Assembly: GCF_002706795.1 (NCBI RefSeq)
Contig: NZ_CP017705.1
Span: 3,346,501-3,410,500, forward strand
DNA: 64,000 nucleotides
Reading direction: 5' to 3'
Source of the DNA: Brevibacillus laterosporus DSM 25
Lineage (GTDB): Bacteria; Bacillota; Bacilli; Brevibacillales; Brevibacillaceae
Of this stretch, positions 1-64,000 are shown one piece after another. Under the pieces are notes generated by a model, which did no database searches, was not told where the DNA came from, and saw nothing but the letters and a program-made list of their open reading frames with translations. The translations under genes were made by a program, and so were the position numbers. Numbering within the stretch: the first letter of the stretch is position 1; every line of letters starts with the position of its first letter.

Positions 1-1235
1 AAAAAGCAGATATGGATGAACACTTGCACTTCTTAGAAGAAGCGAAAAAACGTGACCATCGTAAATTGGGAAAAGAACTAAGCTTGTACATGTTCTCTGA
101 AGAAGCACCAGGTATGCCTTTCTATCTACCAAACGGTATGACGATCCGCAACGAACTGGAGCAATTCTCCCGTCGTTTGCAAGACTTAGCTCTATACGAG
201 GAAGTTCGTACACCATTCATGATGAACCAACGTCTGTGGGAGCAATCCGGTCACTGGGATCACTACCATGAGAATATGTATTTCTCTGAAGTAGACAATA
301 CAACTTTTGCTCTTAAACCGATGAACTGTCCAGGGCACATGCTGATTTATAAAAACGAGATGCATTCTTATCGCGATCTACCAATTCGCTATTCCGAATT
401 TGGACAGGTGCATCGTCATGAGTTCTCTGGAGCATTAAATGGTATGTTACGTGTTCGTACGTTCTGTCAGGATGATGCACATGTCTTCGTGCGTCCTGAT
501 CAAATTGAGGCAGAAATCAAAGGTATGATCCAACTTATTGATAAAATCTACAGCGTATTTGGCTTTAAATACAGTGTAGAGCTATCTACTCGTCCAGAGG
601 ATTCCATGGGTTCTGATGAACTGTGGGATATCGCAGAAAGCTCTTTGAAAAACGTATTAGATGAGCTAGGAATGGAATATGAAATCAATGAAGGCGATGG
701 AGCATTCTACGGTCCTAAAATTGACTTCCAAATTACAGATGCTCTGAAGCGTAGTCACCAATGCGGAACGATTCAGCTAGACTTCCAATTACCTGAAAAG
801 TTCGATCTAAGCTACATTGGTCAAGATAATGAGAAGCATCGTCCGGTTGTCTTGCACCGTGCTATGTATGGTTCACTTGATCGCTTTATCGGTATCCTGG
901 TAGAGCACTATGGTGGAGCGTTCCCTACTTGGCTTGCACCAATGCAAGCTCGTTTGATGACGATTAATGAAGTGCATGTTCCTTATGCAGAAGAAGTACG
1001 CAAGCAATTGCTACAAGCAGGTATTCGTGTCGAATTAGATTCTCGTAACGAAAAAATTGGTTACAAAATCCGCGAAGCTCAAATGCAAAAAATTCCTTAC
1101 ATGCTGGTTATCGGGGAAAAAGAGATGGAAGAGGGAGCTCTATCCGTACGTAAACGTGGAGAAGGCGATCTAGGTAGTAAGCCGGTTGCTGAGGTATTGG
1201 CTCATCTTCAGAACGAGATTTTAGAAAGAAAATAA
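1..1235 (+). CDS. thrS: threonyl-tRNA synthetase, 3' part
   Basis: Charges tRNA-Thr with threonine in the cytoplasm. The reading frame is already open at base 3, so the gene begins left of the window. The TGS and editing domains are lost off the edge, and what remains is the class II catalytic core and the anticodon-binding domain. Visible landmarks are the zinc-ligand segment MNCPGHMLIY, motif 2 around FGQVHRHEFSG, the QCGTIQLDFQ strand, motif 3 near HRAMYGSLDRFIGIL, and a C-terminal anticodon-binding domain from about WLAPMQARLMTI. It ends with TAA just before the promoter of the infC operon. A T-box would be expected upstream but is outside the window. Identity is secure. Confidence 0.97.
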   Translation, partial: KADMDEHLHFLEEAKKRDHRKLGKELSLYMFSEEAPGMPFYLPNGMTIRNELEQFSRRLQDLALYEEVRTPFMMNQRLWEQSGHWDHYHENMYFSEVDNTTFALKPMNCPGHMLIYKNEMHSYRDLPIRYSEFGQVHRHEFSGALNGMLRVRTFCQDDAHVFVRPDQIEAEIKGMIQLIDKIYSVFGFKYSVELSTRPEDSMGSDELWDIAESSLKNVLDELGMEYEINEGDGAFYGPKIDFQITDALKRSHQCGTIQLDFQLPEKFDLSYIGQDNEKHRPVVLHRAMYGSLDRFIGILVEHYGGAFPTWLAPMQARLMTINEVHVPYAEEVRKQLLQAGIRVELDSRNEKIGYKIREAQMQKIPYMLVIGEKEMEEGALSVRKRGEGDLGSKPVAEVLAHLQNEILERK

Positions 1236-1245
1236 GGTACAAAGC

Positions 1246-1274
1246 TTGACAAACACCTAGTTGTTATGTAAAAT
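1246..1274 (+). promoter_or_regulatory. sigma-A type promoter of infC-rpmI-rplT
   Basis: A TTGACA hexamer at 1246-1251 and TAAAAT at 1269-1274 are separated by exactly 17 bases. Transcription would start near 1281, giving a leader of roughly 285 bases before infC. Confidence 0.8.
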
Positions 1275-1280
1275 TACTGG

Positions 1281-1450
1281 GTGTGATAACTTCACATTTC
1301 GAGATTGAAGCAGAAGCGCCCAGCTTCTCACCTGAATCGACGTCTAGCTGGACAGTTGACGGGTCTAACGTATGCAAAGCCTCCGATTCATTCGTTGTTT
1401 TGCTAAAGGTGAGATTAAATGCGGGCGCTATAGCGTCCGCATTTTTATGT
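1281..1450 (+). ncRNA. infC operon leader, probable L20-type autoregulatory leader
   Basis: The transcribed region between the promoter and infC holds no convincing coding sequence. It ends in a 12-bp uninterrupted inverted repeat (1419-1442) followed by TTTTTAT, a strong intrinsic terminator about 120 bases before infC. In Bacillales the infC-rpmI-rplT operon is controlled by ribosomal protein L20 binding its leader and promoting premature termination (Rfam L20_leader). Position and terminator match that scheme. I did not fold the antiterminator and cannot confirm membership of the Rfam family. Confidence 0.65.
1418..1447 (+). terminator. attenuator hairpin in infC leader
   Basis: A 12-bp stem with one G-T pair (1419-1430 with 1431-1442) is followed by a T run. 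It lies inside the leader, so it acts as an attenuator rather than an end-of-operon terminator. Confidence 0.8.
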
Positions 1451-1565
1451 ATGTGGCGGTTGATGACTATTGATCGCCACATGCTTATGAAAAGCTTTCA
1501 ACTATGCATGACCAGCTTTTCTATTATCCGTTTTTGCTCTCGAAAGACTATGGAGGTGGCAAATC

Positions 1566-2090
1566 ATTAGCAAGGATCAAATGTTGGTGAATGAGGCGAT
1601 TCGTGCTCGAGAAGTACGCTTAATTGGTGCTAACGGTGACCAACTAGGTGTAGTACCACTGAGAGAAGCATTACGTATTGCACAAGAATCTGATTTAGAT
1701 CTTGTCAACGTAGCTCCTACAGCAAAACCTCCCGTTTGCCGTATCATGGACTTTGGTAAGTTCAAGTATGAGCAATCGAAAAAGGAGAAAGAAGCTCGCA
1801 AGAACCAAAAAATTGTTGAGCTGAAGGAAGTTCGTTTTTCCTCTAACATTGAGGAACACGATTTCCAAACGAAACTTCGCAATGTGCTAAAGTTTCTGGG
1901 TGAAGAACACAAAGTGAAATGTACGATTCGTTTTCGCGGTCGTGAAATTACCCACTCTGAAATCGGACAACAGGTGCTGGAACGTGTAGCAGCCGCTTGT
2001 GAACAAGTAGCAACGGTTGAACGCAAACCAAAAATCGAAGGTCGTAGCATGATTATGATCTTAGCTCCAACTCCGAAATCGGAAAAATAG
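1566..2090 (+). CDS. infC: translation initiation factor IF-3 (AUU start)
   Basis: IF-3 binds the 30S subunit, checks start codon and initiator tRNA pairing and prevents premature subunit joining. The protein is 174 residues, typical for the family, with the N-domain signature [12 protein letters not shown], the [12 protein letters not shown] motif and the C-terminal [11 protein letters not shown] region. I place the start at the AUU at 1566: it gives the N-terminus (M/I)SKDQMLVNE expected for Bacillales IF-3 and lies 9 bases after GGAGG at 1552-1556. The ATG at 1581 lacks a well-placed ribosome site and would drop five residues. A non-AUG start lets IF-3 repress its own translation, as established in E. 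coli. First gene of infC-rpmI-rplT. Confidence 0.96.
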
Positions 2091-2114
2091 GATACGAGAC
2101 AGGAGGATTTCCCA

Positions 2115-2312
2115 ATGCCTAAAATGAAAACTCACAGTGGAGCAGCAAAACGCTTCAAAAAGACTGGAAGCGGTCGTTTGAAACGTGATTCTGCTTACAC
2201 GAGCCATTTGTTTGCTAACAAGAGCACTAAAGCGAAGCGTCATCTTCGCAAAGGTGGAATGGTTTCTAAAGGGGACCAAAAACGCATTGAGCAAATGATC
2301 ACTTACTTGTAA
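2115..2312 (+). CDS. rpmI: 50S ribosomal protein L35
   Basis: A structural protein of the large ribosomal subunit, 65 residues, very basic. It has the family opening [20 protein letters not shown] and the HLRKGG segment. An AGGAGG site sits about 8 bases before the ATG. It lies between infC and rplT, the universal order, and should be co-transcribed with both. Identity is secure. Confidence 0.98.
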
Positions 2313-2350
2313 GATTCATTTCTGCTCATTTTCCGCAACGAAAAATTTTC

Positions 2351-2392
2351 TAGCATGAGCCCCATAAGCGTCTTATATAGACCGCCATGCTA
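2351..2392 (+). promoter_or_regulatory. inverted repeat between rpmI and rplT
   Basis: TAGCATG at 2351-2357 is mirrored by CATGCTA at 2386-2392 across 28 bases, ending about 10 bases before the rplT ribosome site. It could fold in the mRNA ahead of rplT. Whether it regulates rplT is unknown. Confidence 0.4.
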
Positions 2393-2412
2393 CAGATCAG
2401 GAGGAATTGATT

Positions 2413-2772
2413 ATGCCAAGAGTAAAAGGTGGCATTGTGACACGTCGTCGTCATAAGAAAATCTTGAAATTAGCCAAAGGTTACTTTGGTTCTAAACACC
2501 GTCTGTTTAAATCCGCTAATGCACAAGTAATGAAGTCCCTGATGTACGCGTATCGTGACCGTCGTCAGAAAAAACGTGACTTCCGCAAATTGTGGATCAC
2601 TCGTATCAACGCACAAGCTCGCATGAATGGTCTTTCTTACAGCCGTTTAATGCACGGTTTGAAACTAGCTGGTGTTGAAGTAAACCGCAAAATGTTGGCT
2701 GATCTAGCTGTTAACGATAAAGCTGCTTTCAACGACATTGCTACAGTTGCTAAAAGCAAATTGAACGCGTAA
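2413..2772 (+). CDS. rplT: 50S ribosomal protein L20
   Basis: An early-assembly protein of the 50S subunit and the known autorepressor of this operon in Bacillus. It has 119 residues and the family signatures [21 protein letters not shown], split between an extended basic N-terminal tail and a globular C-terminal half with [19 protein letters not shown]. The chosen ATG at 2413 follows GGAGGA at 2400-2405. An in-frame ATG two codons earlier is too close to that site. The gene is followed directly by the operon terminator. Identity is secure. Confidence 0.98.
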
Positions 2773-2788
2773 TAACGTTCTTTTAGAA

Positions 2789-2820
2789 AAGGTTGTCGAG
2801 TTTACTCGGCAGCCTTTTTT
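2789..2820 (+). terminator. terminator of infC-rpmI-rplT
   Basis: A 12-bp stem (2789-2800 with 2805-2816, two G-T pairs) with a 4-base loop and a T run ending at 2820, 17 bases after the rplT stop. Confidence 0.9.
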
Positions 2821-2842
2821 GATTGATGCGAAAGAAAACCAC

Positions 2843-2871
2843 TTGACATCGTTTAAAGTGTCTGATAATTT
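2843..2871 (+). promoter_or_regulatory. promoter of metI-metC
   Basis: TTGACA at 2843-2848 is followed 17 bases on by TAATTT with an extended TG element (TG at 2863-2864). GATAAT at 2864-2869 is an alternative -10 with 15-base spacing. Either start lies just before the S-box aptamer. Confidence 0.65.
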
Positions 2872-2901
2872 TAGAATCAACACAAATTGAATAGCATGAC
2901 T

Positions 2902-3070
2902 TCTTATCCAGAGAGGCGGAGGGACTGGCCCGTTGATGCCCGGCAACCACTTGTAAATTGCAAGATGGTGCTAATTCCTGCAGGACATTTATGTTCTGAA
3001 AGATGAGAAGGTTTGCTTACGGATTTCTTTGCGTAGCCAAAGCCTTCTTTCATCGAAAGAGGGCTTTTTT
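2902..3070 (+). ncRNA. SAM-I (S-box) riboswitch with terminator
   Basis: The aptamer at about 2902-3010 has the canonical conserved blocks: AGAGAGGCGGAGGGACTGGC, then GATGCCCGGCAACC, then GGTGCTAATTCCTGC, then GAAAGATGAGAAG, whose end pairs with TTCTTATC at the 5' side to close P1. The expression platform is a terminator at 3039-3070 (13-bp stem plus TTTTTT), 38 bases before metI. S-adenosylmethionine binding is known to favour the terminator, switching off methionine biosynthesis. Note that the gene start lies downstream of a full terminator. Confidence 0.96.
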
Positions 3071-3108
3071 GTTTGGAAATAAAGGCGAGATAGAGGAGTG
3101 GAATCAGG

Positions 3109-4272
3109 ATGCATATTGACACACGTTTGGCACAGATTGGGGTAGGGAAGGACAAAACAACGGGATCGCTCAGTTTTCCGATCTATCATGCAACAGCTTA
3201 CCGACATCCAGCGTTGGGTGAAAGCACAGGATTTGATTATACAAGGACGGCTAATCCAACACGCACGGTACTTGAGGAGGCAATCGCTAATTTAGAGGGA
3301 GGAGACGGTGGCTTTGCCTGCTCTTCAGGAATGGCAGCGATACAGACAATTTTGGGTTTGTTTTCTTATGGCGACCATTTAGTTGTCTCACTCGATCTAT
3401 ATGGTGGGACGTATCGATTATTTGAGCAAATTATGAAACGATACGGTGTTACTTGCATGTATGTTGATATGTGTCAGCCGGAGCTAGTGGAAGCTGCTAT
3501 TACTAGTCAAACACGAGCGTTGTTCATAGAAACCCCTACCAATCCCCTTATGCAAATCACCGATTTGAGATGCATGCTTGATATTGCCAAACGCTATCAA
3601 TTGTTGTCTATTGTTGACAATACATTTATGACTCCCTATTATCAGCGACCGTTGGAGTTAGGAGCAGATATCGTCTTTCACAGTGCTACGAAGTATTTAG
3701 CTGGACATAATGATGTGCTATCTGGATTGATCGTGACGAAGGGCACTGAGCTGACCGAAAAGATCGGTTTTTTGCATAATTCCATTGGAGCGGTACTTGG
3801 TCCACAGGATTGCTGGTTGGTGATGCGTGGATTAAAAACCTTGGCATTGCGTATGGATCGTCATCAATCAAATGCTATTGCTGTCGTTGAATTTTTGCAA
3901 GCTCATCCAGCGGTGTCAGAAGTCTTTTACCCTGGATTACCCACCCATCCGGGGTATGACAGTCAGACGGAGCAAGCAAGTGGTTACAGTGGAATGGTTT
4001 CCTTTCGCATCAAGGAACAATCTTTGGTCGCTATCTTTTTAAAGCAATTACAAATCGTTTCATTTGCGGAAAGTCTAGGCGGTGTAGAATCCTTATGCAC
4101 CTATCCGGCTACACAGACACATGCAGATATTCCAGTAGAAGTACGAGAACAGGTAGGAGTTTGCAACCGATTACTACGCCTATCAGTGGGAATTGAGCAT
4201 CCTGATGATTTGATCGCTGATTTAAAATTTGCCTTGGATAAATGTTTACAAATAGAGGAGTGTATCCGATGA
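3109..4272 (+). CDS. metI: cystathionine gamma-synthase / O-acetylhomoserine thiolyase
   Basis: A cytoplasmic PLP enzyme joining an activated homoserine ester to cysteine (or sulfide) to make cystathionine (or homocysteine). It has 387 residues and the Cys/Met metabolism fold: YTRTANPTR near residue 45, the substrate-loop SSGMAAIQ, PLP-contact VDNTFMTPYYQRPLE, and the PLP lysine in HSATKYLAGHND (K195). First gene of metI-metC under the S-box, overlapping metC by 4 bases (ATGA), the same arrangement as B. subtilis metI-metC. Close relatives include cystathionine gamma-lyases; the S-box and order favour the biosynthetic role. Confidence 0.9.
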   Translation: MHIDTRLAQIGVGKDKTTGSLSFPIYHATAYRHPALGESTGFDYTRTANPTRTVLEEAIANLEGGDGGFACSSGMAAIQTILGLFSYGDHLVVSLDLYGGTYRLFEQIMKRYGVTCMYVDMCQPELVEAAITSQTRALFIETPTNPLMQITDLRCMLDIAKRYQLLSIVDNTFMTPYYQRPLELGADIVFHSATKYLAGHNDVLSGLIVTKGTELTEKIGFLHNSIGAVLGPQDCWLVMRGLKTLALRMDRHQSNAIAVVEFLQAHPAVSEVFYPGLPTHPGYDSQTEQASGYSGMVSFRIKEQSLVAIFLKQLQIVSFAESLGGVESLCTYPATQTHADIPVEVREQVGVCNRLLRLSVGIEHPDDLIADLKFALDKCLQIEECIR

Positions 4273-5435
4273 ATTTTGCAACCAAAATCCTTCATGGTAC
4301 GTGTGGAATGGATCGTGTGACGGGAGCATCAAGTATCCCAATCTACCAAGCCTCTACTTTTCATCAATATGATATTGACCAGCCTGGTACCTACGATTAC
4401 GCAAGATCAGGAAACCCCACACGGCAGGCGTTAGAGGAAACGATTGCCGCGTTAGAAGGGGGAGAGCGGGGATTTGCTTTTTCATCAGGAATGGCTGCTA
4501 TTTCCAGCGTATTTCTGTTATTTTCAAGTGGCGATCACTTAGTAGTAGCAGAAGATGTCTATGGTGGGACATTTCGCTTTTTAACAACCGTGCTCGAACG
4601 GATGCAAATAGAAGTGACCTTTGTGGATACGACTCAATTGCCTTTGGTAAAGGCAGCGATTCAATCTAACACGAGGGCAATATTTTTAGAAACACCCTCA
4701 AATCCGACGTTAAAGGTGACTGATTTGCGAGGAGTAATTGCCATTGCTAAACGTCATGGGCTACTAACCATCGTGGACAATACTTTTTTGACTCCATACT
4801 ACCAACGACCACTGGAGTTAGGAGCTGATATTGTACTGCATAGTGCTACCAAGTTTATCGGCGGACATAGTGATGTGGTAGCAGGTCTGGCGGTGACGAA
4901 AACAAAGGAACTAGGACAAAAATTATATGCCATTCAAAATGGATTTGGCGCCATTCTTGGCGTGCAGGATAGCTGGCTAGTGATGCGGGGCTTAAAAACA
5001 TTAAAGGCACGTTTGGATATTTCAACCCGAAACGCAGCGGTTGTAGCCGATCATTTAGCAGAGCATCCTTTGGTCAAAAATGTTTATTATACTGGTTTGT
5101 CCACCCATGTTGGACATAAAGTACAAGAGACTCAAGCAAATGGACACGGAGCAGTTCTTTCGTTTGACTTGGGGAGCCGAGCACGTGTGAAAGCTTTATT
5201 TGAAAATGTACAATATGCTCTTGTAGGAGTTAGCCTTGGCGGAGTAGAGAGTATTTTATCCTACCCAGCGCAGATGTCACATGCAGCTATGCCGAAAGCC
5301 GAGCGAGAAAAGCGGGGCATTACGGATGGATTAGTAAGGCTATCGCTTGGAATAGAGGATGTAACGGACGTGTTGGCTGATTTAGAGAGAGGATTGAAAG
5401 CGGGGGAGAAAGTAGAGGAGCAAGTGAACGTGTAG
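4269..5435 (+). CDS. metC: cystathionine beta-lyase
   Basis: Cleaves cystathionine to homocysteine, pyruvate and ammonia; PLP-dependent and cytoplasmic. The protein has 388 residues and is paralogous to the preceding gene: YDYARSGNPTR, SSGMAAISS, VDNTFLTPYYQRPLE and the PLP lysine in HSATKFIGGHSD (K195). I start it at the ATG at 4269, which overlaps the metI stop as ATGA and follows AGAGGAG. A longer in-frame start at 4242 lies inside metI and lacks a site. A strong terminator follows, so the operon is two genes. The MetI versus MetC split follows gene order in Bacillus; activity cannot be read from the sequence alone. Confidence 0.88.
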   Translation: MNFATKILHGTCGMDRVTGASSIPIYQASTFHQYDIDQPGTYDYARSGNPTRQALEETIAALEGGERGFAFSSGMAAISSVFLLFSSGDHLVVAEDVYGGTFRFLTTVLERMQIEVTFVDTTQLPLVKAAIQSNTRAIFLETPSNPTLKVTDLRGVIAIAKRHGLLTIVDNTFLTPYYQRPLELGADIVLHSATKFIGGHSDVVAGLAVTKTKELGQKLYAIQNGFGAILGVQDSWLVMRGLKTLKARLDISTRNAAVVADHLAEHPLVKNVYYTGLSTHVGHKVQETQANGHGAVLSFDLGSRARVKALFENVQYALVGVSLGGVESILSYPAQMSHAAMPKAEREKRGITDGLVRLSLGIEDVTDVLADLERGLKAGEKVEEQVNV

Positions 5436-5478
5436 GATTGATAGAACTATGTAAATGCTGTCTTGATGGTTTGAAAGG

Positions 5479-5508
5479 AACCCTCTTTTTTAATAAAAGG
5501 GGGTTTTA
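5479..5508 (+). terminator. terminator of metI-metC
   Basis: An 11-bp stem of AACCCTCTTTT with AAAAGGGGGTT, followed by TT, 44 bases after the metC stop. Confidence 0.85.
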
Positions 5509-5540
5509 AGCAATGGATTAAAAAAATAAACGAGAACATA

Positions 5541-5591
5541 AGGAAATCCAGCCCCTCTCTGACATGCTATCAGACTTAGCTGGATTTCTTT
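5541..5591 (-). terminator. terminator hairpin after the small minus-strand gene
   Basis: GGAAATCCAGC at 5542-5552 pairs with GCTGGATTT at 5579-5587. It sits just beyond the stop of the 5598-5804 gene; the T run on that strand is modest, so it may act in both directions. Confidence 0.55.
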
Positions 5592-5597
5592 ATAGTG

Positions 5598-5804
5598 TTA
5601 GGAAATAGCGAACACGTACCCCTTACCTTTTTCTACATATTTTTTTTCGAGTAAGGTACTTGTTTTTATCGTGGGAGCTGGGTGATATTGACGCTTGGTA
5701 AGTGCATGAGCGGTGTGAAAGGCTGCCTCTTCCGTTTCCGCAATAACAGCAGCTACCAGACTTTTGTCCTCGGTTGTGACGATCTCGACATGGTATAAAA
5801 ACAT
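5598..5804 (-). CDS. small conserved protein, DUF3906-like
   Basis: A 68-residue soluble protein of unknown function. It opens MFLYHVEIVTTED and carries the spaced ETEEAAFHTA segment and a C-terminal LLEKKYVEKGKGYVFAI strand, which I recall as the layout of the DUF3906 family of short Bacillales proteins. An AGAGGGGA site precedes the ATG. It lies 97 bases downstream of the sulfite/nitrite reductase gene on the same strand, so the two may be co-transcribed, and a hairpin follows. No catalytic motif is visible. The family name is from memory and needs a profile search. Confidence 0.65.
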   Translation of the reverse strand: MFLYHVEIVTTEDKSLVAAVIAETEEAAFHTAHALTKRQYHPAPTIKTSTLLEKKYVEKGKGYVFAIS

Positions 5805-5901
5805 GAATGTCCCCTCTTTTCTTACTTGCTGAGTTCAAAAGCGTTGCCAAACAGTCAGCCGTGTTAGACTGCCACTTTCTAGCAAATCAACCTAGTATTC
5901 T

Positions 5902-7527
5902 TTACACACTTACACTTGCAATAATTTGTGTAAAATGCTCCTGGATGTTGGCGGTTCCGAACCTACGAGCGAACTGGTGGAACTTTTCTCCAGATTCCCG
6001 ATTGGTTTTAAATAATTCCACTAGTTGAGCGATAACAGGAGCTACTCGATCTGCGACAACACGCCCCTTTAGACGACTGTTAAATTGGGCATCTGGCCCA
6101 AGACTGCCCCCAACGAAAAAATCATAGGCGTCTACCGTTCCTTCTGCCGTTTTAACCAAAGAGCCTTGCAGTCCAATATCGGCTATTTGCTGCTGACCAC
6201 AGGAATTGGGACATCCAATCATGTGGATTCTTATTGGTGTATCAATTTCCACATGTTCATCTAGCCAGTGAGCGATAGAAGCCATCCGTGCTTTTGTCTC
6301 AACGATTGCCAAATTGCAAAATTCATTGCCCGTACAGGAAACAGCATGCCCAATAAATGTTCGTGGTGTAGGGGAATAACGTGTGAGCAAGGTTTCTGCA
6401 AGTAAGGAATCCAAATGTTTGTGGGGAATGTTTGGCAGGATTATATTTTGAGAATTCGTAGTCCGTATAGAGCCATTTCCATAACGGTCGGCTAAATCGG
6501 CCAACTCGGCTAAATCCTCAGCAGTGAGTCGTCCCACAGGCAATAGTAGTCCTACATAATGTAAACCTGGCTGTTTTTGCTTATGAACACCAGTAAAGTA
6601 GCCTGCATTCCAGCCAACTGTCCGATCTTCTCCACGTTCTTCTAATGGTCCAGTCAATTCTAATAATTTCTCAGTAAATTTTTCAGGACCCCAATCAGCA
6701 ATTAAAAATTTAAGACGAGCCTGATGTCTCTTCTCACGATACCCATAATCTCGAAAAATACGTGTCACAGCATCTGCTACCTGTACGACTTCTGTAGGCA
6801 AAACAAAGATAGGTAACTGCTTTGCTAGATAAGGCTTGGCAGACAAACCGCCGCCTACCCAGACATGAAAGCCAGCCTGTTCTTGACCATTTATGATTTT
6901 AGACGCAGGAGTAAAAGCGAGGTCATTTATTTCTGCATGTCCGGTATTATAGATGTTTGCTGAAATGGATAATTTATATTTTCGTGGGAGGTTTGAGAAT
7001 TCAGGATTTAATAAAAAGTGCTCTTCTAGTTGTTGTACAAGGGGTTCGGTATCCATAAGTTCGTAAGGGTCAATACCTGAGAGTGGATTTCCGACAATCG
7101 TACGTGGAACATCTCCGCAAGCCTCATAAGAGAATAACCCTACATGCTCTAAGCGATCAAATATATCTGGAAGGTCAGGAGTTGTCAGCCAATGAAATTG
7201 CACCGCTTGTCGTGTTGTGATATCAACTAAATTTCGACCGTATTCCCGACTGATGTCTGCGAGAGCTCTTGCTTGATCTGCACGTAAAATCCCTCCTGGA
7301 ATACGGACTCTCATCATAAAAAAACCGTTTCCTTTAGGTTTTTGTTCGTAGATTCCTGCCCATTTAAAAAAGGCGAGGTCGTCAGCGGAAAACGCCTGAT
7401 ATCCTTTTGAGCCGAGTCTTCGTATGATCTCGATAATATCTAAGCCATCTCGTTCTAATTTTGTTAGTTCAAATGCATGTAATTTACTCTTATCTGCTTC
7501 CCAAGGGCGAGATTGTTGATCGCTCAT
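5902..7527 (-). CDS. siroheme [4Fe-4S] sulfite/nitrite reductase (NirA/Sir type)
   Basis: A 541-residue ferredoxin-dependent six-electron reductase. The siroheme-Fe4S4 ligands are visible as C398-x5-C404 (CTGNEFC) and C439-x3-C443 (CPNSC), set between two ferredoxin-like half domains (around 50-120 and 300-370). ATG at 7527 is preferred because GGGAGG at 7538-7543 lies 10 bases ahead; the in-frame TTG at 7533 is too close. The gene is divergent from cysH-sat, which argues that it reduces sulfite to sulfide in assimilatory sulfate reduction. The same family also reduces nitrite, so I give no symbol. No siroheme synthesis gene is nearby. Confidence 0.9.
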   Translation of the reverse strand: MSDQQSRPWEADKSKLHAFELTKLERDGLDIIEIIRRLGSKGYQAFSADDLAFFKWAGIYEQKPKGNGFFMMRVRIPGGILRADQARALADISREYGRNLVDITTRQAVQFHWLTTPDLPDIFDRLEHVGLFSYEACGDVPRTIVGNPLSGIDPYELMDTEPLVQQLEEHFLLNPEFSNLPRKYKLSISANIYNTGHAEINDLAFTPASKIINGQEQAGFHVWVGGGLSAKPYLAKQLPIFVLPTEVVQVADAVTRIFRDYGYREKRHQARLKFLIADWGPEKFTEKLLELTGPLEERGEDRTVGWNAGYFTGVHKQKQPGLHYVGLLLPVGRLTAEDLAELADLADRYGNGSIRTTNSQNIILPNIPHKHLDSLLAETLLTRYSPTPRTFIGHAVSCTGNEFCNLAIVETKARMASIAHWLDEHVEIDTPIRIHMIGCPNSCGQQQIADIGLQGSLVKTAEGTVDAYDFFVGGSLGPDAQFNSRLKGRVVADRVAPVIAQLVELFKTNRESGEKFHQFARRFGTANIQEHFTQIIASVSV

Positions 7528-7580
7528 TTTCAATGATCCTCCCTTAATTCATATTATTTTTGTCGGAATACTTTGAACTG

Positions 7581-7609
7581 AGTATAACCGCTGGATACAA
7601 CAAGGTCAA
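7581..7609 (-). promoter_or_regulatory. promoter of the sulfite/nitrite reductase gene
   Basis: On the minus strand TTGACC (7609-7604) and TATACT (7586-7581) are 17 bases apart. It is divergent from the cysH promoter; the two -35 hexamers are only 24 bases apart, so one regulator could control both. Confidence 0.75.
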
Positions 7610-7633
7610 CGAGAAAAAACAAAATAGTTTGAA

Positions 7634-7662
7634 TTGACACAACAAAAATAAATGACTATGAT
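7634..7662 (+). promoter_or_regulatory. promoter of cysH-sat
   Basis: TTGACA at 7634-7639 and TATGAT at 7657-7662 with a 17-base spacer. The start would be near 7669, leaving a leader of about 160 bases. Confidence 0.8.
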
Positions 7663-7668
7663 GTAGGG

Positions 7669-7827
7669 CAAATGCTTATAAATCCTACTTTACAACTTGG
7701 TTTTAAGTCTCAGGAACTTGTCTATCCTCTGGTGTAAGTGATCTGTGCAATCTGAGTAGGCAAGTATCCTTGAGGGAGCGTGCGACATAAGATGAGTAGG
7801 TGAATGCTGAGGAGGAGAGGTAGAGAA
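7669..7827 (+). promoter_or_regulatory. structured 5' leader of cysH
   Basis: The leader contains a long-range stem, 7709-7720 with 7761-7774 (12 against 14 bases, two bulged), enclosing 40 bases. No known riboswitch signature was recognised and there is no terminator T run. It ends in a purine-rich ribosome site (GGAGGAGAGG) ahead of the cysH ATG. Confidence 0.4.
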
Positions 7828-8520
7828 ATGAACAAATTGACATTGCATGAGATTGAACTGTTGGCCAATCGGTTTGAGCATGCGGAAGCAGAAGAATTGC
7901 TCGCTTGGGCAACAGAAATCTATGGTGCCAAAATTGTACTTGCATCTAGCTTCGGGGCTGAGGATGTGGTGCTAATTGATATGCTGCAAACAATGGCACC
8001 AGAAACGCCTGTATTTTATCTGGATACAAATAAACACTTTAAAGAGACGTACGAAACTCGCGATCGACTTGAGGAGCATTACTCTACCTCTTTTATTAGG
8101 GTTTCACCGTTACTAACCTTAGAAGAACAGAGTACACAGTATGGAGACGAACTATGGAAAAGCAATCCTACAGCCTGTTGTAACATTCGGAAGGTAGAGC
8201 CACTAAAACGTATTTTGAGCAACTATGATGCGTGGATTACAGGAATTCGTCGTGATCAGGCTCCAACGCGTGCCAACAGCAAAAAGATAGAGTGGGATGA
8301 GAAATTTGGTCTTGTAAAATGTAATCCGCTAGCAGCATGGACGAGTGAGGATGTATGGACATATATCCGCAAACATGAGGTTATTTACAATCCACTACAC
8401 GACCGGTATTATCCTAGCGTTGGTTGTTCTGTCTGTACTCGTGTGGTGCTCCCCGGAGAAGACCCTCGTGCGGGGCGTTGGTCAGGTTTTGAAAAAACGG
8501 AGTGTGGTTTACACAAATAA
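7828..8520 (+). CDS. cysH: APS/PAPS reductase
   Basis: Reduces adenylyl-sulfate (or its 3'-phospho form) to sulfite using thioredoxin; cytoplasmic. It has 230 residues with the nucleotide-binding [14 protein letters not shown] near 45-55, the R/LDT strand [10 protein letters not shown]117-C118 and C200-x2-C203, and the catalytic ECGLH at the C-terminus. The two cysteine pairs mark the [4Fe-4S] type, which usually prefers APS. ATG at 7828 is chosen because a GGAGGAGAGG site lies just before it; a longer in-frame ATG at 7804 overlaps that site. sat follows 50 bases on. Confidence 0.93.
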
Positions 8521-8570
8521 TTACATGCATAAAGACTACAGTGAGGTATAGTGAGGAACGCGTAGAAAGG

Positions 8571-9746
8571 ATGAAGAGAATCGTGGCAGAACAATATCTA
8601 GCTCATGGTGGGGCTCTAGTAAATCGGTTGTTATCCCCTGTATTTGTAGAAGAGAATAATCAACGTTTACTTCCCTATCGTTTCGTTACCGTAGATGAAT
8701 GGACTTTGTCTGATATTGATTGCATAGGGATAGGAGCCTTTTCTCCGCTAAAGGGTTTTCTGACAGAAAGCGAGTATGATTCGGTGGTAGAGCACATGCG
8801 CTTACCTGATGGAACAGTTTGGCCGGTACCGATCACACTGGCAGTATCTAAAGAGTTTAGCAATTTAGCTATTGGTGAAAAGCTGGTATTGCGTGGAGAG
8901 GATGGTAAGAATTATGCCGTACTTACCGTACAGGATGTCTATCAACCTGACAAAAAGAGAGAAGCTATTCAAGTATACAAAACGACTGATCTAGCTCACC
9001 CTGGAGTGGCTAAGCTGTATCAGCGCCCCCCTTTCTATGTAGGTGGAAGCATACAGGTGATCCAACGCCCACAACCAGAGCTGTTTGCCAATTATTATTA
9101 TACTCCAAGTGAAACACGAGATTTTTTCAGACAACTGGGCTGGAAAAGCATCGTAGGTTTTCAAACGAGAAATCCGGTACATCGTGCCCATGAGTATATC
9201 CAGAAGGCGGCTTTAGAAATTGTGGATGGGCTCTTTTTAAATCCACTAGTAGGTCAAACAAAATCGGATGATATACCTGCGCATGTGAGAATGAAAAGTT
9301 ATTTCGTCTTACTGGAAAAATACTATCCTAAAAATCGTATTTTTTTGGGGGCATTTCCTGCAGCAATGCGTTATGCGGGGCCAAGAGAAGCAGTCTTTCA
9401 TGCCATGGTAAGAAAGAATTATGGGTGTACGCACTTTATCGTTGGACGAGATCATGCAGGCGTTGGCGATTATTATGGCACATATGATGCACAACATATT
9501 TTTTCAGAATTTACCCAAGAAGAGCTGGGAATTACGCTCTTGTTTTTTGAGCATAGCTTTTTCTGTCAAGCATGCCAAGGAATGGCTACGACGAAAACCT
9601 GCCCACATGACAAAGCTCATCGCGTTGCATTATCAGGTACTAAAGTACGGGAATTGCTCAGGAACGGTATTACTCCTCCACCAGAATTCTCACGTCCAGA
9701 AGTAGCGAAAGTGTTAATTCAAGGTCTTCGAGAACGAGTGAAATGA
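8571..9746 (+). CDS. sat: sulfate adenylyltransferase (ATP sulfurylase)
   Basis: Activates sulfate with ATP to APS, the first step of sulfate assimilation. It has 391 residues in the Bacillus-type single-chain form without an APS kinase domain. Active-site motifs are [12 protein letters not shown] near residue 195, [12 protein letters not shown] near 290, and the C-terminal KTCPHD...LSGTKVREL segment. The start is the least certain part: ATG at 8571 directly abuts GAAAGG, and a GTG at 8583 is the alternative. It shares the cysH promoter and is followed by a terminator. No cysC follows, consistent with an APS-type CysH. Confidence 0.93.
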
Positions 9747-9830
9747 AAAGGATAGTCTGTAAGAACACAGAAATAAAAAATGTGAATTTAGAGTGAAAAA
9801 GTGGATAAATACAGAGAAAAATAGACAATG

Positions 9831-9865
9831 CGCAGAGACGTACTAGCTTCTCTGCGATTTTTTTA
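9831..9865 (+). terminator. terminator of cysH-sat
   Basis: An 8-bp stem of CGCAGAGA (9831-9838) with TCTCTGCG (9849-9856), followed by a run of seven T. Confidence 0.85.
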
Positions 9866-10169
9866 TGTGTAGTATACATAGACGTACGGAGAATGAAACA
9901 GCAGATAACCAAGTGGACCATGAACGAATAGGTACCCAGAATAAAACGAATATTATATGTATTTTGAATGCGGAATGTTAAGGTTTTGGTCGATTCCGTT
10001 TTTTGAAGAACACGTAAGAGGGACAAATAACCAGAAAAAATTCTTTTGAAAAAAACAGGTATGTGAACATAAATTTGTGTATGCGCTTTCATTTATGAGC
10101 CGTAAGAGCCTGCTCAATTCTAGTGAGCAATCGTTCGGGAAAAAGTTTAATAAAAAGAATTTGATTTCA
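9866..10169. other. long non-coding gap before the ilv promoter
   Basis: AT-rich, with no ORF that has a ribosome site and family resemblance. It holds a second terminator-like hairpin (9971-10004: CGGAAT with ATTCCG, then TTTTTT) and a short hairpin TGCTCA/TGAGCA near 10111-10130. The first has no visible gene to terminate, so a small RNA cannot be excluded. Confidence 0.45.
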
Positions 10170-10198
10170 TTGACACGCATTTTTGGGCTGGCTATAAT
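10170..10198 (+). promoter_or_regulatory. promoter of ilv-leu operon
   Basis: TTGACA at 10170-10175 and a perfect TATAAT at 10193-10198, with a 17-base spacer. It is about 60 bases before stem I of the T-box. Confidence 0.85.
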
Positions 10199-10254
10199 CA
10201 GTCATAACAATTATTTTCAGACAATTCACATGACATTTTAAACTTTATTTTGAT

Positions 10255-10557
10255 TTGAGAGAATATTTCGATGGCTTTGATGAGGACATGATTGATTACT
10301 CATTCTTTCACAGAGAGTCCGGGTTGCTGAGAACCGGATAGGAACGTAATGAATTACTCGCCTCTGAGCTGTTAGCTGAACGATTTAGGTCTAGTAGGTG
10401 TAACCGCTTAGCGCCCGTTATCGCGCTGACAGTCAGATTAACCACTGACCTGTCCAAGGCTGAATCTCCGCGAGGAGTCAGCAAATTTGGGTGGTACCGC
10501 GAATCCCTTCGCCCCAATAAGACATCTTTCGTATGTCGGGGTGATGGGATTTTTTTA
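10255..10557 (+). ncRNA. T-box leader, leucine specifier (CUC)
   Basis: The T-box core TGGGTGGTACCGCG is at 10488-10501 and the terminator at 10503-10557 (stem of ATCCC..TCGCCCC with GGGGTGATGGGAT, then seven T). Stem I carries the GAGAGTCCGGGTTGCTGAGAACCGG apical region. The specifier is CTC at 10357-10359, set two bases before CTCTGAGC exactly as TTC is placed in the pheS T-box in this window. CTC reads leucine, as in the B. subtilis ilv-leu operon. Uncharged tRNA-Leu should allow readthrough into ilvB. Confidence 0.93.
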
Positions 10558-10605
10558 TGGAAAAAAAGACTTTTACTTTGATAAAAGGGATAGGGAGGAG
10601 AGAAG

Positions 10606-12330
10606 ATGATCGAGACCGCAGAACAGACGCGGATGTTACCTGAAATGAGATTTGGCGAAGAATTGACTGGGGCAGAAACCTTACTACGTTGCCTGTTGTT
10701 AGAAGATGTTGAGCACATTTTTGGTTATCCTGGAGGAGCCGTTCTACCAATTTATGACTCACTCTATGGCAGTCGTCTAAAGCATATTTTGGCACGGCAC
10801 GAACAGGGGGCCATTCACGCAGCTGATGGGTACGCAAGAGCGAGTGGAAAAGCTGGTGTAGTAGTTGCTACATCAGGACCAGGGGCTACAAATCTAGTCA
10901 CAGGCATTGCTACGGCACAAATGGATTCCGTACCGCTTGTCTGTATTACCGGTAACGTCGCACAGAACATGATTGGAACAGATGCTTTTCAGGAGGCAAA
11001 CATTACAGGAATTACCATGCCGATAACGAAGCATAACTATTTTATTCGTGATATCCGTGATATTCCACGCATCATAAAAGAGGCCTTTTATATTGCAACA
11101 ACAGGTCGTCCAGGACCGGTACTTATTGATATTCCCAAGGATGTTTGCAATAGTGTAGCACCATTTCAAGCACTTGAGAGTATTAGTGTTCGCGGTTATC
11201 ACCCTACTCTGGTACCCTCAGATGATGAGATGAAGCAGTTTATTACAGCGATTAATCAGTCCACACGCCCAGTTATAATGGCTGGAGGGGGCATTTTAGC
11301 TGCTAACGCTCATCAGGAATTGCTTGCCTTTTCAGAATTGACGCGAATCCCTGTTATCAGCACATTTATGGGACTAGGGAACTTTCCTGGAACACATGAA
11401 TTAGCACTTGGTATGCCGGGCATGCATGGTAATTATGCAGCTAATCAAGCTTTAATGAATGCGGACTGTGTGATTGGTTTAGGAGCACGGTTTGATGACA
11501 GAATTACGATGGGGCGCACCAAAGAATTTGCACCAAACGCCACGATTGTCCATGTAGATATCGATCCGGCTGAATTAGGAAAAAATGTTGAAACAGCGGT
11601 ATGTGTAGCAGGAGACATAAAGAGTACGTTAGAAAAAGCGTTATTGCTAGCTAAGCCGCTCGAAACCAGTGCATGGATGAAACAATTGCATGGATGGCAG
11701 AAAGCACACCCGTACAGCTATAAAAAAGATGGTCAATTAAAGCCGCAAGAAGTAATCGAAATGCTTTATGAAACAACAAATGGTGAGGCAATTGTGACAA
11801 CGGATGTAGGTCAGCATCAGATGTGGAGTGCGCAATATTACAAGGTAAAAAAACCGCGTTCATTTATTTCATCCGGTGGTCTAGGAACGATGGGCTTTGG
11901 TTTCCCAGCCGCAATCGGTGCACAGATTGCTTATCCTGACCGTACTGTAATCAGCATTGTAGGAGATGGCGGATTCCAGATGACCAATCAGGAGCTAGCG
12001 ATTTTAGCCCAACATAAGCTTCCTGTTAAAGTGGTTATCATAAATAATCAATGTCTAGGAATGGTACGGCAATGGCAGGAGATATTCTACGATCAGCGTT
12101 ATAGTTCAATTGATTTAACGTGTAGCCCTGATTTTGTTAAATTAGCAGAAGCCTATGGTATTAAAGGAATGCGGGCGACTACTTCAGCAGAAGCTCAGTC
12201 TGTCTGGAAGGAAGCATTGGAATTCAATGGTCCTGTGGTTATTGATTTTAGAGTAGCAGCTGGGGAAAATGTATACCCAATGGTGGCAGCTGGAAGCACG
12301 CTAGATCAAATGATGTTGGGGGATGAGTGA
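10606..12330 (+). CDS. ilvB: acetolactate synthase, catalytic subunit
   Basis: A ThDP-, FAD- and Mg-dependent enzyme condensing pyruvate to acetolactate (or with 2-oxobutyrate) in valine, leucine and isoleucine synthesis. It has 574 residues and three domains: N-terminal PYR with the catalytic glutamate in ARHEQGAIHAADGYA, the central FAD domain, and C-terminal PP domain with the ThDP motif GDGGFQMTNQELAIL...NN. It starts at ATG 10606 after GGGAGGAG. It is the first gene of ilvB-ilvH-ilvC-leuA-leuB and nearly touches ilvH. Confidence 0.97.
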   Translation: MIETAEQTRMLPEMRFGEELTGAETLLRCLLLEDVEHIFGYPGGAVLPIYDSLYGSRLKHILARHEQGAIHAADGYARASGKAGVVVATSGPGATNLVTGIATAQMDSVPLVCITGNVAQNMIGTDAFQEANITGITMPITKHNYFIRDIRDIPRIIKEAFYIATTGRPGPVLIDIPKDVCNSVAPFQALESISVRGYHPTLVPSDDEMKQFITAINQSTRPVIMAGGGILAANAHQELLAFSELTRIPVISTFMGLGNFPGTHELALGMPGMHGNYAANQALMNADCVIGLGARFDDRITMGRTKEFAPNATIVHVDIDPAELGKNVETAVCVAGDIKSTLEKALLLAKPLETSAWMKQLHGWQKAHPYSYKKDGQLKPQEVIEMLYETTNGEAIVTTDVGQHQMWSAQYYKVKKPRSFISSGGLGTMGFGFPAAIGAQIAYPDRTVISIVGDGGFQMTNQELAILAQHKLPVKVVIINNQCLGMVRQWQEIFYDQRYSSIDLTCSPDFVKLAEAYGIKGMRATTSAEAQSVWKEALEFNGPVVIDFRVAAGENVYPMVAAGSTLDQMMLGDE

Positions 12331-12331
12331 C

Positions 12332-12832
12332 ATGCAACGACATACATTAGCACTTTTGGTAAACGACCATCCCGGTGTTTTAACCCGAGTAGCCATTCTC
12401 TTTGGTCAACGTAATTTTAATATCGACAGTATAACTGTAGGTTCAACAGAAGAAGCAGGCTTGTCTCGAATGATTATTACAACAAACGGAGATGAGCATC
12501 AACTTGATCAATTGATGAAACAATTATGTAAGCTTATCGATGTTATCTCAGTAACTCATCTAAGCAAGGATCCAATGGTAGCAAGAGAAATTGCCTTAAT
12601 TCGGGTCCATGCTGAAGCAGCTCAACGGACGGAGTTAACTGGTATTGTTGAACCATTTCGTGCCTCCATTGTCGATATTGGTCCCACATCCATTATTATT
12701 CAGGCAACAGGTGATAGTGAAAAAATCGACGCCCTGCTAGCTTTGCTATCTCCATATGGGATTGAAGAATTAACACGAACAGGAAGCGTAGCAATGGCAC
12801 GCGGTTTAAGTCTGGAATTAATGCAAGTTTAA
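12332..12832 (+). CDS. ilvH: acetolactate synthase, regulatory subunit
   Basis: The small subunit that stimulates IlvB and mediates valine feedback. It has 166 residues with an N-terminal ACT domain (LALLVNDHPGVLTRVAILF) and a C-terminal IlvH domain. ATG 12332 sits 9 bases after GGGGG (12318-12322) and 1 base after the ilvB stop; the ATG at 12323 directly abuts that site and would overlap ilvB, so it is less likely. Tight spacing implies translational coupling with ilvB. Confidence 0.94.
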   Translation: MQRHTLALLVNDHPGVLTRVAILFGQRNFNIDSITVGSTEEAGLSRMIITTNGDEHQLDQLMKQLCKLIDVISVTHLSKDPMVAREIALIRVHAEAAQRTELTGIVEPFRASIVDIGPTSIIIQATGDSEKIDALLALLSPYGIEELTRTGSVAMARGLSLELMQV

Positions 12833-12905
12833 TCATTTATTTTAATAAAAATTGAATTTTTAAAATTTACAAATAAAACACCCAAAAACTAGGAGGAATT
12901 TACCC

Positions 12906-13928
12906 ATGATGAAAATTTATTATGAACAAGATGCTAATCAAGCTGCTCTATACGGAAAAACAATCGCGATCGTTGGATACGGTAGTCAAGGTCATGCACA
13001 AGCCCAAAACCTACGTGATAGTGGATACCGAGTAATCATTGGTCTACGTCCAGGGAAATCGTGGAAACAAGCTGAGAATGATGGTTTTGAAGTGTACACA
13101 GTAGCAGATGCTACTAGTCAGGCAGATGTCATTCAAATTCTACTTCCAGATGAACATCAGGGGAATGTGTACAAACAAGAGATTCAACCAAATCTAAAAG
13201 CGGGAGCAACTCTTTCTTTCTCACATGGTTTCAATATCCATTTTGGTCAAATTGTTGCGCCTGACAATGTAGATGTCATTATGGTAGCTCCGAAAAGCCC
13301 TGGTCATCTCGTTCGCCGTGTATATGTAGAAGGGTTCGGTGTACCTAGCTTGGTAGCTATTCATCAGGATCATAGCGGAAAAGCATTAGAAACAGCTCTT
13401 GCTTATGCAAGTGGAATTGGTAGCACCAAAGCGGGGGTTATCGAAACCACGTTCCGTGAAGAGACAGAAACGGATCTGTTTGGTGAGCAAGCCGTATTGT
13501 GTGGTGGCGTATCTGAGCTAGTAAAAGCAGGATTTGATACGTTGGTAGATGCAGGGTACCAGCCTGAAATTGCTTACTTTGAATGTTTGCATGAATTGAA
13601 GCTGATCGTTGATTTGATGTATGAAGGTGGTTTAGCTCGTATGCGCTACTCGATCAGTGATACAGCAGAGTACGGTGACTACAACACAGGTCGTCGCATC
13701 GTAACAGATGAAACACGTCAAGAGATGAAAAAAGTGCTTGCTGAAATCCAGGATGGCACATTTGCACGTAATTGGATTTTGGAAAATCAAGCTAATCGCC
13801 CAGGTTTTAATGCTCGTCGCCGTTTGGAAAGTGAGCATGGTATTGAGCAAGTGGGTGAAAAATTACGCAATATGATGGCTTGGATTCAAAAAGAAAAGAA
13901 AGAAGAGCAAGCTCCAGTAAAAGCCTAA
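12906..13928 (+). CDS. ilvC: ketol-acid reductoisomerase
   Basis: Mg- and NADPH-dependent isomerisation and reduction of acetolactate in valine/isoleucine synthesis. It has 340 residues (class I length) with the Rossmann motif [17 protein letters not shown], the catalytic region [14 protein letters not shown], and the helical domain with [16 protein letters not shown] and the C-terminal [15 protein letters not shown] lies 9 bases before ATG 12906; a second ATG follows immediately. A 73-base AT-rich gap separates it from ilvH with no terminator seen. Confidence 0.97.
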
Positions 13929-14008
13929 GAAATCATACAAGTTCAAATAGCAATCGCAGTATATGTATGGAGTCATAAACAAAATGAGAGCTGGGAGGAG
14001 GAAGTGTA

Positions 14009-15544
14009 ATGCGTACTATCGAGATTTTTGATACCACATTGCGCGATGGAGAACAATCTCCAGGAGTGAATTTAAGCATGAATGAAAAGGTGGAGATTGC
14101 CCTCCAACTCGAACGTTTGGGTGTTTCACGAATGGAGGCTGGTTTTGCCGCCGCCTCCCCCGGTGATCTTCGGTCGGTTGCTGAAGTCGCTAAACGAGTA
14201 AAAAATGCAACAGTTGTCAGCTTAGCTCGGTCTGTATCAGGAGATATTGATAAGGCTTATGAAGCACTACGTGATGCTCAAAATCCGTGCATTCATGTGT
14301 TCCTGGCTACGTCTCCGATTCATCGCGAGCATAAATTAAACATGTCAAAGGAGCAAGTGATTGAGCGAGCGGTGGCAGCGATCAAACATGCGAAAAAGTA
14401 CGTCCCTAACGTACAGTTTTCCGCTGAAGATGCCGGTCGTACGGAGATCACTTATTTAGCAGAGGTTGTGAGGGCTGCTATTGAGGCTGGGGCTAATGTT
14501 ATTAATCTGCCTGACACAGTTGGTTATTTGACACCACAGGAATACGGAAATATTTTTCGCGAAATGATTATTCGTGTCCCTGAAACGGCGAATATTAAGC
14601 TGAGCTGTCATTGTCATGACGATTTGGGAATGGCGGTTGCTAATAGCTTGGCAGCGATTGAAGCAGGAGTAACGCAAGTGGAAGGTACTATCAATGGAAT
14701 CGGTGAGCGAGCAGGTAATACCTCGCTGGAAGAAGTTGTGATGGCACTGGAAACAAGGAAAAGCTTCTATCAAGTTCAAACGAAATGGCAATTGAAAGAA
14801 ATTGCACGTACTAGCCAATTGGTCAGTCGTCTAACGGGAATGATTGTGCCTGGTAACAAGGCCATTGTAGGTGCAAACGCGTATGCGCACGAATCAGGTA
14901 TACACCAAGATGGCGTATTAAAAAATTCGGAAACCTATGAAATTATCCGTCCAGAAACGGTGGGGTACAAGTCGAATCTATTGGTACTAGGTAAGCATTC
15001 GGGGCGACATGCCTTTAAGGATAAGCTAGCAGAGCTTGGCTATCATTTGGAAGCAGAACAAATTGATACGGCTTTTCAGGCATTTAAAGTGCTATGTGAT
15101 AAAAAGAAAGAAGTAAGTGACGACGATATTTTAGCATTGATTGATGCGAAAATGGCGGATAGCGAAGAAATGTATCAGCTTGATTCCATTCAGCTTTCCT
15201 ATGGCAATCAAAGCACCCCTACAGCTAGCGTACGCATTATTCGTGCAGATGGTGAGATTCGTGAAGAAGCCGCTTGTGGCAATGGTTCTGTCGATTCTAT
15301 CTACAAGGCAATCGACAGAGCGATCGGTGAAGAGGTCACATTGATCGATTATAAAATTATCTCGGTTACACATGGGAAAGATGCTCTGGGAGAAGTGTAT
15401 GTTCGTCTACAGCAGGGAGATGAAATTTCTCAAGGAAGAGGGCTAAGTACCGATGTCATGGAAGCGAGTGCGATCGCCTATGTGCGAGCAATTAACAAGT
15501 TGATTCAAACACGCGGAGAAGTACTGGACGTACAGCCAGTATAA
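14009..15544 (+). CDS. leuA: 2-isopropylmalate synthase
   Basis: Condenses acetyl-CoA with 2-oxoisovalerate, the committed step of leucine synthesis. It has 511 residues: an N-terminal TIM barrel with FDTTLRDGEQSPGVNL and the metal-site HCHDDLGMAVANSL, a linker with GIHQDGVLK, and a C-terminal LeuA allosteric domain (about 390-505) that binds leucine. The start follows GGGAGGAGGA. It lies 80 bases after ilvC in the same operon. Confidence 0.97.
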   Translation: MRTIEIFDTTLRDGEQSPGVNLSMNEKVEIALQLERLGVSRMEAGFAAASPGDLRSVAEVAKRVKNATVVSLARSVSGDIDKAYEALRDAQNPCIHVFLATSPIHREHKLNMSKEQVIERAVAAIKHAKKYVPNVQFSAEDAGRTEITYLAEVVRAAIEAGANVINLPDTVGYLTPQEYGNIFREMIIRVPETANIKLSCHCHDDLGMAVANSLAAIEAGVTQVEGTINGIGERAGNTSLEEVVMALETRKSFYQVQTKWQLKEIARTSQLVSRLTGMIVPGNKAIVGANAYAHESGIHQDGVLKNSETYEIIRPETVGYKSNLLVLGKHSGRHAFKDKLAELGYHLEAEQIDTAFQAFKVLCDKKKEVSDDDILALIDAKMADSEEMYQLDSIQLSYGNQSTPTASVRIIRADGEIREEAACGNGSVDSIYKAIDRAIGEEVTLIDYKIISVTHGKDALGEVYVRLQQGDEISQGRGLSTDVMEASAIAYVRAINKLIQTRGEVLDVQPV

Positions 15545-15654
15545 TGACCAGTTTACAGCCAAAAGTCCAACGATTCGGATAGAGGGAAAATAGAGAGAAA
15601 CATCAAGGTCGGGACGTACCAGTTAGTTGAGAAGCGAAAGAGAGAGATCGAGAT

Positions 15655-16752
15655 ATGACAAAAACCTTTAATGTGGCCGTTCTTCCAGGAGATGGAATTG
15701 GCGCTGAAATTGTTGCGGAAGCGGTGAAAGTTTTAGATGTAGTAGCACAACAAACAGGCCATACCTTTCAGTTTACTTATGGTAAAATCGGTGGTTGTGC
15801 TATTGATGAAGAGGGGACACCGTTACCAGAGGAGACAGTACGCATATGTAAAGAAGCGGATGCGGTATTGCTAGGTGCAGTTGGCGGACCAAAATGGGAT
15901 CAAAACCCGGGGCATTTACGACCAGAAACAGGCTTGTTGGGGATTCGTAAAGCCTTAGGTCTATTTGCTAATCTGCGACCTGCGACAATGCATGAAAGCC
16001 TAGTAGAAGCATCTTCTTTAAAACCTGAGGTTGTAGCAGGCGTAGATTTAGTGGTAGTACGTGAATTGACGGGTGGTATCTACTTCGGTGACAAGAAGCG
16101 TTATATCGGAGAAGATGGTCAGGATACAGCAGAGGATTTGTTAGTGTACCGGGAGGAAGAAGTAGAGCGCATCATACGAACCGCTTTTGACATCGCCCGG
16201 AAACGGCAAAAGAGGCTCGTATCGGTGGATAAGGCAAACGTATTGGAAAGCTCACGCTTGTGGCGAAAGGTTGCTGATCGGGTTGCTACCGAGTACCCAG
16301 ATGTAGAACTCTCACACATGCTAGTTGACTCCTGCGCCATGCAGCTAGTGCGAGCACCAAAGCAGTTTGACGTGATTGTGACTGAAAATATGTTTGGCGA
16401 TATTTTAAGTGATGAAGCTGCCATGCTGACTGGTTCTATCGGAATGCTGGCTTCAGCGAGTCTTGCTTCAGGCAGCTTTGGATTGTATGAGCCAGTACAT
16501 GGTTCAGCACCAGATATAGCGGGTAAGGGTATTGCTAATCCGCTAGCCACGATTTTGTCTATAGCGATGCTACTACGATATTCACTTCATTTGGATGAAC
16601 ATGCAGACCGAGTCGAGCAAGCGGTATGGGCTGTATTAGAAGCAGGTCATCGTACAGGTGATCTAGCAGTCAATAAAGCAGAGGCACTTGGTACGATAGA
16701 AATGGGGCAGTTGGTTGTTGCTGAACTGAAGAAAGCAGTTATTTCCAAATAA
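15655..16752 (+). CDS. leuB: 3-isopropylmalate dehydrogenase
   Basis: An NAD- and Mg-dependent oxidative decarboxylation giving 2-oxoisocaproate, the third step of the leucine branch. It has 365 residues with [12 protein letters not shown] at the N-terminus, the substrate arginines in [31 protein letters not shown], and the metal/NAD segment [15 protein letters not shown]. It is the last gene of the operon because a terminator follows. leuC and leuD, which usually come next, are absent here. Confidence 0.97.
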
Positions 16753-16760
16753 AGATAAGT

Positions 16761-16805
16761 AAAAAGACCACTACAGAAGAATAAATTTTTCTGAGTGGTC
16801 TTTTT
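16761..16805 (+). terminator. terminator shared by leuB and ktr gene
   Basis: AAAAAGACCACT at 16761-16772 pairs with AGTGGTCTTTTT at 16794-16805. Being symmetrical, it can terminate both the ilv-leu operon and the convergent Ktr gene. Confidence 0.85.
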
Positions 16806-16819
16806 CGTTTTTTCTTTCA

Positions 16820-18166
16820 TTACCCGATCATAATTTTTCCCTTAGGATAGCGGAAGTACTCTTTTCGATTTCGTTGAGCTAGTGCAAAAGCGATAGTTAA
16901 CGGTCCTACCCGTCCGGCAAACATAGTTAAGGAGATGACGATTTTTCCGATATCAGATAAATCAGGGGTCAGTCCCATTGATAAACCCACCGTTGCAAAG
17001 GCAGAGACACTCTCAAAGAGAATCATTAAAAAATCTTTACCTGGTTCAGTAATCGTTAAAATCATACTTACAACAATTACGATAAATAAGGCAATCATCG
17101 TTACGGTTAGCGATTTATAAATCATATGAGGCAGAATACGTTGGCGATAGAAAATAACGTCTTCTCGCCCCTTTATCTGCGCCCATACGGCTCCTAATAG
17201 AGTGGCAAAGGTGGTGGTCTTAATACCGCCACCTGTAGATCCAGGTGAAGCCCCGATGAACATTAACACAATAATAAAGAACAAACTGGACTGACGCATG
17301 TCTCCAATACTTATCGTGTTGGAGCCAGCCGTTCTAGCTGTAACAGATTGATACAGCGCCCCAAAAAACTTACCAATGGGAGACAATGGTTGTAGAGTCT
17401 TGGCATTCGTAAATTCTAGAATCAAAATGGCTAAAGTTCCTACCACAATCAAAATGGCTGTTGTTGTTAGAACCACCTTTGTATGTAGTGACAATCGTTT
17501 TGTCTCGCGATACCCGTACACCTCTGCCATTACAATAAATCCAATCCCGCCTAAAATAATCAGCGCACAGACTGTTAGATTGACGATGGGATCACTCACA
17601 TACTTCGTTAAGCTACTGAATTCCCCCATGAGGTCGAATCCTGCATTGTTAAAGTTAGAAATGGAATGAAACATACCGTAATACAAAGCCTTAGCAAATG
17701 GCATATCAAAGGCAAAGCGAAGCGTAAGCAAAATTCCTCCAGTCAATTCAATCAAGCCTGTAAAGATCAGAAGCATCTTGGCAAGCCTGACTACACCTTC
17801 GATAGAAATTTGATTAAGTGATTCCTGCAACAAGAGCCGTTGTTTTAACGATATTTTTTTCCCCATAAGAAGAGCAAAAAAAGTAGCTAGGGTCATGAAT
17901 CCCAAACCACCTACTTGAATAAGTGCTAAAATCACCAGTTGCCCGAACATCGTAAATGTTGTCCCAGTATCCGTCACGACTAGCCCTGTCACGCAGGTAG
18001 CAGACGTAGAGGTAAAAAAGGCATTGATCCAAGACAGCCCTTGACCGTCATTCGTTGCGATAGGAAGGGTTAATAAGATGGTACCAATTGCAATGATAAG
18101 CGCAAAACCTAATACCAGTACCTTGGGTGGGCTTAAATGAAATTTTTTAATTAATTTTTCTAGCAT
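16820..18166 (-). CDS. potassium uptake channel subunit, KtrB/KtrD type
   Basis: The membrane pore subunit of a Ktr potassium uptake system. It has 448 residues with four M1-P-M2 repeats. The selectivity-filter segments are TSATCVTGLVV, SISNFNNAGFDL, VTARTAGSNT and SAFATVGLS, each followed by a hydrophobic helix; the gate loop GASPGSTGGGIKT lies in the third repeat. It starts at ATG 18166 after GGAAGGGG. The matching cytoplasmic RCK subunit is 7 kb away (25166-25819), as for the unlinked ktrC and ktrD of B. subtilis. I cannot tell KtrB from KtrD by eye. Confidence 0.92.
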   Translation of the reverse strand: MLEKLIKKFHLSPPKVLVLGFALIIAIGTILLTLPIATNDGQGLSWINAFFTSTSATCVTGLVVTDTGTTFTMFGQLVILALIQVGGLGFMTLATFFALLMGKKISLKQRLLLQESLNQISIEGVVRLAKMLLIFTGLIELTGGILLTLRFAFDMPFAKALYYGMFHSISNFNNAGFDLMGEFSSLTKYVSDPIVNLTVCALIILGGIGFIVMAEVYGYRETKRLSLHTKVVLTTTAILIVVGTLAILILEFTNAKTLQPLSPIGKFFGALYQSVTARTAGSNTISIGDMRQSSLFFIIVLMFIGASPGSTGGGIKTTTFATLLGAVWAQIKGREDVIFYRQRILPHMIYKSLTVTMIALFIVIVVSMILTITEPGKDFLMILFESVSAFATVGLSMGLTPDLSDIGKIVISLTMFAGRVGPLTIAFALAQRNRKEYFRYPKGKIMIG

Positions 18167-18424
18167 CGCAACCCCTTCCTTTACCTGATAGTACCTTTCA
18201 AGGAAATACGTCGTTATTTTATAGTATAACCGTTAAAAGTCAGGTCCTTCTTTGGTTTGTAGTGGAAACTTGCTCACAAGCGTAGCAGAAAATGAACCGT
18301 TCATCAATAAGCAAAAATACTGAAATCCTAATGAATATAACAGCAGAAAAAGAGCCTGAAACAGCAACAGAAGAACATAAATATATGAAAGAAAATGATA
18401 ATTTGCTCAAAAAACAGCACAATA
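18167..18424. other. gap between ktr gene and the small membrane-protein gene
   Basis: AT-rich. TATACT on the minus strand near 18231-18226 could serve the Ktr gene but has no good -35. A hydrophilic 52-codon frame on the plus strand (18292-18450) lacks a ribosome site and runs into a terminator, so I do not call it a gene. Confidence 0.4.
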
Positions 18425-18449
18425 CAAAAAAAGGCCCAACCAAGGCCTA
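18425..18449 (-). terminator. terminator of the 18447-18818 gene
   Basis: On the minus strand AGGCC, a short loop and GGCCT are followed by seven T. The stem overlaps the stop codon. Confidence 0.8.
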
Positions 18450-18818
18450 AAGAGAGTGTCTTTTCGTGCAAGGTGGCCATTGTATTTGGGCTTGTGGGTA
18501 ATGCTTTTGTAAGCGGCTTTCCATTAGATCATAGTCTATTGGTAAAAGTTCTTCCGTAGTAGGCTTGATTAGGGTTAAAACAATCCAATTTACATGGGAA
18601 TGCTTACCCGGTTCGGAGTATTTTTCTCCTTCATAAACCGCTTTTTTATACGTTAAAAGAAGATTTTGTCTGATATTACTAGGTGTATCTAATAAATGAA
18701 ACGTACCTTTTCGTCTAGCTTGCCTAAATGCACGTAAGGGATGAAATAAACGACTCATAAAATACCAACAAAGAAAGAAGCAACCAATGGGTAAAAGAAT
18801 TTTTAGTAATAAAGACAT
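18447..18818 (-). CDS. hypothetical protein with one N-terminal membrane helix
   Basis: A 123-residue protein I do not recognise. Residues about 3-22 form a hydrophobic helix (LLLKILLPIGCFFLCWYF), followed by a basic segment and a soluble C-terminal part with several conserved-looking aromatic and proline residues. I start it at the ATG at 18818. A GGAGG lies 14 bases upstream, a long spacing, so the start is tentative. Frame opening to 18950 gives no better start. A terminator overlaps its stop, supporting a real monocistronic gene. Confidence 0.6.
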   Translation of the reverse strand: MSLLLKILLPIGCFFLCWYFMSRLFHPLRAFRQARRKGTFHLLDTPSNIRQNLLLTYKKAVYEGEKYSEPGKHSHVNWIVLTLIKPTTEELLPIDYDLMESRLQKHYPQAQIQWPPCTKRHSL

Positions 18819-18979
18819 GAGGAAATGGGATGCCTCCTTTCTCGATTTCCTTGATCTATATGAATAAGAAGTATTGTTTTTGCATGAAAAAATAATCGAC
18901 ATACAAATTCGATTTCTTCTATATACGGAAATGGTTGATATAAGTTTCAAAAAGGATTATTGTTTTTAAAATAAAATAA

Positions 18980-19016
18980 TTAGTTACTTTACAAAAGTTA
19001 GTTACTTTGTTATGAT
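18980..19016 (+). promoter_or_regulatory. pirin promoter with duplicated operator-like sites
   Basis: TTTACA at 18988-18993 and TATGAT at 19011-19016 are 17 bases apart. The 11-base word TTAGTTACTTT occurs twice, at 18980-18990 and 18998-19008, 18 bases apart, bracketing the -35 element. This is where a repressor of the MarR/HxlR class would bind; the regulator is not identified. Confidence 0.6.
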
Positions 19017-19073
19017 GAAGACAAGAATATATCGTAACAATACCTACACAATAAAGCTATGAGGTGAGCTACT

Positions 19074-19775
19074 ATGATAAAAATTTTTCCATCAGATTCT
19101 CGTTTTCAAGCTAATCATGGCTGGTTGAAATCACAATTTAGTTTTTCCTTTGCAGAATATTATGATCCAGAAAATATGAACTTTGGTCCTATGAGAGTGT
19201 TAAATGACGATACAATCCAAGCTGGATATGGTTTTGGAACCCATCCTCACAAGGAGATGGAGATTGTTACGATCATGTTAGAAGGTGTCTTGCGTCATAA
19301 AGACAGTACAGGAAATGAAGAGGAACTAAAACCAGGGGAGATTCAACGTATGTCTGCTGGTACTGGTATTATGCACTCTGAGTATAATGGCTCTACTACG
19401 GAAGAAGCTAAGCTACTTCAATTATGGTTTGAACCGAATCAGTATGGCTTAACGCCGTCATATGAACAATTTGCTTATGATCAACAAGCGATGATAAATG
19501 CTTTATTGCCTGTCGTATCAGCCAATCCACATGAGCAACGTGTCGCACATGTACACCAAGATATGACCATTTATTTGTCACGATTAGAAGCTGGTAAGAG
19601 TATTTCTTTCTCCCAACATACGAATAGACGGACGTTCTTATTCATCATGGAGGGTCAATTACAAGTTAACGGCCAAGTATTAGAACGACGTGACTCGGCT
19701 CGTATTACCGATCTGGATACATTGGAGCTAGTAGCAGGGCAAGATTCCTATTTTATGCTGATTGATCTGCCGTAA
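19074..19775 (+). CDS. pirin family protein (bicupin)
   Basis: A cytoplasmic metal-binding double cupin of 233 residues. The N-terminal cupin carries the metal ligands in THPHKEMEIVT and MHSE (four ligands: H, H, H, E). The C-terminal cupin lacks a full ligand set. Relatives include E. coli YhhW, which has quercetinase activity in vitro; the physiological substrate is unclear. GAGGTGAG precedes the ATG. It is monocistronic between its own promoter and terminator. The duplicated motif at its promoter suggests induction by a chemical or redox signal. Confidence 0.9.
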   Translation: MIKIFPSDSRFQANHGWLKSQFSFSFAEYYDPENMNFGPMRVLNDDTIQAGYGFGTHPHKEMEIVTIMLEGVLRHKDSTGNEEELKPGEIQRMSAGTGIMHSEYNGSTTEEAKLLQLWFEPNQYGLTPSYEQFAYDQQAMINALLPVVSANPHEQRVAHVHQDMTIYLSRLEAGKSISFSQHTNRRTFLFIMEGQLQVNGQVLERRDSARITDLDTLELVAGQDSYFMLIDLP

Positions 19776-19805
19776 GTGTGCCATTTCATTTTGTTTACCC
19801 CCATT

Positions 19806-19851
19806 AGCCCGGACTTTGTGGTCTAGATTGCCACAGAAGTCTCGGGCTTTT
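19806..19851 (+). terminator. terminator of pirin gene
   Basis: AGCCCGGACTT pairs with AAGTCTCGGGCT with one mismatch, with inner pairing of TGTGG and CCACA, followed by TTT. Confidence 0.75.
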
Positions 19852-19988
19852 GCGCTTGAAAAAAGAAGGGTATGCTAGGAATTACAATCTTGTTTTTTCG
19901 TTGCTTGTCTCTGTAATCTATCTTATGATCGAGTACAATGGAAGTTGTGGTGTTTTTGAAGAAAGAGGTATCTGAGGAGGAATCATGA

Positions 19989-20501
19989 ATGAGCACAACC
20001 GAACATAAAGCGACTGCACCTAAAAGTGTGGGGGTAATGGTTGTCACCGTCTCTGATACAAGGGACGAAGAGACAGATAAAAGTGGAAAGCTAATGAAAA
20101 ATCTTTTAGAAGAAGCGGGTCATACTACTCTTCTCTATTCTATTGTTAAAGATGAACCATTGCAGATACAGGCTGTAATTGAACAAGGGGTACAACACCC
20201 AGAGGTAGATGTGATTTTGCTTAACGGAGGAACAGGTATTGCTCCCCGTGATCATACATATGAGTCGGTAAAAGGATTGCTTGATAAAGAAATGCCCGGG
20301 TTTGGCGAGATTTTCCGCATGCTAAGTTATACCGAGGATATTGGTTCCGCATCCATATTATCGAGAGCGATAGCGGGCACCTATAAAGGAACAGCGATTT
20401 TTTCCACACCAGGTTCTACAGGAGCGGTTAAACTAGCAATGGTCAAATTAATTCTGCCCGAATTAGGACATGTTGTCAGAGAATTGCGCAGAACAGTATA
20501 A
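19989..20501 (+). CDS. moaB: molybdenum cofactor biosynthesis protein MoaB
   Basis: A MoeA/Mog-fold protein that adenylates molybdopterin before metal insertion in the MogA-like role; cytoplasmic. It has 170 residues with VVTVSDTRDEETDKSG, the nucleotide-binding LLNGGTGIAPRDHT and the STPGSTGAV loop. It starts at ATG 19989 after GAGGAGG; an ATG at 19985 is out of frame. Other moa/moe genes are not in the window. The radical SAM gene begins 34 bases downstream and may be co-transcribed. Confidence 0.93.
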   Translation: MSTTEHKATAPKSVGVMVVTVSDTRDEETDKSGKLMKNLLEEAGHTTLLYSIVKDEPLQIQAVIEQGVQHPEVDVILLNGGTGIAPRDHTYESVKGLLDKEMPGFGEIFRMLSYTEDIGSASILSRAIAGTYKGTAIFSTPGSTGAVKLAMVKLILPELGHVVRELRRTV

Positions 20502-20535
20502 TGAAGGGCGTAGAAAAAGGAGTGAATCATACATA

Positions 20536-22311
20536 ATGAAAATTTTACTTGCAACACTTAACGCCAAATTTATTCATTCTTCTTTGGCTTTAAGGTATTT
20601 GCGTAGCTATGCCAAGCCCTACTATCCAGATATTGAACTGGTAGAATATACCATTAATGATGTTCTAATTAATATTGTAGGGGATATTCATAAACGTCAG
20701 CCCGATATCATTGCATTTTCCTGTTATATCTGGAATATTCGCGAGACGCTGGACGTAATTAATAATGTAAAAAAGATTTGTCCAAATGTGCAGATCATTT
20801 TAGGAGGCCCAGAAGTCTCCTACGATACAGACGAGTGGATGAAAAAATATCCTGCAATCGATGTGATCGTGATGGGTGAAGGTGAAGAAGCATTCCTAGA
20901 ATTATGTCAAACCTATGAACGGGCAAAACAAACCGGAGAAGCTCCTTTATTAAAAGAAGTGCCAGGTATCGCTTACCGAGATGGAGAACGTGTCCGTTTT
21001 TCAATGCAGCGTATACAAACGAAAGATTTAAACCACTTACCTTCTCCATTTGAAGAGGATTTAGATGAATTGAATAACCGTGTCGTTTATTTTGAAGCGT
21101 CTCGTGGTTGTCCTTTTCGCTGTCAATACTGTTTGTCCTCCATTGAAAATGGGGTTCGCTATTTTGATCTAGATCGTGTGAAGCGTGATTTAAAGCGTTT
21201 AATAGATCATGGAGTTAAAACCATTAAATTTGTGGATCGGACTTTTAATATTAATAAGCAATATGCCATGGAAATCTTTCAATTTTTAATTGATAACCAT
21301 AATGGAACCATTTTTCAATTTGAGATAACGGCCGATATCCTAAAGCCAGATGTTGTTGACTTTCTAGCTGAGAATGCACCACCAGGTATTTTCCGCTTTG
21401 AAATTGGGGTTCAATCAACAAATGACGAAACGAATCGTCTTGTACAACGTCGACAAAACTTTGAAAAATTAAGTTATACCGTGCTGAAAATCAAAGAATC
21501 TGGTAAAATTGATCAGCACTTAGACTTAATCGCGGGATTACCAGAGGAAGATTACGCATCCTTCCGCAAAACGTTTAATGATGTATTTGCTTTGCGTCCA
21601 GAAGAGTTACAATTAGGCTTTTTAAAAATGTTGCGAGGTACAGGTGTGAGGGCACGTGCTGCAGAACATGGATACATATATATGGATCAGTCACCCTATG
21701 AAATCTTGGGAAATAACGTACTTTCCTTTAATGATATGCAGCGTATTAAGCGTACGGAAGATATTCTAGAAAAATATTGGAATGCTCATAGGATGGACAA
21801 GGCGTTTGAATGGATTTTAACTCATCATTTTGAGACGCCATTTGATTTCTTTCAAGAGTTTGGGGATTATTGGGAAGAGCAAGGCTGGGGACGTTTTGGG
21901 CATCAGTTAGAAGATTTATTTACTCGTCTCCAACGTTTTCTTGAAAGTAAAGTTCCATATAAAACAGGCCATTCCTTAAGTATGTTAAAATTTGATTACT
22001 TATTACATCAGAAATATCGACCGCGTAAAATCTGGTGGGACGATACGGTCAACAAATCGGAATTACAAGCGATTTATCAAAATGTAGCAAATAAACGTGC
22101 TGACTTACGTGCAGATTTTGCCCTACACGCTGAAACGGAAAAAGAGTATGCCAAACATACTACAGTAGCGCATGTCTCATTTAATGTAGAACACTATATA
22201 AAAACGGGTGAAATGGTTGAAGGTAATTTTGCTTTGGTGATGTATTATCCGTTTGTGGAAGGACAATCCAATACGTTCATCTGTGTCCCTGTACCACAAA
22301 CAGTTGCCTAG
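20536..22311 (+). CDS. B12-binding radical SAM protein with DUF4080-like C-terminus
   Basis: A 591-residue enzyme of unknown substrate. An N-terminal cobalamin-binding domain (about 1-130; GGPEVSYD, MGEGEEAFLEL) is followed by a radical SAM barrel with the cluster cysteines in SRGCPFRCQYCLSS near residue 195, then a C-terminal domain of about 200 residues that I associate with DUF4080. The protein is widespread in Firmicutes, often annotated only as a B12-binding radical SAM protein. Start at ATG 20536 is chosen after GGAGTG; a longer frame overlaps moaB. Class B methylation chemistry is typical for this architecture, but no substrate can be inferred. Confidence 0.88.
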   Translation: MKILLATLNAKFIHSSLALRYLRSYAKPYYPDIELVEYTINDVLINIVGDIHKRQPDIIAFSCYIWNIRETLDVINNVKKICPNVQIILGGPEVSYDTDEWMKKYPAIDVIVMGEGEEAFLELCQTYERAKQTGEAPLLKEVPGIAYRDGERVRFSMQRIQTKDLNHLPSPFEEDLDELNNRVVYFEASRGCPFRCQYCLSSIENGVRYFDLDRVKRDLKRLIDHGVKTIKFVDRTFNINKQYAMEIFQFLIDNHNGTIFQFEITADILKPDVVDFLAENAPPGIFRFEIGVQSTNDETNRLVQRRQNFEKLSYTVLKIKESGKIDQHLDLIAGLPEEDYASFRKTFNDVFALRPEELQLGFLKMLRGTGVRARAAEHGYIYMDQSPYEILGNNVLSFNDMQRIKRTEDILEKYWNAHRMDKAFEWILTHHFETPFDFFQEFGDYWEEQGWGRFGHQLEDLFTRLQRFLESKVPYKTGHSLSMLKFDYLLHQKYRPRKIWWDDTVNKSELQAIYQNVANKRADLRADFALHAETEKEYAKHTTVAHVSFNVEHYIKTGEMVEGNFALVMYYPFVEGQSNTFICVPVPQTVA

Positions 22312-22542
22312 ACGATACCCAAAAGTAAACAGACAGTAGTATAAAGTGACCTAGGTACGCGATCCACACTGCTATTTTTGCACCATGCCCAAAGTAGGTT
22401 CCTACACCCGACGAAAACCTTTTTAGCCTAAACTTTTCCTGCGAATTCGATCAGGAATGTAACGAAAATGATAAGTAAATCGTAATACCAACGACAAAGA
22501 CGTTTGGATCTCAGATAAGACAAAAGGGGAGCTTCTTTGGAC

Positions 22543-23169
22543 ATGAGTGTGGATGTGTTACTTCAATTTATTGAACAATATGGATATCTGGCCATCTTTT
22601 TTCTCTTATGGCTGGGCATTGTAGGTCTGCCTGTTCCTGATGAACTGGTAGTAGCGACAGGTGGATTAGTTGCTGCTCTTGGTTATTTAAATCCGTACTA
22701 TGCTTTTCTTGCTGGCTACTTCGGAGTGGTTTCGGGTCTGTCTATCGGCTTCTTTTTAGGACGTTGGGTGGGTCCACCTATACTAACTCGGTTAGCTAAG
22801 AAAAAGAAATTTGGACCTTATATCGATCGATCGACCGCACTCATCAAAAAATATGGTACGTTTTCACTGTTTATCAGCTATTTGCTGCCAGTTGTACGTC
22901 ATTTAGTGCCATATGTTGTAGCAGTCGGAGGTATGACTTTTCGTAAATATGCGCTATATTCCTACACCACTGGTCTGGTTTGGGCGTTGGCATTCTACTT
23001 TCTCGGTTATTTTTTTGGCAACCATGTGGATCATATTATCGCTGTGAGTCGTCATTACGGTTTTATAACATTGTGGGTGATACTAGCCCTAATTATAGGC
23101 TTGATTATTTATCGCTTTTGCTGCTTAAAAAAACGTGCGAATAAAAGACCAGAGGGGGATCGGAAGTGA
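22543..23169 (+). CDS. DedA family membrane protein
   Basis: A polytopic membrane protein of 208 residues, now linked to undecaprenyl-phosphate or phospholipid recycling in several bacteria. It has the DedA pattern: an N-terminal helix, the re-entrant GLPVPDELVV segment, FFLGRWVGPPIL, and the second conserved segment SYLLPVVRHLVPYVVAVGGM with its essential arginine. AAGGGGAG precedes two possible starts, TTG 22537 and ATG 22543; I use the ATG. The next gene overlaps its stop. Confidence 0.9.
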   Translation: MSVDVLLQFIEQYGYLAIFFLLWLGIVGLPVPDELVVATGGLVAALGYLNPYYAFLAGYFGVVSGLSIGFFLGRWVGPPILTRLAKKKKFGPYIDRSTALIKKYGTFSLFISYLLPVVRHLVPYVVAVGGMTFRKYALYSYTTGLVWALAFYFLGYFFGNHVDHIIAVSRHYGFITLWVILALIIGLIIYRFCCLKKRANKRPEGDRK

Positions 23170-23546
23170 TCCCGAAAAAACTACATGCTCATAAACGACA
23201 GAGAAATAGTATTTTTCTAGTAACCTGGGTTATGCTGTTAACTGGAGTGGTATTACATCGGCTTCTGCTTATTTCAGTAGCTATTGGGTTCATTAATCTT
23301 TATGCGTTGTGTGCAATGGGATGGGACAAACGTCTTGCTCGCAAGCATAACTCTTGGAGAATACCAGAGGCTACGTTTTTTTTGTTAGCTGCGCTTGGAG
23401 GTGCTGTGGGCGTAGGCCTAGGGATGCTTTTATGGCGTCATAAAACCAAGCATCCGTCTTTTTGTGTTCTGATACCACTTTGTTTATTATGGAATGGTGG
23501 GGCTTTTTATGTCATGTGGTATTATGTGTTACCATATTTCGTATGA
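23166..23546 (+). CDS. DUF1294 membrane protein, YsdA-like
   Basis: A 126-residue protein with about three or four hydrophobic segments and the DUF1294 core: [27 protein letters not shown] and RHKTKHPSF. It starts at a GTG that overlaps the dedA stop by 4 bases, with AGAGGGGGAT upstream, so translation is probably coupled. B. subtilis ysdA lies right after rplT and near ysdC; here it is displaced from rplT by 20 kb but is still next to the M42 peptidase. Function unknown. Confidence 0.88.
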
Positions 23547-23578
23547 TACAACACGCAACACAGAAGGGAATGAAAGAT

Positions 23579-24661
23579 ATGGATCAAAAAACAGAACAAA
23601 TGCTACGTGATCTAACAGAGGCTCATGGTGTACCAGGCTTTGAACAAGAAGTCCGTCAGGTTATGAAATCATACATAGAACCGTACGCAGATGAAATTAC
23701 TTATGATAATTTAGGGAGCTTGATCGCTAAAAAAACAGGAGATGCTAACGGGCCTAAAGTGTTGATCGCGGGACACTTGGACGAAGTTGGTTTCATGGTA
23801 ACGCGTATTACAGAGGAAGGTTTTCTGAAATTTCAACCGTTGGGTGGATGGTGGCCACAGGTAATGCTGGCACAGCGTGTGCATATTCAAACCAAGGAAG
23901 GCTTCTTAGATGGAGTAATTGGTTCCATCCCACCACATGTTATGCCAATGGAAAAGCGCCGTAAAATGGTTGAAATCAAAGATATGTTTGTGGATATTGG
24001 GGCTTCTAGTAAAAAAGAGGCAGAGGAGTTCGGAGTTCGTTTGGGTGATCCGGTTATTCCGGTGTGTCCATTTACTGTGTTAAAAAATCCAAAAATGCTG
24101 ATGGCAAAAGCATGGGATAATCGTATGGGTTGTGCTGCTGCTATTGATTTAATGAAGGGCCTACAAGGTGTTGAGCACCCAAATACCTTGTATGCGGCAG
24201 GAACTGTAATGGAAGAAGTAGGAACTCGTGGAGCTTTCACTGTGGCTAATGTAGTAAAACCTGATATCGGTATCGCGGTAGATGTGGGTATCGCTGGTGA
24301 TACACCAGGTGTTAGCAAAAATGATGCTCCATCAAAAGCAGGTGCAGGGGTAGAAATTGGGCTATATGACGCTCGAATGATTGCTCCGCAAAAATTGCGT
24401 GATTTTGTTATTGAGACAGCTGAAATGGAAAAGATACCGTATCAATTAACTTCCATTCCAGGTGGAGCTACAGATGCGGCGGCGTTTACTCTAACAGGTA
24501 GTGGTATACCATCTATTGCACTCTCTGTAGCAACACGCTATATTCATAGTCATGCGTCTGTACTTCATTATGATGATTATGAGAACCTGGTAAAATTATT
24601 GATTGCTTTGGTGAAGCGCTTGGATAAAGAAAAGGTAGCAGAATTAACTTCTTTTGAATAA
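23579..24661 (+). CDS. M42 family metallo-aminopeptidase, YsdC-like
   Basis: A cytoplasmic dinuclear-metal exopeptidase of 360 residues, forming large tetrahedral assemblies in characterised relatives. Metal and catalytic residues are visible: H and D in [11 protein letters not shown] in [10 protein letters not shown] in [10 protein letters not shown] in [12 protein letters not shown], and the C-terminal H in RYIHSHAS. I start at ATG 23579, 10 bases after AGAAGGG; the ATG at 23570 is too close. It follows the ysdA homologue, the same pairing as in B. subtilis. Specificity (glutamyl, leucyl or mixed) cannot be told. Confidence 0.93.
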
Positions 24662-24669
24662 TCAATAAC

Positions 24670-24707
24670 AAGGCGGACTTTGGTTGTAAACCAGTGTTCG
24701 CCTTTTT
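24670..24707 (+). terminator. terminator of the M42 peptidase gene
   Basis: AAGGCG at 24670-24675 with CGCCTT at 24699-24704, plus inner TGGT/ACCA pairing and a T run. Confidence 0.8.
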
Positions 24708-24713
24708 CTATGC

Positions 24714-24758
24714 AAAAAAGACAACGGTAACTTAACTTGCAAGTTCCCATTGTCTTTT
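24714..24758 (-). terminator. terminator of sspI
   Basis: AAAAGACAA pairs with TTGTCTTTT with additional ACTT/AAGT inside; on the minus strand it runs into six T. It lies 38 bases past the sspI stop. Confidence 0.75.
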
Positions 24759-24795
24759 GATAAAAAAGAAGTAACAAAGTAGAGTGAGTTCTTAC

Positions 24796-25032
24796 TTATA
24801 CAGGAGAGTCTGTATTCGTTGGAATATGCTCGGAGATGGTAGTGACCATTTGTTGTTGCAGATCTGAGTTGCTGTTTTGCCATAACACCTCAAATAATAC
24901 ACCAAGTCCAGGTAATGTTTTCTCCATACGACTTGAAATAGCATCGTTGATTGTTTCTTGTACAGAGGTAGGACTAGAGCCTTGCATTTTATACATAATA
25001 GCTTGACGAAGATTTAATGCATTAATGTTCAC
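24796..25032 (-). CDS. sspI: small acid-soluble spore protein SspI
   Basis: A minor spore core protein made in the forespore. The 78-residue product has the SspI pattern NLRQAI near the start, then INDAI, EKTLPGLGVLFEVLW and a glutamine-rich end. I use the GTG at 25032, which lies 10 bases after AAAGGAG; it gives the expected MNxNLRQA-type N-terminus, whereas the open frame to 25074 has no site. B. subtilis sspI also lies between ysdC and ysgA. It directly shows a spore-forming host. Confidence 0.92.
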   Translation of the reverse strand: MNINALNLRQAIMYKMQGSSPTSVQETINDAISSRMEKTLPGLGVLFEVLWQNSNSDLQQQMVTTISEHIPTNTDSPV

Positions 25033-25077
25033 CTGTATAACACTCCTTTTTACATCAAAAATAAAGATGATCACCGT

Positions 25078-25107
25078 TAGTATTCGTTGAACGCTACATT
25101 TACATTC
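25078..25107 (-). promoter_or_regulatory. candidate sigma-G promoter of sspI
   Basis: On the minus strand GAATG (25107-25103) and AATACTA (25084-25078) are 18 bases apart. The sigma-G consensus is about GMATR with 17-18 bases then CATNNTA, so this matches except for the first base of the -10. Forespore expression is expected for SspI. Confidence 0.5.
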
Positions 25108-25110
25108 CTT

Positions 25111-25138
25111 TTGTACTGTTCAAGCGCTATGTTATAAT
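25111..25138 (+). promoter_or_regulatory. promoter of the Ktr RCK gene
   Basis: TTGTAC at 25111-25116 and a perfect TATAAT at 25133-25138, 16 bases apart, 28 bases before the ATG. Confidence 0.7.
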
Positions 25139-25165
25139 CTAGTAGGACAAATGGGAGGTTGAATC

Positions 25166-25819
25166 ATGTCAAAACAATTTGCCGTTATTGGAATGGGACG
25201 CTTTGGTTCCAGTGTGGCCCATGCTTTGTATGAAATGGGTTATGAAGTGATGGGAATCGATGAAGATGAAGAGCGTATTAATGAAAATATCCAAAATGTA
25301 ACACATTCGGTTGCTGCCGATTCTACAGATGAGATGGCATTGCGAGAAATTGGAATCCGTAACTTTGATGTTGTGGTTGTATCCATTGGAGCTGATATTC
25401 AAGCCAGTATCTTGACTGTTTTGATTCTAAAAGAAATGGGCGTTAAAAAAATCGTAGCTAAAGCACAAAATGAGCGCCATGGGCAAGTTCTTTATAAGGT
25501 CGGAGCGGATCGAGTGGTATTTCCAGAGCGAGATATGGGAATACGCGTTGCGCATAATTTAATTTCAGCTAATGTACTGGATTTTATCGAGCTTGCTGAA
25601 GATTATAGTGTGGCTGAGGTGGTAGTATCTCATTCGATGGTTGGACAATCTTTACGGGACATCGATGTTCGTGCTAAGTATGGAGTTAACGTTATTGCTA
25701 TTAAGAGTAACCAATCGTTTAACATTTCCCCAGGCCCAGACATTGTTTTGCAACATGATGATGTATTGGTTGTCATTGGTCATAATATGGATTTGAAAGA
25801 ATTTGAGGAGAAGGCATAA
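25166..25819 (+). CDS. potassium uptake regulatory subunit, KtrA/KtrC type
   Basis: The cytoplasmic RCK ring that gates the Ktr channel. It has 217 residues: an N-terminal RCK_N Rossmann domain (IGMGRFGSSVAHAL, acidic residue in GIDEDEE) binding ATP/ADP or NAD(H), and a C-terminal RCK_C domain (about 135-217) of the type that binds cyclic di-AMP in characterised Ktr proteins. GGGAGG precedes the ATG. It is followed by the methyltransferase gene within 5 bases, so the two are co-transcribed. Its pore partner is probably the 16820-18166 product. Confidence 0.92.
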   Translation: MSKQFAVIGMGRFGSSVAHALYEMGYEVMGIDEDEERINENIQNVTHSVAADSTDEMALREIGIRNFDVVVVSIGADIQASILTVLILKEMGVKKIVAKAQNERHGQVLYKVGADRVVFPERDMGIRVAHNLISANVLDFIELAEDYSVAEVVVSHSMVGQSLRDIDVRAKYGVNVIAIKSNQSFNISPGPDIVLQHDDVLVVIGHNMDLKEFEEKA

Positions 25820-25823
25820 ATAC

Positions 25824-26651
25824 ATGAAAGTAGAACATATACAATCTCTGCAAAACCCTTTAGTAAAGCGCTTGAAGGAATTGCAAACCAAAAAGGGCCG
25901 AGAATCAGCAGGACGTTTCCTTATAGAAGGAGAGCATCTTGTGGAAGAAGCTCTATTGTCTAAGATGGAAGTAGTAACGCTCTTGTATGATGAGGGCAAA
26001 GGTTTACCAGCTACAGTAAACCGAGCGCTTGAAGCATTCCCATACCCTGTCAAATGCTTGTCTACAACGGATGCCGTGTTAAGTAAGTTATCAGAAACAA
26101 AAACACCGCAGGGAATCGTAGCAGAAGTGAAAATGCGTTCTAATGATTGGGCTACTGAGTGGAAGTGTTTGCAAAAATACGACTTTCTCATACTCATTCT
26201 TGACGAATTACAAGACCCTGGTAATGTAGGTACAATTATGCGGACAGCAGAGGCGGCTGGTGTAGATGCTGTTTTGATGGGACGAGGCAGTGTCGACCTT
26301 TATAATGGGAAGGTATTGCGTTCAACGATGGGTTCATTCTTCCGCATGCCCGTATTTACTTGTGATGTAAAAGCCGTATCAGAGCAAATAAAAATGGCAG
26401 GTGGACGTATACTGGTGACAGCCCTTGGGCAACAAAGTCGAGAGTATGACGAACCAGTATATAGCGGAAAGGTTGCCATAGTAATTGGTAATGAGGCACG
26501 AGGAGTGTCAGATTCCGTACTTTCCCAAGCAGACGAACTGATTCACATTCCGATCTATGGACGAACAGAATCGTTAAATGCAGCTGTTGCTACTGGCGTG
26601 ATGTTGTATGAAGCGGTACGTCAGCGCAAAGCTGATTGTGATTGCGGCTAA
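25824..26651 (+). CDS. TrmH/SpoU family RNA 2'-O-methyltransferase, YsgA-like
   Basis: A 275-residue SPOUT-fold methyltransferase using S-adenosylmethionine. An N-terminal substrate-binding domain (LVKRLKELQTKKGRESAGRFLIEGEHLVEEAL) is followed by the knotted domain with LDELQDPGNVGTIMRTAEAAG, IVIGNEARGVS and IPIYGRTESLNAAVATGVMLYEA, the three SpoU motifs. The likely target is 23S rRNA. The ATG at 25824 begins 4 bases after the KtrA/C stop. It precedes pheST as in B. subtilis. Confidence 0.92.
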   Translation: MKVEHIQSLQNPLVKRLKELQTKKGRESAGRFLIEGEHLVEEALLSKMEVVTLLYDEGKGLPATVNRALEAFPYPVKCLSTTDAVLSKLSETKTPQGIVAEVKMRSNDWATEWKCLQKYDFLILILDELQDPGNVGTIMRTAEAAGVDAVLMGRGSVDLYNGKVLRSTMGSFFRMPVFTCDVKAVSEQIKMAGGRILVTALGQQSREYDEPVYSGKVAIVIGNEARGVSDSVLSQADELIHIPIYGRTESLNAAVATGVMLYEAVRQRKADCDCG

Positions 26652-26679
26652 GATTTTTTGGATATTATCAGCTTTTCTT

Positions 26680-26709
26680 TTGCAAGTCACCCTCATTGTG
26701 AGGTATAAT
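26680..26709 (+). promoter_or_regulatory. promoter of pheST
   Basis: TTGCAA at 26680-26685 and a perfect TATAAT at 26704-26709, spaced 18 bases. Confidence 0.65.
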
Positions 26710-26719
26710 TAATCGCAAA

Positions 26720-27057
26720 TTCTAAAATAATTGTCATAAATGCTAGGATTGAGACTAGTACATAGAACAGATGACGTGTTCAGGGAAAAGGTGCCGCTTA
26801 TTAAGCGACTGGAAGCACTTTTACGTGATCTCTATGGAATTCCCTCATGAGCAGACCTCTGAACCCGAGATTGAAAGACTGCGATCAAATGCTTGTGATT
26901 AACTGGCTAAGATCAAAAGTTTCAATCGTATCTTATAGTAGGAGGCACCGGTTCATCCACGTTACGGATGCGAAGGTGAGACATAATGAGATGTCTAACC
27001 AGGGTGGTACCGCGGAAATTAAACTTCGTCCCTGTTTTTAGGGAGGAAGTTTTTTTG
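26720..27057 (+). ncRNA. T-box leader, phenylalanine specifier (UUC)
   Basis: The T-box core AGGGTGGTACCGCG is at 27001-27014, with a terminator at 27020-27057 (AACTTC..TCCCT with AGGGAGGAAGTT, then seven T). The specifier TTC at 26840-26842 lies two bases before TCATGAGC at the end of stem I, matching phenylalanine and the downstream pheS. Uncharged tRNA-Phe is expected to stabilise the antiterminator. Confidence 0.93.
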
Positions 27058-27093
27058 TTGTATTTTTATTTGTAAACAAAGGAGAGATTGTTT

Positions 27094-28128
27094 GTGCAAA
27101 CGCGTTTACAACAGTTAAAAGAAAATGCACTTGCTTTATTGAAGCAAGTAGGCGAAGGACAGGAGCTTCAGGACCTTCGTGTCAAATACTTAGGCAAAAA
27201 AGGCGAATTAACAGAAATTCTACGTGGTATGGGTGGATTGTCTGCTGAAGAGCGCCCAAAAGTAGGCCAGCTAGTTAATGATGTTCGTCAAGTGATTGAA
27301 GAAGCGATTCTTTCTAAACAGCAGGAATTTGAAGCACGTGTACTAGAAGCGAAGTTAAGCAAGCAAAGCATTGATGTGACACTGCCAGGTCGTCCTGTAC
27401 CGACAGGAACGATGCATCCTTTGTCTCGTATTATTGAAGAATTGGAAGATATCTTTATTGGTCTAGGCTATGAAGTAGCAGAAGGACCTGAAGTGGAGTT
27501 AGATCACTTCAACTTTGAAATGCTCAACTTACCAAAAGGACATCCAGCACGTGATATGCAGGATTCTTTCTACATTACAGAGGAACTGTTATTACGTACG
27601 CATACCTCACCTGTACAGGCTCGTACCATGTTAAAAAAAGAAGGAAAAACGCCAGTTAAAATCATTTGCCCTGGAAAAGTGTATCGCCGTGATGATGACG
27701 ATGCGACACATTCCCATCAATTTACTCAAATTGAAGGTCTTGTGGTTGGAAAAGGCATTAGCATGAGTGATTTGAAAGGAACCTTGCTGACGTTTGCTAA
27801 GCAAATGTTTGGAGAAGACCAGCAAATTCGTCTTCGCCCTAGTTTCTTCCCATTCACAGAGCCGAGCGTTGAGGTAGATATTCAGTGCGTAATCTGTCAC
27901 GGTGAGGGTTGCCGCATTTGTAAACAAACTGGTTGGATTGAAATTCTAGGTGCTGGAATGGTTCATCCTCGCGTCCTTGAAATGGCAGGCTATAATCCGC
28001 AGGAAGTAAGCGGTTTTGCATTTGGTATGGGAGTAGAGCGCATTGCAATGCTGAAGTATGGCATTGAGGATATTCGTAATTTCTATACAAACGATGTACG
28101 TTTCCTACGTCAATTTAACCGCTCCTAG
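27094..28128 (+). CDS. pheS: phenylalanyl-tRNA synthetase alpha subunit
   Basis: The catalytic subunit of the alpha2-beta2 enzyme. It has 344 residues: an N-terminal coiled coil (about 1-85) that contacts tRNA, then the class II core with the motif PRPVPTG..HPL, motif 2 region [25 protein letters not shown]-like TQIEGLVV, and motif 3 [14 protein letters not shown] 27094 is chosen 7 bases after GGAGAG; the TTG at 27088 is too near. A zinc-like CxxC..CxxC stretch ([12 protein letters not shown]) occurs near 270-285, as in several Firmicute PheS proteins. Confidence 0.96.
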
Positions 28129-28160
28129 TCGGTTCGGAAAGAAAGGGGATTATGTAAGCA

Positions 28161-30602
28161 ATGAAAGTATCATATCAATGGTTAAAAGAATATGTTGATT
28201 TAACAGATATAACACCACAGGATTTAGCGGAAAAAATGACTCGCAGTGGGATCGAGGTAGAGGGTGTCGAATCTCTAAACAAAGGCGTAACAGGTGTTGT
28301 CATCGGTTATGTTCAGGAACGTGAAAAGCATCCAGATGCAGACCGTCTAAGCGTATTAAAGGTAGATGTAGGTCAAGAGGAGCTATTACAAATCGTTTGT
28401 GGTGCTCAAAATGTGGCACAAGGACAAAAAGTTCCAGTAGCAATGATCGGTGCTGTGTTACCTGAGAACTTTAAAATTAAAAAATCCAAGCTTCGCGGTG
28501 TAGAATCTCAAGGGATGATTTGTTCGGCGAAAGAACTAGGATTAAACGATAAATTACTTCCAAAGGACCAGCAAGAAGGTATTCTCGTTTTACCAGAAGA
28601 CGCAGAGCTGGGTGCGGATGCGACTGAGTTTTTGGGATTAAATGATTATGTGTTGGAGTTGGGCTTGACTCCGAATCGTTCCGACTGTTTAAGCATGCTA
28701 GGAGTGGCTTATGAGGTAGCAGCGCTTTATGGACGTGAGGTTAAATTACCAGATACATCGGTAACGGAGGATGGAGAAGCAAATCCTGTTACGGTTGCTA
28801 TTGAAGCTAGCGAGCATTGTTATCAGTACGTAGGTAGACACTTTACTGATGCGGTGATCACAAGTGCACCACAATGGATGAAGAATCGTCTGATAGCGGC
28901 TGGAACACGTCCAATTAATAATGTGGTAGATATCACCAACTATGTCTTATTAGAATACGGACAACCGCTGCATGCTTTTGATGCAAAAGAAGTAGCAGAT
29001 CAACAAATTATTGTTCGCTTGGCACAAGAAAATGAAAAACTGACTACGCTAGATGATCAAGAACGTGCTCTCGATCCAGAAGCGTTAGTAATTGCTGACA
29101 AAGAAAAAGGCTTGGGCATTGCTGGCGTAATGGGGGGAGCTAACTCTGAGATCGTCGATAATACGAAGGAGATCATTTTAGAATCTGCTTACTTCACGCC
29201 GGCTTCTATCCGTCGCACGTCTAAAATGTTGAATTTGCGTACAGAAGGATGTGTTCGGTGGGAAAAGGGTGTTGATCAATCCCGTATCTCTGTAGCATCT
29301 GATCGCGCTGCACACTTAATTCAAAAACTAGCTCATGCCAAGGTATCTAAAGGGGTAGCTGAACAAACCATCACAGTAAACCAACCTGCTGTGGTTCCAG
29401 TCTCACTTACAAAAATTAATGAGCATCTAGGGACTAGTATTACAAAAGAACAAGTAGCAGATATCTTTACTCGCTTGCAGTTTACATTTGACCAGACAGA
29501 ACAGGCAGAAGGAGCATTGTTCACAGTGACGGTTCCTACTCGTCGTGGCGACATTACACTATCTGAGGACCTAATTGAAGAAGTAGCACGCCTCTATGGT
29601 TATGATCGTATCCCGGTAACACTACCAGGTGGAGAATCAATCCAAGGTAAGTTAACTAAAGAACAACAATTGCGCCGTATTACGCGTCATCACCTAATCG
29701 GAACAGGGTTATCTGAGACCATCTCTTATGCATTATTACACCCTGATAAGCTGGCACAATTTAGCGGATTACAAGACGAACGCAAGTTGCATCCTGTGCC
29801 ACTAGCTATGCCAATTAGCGAAGAGCATAGTGTATTACGTACGAATTTGCTAGCAAGCCTTGTAGAGACGGCTACGTATAACAAGAATAGACAAAACCAA
29901 GATTTAGCTTTCTTTGAATTAGGTCATGTCTTCTTATCCGAACAAGAAGAACTGACAGAACAACCAGAACAACGATTGTATCTAGGTGGTCTTGTGACAG
30001 GTCAATGGATGCCCGTAAATTGGATGGGCGTAAAAGCTCCTGTTGATTTTTACACGGTGAAAGGCTTGGTTGAATCCTTGTTTAGCCGTTTGGGAATAAA
30101 CTCACTTGCCGTAACCTATACTGCAAATAAAAATCGCAAAGGAATGCATCCTGGACGTACAGCTGATGTAATGGTTGAGGGTGAAGTGATTGGTTATGTA
30201 GGACAGCTTCATCCTAAGACGGAGAAGGATCATGATTTAGATGAAACCTATGTATTCCAATTTGATCTACAGCATTTGTTCAGCTTTGCGGCCGATCTCA
30301 CTGATTACAAACCATTGCCCAAATTCCCTGCTATAACTCGTGACCTAGCGTTAGTGGTAGAACGTAACTTGCCGGTGGCACAGTTAGAAGCAATCATTCG
30401 TGAAGAGTCAGGTGAATTGCTGGAGTCGGTTACCTTGTTTGATATTTATATGGGAGAGCGCATTGCCTCTGATAAAAAGAGTGTAGCGTACTCCATTGTA
30501 TATCGTCATCCAGAGAGAACCTTGCAGGATGAAGAAGTGCAAGAGATAACAGGAAAAGTTATTGAAGCATTAACTAAGGTAGGAGCAGAATTACGCTCCT
30601 AG
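28161..30602 (+). CDS. pheT: phenylalanyl-tRNA synthetase beta subunit
   Basis: The large subunit for tRNA binding and editing. It has 813 residues: an N-terminal EMAP/tRNA-binding OB domain (about 40-155, HPDADRLSVLKVDVG), B3/B4 editing domain (about 215-395), B5 domain (405-475), a catalytic-like domain, and the C-terminal FDX-anticodon-binding domain (about 720-813, PKFPAITRDLALVV). Full family length. It lies 32 bases after pheS with a GAAAGGGG site and is in the T-box-controlled operon. Confidence 0.97.
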   Translation: MKVSYQWLKEYVDLTDITPQDLAEKMTRSGIEVEGVESLNKGVTGVVIGYVQEREKHPDADRLSVLKVDVGQEELLQIVCGAQNVAQGQKVPVAMIGAVLPENFKIKKSKLRGVESQGMICSAKELGLNDKLLPKDQQEGILVLPEDAELGADATEFLGLNDYVLELGLTPNRSDCLSMLGVAYEVAALYGREVKLPDTSVTEDGEANPVTVAIEASEHCYQYVGRHFTDAVITSAPQWMKNRLIAAGTRPINNVVDITNYVLLEYGQPLHAFDAKEVADQQIIVRLAQENEKLTTLDDQERALDPEALVIADKEKGLGIAGVMGGANSEIVDNTKEIILESAYFTPASIRRTSKMLNLRTEGCVRWEKGVDQSRISVASDRAAHLIQKLAHAKVSKGVAEQTITVNQPAVVPVSLTKINEHLGTSITKEQVADIFTRLQFTFDQTEQAEGALFTVTVPTRRGDITLSEDLIEEVARLYGYDRIPVTLPGGESIQGKLTKEQQLRRITRHHLIGTGLSETISYALLHPDKLAQFSGLQDERKLHPVPLAMPISEEHSVLRTNLLASLVETATYNKNRQNQDLAFFELGHVFLSEQEELTEQPEQRLYLGGLVTGQWMPVNWMGVKAPVDFYTVKGLVESLFSRLGINSLAVTYTANKNRKGMHPGRTADVMVEGEVIGYVGQLHPKTEKDHDLDETYVFQFDLQHLFSFAADLTDYKPLPKFPAITRDLALVVERNLPVAQLEAIIREESGELLESVTLFDIYMGERIASDKKSVAYSIVYRHPERTLQDEEVQEITGKVIEALTKVGAELRS

Positions 30603-30698
30603 TAAATACCTCCATCAAATTCCTTGACGAATACAGTCATTTTCAGTAACCTAGTAGTAATGAGCGTATAGTCGGGCTATTTCAAGGAGGAAGACTCC

Positions 30699-30989
30699 GT
30701 GCAGGAAGATGGGAAAAATCGTTTGTCAGTCGAAATCTATGGTCAGCAGTATCGCCTGAGCGGAAAGGCTAGTAGTAGCCATATGCGGATGGTAGCCAGA
30801 TATGTTGACGATAAAATGAAAGAAATCGCGCAGGGGAACTTTCGGCTAGATACGGCTAAAATTGCTGTACTAAGCTCGGTAAACATTGCTGACGAGTATT
30901 TCCGGTTGCGGCAGGAGTATGAGGAGTTGCTCAGACTGTTGCAAGAAGATGCCAGTAAAATGCCTTCAAATGATAAACATACAACATAG
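30699..30989 (+). CDS. zapA: cell division protein ZapA
   Basis: A Z-ring stabiliser that binds and bundles FtsZ. It has 96 residues: an N-terminal ZapA head (RLSVEIYGQQYRLSG, MRMVARYVDDKM) and a C-terminal coiled coil (about 60-90, RLRQEYEELLRLL). It starts at GTG 30699, 8 bases after AAGGAGG. B. subtilis zapA also lies downstream of pheT. It is followed by a strong hairpin. Confidence 0.93.
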   Translation: MQEDGKNRLSVEIYGQQYRLSGKASSSHMRMVARYVDDKMKEIAQGNFRLDTAKIAVLSSVNIADEYFRLRQEYEELLRLLQEDASKMPSNDKHTT

Positions 30990-31003
30990 ACCGTATGAGG
31001 TTA

Positions 31004-31040
31004 AAGGGCTGTTGAGAAATTATCTCAACAGCCCTTTCAT
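31004..31040 (+). terminator. terminator after zapA
   Basis: A perfect 14-bp stem (31004-31017 with 31023-31036) with a 5-base loop; the T run is short (TTT). Confidence 0.75.
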
Positions 31041-31065
31041 ATACCGTAGGAGCGAGAAGCATCAG

Positions 31066-31089
31066 CAAAAAGACCGCCATAGGCAGTCT
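31066..31089 (-). terminator. terminator of the minus-strand YvlD-like gene
   Basis: On the minus strand AGACTGCC, TAT and GGCGGTCT are followed by five T, 71 bases beyond the stop of the 31160-31513 gene. Confidence 0.7.
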
Positions 31090-31159
31090 GTTTTGCACTT
31101 AATGAATACATGCGAGTATGTGTTGTATTCCTAGCAGGTATCGCTTAACGCAAGCTACT

Positions 31160-31513
31160 TTAGTCTCCGTTGCGCATATCCATCTTACTTTTCATTGGGA
31201 TAAACAAGTCAATAATCCCAATGACCAAGGAAGCAAGTAAGGCGCCAAGTACAGTAACGCGGAAGCCTGGTACCAAAAATTGTGTTAGGTAAATGACGAT
31301 AGCACTTACGACGAAACCGACAATCCCACGATTATAGGGAGAGATTTTATCACCAAAAATGCTTTCGACACCCCAACCAATGAGGGCAATAACAACTGCT
31401 GCAATCAGGGCAGTCCAAAAACCGTTTACGGCAAAGCCCGGTACTAGGAAGCCGACGAACATCAGAACAATTGCGGCAACGATAAAACGAATAACGTGAC
31501 GCATGAAACTCAT
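31160..31513 (-). CDS. small membrane protein, YvlD / phage-holin superfamily IV type
   Basis: A 117-residue protein with four hydrophobic segments: RFIVAAIVLMFVGFLVPGF, WTALIAAVVIALIGWG, IVGFVVSAIVIYLTQFLVPGF and LGALLASLVIGIIDLF. The repeated VPGF after helices 1 and 3 is the family mark. AAGGAGGA lies 7 bases before ATG 31513. Relatives such as B. subtilis YvlD are chromosomal envelope-stress genes, not phage lysis genes, despite the holin label. It interrupts the plus-strand zapA to mutS2 order. Confidence 0.85.
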   Translation of the reverse strand: MSFMRHVIRFIVAAIVLMFVGFLVPGFAVNGFWTALIAAVVIALIGWGVESIFGDKISPYNRGIVGFVVSAIVIYLTQFLVPGFRVTVLGALLASLVIGIIDLFIPMKSKMDMRNGD

Positions 31514-31715
31514 AAACGAGTCCTCCTTGTAGTAGGGTAGGTGTACGTTTTCATTTTGGCTTACCAGGAAATAAAGTATGTAAAACAAATAGCATGTAAT
31601 TATTTCAATGGGCAACTTATCCAAATAGGCATTGATTTTTCATGAAATGGTTTTTGTAAATTTAATAGCACTACATGGTATAATAAAATGATTAGATAAG
31701 AAGGGGGCAGCATAC

Positions 31716-34073
31716 GTGGAGCGAAGGATTTTACGAACACTGGAATTTAACAAAATCATCGCCATGCTGATGGAGAAAACCACATCAGAACTCGGACGAG
31801 AACTGGCTGAGTCACTTGAGCCTTTTAATCATATAGATGTTGTTCGTCATGCACAAAGACAAACAGAGGAAGCAAGCACGGTATTACGTGTCAAAGGAAG
31901 CGTGCCTTTGGGCGGTATTCGCAATATCCGTGGACCGATCCAACGTGCTCGGCTGAACTCGATCTTAGCACCACTGGAACTTCTTGATATTGCTACTACT
32001 TTGCATGCGGGACGTCGTCTTAAACAGTTTATTAATGATATTTCTGAGGAACATGAGCTTTCCATATTGCAAAGCTTGGTAGATAGAATTGAAGGGCTAC
32101 GTGAATTAGAAACTGAAATAAAGCGCTGTATTGATGATAACGGTGAAGTAGTGGATAGCGCTAGCCTTGAATTGCGTCAGATTCGTCAGGAGATTAGAAG
32201 CTCTGAAGCACGAATTCGCGAAAAGCTTGACCAGATGACCCGTTCTTCCTCTACACAAAAAATGTTGATGGAAAACATTGTAACAATACGTGGAGACCGC
32301 TTTGTTATTCCAGTAAAACAGGAATATCGTTCGCATTTTGGCGGTATTGTACACGATCAATCTGCGTCAGGTGCCACGTTGTTTATTGAACCGGAAGTGA
32401 TTGTTTCGATGAACAATAAGCTACGTGAGGCTAGATTAAAAGAAGAGCATGAAGTAGAACGCATTCTTTATACGTTAACCGTACTAGTAGCGGATCATGT
32501 GGATATGTTATTGGAGAACCTTTCCGTTCTAGCTGAGCTTGATTTTATCTTTGCAAAAGCGCAATTAGCATACAGCATGAAAGCCATCAGCCCGAAATTA
32601 AATGAAGAAGGCTATATTTTACTTAAAAAGGGACGTCATCCGCTGATTGATCCAAAGGTAGTCGTACCACTAGATGTAGAATTAGGTAAAGAGTATTCAG
32701 GTATTGTAGTCACTGGTCCTAATACTGGCGGTAAGACTGTATCCATTAAAACATTGGGTTTATTATCCTTAATGACGATGGCAGGCCTTCATATACCAGC
32801 ACAAGAAGAAACTGAGATGGCGATATTTTCATCTATTTTTGCAGATATTGGTGATGAACAATCCATTGAGCAGAGTTTATCGACATTTTCTAGTCATTTA
32901 ACTAACATCATTCGCATATTAGATCAAATGGATGAAAAGAGTCTGGTGCTGTTTGACGAATTAGGAGCAGGTACGGATCCTACAGAGGGTGCAGCGCTTG
33001 CAATGTCCATTTTGGATTATGTGTTAGACAAAGGGGCTAGACTAGTAGCTACTACGCACTATAGTGAGTTAAAAGCCTATGCATACGATACGCCAGAAGT
33101 AGTTAACGCCAGTGTAGAGTTCGATGTACAGACGCTACGTCCAACCTACCGACTGCTGGTTGGAGTTCCGGGGCGTTCTAATGCATTTGCAATTGCAGCG
33201 CGTCTTGGCTTAAACGAGCAAATCATCGATCAGGCTCGCCGCTCTGTGTCTAAAGAGGAGAATCAGGTTGAGAAAATGATTGCCTCCTTGGAATCAAACA
33301 AGAAGACAGCAGAAAAAGAACGCGAAGACGCTGAGAATATCCGCAAACAAGCGGAAGAATTACGTCAGCAATTAGACGAGGAGCGCCGTCAATTCGCTGA
33401 GACAAAAAATCGATTGCTAGAAAAAGCGGAAGAAGAGGCACGCATCGCTGTACAATTAGCCCGTGACGAAGCAGAAGAAATCATTCGTGAGTTGCGTCAA
33501 ATGCGTAAAGAAGGTGTTGATTTTAAAGAACACCGCCTAATTGATGCCAAACAGCGGTTAGGAAATGCTGTGTTAGAGCTGGAAAAGGAAAAGGTGAAAA
33601 AACCAGCCAAAGCAGTTCGTGCTACTCAGATCAAGATCGGTGACGAAGTAATGGTAGATAGCTTTGGACAAAAGGGAACCGTCTTGGATAAGGTATCTAG
33701 CTCTGAATATTTAGTTCAGCTTGGAATTATTAAAATGAAAGTCAAAAAAGATGATATGCATGTGGTGAAGGAATCAGTACAGCCGAAGAAACCGGTGCAG
33801 TACACGACCATTAAGAGAGAAGCTCATAGCGTTAAATTAGATCTGGATCTACGCGGCTATAATGTAGAGGATAGCATTCAAGAAATAGATCGTTATCTGG
33901 ATGATGCAGTATTGTCAGGCTTCCATAAGGTATCCATTATTCATGGGAATGGTACAGGGGTTTTGCGCAAAGGTGTGCATGAATTTTTGCGCCGCCATCG
34001 TAGCGTGAAGTCGTTCCGTCTAGGTGGTCAAGGCGAGGGTGGCGTGGGTGCTACCATTGTAGAATTGAAATAG
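31716..34073 (+). CDS. mutS2: MutS2 ATPase/endonuclease
   Basis: A homologue of MutS that in Bacillus acts on stalled or collided ribosomes and in other species limits recombination. It has 785 residues: N-terminal core/lever helices, the ATPase with Walker A GPNTGGKTVSIK near 335, Walker B LVLFDELGAGTDPTEG, a long coiled coil (about 515-620), a KOW-like segment, and a C-terminal Smr nuclease domain (about 708-785) with LDLRGYNVEDS and HGNGTGVLRKGV. Full length for the family. GTG start, 8 bases after AAGGGGG; a TATAAT at 31679-31684 may be its -10. Confidence 0.95.
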   Translation: MERRILRTLEFNKIIAMLMEKTTSELGRELAESLEPFNHIDVVRHAQRQTEEASTVLRVKGSVPLGGIRNIRGPIQRARLNSILAPLELLDIATTLHAGRRLKQFINDISEEHELSILQSLVDRIEGLRELETEIKRCIDDNGEVVDSASLELRQIRQEIRSSEARIREKLDQMTRSSSTQKMLMENIVTIRGDRFVIPVKQEYRSHFGGIVHDQSASGATLFIEPEVIVSMNNKLREARLKEEHEVERILYTLTVLVADHVDMLLENLSVLAELDFIFAKAQLAYSMKAISPKLNEEGYILLKKGRHPLIDPKVVVPLDVELGKEYSGIVVTGPNTGGKTVSIKTLGLLSLMTMAGLHIPAQEETEMAIFSSIFADIGDEQSIEQSLSTFSSHLTNIIRILDQMDEKSLVLFDELGAGTDPTEGAALAMSILDYVLDKGARLVATTHYSELKAYAYDTPEVVNASVEFDVQTLRPTYRLLVGVPGRSNAFAIAARLGLNEQIIDQARRSVSKEENQVEKMIASLESNKKTAEKEREDAENIRKQAEELRQQLDEERRQFAETKNRLLEKAEEEARIAVQLARDEAEEIIRELRQMRKEGVDFKEHRLIDAKQRLGNAVLELEKEKVKKPAKAVRATQIKIGDEVMVDSFGQKGTVLDKVSSSEYLVQLGIIKMKVKKDDMHVVKESVQPKKPVQYTTIKREAHSVKLDLDLRGYNVEDSIQEIDRYLDDAVLSGFHKVSIIHGNGTGVLRKGVHEFLRRHRSVKSFRLGGQGEGGVGATIVELK

Positions 34074-34091
34074 CGGGGAGGAGAGCCTCTT

Positions 34092-34502
34092 ATGGCGATC
34101 TTATTTCAAAATACGTATCTAGCCACGGCTACCTATTTTGCTGTGACAGGTCTTGCAATGATCCTGTTTATCTCTATTTTTGAATTGGTTACAAAGTACC
34201 GAGTCTGGGTCGAATTAAAAAAGGGAAATCTTGCTGTAGCAATGGCAACAGGGGGGAAGATATTTGGGATTGCTAATATTTTCCGATTTTCCATTCAGCA
34301 GCATGAAAAGCTAGGGGCGTCCCTACTACATGCTAGCTACGGATTTCTATTGATGCTACTTGCCTACTTTATCTTTGAATTCATGACGCCAAGTCTAAAA
34401 ATCGATCATGAAATCGAGCAGGATAACCGCGCAATCGGGCTGATTTCCATGTTTCTATCCATCGGTTTTTCATACATCATTGGAGCTAGTTTGGTGGTGT
34501 AA
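34092..34502 (+). CDS. DUF350 membrane protein, YshE-like
   Basis: A 136-residue protein with four hydrophobic segments and the DUF350 pattern (FELVTKYRVWVELKKGNLAVA, a central glycine-containing GGKIFGIANI, and IGFSYIIGASLVV). It lies 18 bases after mutS2 with GGGGAGGAG, the same neighbour as B. subtilis yshE. Function is unknown. Confidence 0.88.
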   Translation: MAILFQNTYLATATYFAVTGLAMILFISIFELVTKYRVWVELKKGNLAVAMATGGKIFGIANIFRFSIQQHEKLGASLLHASYGFLLMLLAYFIFEFMTPSLKIDHEIEQDNRAIGLISMFLSIGFSYIIGASLVV

Positions 34503-34567
34503 GTGTAATTCTTACATGTAAAAATGGACAGGTAAGAAATTCATGAAGATATTTCAAAGCGTAATCA

Positions 34568-34600
34568 GGACGGCAATTTTTGTGAATGGCTGTCCTTTTT
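34568..34600 (+). terminator. terminator after mutS2-yshE
   Basis: AGGACGGC pairs with GCTGTCCT with one G-T pair, followed by TTTTT. Confidence 0.8.
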
Positions 34601-34669
34601 ACGTTTGGCAGGGTATAATATGGCTTTGAGAAGGGTAGAAAGAATCTCTCATAGTGAGGGGGCAGCAAT

Positions 34670-34744
34670 TTGGATAAACTGTACAAAGCGTTGTTTATTT
34701 GCGGCCTTGTTTTTCTGGGGTTAGGAATTTACTATCTATCGTAG
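34670..34744 (+). CDS. possible 24-residue membrane microprotein
   Basis: A short frame starting at TTG 34670, 7 bases after GAGGGGG (34656-34662), encodes a product whose residues 6-22 form one hydrophobic segment (ALFICGLVFLGLGIYYL) after a charged MDKLYK. A TATAAT at 34614-34619 lies upstream, after the previous terminator. The ribosome site, hydrophobic pattern and position suggest a real small membrane protein, but the length makes chance hard to exclude. Confidence 0.45.
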   Translation: MDKLYKALFICGLVFLGLGIYYLS

Positions 34745-34798
34745 TTACTACATACGTAGCATATATACGTGGAGAAACAAAGGAAAGAGGAGATTATT

Positions 34799-36097
34799 AT
34801 GACACATCCTATTCGTGTCGCGGTTGTAGGCCTTGGTTTTGTAGGTTTGCCACTCGCATTAACCTACGCGATGAAAGGTGCAAAAGTAGTCGGAATCGAT
34901 GTTTCTGAACAACTTGTGAAGGAAACAAACGAAGGAAAATCTCACCATCTGGAAGCATATAAAGGCAAAACATTGCCAGAAATTTTAAAAGAACAGGTGG
35001 AGGCAGGTCGTTTTCATGCCACCACTTCCTATGAGGAAGCAAAACAGCAGGTTGATCATTATATCGTAACAGTGGGTATCCCTGTTAAAAATGGTGATCC
35101 TGAGTTGCAATATTTGAAAAGCGCTGCTCAATCATTAGGAAGCCAACTTAAAAAAGGTGATCACGTCATGATTCGCAGTACCGTTATTCCTGGTACAACG
35201 GAAGAAGTCGTGAAGCCATTCCTTGAAGAAGCGAGCGGTATGAAGGCAGGCGAGGACTTCTATCTAAGCTACTGCTCTGAACGTATTGCAGAAGGACGGG
35301 CTTTTGAAGAGTTTATTCATATGCCTCTAGCGTTAGGCGGTATTAACGAGGCGAGTGCTGCCAAAGGAAAAGAATTGCTTTCCTTTATTAGTGAGACAGA
35401 GATCACGATTACAGATATTCGTGTAGTGGAGGCCTCTAAGGTTATTGAGAACATTCAGCGTGACGTAAATATTGCGATGGTTCAAGAATTTGCGAGATTT
35501 GCGGAAGCAGCAGATATCGATGTTTTTGAATTAATCAAGGTTGCTAACACGCATACTCGCGTCAATTTATTAACACCTGGTCCTGGTGTAGGTGGTTACT
35601 GTTTGCCAAATGCGCTGTATTACTTGGCACCAAAAGCGAAGGAGTTACACGTTGACTTACCACTTTTGACTACTGCACGTAAGACCAACGATGGCATTCC
35701 TACTGTGCTGGTAAACATGCTGGAGCAAACACTACAATCTGTGGGTAAACGTTTGGCTGACAGTAAGGTAGCTGTGTTTGGTTTAGCGATGAAGGATTTT
35801 TCCAATGATGATCGCATCAGTCCCGTGCACGATTTTATTGAGCTATTGCTCGCGAAAGGGGTAGAAGTTACCTCTTACGATCCTGCTGTTCATACCCCAT
35901 ATGATCATAAAAAAGACAGCTTAGAAGCTGCTGTATCAGGCGCTGATGCTTTGGTGTTAGCTGCGATGCAACAGGAGTTCACCGAACTTAATTGGGCTGA
36001 AGTTACCGGGAAAATGGCGTCATCTCCGGTCGTATTAGATTTGAAAAATCGTATTCCGCGTACACTTGATGAGCAAGTGAAAGTGAAGCGGATTTAG
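34799..36097 (+). CDS. nucleotide-sugar dehydrogenase (UDP-ManNAc dehydrogenase-like)
   Basis: An NAD-dependent four-electron oxidation of a UDP-sugar to its uronic acid, for surface polysaccharide. It has 432 residues: N-terminal Rossmann VVGLGFVGLPLALTYA, the VTVGIPV and STVIPGTTEEVV segments, the dimerisation helix with KVIENIQRDVNIA, the catalytic cysteine in GVGGYCLPNA, and a C-terminal UDP-binding domain. Start at ATG 34799 follows AGAGGAG. WecC and TuaD/UgdA-like enzymes share this fold; the pattern is closest to WecC in my reading, but the substrate is not fixed. Confidence 0.85.
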   Translation: MTHPIRVAVVGLGFVGLPLALTYAMKGAKVVGIDVSEQLVKETNEGKSHHLEAYKGKTLPEILKEQVEAGRFHATTSYEEAKQQVDHYIVTVGIPVKNGDPELQYLKSAAQSLGSQLKKGDHVMIRSTVIPGTTEEVVKPFLEEASGMKAGEDFYLSYCSERIAEGRAFEEFIHMPLALGGINEASAAKGKELLSFISETEITITDIRVVEASKVIENIQRDVNIAMVQEFARFAEAADIDVFELIKVANTHTRVNLLTPGPGVGGYCLPNALYYLAPKAKELHVDLPLLTTARKTNDGIPTVLVNMLEQTLQSVGKRLADSKVAVFGLAMKDFSNDDRISPVHDFIELLLAKGVEVTSYDPAVHTPYDHKKDSLEAAVSGADALVLAAMQQEFTELNWAEVTGKMASSPVVLDLKNRIPRTLDEQVKVKRI

Positions 36098-36136
36098 AAT
36101 GTAGATAGATTGTAAATAAGGAAAAAAGCATAAATG

Positions 36137-36186
36137 AAAACGTCCTGTCCCCAGCCAAAATGATGGAGGGAAGCAGGACGTTTTTT
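36137..36186 (+). terminator. terminator of the nucleotide-sugar dehydrogenase gene
   Basis: AAAACGTCCTG at 36137-36147 pairs with CAGGACGTTTT at 36174-36184 and ends in a T run. It may also serve the convergent gene. Confidence 0.85.
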
Positions 36187-36208
36187 GCCTTTGTGCATGT
36201 GCATGGTG

Positions 36209-37036
36209 TTAACAAAACGGCACTGAACTAGCCAAATTCATCATTGCACGCATGGTTTTATACATATCAGACTGATTTTTTGCGTAGTATGTAACTTCAG
36301 TTGTATTAGGAATGATCTTTGTTTCTGGTACGATAGCGGCCATCTCAGCTTGACCGTAATGAGAGAACTCTATCTTTAATTCAAGTGGCAGTTCTGTAGT
36401 GAGTGGTACGATCTCCTTACAACGCTGCAAAGCTAGGCCTGCTTGCTCTTGAAGAATTTCGCGGCTTTCTTGTAGCGAAAGGCAGATTGCAGAAGTGCGA
36501 GACGTCGCATATTTAACGATTGCTGTCTGGATGCCAGGAATGAGCTCACGTGCTTCCTCTGCAATGAGATTGTCACCGGATACCAAGCAGACTGGTACAC
36601 CATATAAACCTGCATAGATAGCATTAAAACCAAATTCGCCAACAACTCGATCATTTATATACATATTCTTAATTACACGGGACATGGTATGGCTAAGAAC
36701 CCCTGGAACGCCGTGACGGGTATGGTAGCCGATTAAAAAAACGGCATCATATGTTTCATCCAGCCCATGCATCATAGAGTGATCGCGTGGGGTTCCACGA
36801 AGCAGGCGAGCTTTCGGATGCAAATCTTCCAAATGAATGTTATTAAGATTTTCGTGGCTATCTGCTACCAGGATTTCTGTAGCGCCAGCCGCTATTGCCC
36901 CTTCAATGACAGCATTCACATCACCAGTCATATAGGAACGACCTCTTTGATAATTACTACCTGTTTCGGGGTTAATATAAGTAGGATCAGTAATACCCGA
37001 AATTCCTTCCATATCGCAGGATATAAATACTTTCAC
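36209..37036 (-). CDS. M55 family D-aminopeptidase, DppA-like
   Basis: A zinc-dependent D-amino-acid aminopeptidase of 275 residues; B. subtilis DppA forms a decameric ring and helps use D-Ala peptides from peptidoglycan. Metal ligands are visible in FISCDMEGISGI (D, E), ADSHENLNN (H), LIGYHTRHG (H) and the GEFGFNA glutamate. The ending AMMNLASSVPFC resembles DppA's terminal segment. I use GTG 37036; AAAGG lies 12 bases upstream, and TTG 37048 abuts it. The dpp transporter genes found next to dppA in B. subtilis are absent. Confidence 0.9.
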   Translation of the reverse strand: MKVFISCDMEGISGITDPTYINPETGSNYQRGRSYMTGDVNAVIEGAIAAGATEILVADSHENLNNIHLEDLHPKARLLRGTPRDHSMMHGLDETYDAVFLIGYHTRHGVPGVLSHTMSRVIKNMYINDRVVGEFGFNAIYAGLYGVPVCLVSGDNLIAEEARELIPGIQTAIVKYATSRTSAICLSLQESREILQEQAGLALQRCKEIVPLTTELPLELKIEFSHYGQAEMAAIVPETKIIPNTTEVTYYAKNQSDMYKTMRAMMNLASSVPFC

Positions 37037-37103
37037 GATTACGCACAACCTTTCTATGTAGTTCCACTACTATTGTACAAGGATTCAGACAATCAAACAA
37101 AGA

Positions 37104-37149
37104 AAAAACGACTTTACTCACTTAGATGAAAGCGGAGAAAGTCGTTTTT
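37104..37149 (-). terminator. hairpin after the glycosyltransferase gene
   Basis: AAAAACGACTTT pairs perfectly with AAAGTCGTTTTT. T runs occur on both strands. It lies 81 bases past the stop of the 37230-38372 gene. Confidence 0.7.
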
Positions 37150-37229
37150 GTACATATTGATTATGGGTATAAGCATTAACGCTTAGGCTATTTCCAAGTC
37201 AGTATAGATAATTGATACCCATACATAAG

Positions 37230-38372
37230 TTAAGGTTTTCGTTTTTGTTCGTAAAGCTGAATCGTTTGTTCAGCCATTTGGTCAATCGTAAAATCACGGT
37301 CGATCATTACAGTACTGTTTGTAACCAAGCGTAGCTGAAGGTCTTTATCCTGCCAGAGTCTGAGCATAGCTTTTGCTAATTGACCTGCTTCGGCTGGTGG
37401 GACCAACAACCCAGTTTCTTCTGAAATGACAAATTCTCCTACGCCCCCTACATCTGTAGCTATTACAGGTAGAAAAGCAGCCATTCCTTCAACGATCGTA
37501 TAACCTAATCCTTCATACAACGCAGCATGCACATACATATCTAACGCTTGAAGACAACGAGGAACATCGGTACGGAAGCCAACGAAGCGAACTCGCTCAG
37601 CAATTCCAAGCTGACGTGCTTGATCTTCAAGAGCTGGGCGCTCTACACCATCCCCGATTATTGCTAGATAAAGGTTAGGATGGTTTTGCGTGCTAGCTAA
37701 GACCTGAGCAAAAGCTTGAAGTAAATAAGGAAGCCCCTTGATTTGCACGATACGTCCGACGTTTCCAAATACAAAAGCATCGGGAGGGAGTTCCCACTCT
37801 TCACGTAGCATGGCACGCACTTCTGCTTTATTTTCTACACGGAAAGGGGTAACATCCATTCCATTAAAAATTACACTTGTTTTTTCTTTTGGAATTCCAT
37901 CTTCTATTAAGACCGTTTGGAGTGCCTGACTCACAGTAATAAAGTGATCAGTCCAGCGGCGTGTTTGTTTTTCCATTAGAGTTGCCCCAAAAGAAGCTAG
38001 TGGACTCACATAATCATATTTTAAATTACTATGGACTGTGGTAAATGTCGCGCAGTCCAACGAACGAGTCGCCAATCTTCCCATAAAGTTAGCTTTAACT
38101 CCATGTGTATGCACAATATCTGGATTCATAGCGATAATTTCCTGCTTTAATCCTTGCAAAATACGGAAATCGAAGCGTCCATATGTATGTAATGTTGTCA
38201 CTTTGATACCAGCTTCACGCAATTTTCTCGCAAATAATGCATCGTAAAAGCATACGACGGCTGCATCTACTTGCTTCTTAGAAAAAGAAGTAAGCAGATT
38301 GAGAATATGCTGTTCAGCTCCACCAAATTCTCCACCGCCGATTACGTGGAGGACACGTAGTTTGCTTTTCAT
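37230..38372 (-). CDS. family 4 glycosyltransferase
   Basis: A GT-B retaining glycosyltransferase of 380 residues, cytoplasmic or membrane-associated. The N-terminal acceptor domain opens with LRVLHVIGGGEFGGAEQHI, and HTHGVKANFMGRLA follows. The C-terminal donor domain shows FGNVGRIVQIKGLPYLLQAF, and the EX7E region ALYEGLGYTIVEGMA. I start it at ATG 38372 after GGTGG; the longer frame has no site. It is divergent from the next glycosyltransferase and belongs to the surface-polymer block. Donor and acceptor sugars are unknown. Confidence 0.88.
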   Translation of the reverse strand: MKSKLRVLHVIGGGEFGGAEQHILNLLTSFSKKQVDAAVVCFYDALFARKLREAGIKVTTLHTYGRFDFRILQGLKQEIIAMNPDIVHTHGVKANFMGRLATRSLDCATFTTVHSNLKYDYVSPLASFGATLMEKQTRRWTDHFITVSQALQTVLIEDGIPKEKTSVIFNGMDVTPFRVENKAEVRAMLREEWELPPDAFVFGNVGRIVQIKGLPYLLQAFAQVLASTQNHPNLYLAIIGDGVERPALEDQARQLGIAERVRFVGFRTDVPRCLQALDMYVHAALYEGLGYTIVEGMAAFLPVIATDVGGVGEFVISEETGLLVPPAEAGQLAKAMLRLWQDKDLQLRLVTNSTVMIDRDFTIDQMAEQTIQLYEQKRKP

Positions 38373-38545
38373 GTAATCCACCCGAACCTTTCCAACAGAC
38401 CATTTCAAATATACCAGATGAAGCCGTGATTCGCAATATGACCGTACTTATGGTATGGTAAACGTGACATTTTTTTTGTGGATTTGTCTAATTAAACAAG
38501 TGAATAACTGGGTTAGAAACGTGAATAAGGATGAGGAAAATAGAT

Positions 38546-40087
38546 ATGGATAAGCGACATAATGTATTAATACTTTCGTATATATTTCCACCAATTGGAG
38601 GCGGTGGTGTTCCACGCCCGCTTAAAATGGCTAAATATCTAGGGGAATTCGGATGGGGTGTGCACGTGCTTACCGCGGACCCGAGCTACCATGCTACCCT
38701 TGACACCAGCTTACTGGCAGATGTTCCTGCAGATGTGCAAATTCATCGAGCAAAGGAGATGACTGCAAGATTCCGTAAACCTACAAAAGATACACAAGTC
38801 TCGTCTGGTAAGCAAGCTGATGATAAGCAGGCCTCCAGTAGTCAAACGACAAGAGATAATGGGGCAGATTCAACTCCTGATCATGTAGGAGAAAAGGGTG
38901 AAGCTGAAAACAAGAAGTCTGCTACAAACGCCCAGAATGTTGTAGCAAGTTCACGTCAAGTGACTGAGGTAATCGCTCAGCCCTCCTTGGTTGCACGTCT
39001 AAAGAACACATTATTTCAAACAGCCAAAAAAATAAAACCGTACCTGCTCATCCCGGATGATCAAATATTGTGGTATCCTGAGGCATTGAAGGTAGGACGT
39101 GAAATCATGCGCAAGCACCGCATTGATGTTATCTTCTCTACATCAGGGCCTGTAACAAACCACCTTGTTGCTCGTAAGTTAGCAGCAGAGTTCGGTTGTA
39201 AATGGATTGCAGACTTCCGAGATCCATGGACTCAAAATATGCATCGATCAGGTATTGCTTGGAGAGAGCGTCTGGAGGAGCGGATGGAAGCGAAAGTAAT
39301 GAAGCAAGCTGATGTTATTACAACAGTGACTGCTACATTCGCTAAAAACTTCCAGATTAAATATCCAGCTACCACAAACCGAATGGAGCTAATCTATAAT
39401 GGCTTTGACAAAGCAGATTTTGCAAAGCTGACTCCTGCACATACGGTACCTGATCGTTTTCATGCAGCTTATGCAGGCATTTTATATCAGAAACGCAATC
39501 CGCGATTATTACTGAGTGCTATCAAGGAACTGATTGATGAAGGCTTGGTTGATCAACAGGAGATATGTCTTTCATTTGCGGGTGTCTTTGACTATCCGGG
39601 CTATTCAGAAAATCGAGATTGTGTAGAGCAGCTTGGTTTGCAGAATGCAGTGAGAGTGCTTGGTAATCTTCCTCATAAAGAAGCACTAGGCTTGATGAGT
39701 GGTGCAGATGCCTTGTTGATGATCGGAGACGTGACTCCCGATGCTGGAGCCTACATTCCTGGTAAGCTTTATGAATACATGGGGGTAGGTAAACCCATTT
39801 TAGCTTTAAACATGCCAGGAGAGGCAACAGAGATCATCCAGCGCTTTGGTTTAGGCGAGGTAGCCAACCCTACTGATAAGGATGCGATGAAGCAAGCTTA
39901 TCTACATCTATATCAGGCATGGAAACAGCAGAAGGAGAACGGGTCACACACAGAACGCGATGAGAGCTTCTATGATCGTGTTAAGCTGTACGAACGACGT
40001 GAACAGGCAGGTCAACTGGCACACCTAATGAATGAACTAGTAGGCGGTACTAGAAAAGGTAAGAAGGCAGACCTTGTACAAGAATAA
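38546..40087 (+). CDS. glycosyltransferase with a hydrophilic insertion
   Basis: A 513-residue GT-B protein. The N-terminus has the acceptor-domain motif YIFPPIGGGGVPRPLKMAKYL, and the C-terminal half has YAGILYQKRNPRLLL, DALLMIGDVTPDAGAYIPGKLYEYMG and GKPILAL. Between about residues 80 and 145 lies a serine-, lysine- and glutamine-rich stretch with no predicted fold, unlike most relatives. Start at ATG 38546 follows GAGGA by 7 bases; ATG 38531 lacks a site. Specificity unknown. Confidence 0.85.
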   Translation: MDKRHNVLILSYIFPPIGGGGVPRPLKMAKYLGEFGWGVHVLTADPSYHATLDTSLLADVPADVQIHRAKEMTARFRKPTKDTQVSSGKQADDKQASSSQTTRDNGADSTPDHVGEKGEAENKKSATNAQNVVASSRQVTEVIAQPSLVARLKNTLFQTAKKIKPYLLIPDDQILWYPEALKVGREIMRKHRIDVIFSTSGPVTNHLVARKLAAEFGCKWIADFRDPWTQNMHRSGIAWRERLEERMEAKVMKQADVITTVTATFAKNFQIKYPATTNRMELIYNGFDKADFAKLTPAHTVPDRFHAAYAGILYQKRNPRLLLSAIKELIDEGLVDQQEICLSFAGVFDYPGYSENRDCVEQLGLQNAVRVLGNLPHKEALGLMSGADALLMIGDVTPDAGAYIPGKLYEYMGVGKPILALNMPGEATEIIQRFGLGEVANPTDKDAMKQAYLHLYQAWKQQKENGSHTERDESFYDRVKLYERREQAGQLAHLMNELVGGTRKGKKADLVQE

Positions 40088-40099
40088 ACGAACAGTAGA

Positions 40100-40134
40100 A
40101 GCGTGTTTGGGTGTTATACACTCGCACGCTTTTT
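40100..40134 (+). terminator. terminator of the 38546-40087 glycosyltransferase
   Basis: AGCGTG at 40100-40105 pairs with CACGCT at 40125-40130 and is followed by TTTT, with inner GTGT/ACAC pairing. Confidence 0.75.
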
Positions 40135-40155
40135 GTGTTGGCTCAGAATAAATAC

Positions 40156-40205
40156 AAAAAAACTCTCTATCGGTCATTAACTGACAATCAATAGAGAGTT
40201 TTTTT
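40156..40205 (-). terminator. bidirectional terminator, end of the surface-polymer minus operon
   Basis: AAAACTCTCTAT pairs with ATAGAGAGTTTT; poly-A and poly-T on either side allow it to work on both strands. It lies 25 bases beyond the lipoprotein stop. Confidence 0.85.
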
Positions 40206-40229
40206 ACTTTTGAGAGCCAATACTACAAA

Positions 40230-41063
40230 TTAATCAAGTAAATATTTCTTCACTTCTTCTGGGTCTTTCATTTGAATGTTTTCCCCATATTTAAAGAAAG
40301 TGAACTTAACTTCCTGATCCATGTAGCCACCACCTGGGATCGGCAGGATAATCCATGTTTGATAGCTATGAATCAATCCATCATCTTTACCAATGCCCAC
40401 GGTCATTTTAATGGTGGTGTTAGCTAAAATTTCGTTAATATCCGGACGATCTTGCAAATGTTCCTTAAAGGTTGCAAAAAGATCGCTATCAGCCTTTTCT
40501 ACCCATTCTTTACCGGTAATTTTGATTTGATACGGAATTGTCTCCGTACTAATCACTTTTTCATCAGGCATCTGCACTGCTTTGTCTAAGAAAGGCAACC
40601 ATGCTTCATAACCACGAAATACATCGATAGGAATTGGTTCCTCACGCGCTGTAATCCAGTTACCGCCCTTAAAAATATAGCGTTCGTCGCCTTTACGGTA
40701 GTATACAAACTCCTGACGAGCGATGCGACCGGTCACTTGATAAGCATCTGGGCCTTCCACGATACCATCAAACATACTTGTCGTTTCACGTGACATCATT
40801 CGATTTTTCACATAGCCGCTAAACCAGTATTTATTAGGATCGACCTCTGTTTGGACACCGTTTTTCATCATCTCAAAAGAAGATTTTCCCTTTTCCAAAG
40901 CAGCACGTAAAACGGCAGCAGGATTTTCAGCAGGGGCAATGCCAGCAGGAGCCGTGTCCTCTACCTTTACAAACTCTTTTGGAGCAGATTCATACGTACA
41001 ACCAGAGAGGAGAGAGAGAGCAGTTATGCCCGCAAGTAACCATTTTCCTTTATTTTGAAGCAT
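40230..41063 (-). CDS. lipoprotein of unknown function
   Basis: A 277-residue exported protein. The N-terminus is a lipoprotein signal peptide with lipobox LLSGC (cysteine near residue 22). The mature part is beta-rich with repeated YWFSGYVKNR, TTSMFDGIVEGPDAYQVTGRIARQEFVYYRKGDERYIF strands broken at intervals, reminiscent of LolA/LppX-like folds, but I cannot assign a family. GAGGAGGG precedes the ATG. It overlaps the preceding gene by 14 bases, so the two are coupled. Confidence 0.8.
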   Translation of the reverse strand: MLQNKGKWLLAGITALSLLSGCTYESAPKEFVKVEDTAPAGIAPAENPAAVLRAALEKGKSSFEMMKNGVQTEVDPNKYWFSGYVKNRMMSRETTSMFDGIVEGPDAYQVTGRIARQEFVYYRKGDERYIFKGGNWITAREEPIPIDVFRGYEAWLPFLDKAVQMPDEKVISTETIPYQIKITGKEWVEKADSDLFATFKEHLQDRPDINEILANTTIKMTVGIGKDDGLIHSYQTWIILPIPGGGYMDQEVKFTFFKYGENIQMKDPEEVKKYLLD

Positions 41064-42696
41064 AGCGAACCCTCCTCACGATACCAAAAACAAACAGTGC
41101 GATAGTGATGCCAACAGCGATTGGGAAGACAGGGAATTGGTGGCGTTTGAATACTAAGATACGATGGTTATCGTACATCGTAGCAACCAACTCGTTCTCC
41201 TGGTCTCCGTCAATATCTCCGACTTGCATTTTAATTAATGGTAAATAAATCTTCCAATTCTGCTTAAGCCCATCCTGCGTATAGTCAAAGCCGGAGAGAT
41301 AACGACGATCGAAACTGCTCACCCAGCTTTTGGCTTGGGCAATCAGTTCTGCGTGCTCATTCTTACCTATGCTTGCATAATTGGTTAAGCGGAAGCTTGT
41401 GTCTTTTTCGTTACTTGCAAATAACATGTCCCAATTACCGTCAGCGGTTGGGCGTAAGATGTAAGAAGGAACACCGCCAATCAACAGCTCATCCTGATTA
41501 TCATGGTCGATGTCTGCTACCATAATATCGCTCATCGCAAGTCCACCCTTTAAGGATTTACGATTTAAACGATAGCTTTCTTCCACAGTTGCATCAGGTT
41601 TCACTGTAATCACAGCTAGATCTTCATCCAGTACAAGAAGTCCCTCTTCTCCACCAGGAAGGCGCATAGTGTCTAAAATCTTGGTACCACGCGACTTGTA
41701 CTGGAACGAGATTTGACCATAGGAGCCAGTCAAAAATCCATTTTTAATTTCTACATCATGGAATTTGGTTGGCTTATTAAAATGATTTGTTTGATACGTA
41801 TAACCATCTTGATCGGTCAGTTTTTTATCTACCTGTGCTAGATCAAGCAATAAAGCGCGGAATGGTGCTGTACCAGATTGCATCATTGCTTCTGTATAGC
41901 TTTGGCGCTGTACGGTAGGAACTAATTGATCTCCTTGTTGCGTGTAATAAGGGAAACCAGGATAGTCTGTTGGCATTTGTGCCAAAGCTTTTTTCCACTG
42001 TTGTGGCGTAAACTGATCTTGTTTTAAACGCACAAGCTTGCCGTCTTGCCATTTTAAGACGTAAAGTGACAGAGGCTCATTTTTTAGATAAAGAAGCTTT
42101 TCAGCAGTTGCCTTTTTTTCTTCCGGTGTTTCCGGAATTTTATCCTCTTCTACATCCGCAACTTCATCTGCGTTACCATACGTCAGAATTTCCATTGTTC
42201 CATCACCGTCGATGTCATACAAGGTGATGGGGAAGTAATCGACCCATTCCCCTTTATACAAACGGTCTGTTTCTGCTTTTAACACAAAATGATTAATTGC
42301 TGCCAGATTATCACGCGCATAGGTGAAATTAGTCAAGCAAGCTACTGCAACAAGTGCAAACACGGCGTTCCACTTTACTTTACCGTAAAACTTAACCAGT
42401 AAGGAAATGGCAATAATCGCTCCAATTGCGCCTATTACATATTTGACCATGATACGATCATCTAATGTTGTTAATGCTTTATCTAACAGTAAAAAACCAA
42501 TTGTAAAAATAATCACCTGACGACGTTCCTTTTTATGAATGAGGAAGTACGTCCCAATAAGTAGTGGCACAAAGATCACGAATGCAATCCATGATAGATC
42601 AATAAAAGCGACCTTGACCACCAAGTTATAAGCGATAAACAGGGCAAAGGCATAAACTGCCCAGTATAAGGTTTGCAGCCTAAACAGCTGTCGCAT
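41050..42696 (-). CDS. membrane protein with FG-GAP/VCBS-like calcium repeats
   Basis: A 548-residue protein. The first 130 residues contain about four hydrophobic helices, followed by a large extracytoplasmic domain with calcium-loop motifs DIDGDGTMEIL, DIDHDNQDELL and DIDGDQENELV, as in FG-GAP beta-propeller repeats. A final helix near 520-540 (FPIAVGITIALFVFGIV) ends in a basic tail. Start at ATG 42696, 8 bases after AAAAAGG. It lies between the polymerase and lipoprotein genes. No known function; a surface-polymer attachment or sensing role is only inference. Confidence 0.8.
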   Translation of the reverse strand: MRQLFRLQTLYWAVYAFALFIAYNLVVKVAFIDLSWIAFVIFVPLLIGTYFLIHKKERRQVIIFTIGFLLLDKALTTLDDRIMVKYVIGAIGAIIAISLLVKFYGKVKWNAVFALVAVACLTNFTYARDNLAAINHFVLKAETDRLYKGEWVDYFPITLYDIDGDGTMEILTYGNADEVADVEEDKIPETPEEKKATAEKLLYLKNEPLSLYVLKWQDGKLVRLKQDQFTPQQWKKALAQMPTDYPGFPYYTQQGDQLVPTVQRQSYTEAMMQSGTAPFRALLLDLAQVDKKLTDQDGYTYQTNHFNKPTKFHDVEIKNGFLTGSYGQISFQYKSRGTKILDTMRLPGGEEGLLVLDEDLAVITVKPDATVEESYRLNRKSLKGGLAMSDIMVADIDHDNQDELLIGGVPSYILRPTADGNWDMLFASNEKDTSFRLTNYASIGKNEHAELIAQAKSWVSSFDRRYLSGFDYTQDGLKQNWKIYLPLIKMQVGDIDGDQENELVATMYDNHRILVFKRHQFPVFPIAVGITIALFVFGIVRRVRYASK

Positions 42697-42716
42697 ACAA
42701 TTCACCTTTTTCTCGT

Positions 42717-43997
42717 TTATGATCTGGAGCCAATTTTGCGGTTGGCGTACCGGAAGTCAAGAGTGGCTAGCGCCGCTACCATTCCGCCTAATAGCCAGAA
42801 GAAGGTAGACATAAACGGCACTTCAAAGATGTTTTCCACAAAGTTATGGAAGAACACTGCCAGAAAACCGCAGAATAATCCCAAGCCGGTATAGAAATAC
42901 GGCGAGTTTTTCCAGCGCAGGGTAGCCTGAGCCGCATATTTAACAATGGCAAGCATCATGGTAATCAATAGGGTTAAGCCAATGATCCCTGTTTCGGCCA
43001 ATGTTTTAAACATGTAGCTGTCAGTATAGATAGTTCCAAAATAACGGGAACCTACTGCTCCACCCCAATGACCAGGGCCAGCGCCAAATAATGGTTCTAG
43101 TCGCATACGGTGGTAAGCATTCGTCCAACGTGCTACGCGACCGCTTTGGCTACTCTTTTCCCAATAGTCCTCAGTAAACAGGGTGGTAATACGGTTTTGT
43201 ACCTTACCGATGACAGGAGTTGTTTCTGGTACAGCCAACAAAACAACGCCGCCTAGAATGGATACAGCTACAATAGATAAGAAAACTTTCCGGTTCACAA
43301 AAACAGAGCCAATAACTAATACGGCTAGTAGAGCGAACCAAGCTCCACGCGAGCCTGTCGCAATAAGACAAACCAGCATAATCAGGGATGTCAGCCCCCA
43401 AAGAAGCTTTTGTTTTTTGGTTATCCCTTGCAAAAATAGACTTATTGCAATGGGAACGGTAAAGATCATGTAGCTACCCAAAACGTTTGGGCTTGTTACA
43501 ATGGAGAATGCACGTCTCTTCATTGATTCGTTTTCTCCTGTCCACGAGCTGTTTACTTCCACTCCAAGTACAACCTGCATTACGCCAATCAAGGCTACGA
43601 ATAGACCGACTAAGGTGAAGGCTTTCAAGAAACTCTGCATTTGTTCTTTCGACTCAATTAAATAGAAGCCGATTAATAATGCAACCATATATTGGAATAT
43701 AGCTCGAAAACCTTCCACGCTAGCATTAAAATTCGTCATATCCATAAACATAAGTCCCAGGCCAAATATCAAAAAGGCAAGGAACGCATGCTTAATGCCA
43801 GGCATGGTGCGGTGGCCTTTTGCATACGCAGCAAAGGTAAACAGAAGGAGGACAGTAAGAACGCCTTCATCCCACAAAGAAACAATAAATCCAATCGGGA
43901 TAAATTTACGCATTGCGTAATCAATGATAGGATAGGTGAGTAATAAGTAAATCCAGTTGGTTGGATTCATAACCAACTTTTTTAGATTCGTTTTCAA
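42717..43997 (-). CDS. O-antigen ligase / Wzy-type polymerase family membrane protein
   Basis: A 426-residue protein with about 11 hydrophobic segments and the O-antigen ligase domain (PF04932 type) centred on TGSRGAWFALLAVLVIG, followed by a large outside loop with RVARWTNAYHRMRLEPLFGAGPGHWG, the usual arginine/histidine-bearing active loop. It polymerises or ligates lipid-linked glycans. TTG 43997 is chosen, 7 bases after AGGGGG; an upstream ATG at 44033 overlaps the -10 hexamer and so cannot be used from that promoter. First gene of a three-gene minus operon. Confidence 0.86.
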   Translation of the reverse strand: MKTNLKKLVMNPTNWIYLLLTYPIIDYAMRKFIPIGFIVSLWDEGVLTVLLLFTFAAYAKGHRTMPGIKHAFLAFLIFGLGLMFMDMTNFNASVEGFRAIFQYMVALLIGFYLIESKEQMQSFLKAFTLVGLFVALIGVMQVVLGVEVNSSWTGENESMKRRAFSIVTSPNVLGSYMIFTVPIAISLFLQGITKKQKLLWGLTSLIMLVCLIATGSRGAWFALLAVLVIGSVFVNRKVFLSIVAVSILGGVVLLAVPETTPVIGKVQNRITTLFTEDYWEKSSQSGRVARWTNAYHRMRLEPLFGAGPGHWGGAVGSRYFGTIYTDSYMFKTLAETGIIGLTLLITMMLAIVKYAAQATLRWKNSPYFYTGLGLFCGFLAVFFHNFVENIFEVPFMSTFFWLLGGMVAALATLDFRYANRKIGSRS

Positions 43998-44031
43998 GCG
44001 AAGTCCCCCTACACATATGTTCGACCCTACC

Positions 44032-44061
44032 ATTATAATGAATCATAAGATAGGGTAGCAA
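44032..44061 (-). promoter_or_regulatory. promoter of the polymerase-FG-GAP-lipoprotein operon
   Basis: On the minus strand TTGCTA (44061-44056) and a perfect TATAAT (44037-44032), with an 18-base spacer. Start near 44025, 28 bases before the TTG start codon. Confidence 0.65.
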
Positions 44062-44127
44062 GGAAAAGAAATCTAGCGTTGTTAACTAACAGATAAGTAG
44101 CGCGCAAGAATTAGGAGATTACGAGCT

Positions 44128-45654
44128 GTGAATTTACTAAAAACCGCATCCATGATAGTAGTAATTACATTAATAGGACGCATGCTAGGCTTTATTCGCA
44201 CACTCTATGTTTCACATTTGTATGGAACAGGAATGGAGGCGGATGCCTACTTTCTTGCCCTAACAATTCCCATGACCCTGTTCATGATTATTCCAGGAGC
44301 AATCAATGCTGTCCTGATCCCTACCATGCGAGGAATACTAGAAGAGAATCAGTTGCAGAAGGCTTCTATTCTCTACCATAAAATGCTGGCGCTAATAACC
44401 TTCAGTTTTTTTGCTCTGACCGTGGCGGGTTATTTTCTCTCTCCTCAGATCGCTCTGATGTATGGAGTGAGCGGTGAAAAAGCGGCACTGACCATTCGGC
44501 AATTACAGCTGATGTGGCCGTCTGTTTTCTTTATTGGTCTGGCTGGGTTATGGGCAAGCGTCTTAAATGCACATCATCATTTCTTTACATCTACATTAGG
44601 TACGGTGGCGAATAGTGTTATTGTTATCCTTGCCATGGTTGCCCTGGTACCAATCGTTGGAGTGGATGGCTTGTCAATAGCTACCACCCTTGGTTACGTA
44701 GCTGCTTTAGTCGTGATGTGGCCAGCCATGCGCAAATATGGCTATAGTCAACGGTTTAACCTGCAATATCGTCAGGATGCTGAATTGCGCAGTATGGGTG
44801 AACGGGTTGTTCCGATCCTCATTGGTTCCGTAATCTCGCAAACCACCACCTTTCTGGAACGTGGACTAACTACGGGGCTTGGGGATGGAAAAGTAGCAGC
44901 CCTTTCTTATGCTAATCAGATTGCTCAGCTTCCGATGGCTATCTTTGTTGGGGCATTTACATTACCTTTGTTTCCACTCTTAGCCAATTATGTAAAGCGT
45001 AAAGAAATGCATTTAATGAAAGCTACATTAGAAAAAGGCTTGTCTTACTTATTGATTTTGTTGTTTCCAGTGACAATCGGTTTCATTTTATACGGTGAAA
45101 ATTTGATTAGCATCCTGTTTGTTCGCCAATCGGGTGCTTTTAATGAAGAAGCATTATCCTGGACTGCTTTTGGCCTTATCTTCTATGGCATGGGTCTTTA
45201 TTTCTTAGCGGCTCGCGATTTGATTACACGTGCCTTTTATGCTTTAGAAAACACTCGCACACCTGTGATTGTAGGAGTGATAGGAATCGGGGTTTATTTG
45301 TTGACTGCCAAAATATTCACCCCGCTTTTAGAGCATGGCGGTGTAGCATTAAGTGCTTCTGTATCAGCAATGGTACAGTCTATTCTACTGTTTTTGTTAC
45401 TATGGCGCTCCATTGGCCAGCTTCTTACTTGGGATTTCTTATTGACGGTAGCAAAGGTTTTGATTGCCTGCGCTGTAATGTCTGTTTTCGCCTTGATTCT
45501 TCGGGTTCTGATGCTGGAATCGGGTAGGCTTATAGATTTACTGGTAGGCGGTACCGTATCTACAGTCATTTACTTTACAACATTGTTAATTCTGCGTGAA
45601 CCGCTTGTGAAGGATATTGTGGGCAAGGTAGCGGGACGCTTTCTGAAAAAGTAA
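44128..45654 (+). CDS. murJ: MurJ-like lipid flippase (MVF/MOP superfamily)
   Basis: A polytopic transporter of 508 residues with about 14 hydrophobic segments, flipping lipid-linked sugar precursors. It opens with LLKTASMIVVITLIGRMLGFIR and carries the MurJ hallmarks FIRTLYVSHLYGTGMEADAY and ALSYANQIAQLPMAIF. GTG start, 10 bases after AGGAG. Its position within a polysaccharide block allows a Wzx-like role for a surface glycan instead of lipid II; sequence form favours the MurJ branch. Confidence 0.83.
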   Translation: MNLLKTASMIVVITLIGRMLGFIRTLYVSHLYGTGMEADAYFLALTIPMTLFMIIPGAINAVLIPTMRGILEENQLQKASILYHKMLALITFSFFALTVAGYFLSPQIALMYGVSGEKAALTIRQLQLMWPSVFFIGLAGLWASVLNAHHHFFTSTLGTVANSVIVILAMVALVPIVGVDGLSIATTLGYVAALVVMWPAMRKYGYSQRFNLQYRQDAELRSMGERVVPILIGSVISQTTTFLERGLTTGLGDGKVAALSYANQIAQLPMAIFVGAFTLPLFPLLANYVKRKEMHLMKATLEKGLSYLLILLFPVTIGFILYGENLISILFVRQSGAFNEEALSWTAFGLIFYGMGLYFLAARDLITRAFYALENTRTPVIVGVIGIGVYLLTAKIFTPLLEHGGVALSASVSAMVQSILLFLLLWRSIGQLLTWDFLLTVAKVLIACAVMSVFALILRVLMLESGRLIDLLVGGTVSTVIYFTTLLILREPLVKDIVGKVAGRFLKK

Positions 45655-45710
45655 GAGGCACCCTCTATCAAATGACGATTAGCCCGAGAAAAGGTTTCTT
45701 CATAATAAGA

Positions 45711-45751
45711 GAAAAGGCATTCACTGTATCGTACACGGTGAGTGCCTTTTC
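45711..45751 (+). terminator. bidirectional terminator between murJ and tcaA-like gene
   Basis: GAAAAGGCATTCAC pairs with GTGAGTGCCTTTTC with one offset base, and T-rich flanks occur on both strands. Confidence 0.8.
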
Positions 45752-45772
45752 TTTATTTCTTAAACGTTTTGT

Positions 45773-47149
45773 CTATTTTATTATCTTCACTTGATCTCGA
45801 TTCAGACCAAAGCGGGACAGCGATTCGGCACGAGTAGATGCTAGCTGCCACTTGTCGTTTGTCTTGTGTAGCTCATACTCCCAGCATTGTTCATCTTGAC
45901 CATGCTCGTTTATCTGTTTGGTGCCAAGATTCTTCCATTTATCCTGATAAACTTCTCTTACCATTACTTTTAAATGGGTATCATCTACCATTTCTAAAGA
46001 ACCAAAATCAATTTCTAAGTGAAGTAATTCACCTACAAAGACTTGCTTCAATATGTCTGGTGTAGTTTTAAATTGCTCTACTTCACGTTCGTAACTCTTT
46101 TTCTCATCGCCATTTGGCGAGAGATAAGGGAGGAGAGGATCAACGCTCGTTTTAGTCTTGGCATATTGCAGCCATGCTTTATTATAGTTTGTAAAGAAAG
46201 CGGAGATATCATCCTCTATACTACCTGCTTCAGAGATTTGGATTGGCAAATCAATGAATGTATCTTGCTCTCCTAATGTCCCCGTCTTACTTACCTCGCC
46301 TAGCGGTGTAGAAGCTTTGACCGTAAATTCTAGAGCCTTTTTGGGTGCGTTTGTGATTAAGGCGTCGTAGCCAGTAAAGCTTTTTTCAAAGGTGACGGGT
46401 ATAGCTTGACCGTTATGGAATAATGTAGCCTTATTAACATTGGTGTACACTTTAACGTCACGAACAGGGAAATTCACTATGACTTGTGGAGAACGACCAT
46501 AACCAACATCAAATTTGATTTCGGTACTCACTGTGCCGAGCATGGTAGGCAGACTTCCATTCATAAAATGTTCTCCTGGGAAAAAGGGGCCTACTTTGAA
46601 AGTAGCTTTGTTATCTTGTTCAGTCGTCATTTCCTTATTTTGTTGTTTTTCAGACTGAGCTGGTTGGGTCTGTGGAGCAATTTCTACGCCTTGCTCTCCT
46701 GTTGCTAGTTTGGTTCCTTTTGGTCCAATTAATTGCATATAGATTGGACGTACCTGTACCTTGTATAAGCTACCTTCCTTTTTTAATACCAGTATAGAAT
46801 TTGCTGATTCAGCATCGTCTAGCGTCTCTGGCTTATAAGTGGGATTAGTTTGGTAGCTCGCAGCTTGTTCGGTAAGAGAGTTTACGTATGTTTTCCAGGT
46901 TTCTGTGTGTTGGGATAAACTCTCAATGATTCCAACTGCATTTTTATCAGTTAACACGGCTTTGACACCAGTTGGAACAGTAGTCACTTGTAAAAAGATA
47001 TCCACTTGCTTTTGTTCTACCGCCTGTTGAAACTGCTGGACGACTGTTTCTGGATTTTTGAACACAGCCGTGCGTTGTTGATTAAAAATGAGAAAGCCAG
47101 CAACAACTATAAGTAAAATGGCGATAGGAATGATTATTTTCCATTTCAT
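45773..47149 (-). CDS. TcaA/YvbJ-like membrane-anchored protein
   Basis: A 458-residue protein with an N-terminal membrane anchor (residues about 4-24, IIIPIAILLIVVAGFLIF) and an extracytoplasmic region. It has the layout of TcaA: an NTF2-like first domain (ETVVQQFQQAVEQKQVDIFL), middle beta domains (FFPGEHFMNGSLPTMLG), and a C-terminal NTF2-like domain (FFTNYNKAWLQYAKT). Unlike most TcaA/YvbJ proteins it lacks the N-terminal zinc ribbon. TcaA affects glycopeptide response in staphylococci; the role here is unknown. AAGGAGG precedes the ATG. Confidence 0.75.
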   Translation of the reverse strand: MKWKIIIPIAILLIVVAGFLIFNQQRTAVFKNPETVVQQFQQAVEQKQVDIFLQVTTVPTGVKAVLTDKNAVGIIESLSQHTETWKTYVNSLTEQAASYQTNPTYKPETLDDAESANSILVLKKEGSLYKVQVRPIYMQLIGPKGTKLATGEQGVEIAPQTQPAQSEKQQNKEMTTEQDNKATFKVGPFFPGEHFMNGSLPTMLGTVSTEIKFDVGYGRSPQVIVNFPVRDVKVYTNVNKATLFHNGQAIPVTFEKSFTGYDALITNAPKKALEFTVKASTPLGEVSKTGTLGEQDTFIDLPIQISEAGSIEDDISAFFTNYNKAWLQYAKTKTSVDPLLPYLSPNGDEKKSYEREVEQFKTTPDILKQVFVGELLHLEIDFGSLEMVDDTHLKVMVREVYQDKWKNLGTKQINEHGQDEQCWEYELHKTNDKWQLASTRAESLSRFGLNRDQVKIIK

Positions 47150-47498
47150 AGGAACCCTCCTTCTAAAAAAACCTTCTTCTTTATTCTAGGTGATTATTTT
47201 CACACGTCAATGTAGGAAGTGGCTATTTGTAGAGGCTGATAAAATATAAACAAGACTGAACGCCGTGAGAGTAGCAAGGGCGATGCATAGCATCCTATAA
47301 TCCTGTATACTGGTTTATACACAAATTAATCAAAAGGGGACTGGAAGAGACGAGCATAGGTAGATGAATGCTTGCTTGAAAGAGAGGTCCCTGCTGTTAG
47401 ATGATTGTGTATGAATGCGTATACCATTATGTTCTAATATTTATACATTACATATTTGCACATATATCAACTTACAATTCTTAGGAGGTATACTTACG
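47150..47498. other. gap before the injection-system cluster
   Basis: No gene seen. It contains TATACT at 47306-47311 inside a small inverted repeat (GTATA/TATAC, 47305-47320) without a convincing -35, and an AGGAGGT ribosome site for the next gene at 47483-47489. Confidence 0.4.
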
Positions 47499-47867
47499 AT
47501 GAAAGAATGCGTGACGTTAGAAGAGATTGAACAGGAGCTACAAACATTTCCACTCTGTCTCGTCCTCCTTACATCTAAGAATTGCGGTGTTTGTGAGGCT
47601 GTTGAACAAAAGCTACATATCTGGCAATCAAACGATCAACCGTCAAATAATGATCAGTTCCAGTCGGATGTACTAGGATGCTTTCATATAATAAAAGCAT
47701 CTATTGATAAGCTTCCTGAACTGTCAGGGAGATTTTTGGCGTTTTCTGGACCTACCATACTTGTATTTGCCTACGGTAAAGAAATATATCGCCAAGCTAG
47801 ATTTATTCAAATGCAAGAACTGAGTGAGGCGCTCCTGCAAGCCAAAGTTATGATAGAATTAAGATAA
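47499..47867 (+). CDS. thioredoxin-fold protein with CGVC motif
   Basis: A 122-residue cytoplasmic protein. The redox motif is LTSKNCGVCEAVEQKL (C-G-V-C near residue 32), with the cis-proline loop at FSGPTILVFAYGKE, so a thiol-disulfide role is likely. I start it at ATG 47499 after AGGAGGT; upstream frame is unsupported. It precedes the kinase gene by a gap of 13-40 bases, so it may be part of the cluster. Its client is unknown. Confidence 0.8.
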   Translation: MKECVTLEEIEQELQTFPLCLVLLTSKNCGVCEAVEQKLHIWQSNDQPSNNDQFQSDVLGCFHIIKASIDKLPELSGRFLAFSGPTILVFAYGKEIYRQARFIQMQELSEALLQAKVMIELR

Positions 47868-47907
47868 AGTAAAAGTTATAGTGAAAAATGAAGAGAGAGG
47901 TAAGGTC

Positions 47908-48879
47908 GTGAAGTCAGGTACCAAAGAGAAGGGATTGCCTAAAAGAATACGCCTCCGTGGACATTACCAAATTAAAAAAATGATTTCGCAAAGCGAACTG
48001 TCGATCGTGTATACTGCACGTCAACTTGGCAGTAAACATACACGTATTATAAAAGAGTTTTTTCCGAGAGCACTTGCCTTGCGTGATCTCGATAATAAGA
48101 CGGTTTTTTGTCGGCTACCTTCTTTACAGGATAAATATAACGATTTGATGCAGGCATTTCTTCGAGAAGCAGACATTATCAAAGGGCTGAATCACCCTAA
48201 TTTTGTATCATATGTGGACTTTTTTGAGGAGAATGGTACAGCCTATTTAGTAATGAATTACTGTGAAGGGATGACACTGGATCGTTATATACAGGAGACG
48301 GAGCAGCTATATACTGCGGAAGTTATAGAAAAGACATGGCTACCTCTGGCTAATGCCCTCGAACATCTACATAAGCAAGGCGTTATTCATCGGGATATTA
48401 AACCTAGCAATATTATCATCAGCCCATCTGGGACTCCTATCTTGATCGATTTTGGCTCAGCTATTCTGATGAGCCAAGAAGGAAAAGGAGATAAACAAAC
48501 GATTGTAACCACAGCAGGCTACTCTCCCTTGGAATTTTATTCAGAGAAAGCAAAACAAGACGCACGCTCTGATTTATACAGCTTCGCGGCGACGCTTTTC
48601 TTCTATATTAATAGGAGTGCTCCTACGGATGTTACTCAGCGCTTATTTGAGCATCGTTTTGATGGAATACATCTGGCTTCTTCTATCGTGACTCCCATGT
48701 TGGCACGAGTCATTCACTGGGGATTAGCCGTTCAGGCTGATAAGAGATGCCCTACGTTAAAATGGTTCAAGCATGCTCTGTATGCAGAAGCGTTTATTTG
48801 GAAAAGTAGAGAGAGGCTGCTTCCTGCATCAAAGCAAAAAACAGCCGCTTCTACTTCATCCTCTCAAAAACTACATTAA
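47908..48879 (+). CDS. Ser/Thr protein kinase (Hanks type)
   Basis: A 323-residue soluble kinase. The catalytic lysine is K49 (IIKEFF), the C-helix glutamate is in FLREADIIKGLNHPN, the catalytic loop is HRDIKPSNI (D163), the metal motif DFG is at D181, and the activation segment ends TTAGYSPLEFYS in place of the usual APE. The glycine-rich loop is replaced by a serine-containing ISQSELSIVY. There is no membrane helix or PASTA domain, so it is not PrkC. GTG 47908 follows AAGG; GTG 47881 has no site. It overlaps tail-to-tail with the VWA gene. The setting resembles PpkA of type VI secretion. Confidence 0.88.
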   Translation: MKSGTKEKGLPKRIRLRGHYQIKKMISQSELSIVYTARQLGSKHTRIIKEFFPRALALRDLDNKTVFCRLPSLQDKYNDLMQAFLREADIIKGLNHPNFVSYVDFFEENGTAYLVMNYCEGMTLDRYIQETEQLYTAEVIEKTWLPLANALEHLHKQGVIHRDIKPSNIIISPSGTPILIDFGSAILMSQEGKGDKQTIVTTAGYSPLEFYSEKAKQDARSDLYSFAATLFFYINRSAPTDVTQRLFEHRFDGIHLASSIVTPMLARVIHWGLAVQADKRCPTLKWFKHALYAEAFIWKSRERLLPASKQKTAASTSSSQKLH

Positions 48880-50912
48880 TGGTTGGTAGGTACGTCCGAA
48901 TAAAGGTGGGAACTTACTTTAACGGCTTTGTACCGAAGTTCGATCTCTGTGATTTCATCCTCAAATGTAATGTACAATTTGTCATTATAGGTGAGGATTT
49001 CTTTTTTGTTGATACGAAGTAGTGTGGTACCGCGTACTAATGTGCAATTGGAATTGTTTTTTACCAATAGCGTTCCATTTTTACCTGCTTCAAACACAAT
49101 GTATGCAGCTTCTGGTAACGGTTCATTTACATTGAGACTTCTAAATAACTCCTGAAGCGTTATCCTGCGTTGAGGAAATGAGCTGAGAGGCCAGTAGGTA
49201 ACAGGAATGTCATTACCACTAGCAGTTTGTAAAAAATAGCCTTCCAATTTTCCAGATAGCATAGGTTTCGGACGAACGATAAGATAAATGATTCCACCAA
49301 TAAGAGCGGTAGCTAACAGGATGCCACCGATTACTAGATATTTGTCCCAGACTGATGTAATGATCAGGGATAATTCCGATGTAGCCTGTTCACCATCAGG
49401 ATCAATAGCCGTAATTGTCAGAGTGGTTGTTCCAGTTGTAAGTGGCGTAATATGTAACGTTTGATCTTGAATGGATAAGCTTGATACTGATTCATCAGGA
49501 GCAGTTATGATTTTATACGTAAGTGTATCCTGATTAGCATCCGTAAAATATTTGCCCAGATCAATCCCTGATTCCCCTGACTCTTTGGAAATCGAAATTG
49601 TGCGCTGTGCTGTAGCTTGTGGCGCAAGATTCCCAACATGTAGCTTTTCTACAGAGGTTTCTCGATAAAAGTCTGGCCCTTCCATTCTAATTTTCCACGT
49701 ATAGTCCCCTGACTGTTTGAAGACATGCTCCAGTTTCCACTCATCCCCAACTAAATTCATTGGAGTTCTTTGTTCTTGTTTTGTTGCTAAATGGACAGTT
49801 ATGAACTCAGCCTTTAAGGTTTGATTGACATCTTGATCAGTAAATTTTTTGCTTTGAGAATCGATAAGGTGGGCAACGATGCTTGTAGCCTGCCCTTTTT
49901 GTGTTTGATTGGATAGCACTGGGGCTTGTATATCCAGATTGTAGGTACCTAATAAATTAATTTTTACCAGGTTACCGGGTGTACCGCGGAATTTCAGAGT
50001 TACGTTCCCTTTTGGTGGTTGTACCACTTTTAAGAGGGAGTATTTATTTGATTCTATAAATTGGATATTTTTTGCTTGGGAGAATAATTGCGCTTCTTTG
50101 ACGGGGTGCTCAGATAACAGAATAATATTGGCCTCGTTCATGCTCCCGTTAGGAATGGACAGGGATACCTCTTGAAGGGCTCCAGTCGCAGTAACGGCAG
50201 CAACAGAGATCAGTGTAGATTGAATTTGTTTTGCAAAAATCTTATTAAAAATTTCAGGTAAATCCTCGGCACTATCGGTAATGAATGAAGTACCGCCTGT
50301 TTCGGTTGCAATCCGCTTTAACTCTGCTTGATTAACCGATCCGTCTTGGTTTAGTCCAATTGTATAAATGGGGAAGCCCTTTGCTTTGGCTTGCTTAATA
50401 GCTTTTTCAACATCTCTGTTTGAATCTGCTACACTTCTCCCTTTGGACATAGGGCCAAAATCGGTGCCCCCATCTGATAGCAGAAGTAAGAAAGGTCGAT
50501 TTCCACTCTCCGTACGTTTGGCTAAGAGATCTGTACCTGTTAATAGACCGAGTCCGAGATCTGTGTAACCTGAACGTGGTAAAGAGGACAAAGCTTTTTT
50601 TATCTCAGTCTTTTTATCTTTCACTGAGATTGTTGTTAAAGGCTTTGTTTTGACAATTTTGTGATTATAGGCGACAAAACCTACCCTTGTTCGATCTGCA
50701 TTGCTCATATCCATAAATAGTTTAACTACTTCTGCTGCTATGCCTTCTTTATCCGTATCCCTCATGGAATAACTGGCATCCAATACAAACATGGCATCAA
50801 TACCCCGATTAGGATCAGCCTTGGCTAAGGCTTGGGGAGCTTCTAGCAGGCAAGAGAAGGCGATCCCTAAAAGCAAAGCGCATATGGCAAGATACATGGT
50901 GGAATTACGCAT
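48876..50912 (-). CDS. membrane VWA-domain protein with FHA-like cytoplasmic tail
   Basis: A 678-residue protein with a signal peptide (about 1-30, ending near QALAKA), then a VWA domain with an intact MIDAS (D45, S47, S49 in DASYS; later T and D in GYTDLG and LLSDGGTD). Beta-sandwich domains follow, with a cadherin-like YFTDANQDTLTYKI at about 440-520. A membrane helix lies near 530-555 (YLVIGGILLATALIGGIIYL). The inner tail ends with GKNGTLLVKNNSNCTLVRG..., which reads like a degenerate FHA fold. ATG 50912 follows GAGGA; ATG 50924 lacks a site. It is convergent with the kinase by 4 bases. Confidence 0.82.
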   Translation of the reverse strand: MRNSTMYLAICALLLGIAFSCLLEAPQALAKADPNRGIDAMFVLDASYSMRDTDKEGIAAEVVKLFMDMSNADRTRVGFVAYNHKIVKTKPLTTISVKDKKTEIKKALSSLPRSGYTDLGLGLLTGTDLLAKRTESGNRPFLLLLSDGGTDFGPMSKGRSVADSNRDVEKAIKQAKAKGFPIYTIGLNQDGSVNQAELKRIATETGGTSFITDSAEDLPEIFNKIFAKQIQSTLISVAAVTATGALQEVSLSIPNGSMNEANIILLSEHPVKEAQLFSQAKNIQFIESNKYSLLKVVQPPKGNVTLKFRGTPGNLVKINLLGTYNLDIQAPVLSNQTQKGQATSIVAHLIDSQSKKFTDQDVNQTLKAEFITVHLATKQEQRTPMNLVGDEWKLEHVFKQSGDYTWKIRMEGPDFYRETSVEKLHVGNLAPQATAQRTISISKESGESGIDLGKYFTDANQDTLTYKIITAPDESVSSLSIQDQTLHITPLTTGTTTLTITAIDPDGEQATSELSLIITSVWDKYLVIGGILLATALIGGIIYLIVRPKPMLSGKLEGYFLQTASGNDIPVTYWPLSSFPQRRITLQELFRSLNVNEPLPEAAYIVFEAGKNGTLLVKNNSNCTLVRGTTLLRINKKEILTYNDKLYITFEDEITEIELRYKAVKVSSHLYSDVPTNH

Positions 50913-51393
50913 GGATTTCCTCATCTTGACTTTTTACACATCCTTTTCAAGCTTTTCAAGATATGATCTTAAAATAAGAATCGGTCACAATGTCCTAAAA
51001 GTGAATAGAAAAAATAGAAAACAGGAAAATAGAACCAAAAAAAGGTAGAAATAATTGATTTTCGCAACGAAAAATAGGGTGTGAAGGCAATAAGTACCAA
51101 TTCAAATTTTTTGAAAACGGAAAATAAAGGCATAAAGTCCTGATTTTTTTAAATGATTGACAGTGACGAAAATAGTTGATTAATATAAATTGCGAAAGGC
51201 GATAGGGGAATTATGGTAAAAAAATAGATTAATCTGGTAAAAAATGGGTTAATTTAGCATTTAAGTTAGATTAATCCGGGATTATTTGGGACCGAATATC
51301 CCTTGTAATTATGACTTTTTATGCACGTACCATTATTCACATGTAGGTCTTCTTTTTGTAAATACCTCAGCGAAACATAGAAAGGGGCAGATT
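50913..51393. other. AT-rich regulatory gap before the sheath gene
   Basis: Between the divergent VWA and sheath genes. No coding frame is supported. The last 220 bases hold repeated GATTAAT/TTAAT words and two copies of GGTAAAAAA; see the repeat entry. No sigma-A promoter with good hexamers was found by eye. Confidence 0.5.
51178..51279 (+). promoter_or_regulatory. phased TTAAT repeat array, candidate operator
   Basis: AGATTAATCTGG at 51226-51237 and AGATTAATCCGG at 51268-51279 are 42 bases apart. A related GGGTTAATTTAG lies between them at 51246-51257, so TTAAT recurs at 51229, 51249 and 51271, about two helical turns each. A further GATTAAT is at 51178. TGGTAAAAAA occurs twice (51214, 51235). 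A cooperative regulator or curved DNA would fit; the factor is unknown. Confidence 0.45.
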
Positions 51394-53562
51394 ATGGACA
51401 TTATTTATCAAACCAACCGAACGATGCTTTTTGAAGAAATAAATCCAGAGAAACTGGATCTCGTCACAATTGTAGGCGATGTTAAAGGCATAGATAGTCT
51501 AAGTGATGAGAAAGTAAAAGAAATCAATCAGCATCTTCTTGTTAAAAATTTTGACGAATTTTTGGACAAGTTCGAACCGACTGTTTATTCGTTTTACAAT
51601 GCAGCGAATCAAAAAGTGATGTACACACTTAAAAAACCAGAATCAATCGCAGAGGACTGCATCACAGAAATCAAGGTTAATCAACATAATGATTTTCTGA
51701 AAATGTTGTTTACCTTGATTGATACGAAGCGTAGTCAGGGGATTACCAATGTAGACTTTAAGTTCGAAAATTTGTTAGATATGATCTCTCCGAAAAAGGT
51801 CATGGATGATATTAGACAGGTTCGCAAAGAGATTCATTACATGTATAACGAATACGACAAATTAGATGATGGCGATCCAAAGAAACTTGATATGGGTGAC
51901 AAGCTCAATAGCATGTTTGAAGAGGCAAGTCAAAACTATAACAATGTTATGGCGATGCTACCTCTAGCGATCGAGGATATTAAAACAAGACTCTTATTAG
52001 GCGCTTCTTCTGAGGAGAATAAATCCGAGGCGATACAAATCGGGATGCTTACCATCGGGGAGAGCGGTGAATTAAAGATCATCGAGGCTCCAAAAAACGA
52101 TAGCAATGAGCTTATGCTATTAGACGATACAAGCGGCACTGGTTTAGTAACGGTTTTTGAAGAGGATTATGAATCTATTACGGAGACACCTTCTTCTTAC
52201 GTGAGAGACTTAGTAGTACGTACCTTCTGCCCACTACCAGCTGTTCAGACGGAAGTGGATATTGAGACAGAGATTCAAAACTATAATACATATCTTGAAT
52301 TCTACAAAAACGCAAAAGACGACTTTGTCAAAACGGTAAAACCGCTTGTAGAGAAGATTCTTGGTGTGAAAATGTTCTTTGATCAATATGCTACCAAGAA
52401 CAAAGGAATGGTACCTACTCTTCTCATTACGAACACAAAGCTAGATATGTTGGTTAAGAGTAGCAATATTCCACGCCTAGAAACCTATCTGAACACAGTT
52501 AACTCTAAAAATGACTTTACAGATACCATCTGGTTCGGTATTGTACCGTCCGTTGAATTAGAGACTGCTGGCAGAGTAAAAGTAAGCCGCGAGCGTTTCA
52601 AAGGAAACGAGAAAGTTGTAAAGCAGGACGGGAATACTCTGGAATCACTCTCGATGCTTCTAAATGTGGTGAAGGAATACAAGCTACAAATCTTCTTCAG
52701 CTTTGAAACAGGAGAAGAGACCACCTTTAATAGCATGGCTACAGCCGGTATTGATAAATATATCGACAAGTGTAATCCGCTTATTCGTAAGGATTACAGT
52801 GAATTCGCGGTACCTTGTGTACCTAATTTCACAGTCATTCCGAAGGATAAGTCTGGGGTAGTCATTGATAGTCGAATGCTGCAAACTGATTCAGGTGCAC
52901 AGCTTTCCAAAGAAAAAGAAGACATCTTAAAGCTCTGGATTGAAGGAGTCTATATTGGCTCTTCTTACGTGGCAGCAGGTGTGGTGGCATCTTATCAATG
53001 CCCTGATTACATGCGCGAACTATTTAAAAATATCAACAAAGAGTATCCAGGCGTACGCTTTGATATTGAAGCTGGAGATAACAGCTTACGCGCAGTCACT
53101 ACGATGGCGAAAGAAATTTCAGGTTTTACTAACAACATTAAAGATTCAATTAACCGTAAAAATTTCGGCTTTGTCTTCTCATCAGAGAATGCACAGCTTC
53201 AAGAAAGGGATATTAAACGCATTTCGGTTTATAAAGCAAGAAGTCTTGCTTTGGCCGAAGATGGTTTTGATCCTATCTATAAAACCCTCGTGAGTACGTA
53301 TATCGAGCGTATTCTTCGTTTCCAAACTGGAGATTTCAAACACGAAAATATCGTGAAATTCTTCAGTAACAATCCAAGCAGCCAAAAGAGCAAATGGATG
53401 AGTGGACGCGGGTACGTCAATTCCATCGTTCAGGATGGAGATGATATTAGCTACATCATCGATGATAAGAGTAATCTGTGCCACATCGATTTGGTCTTTA
53501 ACGGAAACGTGAAGAACCTTGAAGTGATGATTACCAAGGGCACAACTCCTGTGAAATCGTGA
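51394..53562 (+). CDS. contractile sheath-like protein, TssB-TssC-type fusion (inferred)
   Basis: A 722-residue protein without membrane helices. Residues about 1-200 follow the TssB pattern: a beta-rich start, then HLLVKNFDEFLDKFEPTVYSF (like the NFD..L..M.P..F strand of TssB) and SPKKVMDDIRQVRKEI, the helix after FSP in TssB. Residues about 270-722 follow the TssC layout with VRDLVVRTFCPLP, a long middle, ISVYKARSLALAEDG, and TYIERILRFQTGDF near the end. The tube-like gene follows at once. ATG 51394 is chosen 7 bases after GAAAGGGG. I infer a contractile sheath; eCIS or phage sheath relatives are alternatives. Confidence 0.6.
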   Translation: MDIIYQTNRTMLFEEINPEKLDLVTIVGDVKGIDSLSDEKVKEINQHLLVKNFDEFLDKFEPTVYSFYNAANQKVMYTLKKPESIAEDCITEIKVNQHNDFLKMLFTLIDTKRSQGITNVDFKFENLLDMISPKKVMDDIRQVRKEIHYMYNEYDKLDDGDPKKLDMGDKLNSMFEEASQNYNNVMAMLPLAIEDIKTRLLLGASSEENKSEAIQIGMLTIGESGELKIIEAPKNDSNELMLLDDTSGTGLVTVFEEDYESITETPSSYVRDLVVRTFCPLPAVQTEVDIETEIQNYNTYLEFYKNAKDDFVKTVKPLVEKILGVKMFFDQYATKNKGMVPTLLITNTKLDMLVKSSNIPRLETYLNTVNSKNDFTDTIWFGIVPSVELETAGRVKVSRERFKGNEKVVKQDGNTLESLSMLLNVVKEYKLQIFFSFETGEETTFNSMATAGIDKYIDKCNPLIRKDYSEFAVPCVPNFTVIPKDKSGVVIDSRMLQTDSGAQLSKEKEDILKLWIEGVYIGSSYVAAGVVASYQCPDYMRELFKNINKEYPGVRFDIEAGDNSLRAVTTMAKEISGFTNNIKDSINRKNFGFVFSSENAQLQERDIKRISVYKARSLALAEDGFDPIYKTLVSTYIERILRFQTGDFKHENIVKFFSNNPSSQKSKWMSGRGYVNSIVQDGDDISYIIDDKSNLCHIDLVFNGNVKNLEVMITKGTTPVKS

Positions 53563-53687
53563 TGTCCTTTCTAAAACGTATGGTAGAGGCCGTCTTACAA
53601 AAGATTGCCTCTATACATAAATCTCAGCGTCCTAAATCTAAATCGGGCGTGAGAGCCATTTTTTCTAATTCTAAGGAGGTTTTATTT

Positions 53688-54113
53688 ATGGGTTTCCGAC
53701 TAAAAGTTGAAGGTGCAGAAACAATTGAACTAGGTTTGGATAACATCCAAACAGTTGTGTATGACACTGACACTCCGGATGATTCCAATGCTAGATCAAC
53801 AGATGTAGGAGCTACACTACGCCTAACCGGTAAAATCATTACATCTACCGATGGTGATAGCGCTGATGACACAATGAAACTAGCTCTGTGGTCTCTAGTA
53901 CCTGCTGAAAAAGCGGATTGCTACAGAAAAGTAACACTAGAAGTAATCGCGGCTGATCAAGTAGTGCGCAAAATCCACATGCCAAATGCTTTTGTAGTAG
54001 ATTACACAGAGCGTTTTGGCGATACAGAAGGTGTTGGGGAGTTCACTCTATACATCAAACAGAAAAAAGACAAAACCGAGCTTACCAAAATTGAAGGCGG
54101 CTATGCCGTTTAA
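53688..54113 (+). CDS. tail tube / Hcp-like protein (inferred)
   Basis: A 141-residue beta-rich protein. The middle has NARSTDVGATLRLTGKI, and the end has NAFVVDYTERFGDTEGVGEFTLYIKQKKD, the F..Y.E.F....G.G.F.L.I.Q pattern of phage gp19/Hcp-type tube proteins. AAGGAGG at 53673-53679 lies 8 bases before ATG 53688. The frame is open back to 53559 but that part has no site and an unrelated composition. It directly follows the sheath-like gene, the order seen in phage tails and injection systems. A 14-bp hairpin follows, as after abundant structural proteins. Confidence 0.65.
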   Translation: MGFRLKVEGAETIELGLDNIQTVVYDTDTPDDSNARSTDVGATLRLTGKIITSTDGDSADDTMKLALWSLVPAEKADCYRKVTLEVIAADQVVRKIHMPNAFVVDYTERFGDTEGVGEFTLYIKQKKDKTELTKIEGGYAV

Positions 54114-54144
54114 TTGATAGTCTTGTAGGCTATCGGAGGAGGAT

Positions 54145-54179
54145 AAAATTTTAAGAGGTTCAAAGCCTCTTAAAATTTT
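54145..54179 (+). terminator. stem-loop between tube and J-protein genes
   Basis: A perfect 14-bp inverted repeat (54145-54158 with 54166-54179) with a 7-base loop. The 3' arm ends in TTTT but no further T run follows, so it may act as a partial terminator or mRNA stabiliser, giving more tube than downstream product. Confidence 0.6.
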
Positions 54180-54206
54180 GTCTCATCCTTTAGGGGGAAA
54201 GAGATA

Positions 54207-54653
54207 ATGAAAAATTACTATGACATACTTGGTGTTTCCAAACATGCCTCTGAAGCGGAATTGAAAAAGGCGTATCGACAGTTAGCAAAAAAATATCATC
54301 CCGATGTGAATGCAGGGAGTAGTGAGGCGGAACAACGTTTCAAGGAAGTACATGAAGCTTATACGGTGTTAAAAAGCGAGGAATCACGGGCAGCGTACGA
54401 TGCGAAATTGGATCAGCGGACACAAAAGAGGGCTACATCCACCCAAGGAACAGGCCAGAAATCTACAGAACGCAGGACAACACAAGGATATCAGGGTTTT
54501 GATCCAAGAGATATGGAGCGTAATTTCTCACAATTCTTTGGTTTTAATCCAAAAGATAAAAAAGGGAATCTTCATAAAAACGGATCATCTTCTAAAAATC
54601 CTCTGGATGCCTCAGCGATCTTTCAGAGCTATTTTGGACCGCGAAAAAAATAA
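54207..54653 (+). CDS. J-domain co-chaperone
   Basis: A 148-residue protein with an N-terminal J domain (residues 2-68): [22 protein letters not shown], the HPD tripeptide in [10 protein letters not shown], and [11 protein letters not shown]. There is no zinc finger or DnaJ C-terminal domain; the rest is charged, with FNPKDKKG and a final YFGPRKK. It would stimulate an Hsp70 ATPase, and the Hsp70-fold protein at 60811-63459 in the same gene string is the obvious partner. GGGGGAAAG precedes the ATG. Confidence 0.9.
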
Positions 54654-54789
54654 GGTGGAAGTGCTTGCTCCTCTCTTTGTGGGTGATTTGATGTCAGTGG
54701 ACATACAACTTTCAAGGTATGGAGCCTTTTTTCTTTATAGGTAACGATCGGAATGGAGTGGAAAACACCAGTTAATGGAGGTTGAGAAT

Positions 54790-55350
54790 GTGCAAGAAAA
54801 AGCAAAAAAGTACCGTTCCATTTGGATCATAATCATTGATGTGCTCCTCTTTGTCATTGCAATTAATATTTTATATTTTACGTTTGGCATTCAATCAGAC
54901 CCGATAATGAAATGGTTGGTTAGTCTGTTAGGAATTGCTTTCCTTATTTTTGGAATTACTACACAAAAAAATCAGAAGCGGCTGCCTAAACAATCAAGTA
55001 AGCAGCAAGCAGGTATAACAAAATTAGTCCTACTGGATGAAGACGGAGAAAGAGTGAAAGAGTGGTATATACAGGGGGAAACCTCTTTGGTGATCGGAAA
55101 GAACTCCCGCAATGGCGAGGTTGATATAGATCTATCAGATACGGAATATGCATCGCTTATCAGTACCCACCATGCAGTGCTTAACCACGTTGGAGGGACC
55201 TGGTTCATTGAGGACAATAATTCTCATAATGGGATCGGAATTAAAAAAGCGAATAGCAAACGAACGAATAAAGTAGAGGTCGAAACGCAACAACAGATTG
55301 ATATAAACGATCTGATTTACATAGCAAATACACGTATCTTAGTGAAATAA
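54790..55350 (+). CDS. membrane-bound FHA-domain protein
   Basis: A 186-residue protein with two membrane helices near the start (about 10-30 and 41-58) and a cytoplasmic FHA domain (about 80-186): VIGKNSRNGEVDI, YASLISTHHAVLNH, IEDNNSHNGIGI. The normal arginine of the GR motif is lysine here, while S-x-x-H and N-G are kept, so phosphothreonine binding is plausible but not assured. GTG 54790 follows GGAGGT by 7 bases; the ATG at 54775 overlaps that site. Probably anchors phosphorylated partners at the membrane. Confidence 0.85.
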   Translation: MQEKAKKYRSIWIIIIDVLLFVIAINILYFTFGIQSDPIMKWLVSLLGIAFLIFGITTQKNQKRLPKQSSKQQAGITKLVLLDEDGERVKEWYIQGETSLVIGKNSRNGEVDIDLSDTEYASLISTHHAVLNHVGGTWFIEDNNSHNGIGIKKANSKRTNKVEVETQQQIDINDLIYIANTRILVK

Positions 55351-55384
55351 AGGTTGCTACTAATCACATGGGGGATGACCAAAA

Positions 55385-55900
55385 ATGAGTTTAACGAGAT
55401 GTACGAATGGCCATATGTTTAGCACAAGAAAGCACGGTAATACATGCCCCTATTGCAATATCGTTGTAGAACAAGCAGCACGGGGAGAGAACAAGAGTCA
55501 AGTGCGCCCAGCTGATGAAGAAAAGACCATGCCTTATTTGGGAGAAACAACAGGCATTGAGCCCGTGACAGGCTGGTTAGTTTGTATCGAAGGACCACAG
55601 CAGGGACAGGACTATCGAATTATGGCAGAAAAGAATTTCATTGGACGCTCAGAAGAGATGCATATTCGTATTATTGGTGATAACGCCATCTCTAGACGCA
55701 ATCATGCGGTCATTGTCTATGATCCGAAAAAGCGCAACTTTTTTCTATTGCCAGGAGATGCGTCTGGACTTGCTTATCACAACAATGAGGCTGTTTTTTC
55801 CCCAGTGGAGCTAACAGCGTATGATGTCATTCAGCTTGGTCAAAGCAAATTTATCTTTATCCCGTTGTGCGGCGTCCATTTTGAATGGGAAACCAATTGA
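55385..55900 (+). CDS. FHA protein with N-terminal zinc ribbon
   Basis: A 171-residue soluble protein. Residues 6-25 form a zinc-ribbon-like RCTNGHMFSTRKHGNTCPYC (C, H, C, C ligands). Residues about 60-165 are an FHA domain with complete phosphothreonine-binding marks: FIGRSEE and DNAISRRNHAVIVYD. The Arg-Ser pair and SRRNH are intact, so it should bind phosphothreonine, presumably from the kinase at 47908. It lies 10 bases before the PP2C gene, in the same transcript. Confidence 0.88.
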   Translation: MSLTRCTNGHMFSTRKHGNTCPYCNIVVEQAARGENKSQVRPADEEKTMPYLGETTGIEPVTGWLVCIEGPQQGQDYRIMAEKNFIGRSEEMHIRIIGDNAISRRNHAVIVYDPKKRNFFLLPGDASGLAYHNNEAVFSPVELTAYDVIQLGQSKFIFIPLCGVHFEWETN

Positions 55901-55910
55901 GGGTAGGTTG

Positions 55911-56759
55911 ATGAACATGCTGGAAGGACAGGAACTCACGCCGTATTTTTTTGTGCTAGCAGCTTTTACGTTTATGCTATTGCTCTTTATGATACGCCAG
56001 AATCTGATGGCTCCTGTTAAAGAAACGGGCATACAGATCGGAAACGGTCAAACGATCGGCAATCGAGATGAACAAGACGACTACTTTTCGACGGCGACGA
56101 CTCCTATTGGCACATTGGCTGTTTTAGCGGATGGGATTAGTGGGCTTTCACATGGACGGATGTCTAGCACACTGGCTGTTACGCTCTTTATGCGCGAATT
56201 TTTGAATCTAGATGATGTACAAAATATTACTTCTTTTTTTACAAAAGCTGCTCGTAAAAGCAACGCGGAAATCGTGCAACAAATCGGGGGATCAAATGGT
56301 GGTACCACGCTTGTAGCAGCCGTGGTAACAGAGGATAAGCTCTATTGGGGCGCTGTAGGGGATAGCAGTATCATGGTGTTTCGAGATGGGGAGTTTATCA
56401 AAATGAACCATAAGCACATTTTGGAATCCGTGCTAGAGGAACGCTATCTGTCAGGGGAGATTACAAAGGAACAAGCAACAAGTAACCCGATGCGCAAGCG
56501 CCTGATCAATTATTTAGGCTATGAGCAGTTTCAAAATATGGAGATTTGCCACGAGCCGTTTCTGTTGAAAAAGAAAGACAAGGTCATTTTGTTGAGTGAC
56601 GGTGTATACAACACGCTCTCCGAAGTGGAAATGGAGCAGATTTTAATGAATGCCACATCTCCATATGACGCAGCAGAAGAGATGGTGACAGAGATTGAAC
56701 GCAAACAATTACGCAATCAAGATAACGCTACTGTCATTATTTTAGAGCAAGGCTGGTAA
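55911..56759 (+). CDS. membrane PP2C-type Ser/Thr phosphatase
   Basis: A 282-residue protein with one N-terminal helix (about 11-28) and a cytoplasmic PP2C domain. Catalytic residues look complete: NRDEQDDYF near 51, LADGISG (D74, G75), GGTTLVAAVV, GDSSIMVFRDG, LLSDGVYNTL, and QDNATVIIL. It should dephosphorylate targets of the neighbouring kinase, as PppA does in type VI secretion. Start at ATG 55911 follows GAGGG by 7 bases. Ten bases separate it from the preceding FHA gene. Confidence 0.9.
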   Translation: MNMLEGQELTPYFFVLAAFTFMLLLFMIRQNLMAPVKETGIQIGNGQTIGNRDEQDDYFSTATTPIGTLAVLADGISGLSHGRMSSTLAVTLFMREFLNLDDVQNITSFFTKAARKSNAEIVQQIGGSNGGTTLVAAVVTEDKLYWGAVGDSSIMVFRDGEFIKMNHKHILESVLEERYLSGEITKEQATSNPMRKRLINYLGYEQFQNMEICHEPFLLKKKDKVILLSDGVYNTLSEVEMEQILMNATSPYDAAEEMVTEIERKQLRNQDNATVIILEQGW

Positions 56760-56810
56760 ACGAAAGCGACTGGTTAAGCCTTTGGTAGCGAAGGAGAAGC
56801 GGAGGTACGG

Positions 56811-58781
56811 ATGAGGAAGGAAAACAGCAATTTTCAGACCAGTTTCGTTTCCGAAGCAGGCACTTTTATAGAGAATCGGGATTATTTTGCTTTTGTAGAA
56901 CTAGATGATGTAGCTTGCTGGGTCATTGCCGATGGGATTGACACGGATAAAGAAGTAAAAAGTGCGGAGATGGCGGTGCAAAGTATTTTACAAAGCTTTT
57001 TAGATAAGCCTACAATGTCTCGGCGCAGACTAAAAAAATACATACTCAATGCCCATAACTGGCTAAAGGAAGAAAGTACAAGAGTCCGATTAAAAGCTAG
57101 CATTATGATTGTTGTCACCGATTATAGCAAAATCATTTGGGCAGTGGCAGGCAATGCGAGATTGTACCACTTTCGGCATGGGCGCTTGCAAACGAGAAGC
57201 CATGATCAGTCACTTGCCCAGCAGATGGCTGATGAGGAGCAAATCTCTTTGGTAGCGATAGATAAACACGAAGAACGACACAATCTCCTTTCTTATGTAG
57301 GGAAGCCAGATTTTTTTGAACCATATGTGTCCAAAAAGATTCTACTATCTGATGGAGATGTGATGATGCTGTGCACGCCTGGAGCTTGGGAAGAGGTTAG
57401 CTGCTCGGAAATGCTAGAAACCCTTGAAGAAGCAAAAGGCCCAGAAGAGATGGCTGATCAACTGGAAGAAGTGTTATTAAGTAAACAAAAACAAGTGATT
57501 CATAATTATACGATAGCGTCTATTTATGCTAATAAAGTGTTTAAAGAAGACCCAAAAAAACGTTGGAAAAGGATTAAAACAGCCTTATTTATCGGCATAC
57601 CGGTCCTTTTGCTTGTAGGTGGATTGGTGTATATGAAGGTGCGTGCAGCAGAACGCTTTGCAGAAAACGTCGCTAGTATTTACGAGCATGAGAAAAATGC
57701 GGATGCCTATGTTTCAGAAAAGGATTATGATAAAGCGCTCTTAGAATATAGTGAGGCGCGTAATGCATCGAAACGGATAGATGACAAGATATATAAACAA
57801 TTGTTGAGCAAAAAATTGAAAATTACCGAGCTAATCGTGAATGGAGATAAGTTTGTAAAGGATGGGAAATTGAAACAAGCGGTGGAGAGCTATAAAAAAG
57901 CCTTGGAAGAAGCGAAAAATCATAAGGAGTTTGACAAGAAAGAGATTCAAGAAAAGATCGATCAAGCAGAGAAAATAGCCCAGGTACAGCTTTTGATCAA
58001 GGAAGGCGATTTGCGAGCTAGCAGTGAGGATTATACAGGTGCCATGGAGATGTATCAACAGGCAAAGCTAGCGGCCATCAATGCCTCCTATACGGAGGGA
58101 CAAAAAGAGATTAAGACTAAGATAGATGAAACTCAGCTTAAACATATGGGTGTGGAAAAAGGTACACAGCAATTAGAAGGCGAGAAAATGGAGAAGGATG
58201 GAGATCGTCTGCTGGCGGAGAAGGATTTAGAAGGAGCATTAGGTGCTTATTTGCAGGCGCAGTCCATTTATCAGGAAGCTGGAATGATGGAAAAAGCTCT
58301 AGGTATAGAGCGTAAAATTACCAAGGTGGATGGGTTATTAAATCCGTTACCTGTTCCTGCTGCAAATGGAGGGGACCAGCAACCAGCTGGAGGTCAGGTT
58401 CTGGCACCAGCCTCAGGACAAGCATCTGGACAGACGCCAGTACCACCTGTGAAACAAGGATCAGGAGTAGCTTCTACACCAGCAGCGGGGCAACAGTCGG
58501 GACAAGCACCAACTACCCCACCACCTGCACCAGCTACACAACAGTCACAACCGGCACAGACCCCACAGCAAGCAGTATTTAAAACAGCTGAGACATCGCC
58601 AGAGTCTGTACCACCACCGTTGGAGCAACAAACAAACGAAGCACAGCAGTCTTCGCAGAAGCAAACCCCAAAAACGGTTGAAGCAGAGCAAATTCCCAAG
58701 CAAGCTCAAGCATCGCATATACCAATACCACCAGCCGATGACCAAAAACCAGCGTCAGCTGTGATCAATTTGCACCAGTAA
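56811..58781 (+). CDS. PP2C-like pseudophosphatase with membrane helix and TPR region
   Basis: A 656-residue protein: a PP2C-like domain (1-240), a membrane helix (about 262-281), TPR-like helical repeats (about 290-510; DYDKALLEYSEA, KLKQAVESYKKALEEA), and a proline/glutamine-rich tail (about 520-656). The phosphatase part keeps D41-G42 but has G114-N115 for the usual GD, T189-P190-G191 for SDG and H231-N232 for DN. Loss of these metal ligands predicts an inactive, perhaps phospho-sensing, domain. The sites are real in the translation; loss of activity is inference. It follows the active PP2C by 51 bases. Confidence 0.85.
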   Translation: MRKENSNFQTSFVSEAGTFIENRDYFAFVELDDVACWVIADGIDTDKEVKSAEMAVQSILQSFLDKPTMSRRRLKKYILNAHNWLKEESTRVRLKASIMIVVTDYSKIIWAVAGNARLYHFRHGRLQTRSHDQSLAQQMADEEQISLVAIDKHEERHNLLSYVGKPDFFEPYVSKKILLSDGDVMMLCTPGAWEEVSCSEMLETLEEAKGPEEMADQLEEVLLSKQKQVIHNYTIASIYANKVFKEDPKKRWKRIKTALFIGIPVLLLVGGLVYMKVRAAERFAENVASIYEHEKNADAYVSEKDYDKALLEYSEARNASKRIDDKIYKQLLSKKLKITELIVNGDKFVKDGKLKQAVESYKKALEEAKNHKEFDKKEIQEKIDQAEKIAQVQLLIKEGDLRASSEDYTGAMEMYQQAKLAAINASYTEGQKEIKTKIDETQLKHMGVEKGTQQLEGEKMEKDGDRLLAEKDLEGALGAYLQAQSIYQEAGMMEKALGIERKITKVDGLLNPLPVPAANGGDQQPAGGQVLAPASGQASGQTPVPPVKQGSGVASTPAAGQQSGQAPTTPPPAPATQQSQPAQTPQQAVFKTAETSPESVPPPLEQQTNEAQQSSQKQTPKTVEAEQIPKQAQASHIPIPPADDQKPASAVINLHQ

Positions 58782-58811
58782 TTTCTGACGGAAAGGAGGC
58801 TTCACATCGAC

Positions 58812-60098
58812 ATGAAAGATATTATTCTGGATCGCTTAAACAAACTGGAGGATTTAGAACAACGCCGCATGCTAAAGCAACTTATGACTGGCGTGTTCGT
58901 GAATCTCGTTGAATACCAGGAAGAGATGAACAGTAAATTGGAGAAACGGGTGTTTGGCGAGCTGGAAGATCAACAGGAGAAGCATGATGTGTACGTCACC
59001 ATTTGCTCCAAAGATGACTGGGACCCAATCCATGATTTTTTATACCCGATGCTACCTGAAGATACATTGAATAAAACCTGTGATATGAACAGTCTACTTA
59101 CCCAATTGAACAACAAGGAAGAAGCAAGACTGTTTACTCTTTTTTTGCAATGTGATTACCCTACGATTAAACCGCTATTGGATAATAAACGCGTTTTTTC
59201 AGGCAAGCTGACTACAGCAACTAAGACCAAGTCAATCCATGTTCGATTAGAGCAAAACCGGACTTATATGAAACAGATTGAACAGCTTTATACGGTATTT
59301 CAAAAGAATGGTGTACCGTGGAAGACTGTAAACAATCCCTTTGCTTATAAATTTTTTGATGTTATTTTAACAGGCTGTGAAGAGGAATTGGATGAAACAG
59401 AAGAGATTCTGGAGATTACGGTCGATCTGGAGGAATGGGAGAGCTATAAACAGTTGGACAAAATTCCGTTGTGGAATATACAGCGACTTCAGCTTAAAAA
59501 TAGCGGATTTCCGACCCCGGCTATGGATCGGGTTAATTTTGAGCATGTATTGTCGTTGCGGAAAACGGGTACTGATCACGGATATTTGGTGGATGGGGAA
59601 GAAGAGAATATTCGCTACATTAAACGGTCTCATGACGAGCTGACCATTGTTTCACCTCAAGAAAAGGCGGGGATATGGGACGTACTTAAGATCATGCAAC
59701 CAGTGGAATCTAAAATTGGCAAACTGGAATACCCACTTGTTTCAAATAAACGCATCGATAGCTTCTTGGCTCGTTATGCTCGTAAGCAGGCAATGATTGT
59801 ACGAGCAAAAGGAGAAATCATCCGAATTGTTCACTCATTTGAAGCGTCGGATAAGTTGGAGCTGGTAGAGGTTGATATTCAAGAGGATCAAAGGACAAGA
59901 GGGCATACCTATGAGATGAATCCGTTTATTAGCGATAATGTCAGGATGGAACGAGATAAAAAAATCATGCGCTTGCGCTTCCGACATCGCTCTACCCTTA
60001 GTAATACCTCCTTTATTTTGCATGATCTCATGAGCTTTCTTGTTTCAGAAGTACAGATGAGCTTTCCTGAATACAAGTGTGAAGGAGAATGGGCTTGA
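58812..60098 (+). CDS. unrecognised conserved protein of the cluster
   Basis: A 428-residue soluble protein without recognised motifs. The N-terminal helix (LNKLEDLEQRRMLKQLMTG) is followed by alpha/beta segments and a C-terminal HTYEMNPFISDNVRMERDKKIMRLRFRH spaced in charged residues. It has no signal peptide or membrane helix. It begins after AAGGAGG and overlaps the next gene by 4 bases. By position it could be a structural or assembly protein of the injection apparatus (TssF/TssG- or baseplate-like), but sequence does not show that. Confidence 0.75.
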   Translation: MKDIILDRLNKLEDLEQRRMLKQLMTGVFVNLVEYQEEMNSKLEKRVFGELEDQQEKHDVYVTICSKDDWDPIHDFLYPMLPEDTLNKTCDMNSLLTQLNNKEEARLFTLFLQCDYPTIKPLLDNKRVFSGKLTTATKTKSIHVRLEQNRTYMKQIEQLYTVFQKNGVPWKTVNNPFAYKFFDVILTGCEEELDETEEILEITVDLEEWESYKQLDKIPLWNIQRLQLKNSGFPTPAMDRVNFEHVLSLRKTGTDHGYLVDGEEENIRYIKRSHDELTIVSPQEKAGIWDVLKIMQPVESKIGKLEYPLVSNKRIDSFLARYARKQAMIVRAKGEIIRIVHSFEASDKLELVEVDIQEDQRTRGHTYEMNPFISDNVRMERDKKIMRLRFRHRSTLSNTSFILHDLMSFLVSEVQMSFPEYKCEGEWA

Positions 60099-60784
60099 AT
60101 TACATTTGGGATTTGCTAATAAAGGCGGAGCGATCCGGTATAGAGAAAAAACGTGTCCAGTTTACTCCGGCCAAGGTCTTTTCGCCCTACATGGAGCTGA
60201 GTCTGGAAAATCTGAATGCAAAAGAGATCGAGCAAACCATTGAAATCAATCCCTATTATCGTTTTTACGAAATTTTTAGGGATTTATTTGACCCAAATAT
60301 TGAGACGGATGTAGAGCTTCGCAATAGCTTGTTTGATATTCTCATTCATTTTTTAGCAGAGATTGATTTAATGCAAGGCATGAACAAGCGGGAGTATTAT
60401 ATCCGGTTTTTGCAGAAGGATTTAGAGGCAGGCGTGTTTGGGAGCAGTGTGAAAGACAACATATACCTGTTTACCCGAGAGGAACGGGAAATGATAGCTA
60501 GCAATCTTTTGCGTTTATATGAGACAGGTGAAGCTGTTTATTTATTAAAAGACACAACCAAAAAGGTATTTACTCGCTCCACGATATACGCAAATTGCGA
60601 GGAGAAGGATGAGCTGTTGTTTTATATCGGTCAACCAGAAACACAGATCGCTCGGGCTAAGATTGAATTGATTAAGGATTTGTTTTTGCCCGTTCGTTTT
60701 TCCACGGAACTATACTGGAGCTATCATTTTGGCATTATGGAAGTGGAAGAAACGATGCAAGTGGACTACATCGCTCTTTACTGA
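60095..60784 (+). CDS. unrecognised protein, companion of the preceding gene
   Basis: A 229-residue soluble protein rich in aromatic and acidic residues, with INPYYRFYEIFRDLFDPNIE near the middle and a final ELYWSYHFGIM. No known motif. TTG 60095 is chosen because it overlaps the previous stop as TTGA with GAAGGAG eight bases before; ATG 60089 directly abuts that site. Translational coupling suggests a complex with the 58812 product. The INPYYRF/DLFDPN pattern vaguely recalls baseplate proteins, but I would not name it. Confidence 0.72.
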   Translation: MNYIWDLLIKAERSGIEKKRVQFTPAKVFSPYMELSLENLNAKEIEQTIEINPYYRFYEIFRDLFDPNIETDVELRNSLFDILIHFLAEIDLMQGMNKREYYIRFLQKDLEAGVFGSSVKDNIYLFTREEREMIASNLLRLYETGEAVYLLKDTTKKVFTRSTIYANCEEKDELLFYIGQPETQIARAKIELIKDLFLPVRFSTELYWSYHFGIMEVEETMQVDYIALY

Positions 60785-60810
60785 CCGACAAGCAAGGAGG
60801 ACAGAAAACA

Positions 60811-63459
60811 ATGAACGGATATTCGTATAGATTGCATACGGACAAAGGGCGAGATAGAAGTCGCTTATTGATCAGATACTCGCGAGAAGAGCTGGAGGAT
60901 ATGACCACCTTCCAATTGCGTAACATTTGTTATACGGAGCGATTAGTCGAAGGGGTTGCCAATAAACTCGATCGGGAGGCTTTGATCGATACGATCCTAA
61001 AATTCCGTGGATCAGTGGGCAGCTTATTGATTCGAGGCTTTCACAAGGGTGGCTTCCAGCGGATCGAGGAAGCGATCCATACGTATTTAAAAACACCCTT
61101 ATCTAATCAGGTAAGAATCAAAGTTCCAGCCAAAATCTCTTTGTACCGTGGACTAAAGGTAGACAAATTGGATCAATACCTAGTAGAAGCGATCGGTATG
61201 CAAGAGTCTAATGTGTTACTGATCAATGACAGCATGGAATTATGTGGGGTCCTGCATCTGAAAAAGGATGAGTCGCAACCAGAGCTTTATTACTTAGCGA
61301 TGGATCGCAACACGGAGCTACGGAGAACGGCTAATCAAAATTATAGCCTGTTGTTCTTTAGAAAGCAGGATTCGGAATACCTGTATAGAGCCTACTATCA
61401 GGATGCCCCTTTACTACCAGCCAACCTCCACTATTGCAAGGTTCCTGTGACAGATTTGGAAATTTGCGAGTTAGAAGAGACAGGTGCTGTACTGGCAATC
61501 GATTTTGGGACATCTAATACAACCGCAGGAGCCTATCTGGATAGCGGATATATTTCTACCCCCCCAAGCCATGATTTATTAAATGGACAAATACGCCTGA
61601 ATGAGATTAATTACGTAAAATTTCCTGATGAGACAGAGCAGTCGACCGATTGGGTCGCGGTTGTGCCAACGATCGTTAGTGTAGCAGACTGTCGAGATCA
61701 AGAGAATATCCAATACCATTTCGGATATGAAGCTCTCTCCCATCGCAAAAAGAATGGCTTCAGCAGTCAATCCTCTCAATTCCAGGGTCTAAAAAGATGG
61801 GTAAATGCTTACACGAAGACAGAAGAAATAGTTGATATGGAAGGCAACACAGCTTATGTCAAACGAAGCGACATCCTACGCGGCTTCCTGACCCATATTG
61901 TGGAAATGGCCGAGCATCAGTTTAAATGCCGTTTCACCCACTTGCATATCTCAAGTCCAGTCAAATTAAAAACGCAATTTATTGAAATGTTCCATGAGAT
62001 TTTACCTCAGTACCAGATTGAATCAAAGGATGCATTGGATGAGGGCATGGCGGTACTCTACAATACCATTGCCGATCAGATTGAGAAAAATCGATTCCTG
62101 GATGGCGAGGAATATAGGGCATTGGTCATCGATTGTGGAGGAGGTACCACTGATCTGTCCTCCTGCCAGTTTTCCATTTTAGATGGGCATATTTCCTACA
62201 AGATTGATATACATACAACCTATGAGAATGGTGATACCAACTTTGGCGGCAATAACATCACCTATCGTATTATGCAATTTATGAAGATTGTTTTTGCCAA
62301 TTACTATACGAAAAGACGAATGAACACAGATATAGATGAACTGATTCCTATCCCAGCCACCGATCTATATCGCTATGTGGATGAATATGGTGTAGGGGCT
62401 GTCTACGAAAACTTCGAGGCAAGCTATCTGGAGGCAGATCGGTTTATTCCGACACAATTTAAGCTGTACGAAAATCGCTCACGTGAAGAATATCACCGCG
62501 TGCGCAACAACTTTTACTTCCTGTGGGAGCTAGCTGAGAACATGAAAAAAGAGTTCTTCCGCAGGACAGGTATCCTACGAAATCGATTCCAGTCTGCCGC
62601 CAGCGAGGATTCGGACAATGATTTAAAAATCACAAAAATGGATCGTTGGTTCCTCTCTGTCCTTCATCAGGGAGTGTTTCGAGAGGAGTACGAATTCCCC
62701 AATGTGGTATTTACCATTAGGGAAATCAGCCAGCTGATCCGTGCAGATATCTATGAGATTGTGCGTAAATTTTTGGATGAATATTACCAAGATGGACGCT
62801 TACAAGACTTTTCCATCATTAAATTAACAGGTCAATCCTGCCGTATCGATGTGTTCCGTGAAGCGTTAAAAGAATTTGTTCCGGGGCGCAGTATTGAATT
62901 CAAGCAAAAAATAGAGGAAACGGGCAAGGTTTCTGACCTCAAGCTGGCATGCTTACGCGGCTCTCTTCGTTATCTGAGTGCTAAAAAATCTGGGTTCATC
63001 GAGGCAAGCATCACGAACCACGCACCAATCATTCCTTATTCGGTGAGCGCATTTACCCATAATCAGCATGAAAAAACGTTAATCAACAGCTTAGAGCGAG
63101 CCAATCAGGTACAGGGCTTCATTTCACGCCCAATTGCTGTTAGAGAGATTCAGTTCTTTTTAAAGGATGCGAAGGGAAATCCACGGCATCACTACGTGTT
63201 TATCAATCAGCCTGAGAGCTATAAACAGATGGTCTACGAGCAGATCGCAAGCATCTATCCAGGTAAAATCCCGCAGGATGATACAGATTCAATCATTAAT
63301 GGGGAAGTTAAATTCTTTGTTTTTACAGATGAAAAGAGCTGGGGCTTCTATATAGTGCCAGTTGCAAGGCAAAACGAACAGCTTTATCTCGGTAAGAAAC
63401 AGTTTTTTGCGTTTGAAAACGACCTGTCTGAGCTGGATTTCTTTGATGGCCTAAAGTAA
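60811..63459 (+). CDS. Hsp70/actin-fold ATPase with N-terminal extension
   Basis: An 882-residue protein. Residues about 228-720 contain the sugar kinase/Hsp70/actin ATPase marks: phosphate-1 AIDFGTSNTTAG (D231), phosphate-2 VIDCGGGTTDLSS (D441), and the adenosine motif IKLTGQSCRIDVFREAL. The first 220 residues are a separate domain, and the end (about 720-882) has no SBD-like segment I know, so it is not DnaK. It recalls SrfB-type or other dedicated chaperone-like ATPases. AAGGAGG precedes the ATG. It is likely served by the J protein at 54207. Confidence 0.82.
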   Translation: MNGYSYRLHTDKGRDRSRLLIRYSREELEDMTTFQLRNICYTERLVEGVANKLDREALIDTILKFRGSVGSLLIRGFHKGGFQRIEEAIHTYLKTPLSNQVRIKVPAKISLYRGLKVDKLDQYLVEAIGMQESNVLLINDSMELCGVLHLKKDESQPELYYLAMDRNTELRRTANQNYSLLFFRKQDSEYLYRAYYQDAPLLPANLHYCKVPVTDLEICELEETGAVLAIDFGTSNTTAGAYLDSGYISTPPSHDLLNGQIRLNEINYVKFPDETEQSTDWVAVVPTIVSVADCRDQENIQYHFGYEALSHRKKNGFSSQSSQFQGLKRWVNAYTKTEEIVDMEGNTAYVKRSDILRGFLTHIVEMAEHQFKCRFTHLHISSPVKLKTQFIEMFHEILPQYQIESKDALDEGMAVLYNTIADQIEKNRFLDGEEYRALVIDCGGGTTDLSSCQFSILDGHISYKIDIHTTYENGDTNFGGNNITYRIMQFMKIVFANYYTKRRMNTDIDELIPIPATDLYRYVDEYGVGAVYENFEASYLEADRFIPTQFKLYENRSREEYHRVRNNFYFLWELAENMKKEFFRRTGILRNRFQSAASEDSDNDLKITKMDRWFLSVLHQGVFREEYEFPNVVFTIREISQLIRADIYEIVRKFLDEYYQDGRLQDFSIIKLTGQSCRIDVFREALKEFVPGRSIEFKQKIEETGKVSDLKLACLRGSLRYLSAKKSGFIEASITNHAPIIPYSVSAFTHNQHEKTLINSLERANQVQGFISRPIAVREIQFFLKDAKGNPRHHYVFINQPESYKQMVYEQIASIYPGKIPQDDTDSIINGEVKFFVFTDEKSWGFYIVPVARQNEQLYLGKKQFFAFENDLSELDFFDGLK

Positions 63460-63548
63460 GTGGGGGAAGAATCGGACAGGTATAAATCGCTTGTCCTTGT
63501 CAGACAGCTTGCAGTAACAACCACGGCATGCATAAAGGAGGTCGCCAC

Positions 63549-64000
63549 TTGTTTACCCATCTGTATCCCAATTTTAATAAAGGCCGCATCTTAAAAACAG
63601 ACATGCTTGCCAATCTTCGAGATTACCCTCGCGATTTTCTCGATATTCAATACAAAGAGTATTCAGATGGGGTCATTACTGGATCAGAAATACGTATTGG
63701 AGAGCTAAGTATCACCATCACACCGGGGATTGTGAAGCATTCCGGGCGCTTGTATGTATTAAAGGAAGAGCATGAGCTTATGTATCAAGCCAACAATCGA
63801 GAAACTGTGGTCAAAATCAGGTTTCATGAACAGATGACAGACAGCGACTTCACGATTAACAGTTCGGAAATTGTGCTGGATGAACAGGTCGAGCTTGGTC
63901 AGAACGAACTAGAATTAGGTCGTTTTAAGCTAAAGGAAGGCGCCAAGCTACGCTCTGAATATCAGAGCTTTGTAGATTTGGCTACGGAATACAATACGTT
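63549..64000 (+). CDS. tail/baseplate-like protein, cut by window end
   Basis: A TTG start, 6 bases after AAAGGAGGT (63534-63542), opens a frame that runs to the window edge (about 150 residues). The N-terminus is MFTHLYPNFNKGRILKTDML, followed by a beta-rich GELSITITPGIVKHSGRLYVL, a pattern seen in phage tail and baseplate fibre-like proteins. The assignment is weak and based on look alone. It continues the operon, so the cluster extends past 64 kb. Confidence 0.6.
   Translation, partial: MFTHLYPNFNKGRILKTDMLANLRDYPRDFLDIQYKEYSDGVITGSEIRIGELSITITPGIVKHSGRLYVLKEEHELMYQANNRETVVKIRFHEQMTDSDFTINSSEIVLDEQVELGQNELELGRFKLKEGAKLRSEYQSFVDLATEYNT

What the first reader, a model, noticed from the sequence alone, without database searches (positions are those of the whole stretch)
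51394..53562. One protein appears to fuse TssB-like and TssC-like sheath halves
TssB and TssC are separate proteins in canonical type VI systems. Here a single 722-residue protein has a TssB-like first 200 residues (HLLVKNFDEFLDKFEPTVYSF; SPKKVMDDIRQV) and TssC-like remainder (Y.AR.LA..DG; YIERILRF). Phage sheaths are single proteins too, so a fusion would sit between both types.
Basis: inference. Interest (0 to 1): 0.75.

Follow-up and report, generated by a model that had tools for sequence, protein, structure and literature searches.

The report
Likely sheath of Gram-positive injection machine
A very conserved 722-residue protein sits beside a syringe-tube gene in a harpoon-like toxin-injection cluster that many Gram-positive bacteria carry but that the papers searched do not describe; it is probably the one-piece contractile sheath, although its fold could not be confirmed here.

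Summary
It has no significant match in Pfam, NCBIfam, PHROGs or PDB, yet it is strongly conserved as a single chain across Bacillota (80-86% in Brevibacillus/Paenibacillus, ~69% in Clostridium, down to ~23% in divergent clostridia). It lies directly upstream of a 141-residue gene whose predicted fold (pLDDT 80) matches T6SS Hcp, eCIS and phage tail tubes. The same cluster encodes VgrG-like spikes, a DUF4280 PAAR-like tip, a VgrG-Rhs toxin candidate with SUKH-type immunity genes, and a kinase/VWA/FHA/PP2C set resembling T6SS phosphorylation control. In 380 clostridial genomes the family co-occurs with DUF4280 (43/52 versus 6/328, p=4e-41). Published work had noted that Firmicute DUF4280 genes lack a known machine; this cluster is probably it. 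The TssB-like N-terminus has modest statistical support and is absent from phage sheaths. The TssC-like half is not supported: its 'YxARxLA' stretch resembles the GARTL motif of some phage sheaths instead. AlphaFold of the full protein failed (pLDDT 42), so sheath identity (about 0.8) rests on context plus motifs. Five canonical T6SS sheath, baseplate and membrane families are absent from the genome.

The parts
51394..53562 (+). Candidate single-chain contractile sheath protein, 722 aa (P0001): TssB-like motifs at residues 51-66 and 121-150, ARSL motif near residue 614
53688..54113 (+). Hcp-like inner-tube protein, 141 aa, start after RBS AAGGAGG
   Evidence: pLDDT 80, pTM 0.75; Foldseek: eCIS, T6SS Hcp and phage tail tubes
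54207..54653 (+). DnaJ-domain protein with intact HPD
54775..55350 (+). Membrane FHA-domain protein (two predicted TM segments)
55385..55900 (+). Zn-ribbon-like plus FHA-domain protein
55821..56759 (+). PP2C-type Ser/Thr phosphatase, one predicted TM segment (annotated start overlaps the upstream gene; true start may be later)
56811..58781 (+). PP2C-like plus TPR protein, one predicted TM segment
58812..60098 (+). Conserved 428-aa protein of unknown family (baseplate candidate)
60089..60784 (+). Conserved 231-aa protein of unknown family (baseplate candidate)
60811..63459 (+). 882-aa Hsp70/actin-like ATPase-fold protein with DFGTSNT and DCGGGT motifs
63528..64000 (+). Start of conserved 265-aa protein (continues past window; possible TssK/receptor-binding-like adaptor, by eye only)
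47881..48879 (+). Ser/Thr protein kinase (HRDIKPSN, DFG)
48876..50924 (-). von Willebrand A-like protein (domain call by eye) with N-terminal hydrophobic segment and C-terminal TM, divergent from the sheath gene

Best explanation
The protein is probably the single-chain contractile sheath of a chromosomal, T6SS-like contractile injection system native to Bacillota, apparently not described in the literature searched. Proposed mechanism: it polymerises around a tube of the neighbouring Hcp-like protein on a baseplate (perhaps the 428-, 231- and 265-aa proteins). The tube is tipped by a VgrG-like trimer and a DUF4280 PAAR-like protein carrying a VgrG-Rhs toxin. Contraction drives the tube out through the single membrane and wall into a neighbour. 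Kinase, FHA proteins and PP2C phosphatases would gate firing from the membrane, as PpkA/PppA/Fha do in some T6SSs. No ClpV-like gene was seen in the cluster, and in a fused chain the TssC N-terminus that ClpV grips would be buried, so recycling may be absent or done by the operon's DnaJ/Hsp70-like pair. Shown: ORF, conservation, tube fold (predicted), VgrG and PAAR-like domains, co-occurrence, absence of five canonical T6SS families from the genome. Inferred: sheath fold, contraction, baseplate roles, firing control, recycling, targets.
For: Sheath and tube genes lie together in essentially all related loci fetched, and are among the most conserved proteins of the cluster. The tube model has pLDDT 80 and its best PDB matches are eCIS, T6SS and phage tail tubes at E 2e-5 to 1e-3. 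VgrG-like (Phage_GPD), DUF4280 and Rhs domains lie downstream. DUF4280 co-occurs with the sheath family in 43 of 52 positive genomes versus 6 of 328 others, p=3.7e-41; in the 31 same-contig cases tabulated the two lie within 25 kb. A TssB-like motif pair lies in the N-terminus and is absent from phage sheaths; an ARTL motif sits near the C-terminus as in GARTL phage sheaths. No relative was found in phage, plasmid or viral-contig collections. PMC8651086 and PMC5349215 independently raised a missing Gram-positive phage-like translocation system from DUF4280/VgrG genes.
Against: Full-length AlphaFold failed (pLDDT 41.6) and its Foldseek hits are meaningless. No HMM or profile-profile hit to any sheath family exceeds decoys. 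The motif tests use windows chosen with hindsight, the relatives are not independent, and the full TssB HMM lifts only 1 of 18 divergent members. Six DUF4280-positive genomes lacked a detected sheath match and nine sheath-positive ones lacked DUF4280, although many of these are incomplete.
Confidence: 0.8

Rival explanations
1. It is a single-chain sheath of phage/eCIS descent that never passed through a TssB/TssC stage; the N-terminal TssB-like pattern is convergent or an ancestral feature kept by both lineages.
For: C-terminal ARTL motif at about the phage-sheath position, absent from TssC; no TssC signal; all full-length homologues found are single chains.
Against: The TssB-like motif pair is not found in 59 Bacillota phage sheaths (1 of 59 above the decoys' 95th percentile); no phage relative found.
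Confidence: 0.5
2. It is a true fusion of ancestral tssB and tssC, in a diverged Gram-positive T6SS lineage.
For: TssB-like N-terminal motifs; sheath-then-tube gene order like tssB-tssC-hcp in the fetched T6SS loci; 722 aa against about 660-680 aa for TssB plus TssC; regulatory genes of T6SS type.
Against: TssC-like half not detected; no split intermediate found; canonical baseplate and membrane families absent.
Confidence: 0.25
3. It is not the sheath but another tail-associated component (cap, length control or baseplate protein) encoded beside the tube.
For: No fold or HMM evidence for a sheath.
Against: Adjacent to the tube, long, highly conserved and without a better sheath candidate in the cluster, whose other genes mostly have other recognisable domains; motif evidence.
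Confidence: 0.15

Closest known systems
Type VI secretion system (TssB/TssC sheath, Hcp, VgrG, PAAR, PpkA/PppA/Fha control)
   Same: Tube, VgrG-like spike, PAAR-like tip, Rhs cargo with immunity genes, kinase/FHA/PP2C genes, no evident tape measure in the cluster, TssB-like N-terminal motifs
   Different: One-chain sheath candidate; no TssB, TssC, TssK, TssF or TssM family members in the genome; no ClpV seen in the cluster; Gram-positive hosts
Extracellular contractile injection systems (Afp, PVC, Streptomyces CIS, haloarchaeal CIS)
   Same: Single-chain sheaths; tube fold (best tube hits are eCIS tubes); found in monoderm hosts
   Different: No recognisable eCIS sheath family match; phosphorylation-control genes present; no lysis genes recognised
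Contractile phage tails and R-type bacteriocins (GARTL-type sheaths)
   Same: Single chain; AR[TS]L motif about 100-120 residues from the C-terminus
   Different: No detectable sequence homology; TssB-like N-terminal motifs; no relatives in phage collections
DUF4280/Phage_GPD loci of Firmicutes lacking a known machine (PAAR_H2 in PMC8651086; PMC5349215)
   Same: Very probably the same system: DUF4280 and VgrG-like genes of this cluster
   Different: Those papers did not identify the sheath, the tube or the rest of the cluster

Membership tests
Type VI secretion system | Two-subunit TssB/TssC sheath | tested here: not met
   No PF05591 or PF05943 match in the genome; single chain in all full-length homologues
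Type VI secretion system | Hcp tube | tested here: met
   Tube model matches Hcp and eCIS tubes; by predicted fold only
Type VI secretion system | VgrG spike and PAAR or PAAR-like tip | tested here: met
   Phage_GPD 4.9e-10 and DUF4280 3.4e-33
Type VI secretion system | TssK/TssF baseplate | tested here: not met
   No PF05936 or PF05947 match in the genome
Type VI secretion system | TssM (IcmF) membrane complex | tested here: not met
   No PF06744 match in the genome
Type VI secretion system | ClpV recycling ATPase | tested here: inconclusive
   No AAA ATPase among the cluster proteins scanned; whole genome not searched for ClpV
TssB/VipA | Conserved NFxxVM...P and FxPxxVxxQVPxL...R segments | tested here: inconclusive
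   p=0.006 motif pair, p=0.019 full HMM; not significant by Pfam or hhalign
TssC/VipB | Conserved core and C-terminal segments | tested here: not met
   Motif p 0.30-0.80; HMM no signal
Phage/eCIS sheath (PF04984, PF17482) | Recognisable sheath domains | tested here: not met
   No Pfam or PHROG sheath hit; hhalign at decoy level
Phage/eCIS sheath (PF04984, PF17482) | C-terminal GARTL motif | tested here: inconclusive
   AR[TS][LM] at a comparable position in 17 of 20 sequences versus 1.3% background; longer motif p=0.31
Contractile sheath fold | Sheath three-dimensional fold | tested here: inconclusive
   Model too poor: pLDDT 41.6, pTM 0.30

The most novel reading that the evidence does not exclude
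A distinct, vertically maintained class of contact-dependent contractile secretion system native to Gram-positive Bacillota, with a one-chain sheath joining a TssB-like N-terminus to a phage-like C-terminus, its own baseplate, T6SS-type phosphorylation control, and Hsp70/DnaJ-based instead of ClpV-based recycling.
Probability: 0.4. Interest if true: 0.88.

Novelty: new variant of a known kind. Interest (0 to 1): 0.68.

Why it matters
Published surveys noted DUF4280/VgrG genes in Firmicutes without any T6SS or eCIS genes around them and speculated about an unknown Gram-positive phage-like translocation system (PMC5349215, PMC8651086). This cluster supplies the missing tube, sheath candidate and control genes, and makes the question directly testable in non-pathogenic Brevibacillus or Paenibacillus. 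It would extend T6SS-like, antibacterial contractile weapons to a large group of soil and gut Gram-positive bacteria, and a sheath with both TssB-like and phage-like features would bear on how two-subunit T6SS sheaths arose.

Tried and rejected
Full-length AlphaFold on 29 close homologues failed and Foldseek on it gave unrelated glycosidases; deeper, more divergent homologues could not be used for folding under the tool's source rule. Pfam, NCBIfam, PHROGs and PDB sequence searches, for P0001 alone and for alignments of 15-36 members, gave nothing credible. hhalign against TssB, TssC and phage-sheath profiles did not beat block-shuffled decoys. An HMM of the family against TssB did not beat shuffles. 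TssC motif pairs showed no signal. A longer GARTL motif profile was not significant for P0001 (p=0.31). Viral, phage and plasmid collections hold no relative. Rejected: prophage origin (vertical-like conservation, no phage relatives; the genome's phage-type sheaths lie elsewhere).

Full report
Observation. The ORF 51394-53562 is open and gives 722 residues; its ATG follows AAAGGGG and related proteins align from the same residue, mostly with an M[DE]I start. It has no significant match to Pfam, NCBIfam, PHROGs or PDB sequences. The window is one stretch of a single-contig 5.4-Mb genome; the closest named relative is Brevibacillus laterosporus at 98%.

Relatives. One genome scan found 117 relatives, 80 kept: 80-86% identity in most Brevibacillus and Paenibacillus, 78-81% in Lysinibacillus, Sporosarcina and Solibacillus, about 69% in Clostridium. 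A sample of 299 Bacillota genomes had six positives; a sample of 380 genomes of the class of G248 had 52, including sequences about 22-28% identical to P0001 in the family alignment. The full-length homologues are single chains of about 720-770 residues. None was found in plasmid, phage or viral-contig collections.

Neighbourhood. The gene order is strongly conserved across the fetched loci: kinase, VWA-like protein, P0001, a 141-aa protein, DnaJ, two FHA proteins, PP2C, PP2C-TPR, 428-aa and 231-aa proteins, Hsp70-like protein, 265-aa protein. In this genome it continues past the window with a 230-aa protein, a VgrG-like protein (Phage_GPD), a pentapeptide protein, a 185-aa protein, a DUF4280 PAAR-like protein, a 2023-aa VgrG-Rhs protein, and genes with SUKH and Syd immunity-type domains. 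Kinase HRDIKPSN/DFG, DnaJ HPD and the Hsp70-like phosphate motifs are intact, and membrane segments are predicted in one FHA protein, both PP2C proteins and the VWA-like protein.

Tube. The 141-aa neighbour starts at 53688 after AAGGAGG. AlphaFold with 46 sequences gives pLDDT 80 and pTM 0.75. The 26 PDB matches with E up to 1e-3 come from eCISs, T6SS Hcp proteins and phage tails. This is the firmest evidence that the cluster encodes a tail-like machine.

Link to DUF4280. In the same 380 genomes, DUF4280 is in 49, of which 43 also carry the P0001 family (Fisher p 3.7e-41); in the 31 same-contig cases tabulated the two lie 0.2-24 kb apart. Lays et al. 2016 (PMC5349215) raised, and the 2021 PAAR survey (PMC8651086) repeated, the possibility of an unknown Gram-positive phage-like translocation system; the survey did so because these genes had no T6SS or eCIS neighbours. 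The cluster here fits that description.

TssB/TssC test. The N-terminus carries KNFDEFLDKFEPTVYSF and FKFENLLDMISPKKVMDDIRQVR, which align with TssB NNFxxVMxxxxPxV and LxFxSMxDFxPxxVAxQVPxL..R. Against 666 decoy segments the motif pair gives p=0.006 for P0001; 15 of 18 divergent members exceed the decoys' 95th percentile against 1 of 59 phage sheaths. A full TssB HMM gives p=0.019 for P0001, with 40 of 61 family members but only 1 of 18 divergent ones above the 95th percentile. Profile-profile scores do not beat decoys, so homology is suggested and not proved. TssC tests show nothing.

Structure. The full-length model is unusable (pLDDT 41.6; Foldseek). Sheath identity is therefore inferred from position beside the tube, size, conservation, absence of a better candidate, and motifs.

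Membership. The genome lacks TssB, TssC, TssK, TssF and IcmF_C families. The system works like a T6SS or CIS but is not filed as a canonical T6SS. It is not one of the genome's phage-type sheaths, which lie elsewhere.

Mechanism (inferred beyond what is cited). Sheath and tube polymerise on an unrecognised baseplate, the VgrG-like/PAAR-like tip carries an Rhs toxin, phosphorylation proteins gate firing, and contraction delivers the tip. A covalently joined TssB-TssC-like chain would hide the N-terminal TssC segment that ClpV grips in T6SS (own knowledge), which fits the absence of an evident ClpV in the cluster; DnaJ and the Hsp70-like protein are possible substitutes.

Literature. Ten searches of open-access PMC found no paper that describes this cluster; subscription papers and preprints were not searchable. 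The haloarchaeal T6SS paper (PMC11566945) reports contact-dependent antagonism by a membrane-bound CIS whose nearest relatives by its Cis11 tree are Bacillota CISs; those appear to be a different, recognised lineage, but this was not tested here.

Noticed in passing
G450, G451, G452, G467, G471, G482: Several clostridial genomes carry two separate members of the sheath family, one near 60% and one in the divergent group, suggesting two parallel systems in one cell.
   Followed up: no
G478, G459, G490: A few family members carry stop codons inside the frame, i.e. decaying or misassembled copies.
   Followed up: no
L082:6233-14222 (just past the window end): A 2023-aa VgrG-Rhs protein followed by SUKH- and Syd-type putative immunity genes: probable effector-immunity cassette of the system.
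   Followed up: partly
L082:1858-2550: 230-aa protein that by eye resembles DcrB/DUF1795 (Eag) effector chaperones; no Pfam match.
   Followed up: no
window 60811-63459 and 54207-54653: An Hsp70/actin-like protein and a J-domain protein are conserved parts of the cluster; their role in a contractile machine is unexplained.
   Followed up: partly
L100:9593-11380: In the divergent G248 cluster the DUF4280 domain is fused to a long C-terminal region, a likely PAAR-like effector.
   Followed up: no
window 55385-55900: The second FHA protein begins with a zinc-ribbon-like CxxGH...CxxC stretch and in its best-matching stretch is nearly as conserved as sheath and tube.
   Followed up: no
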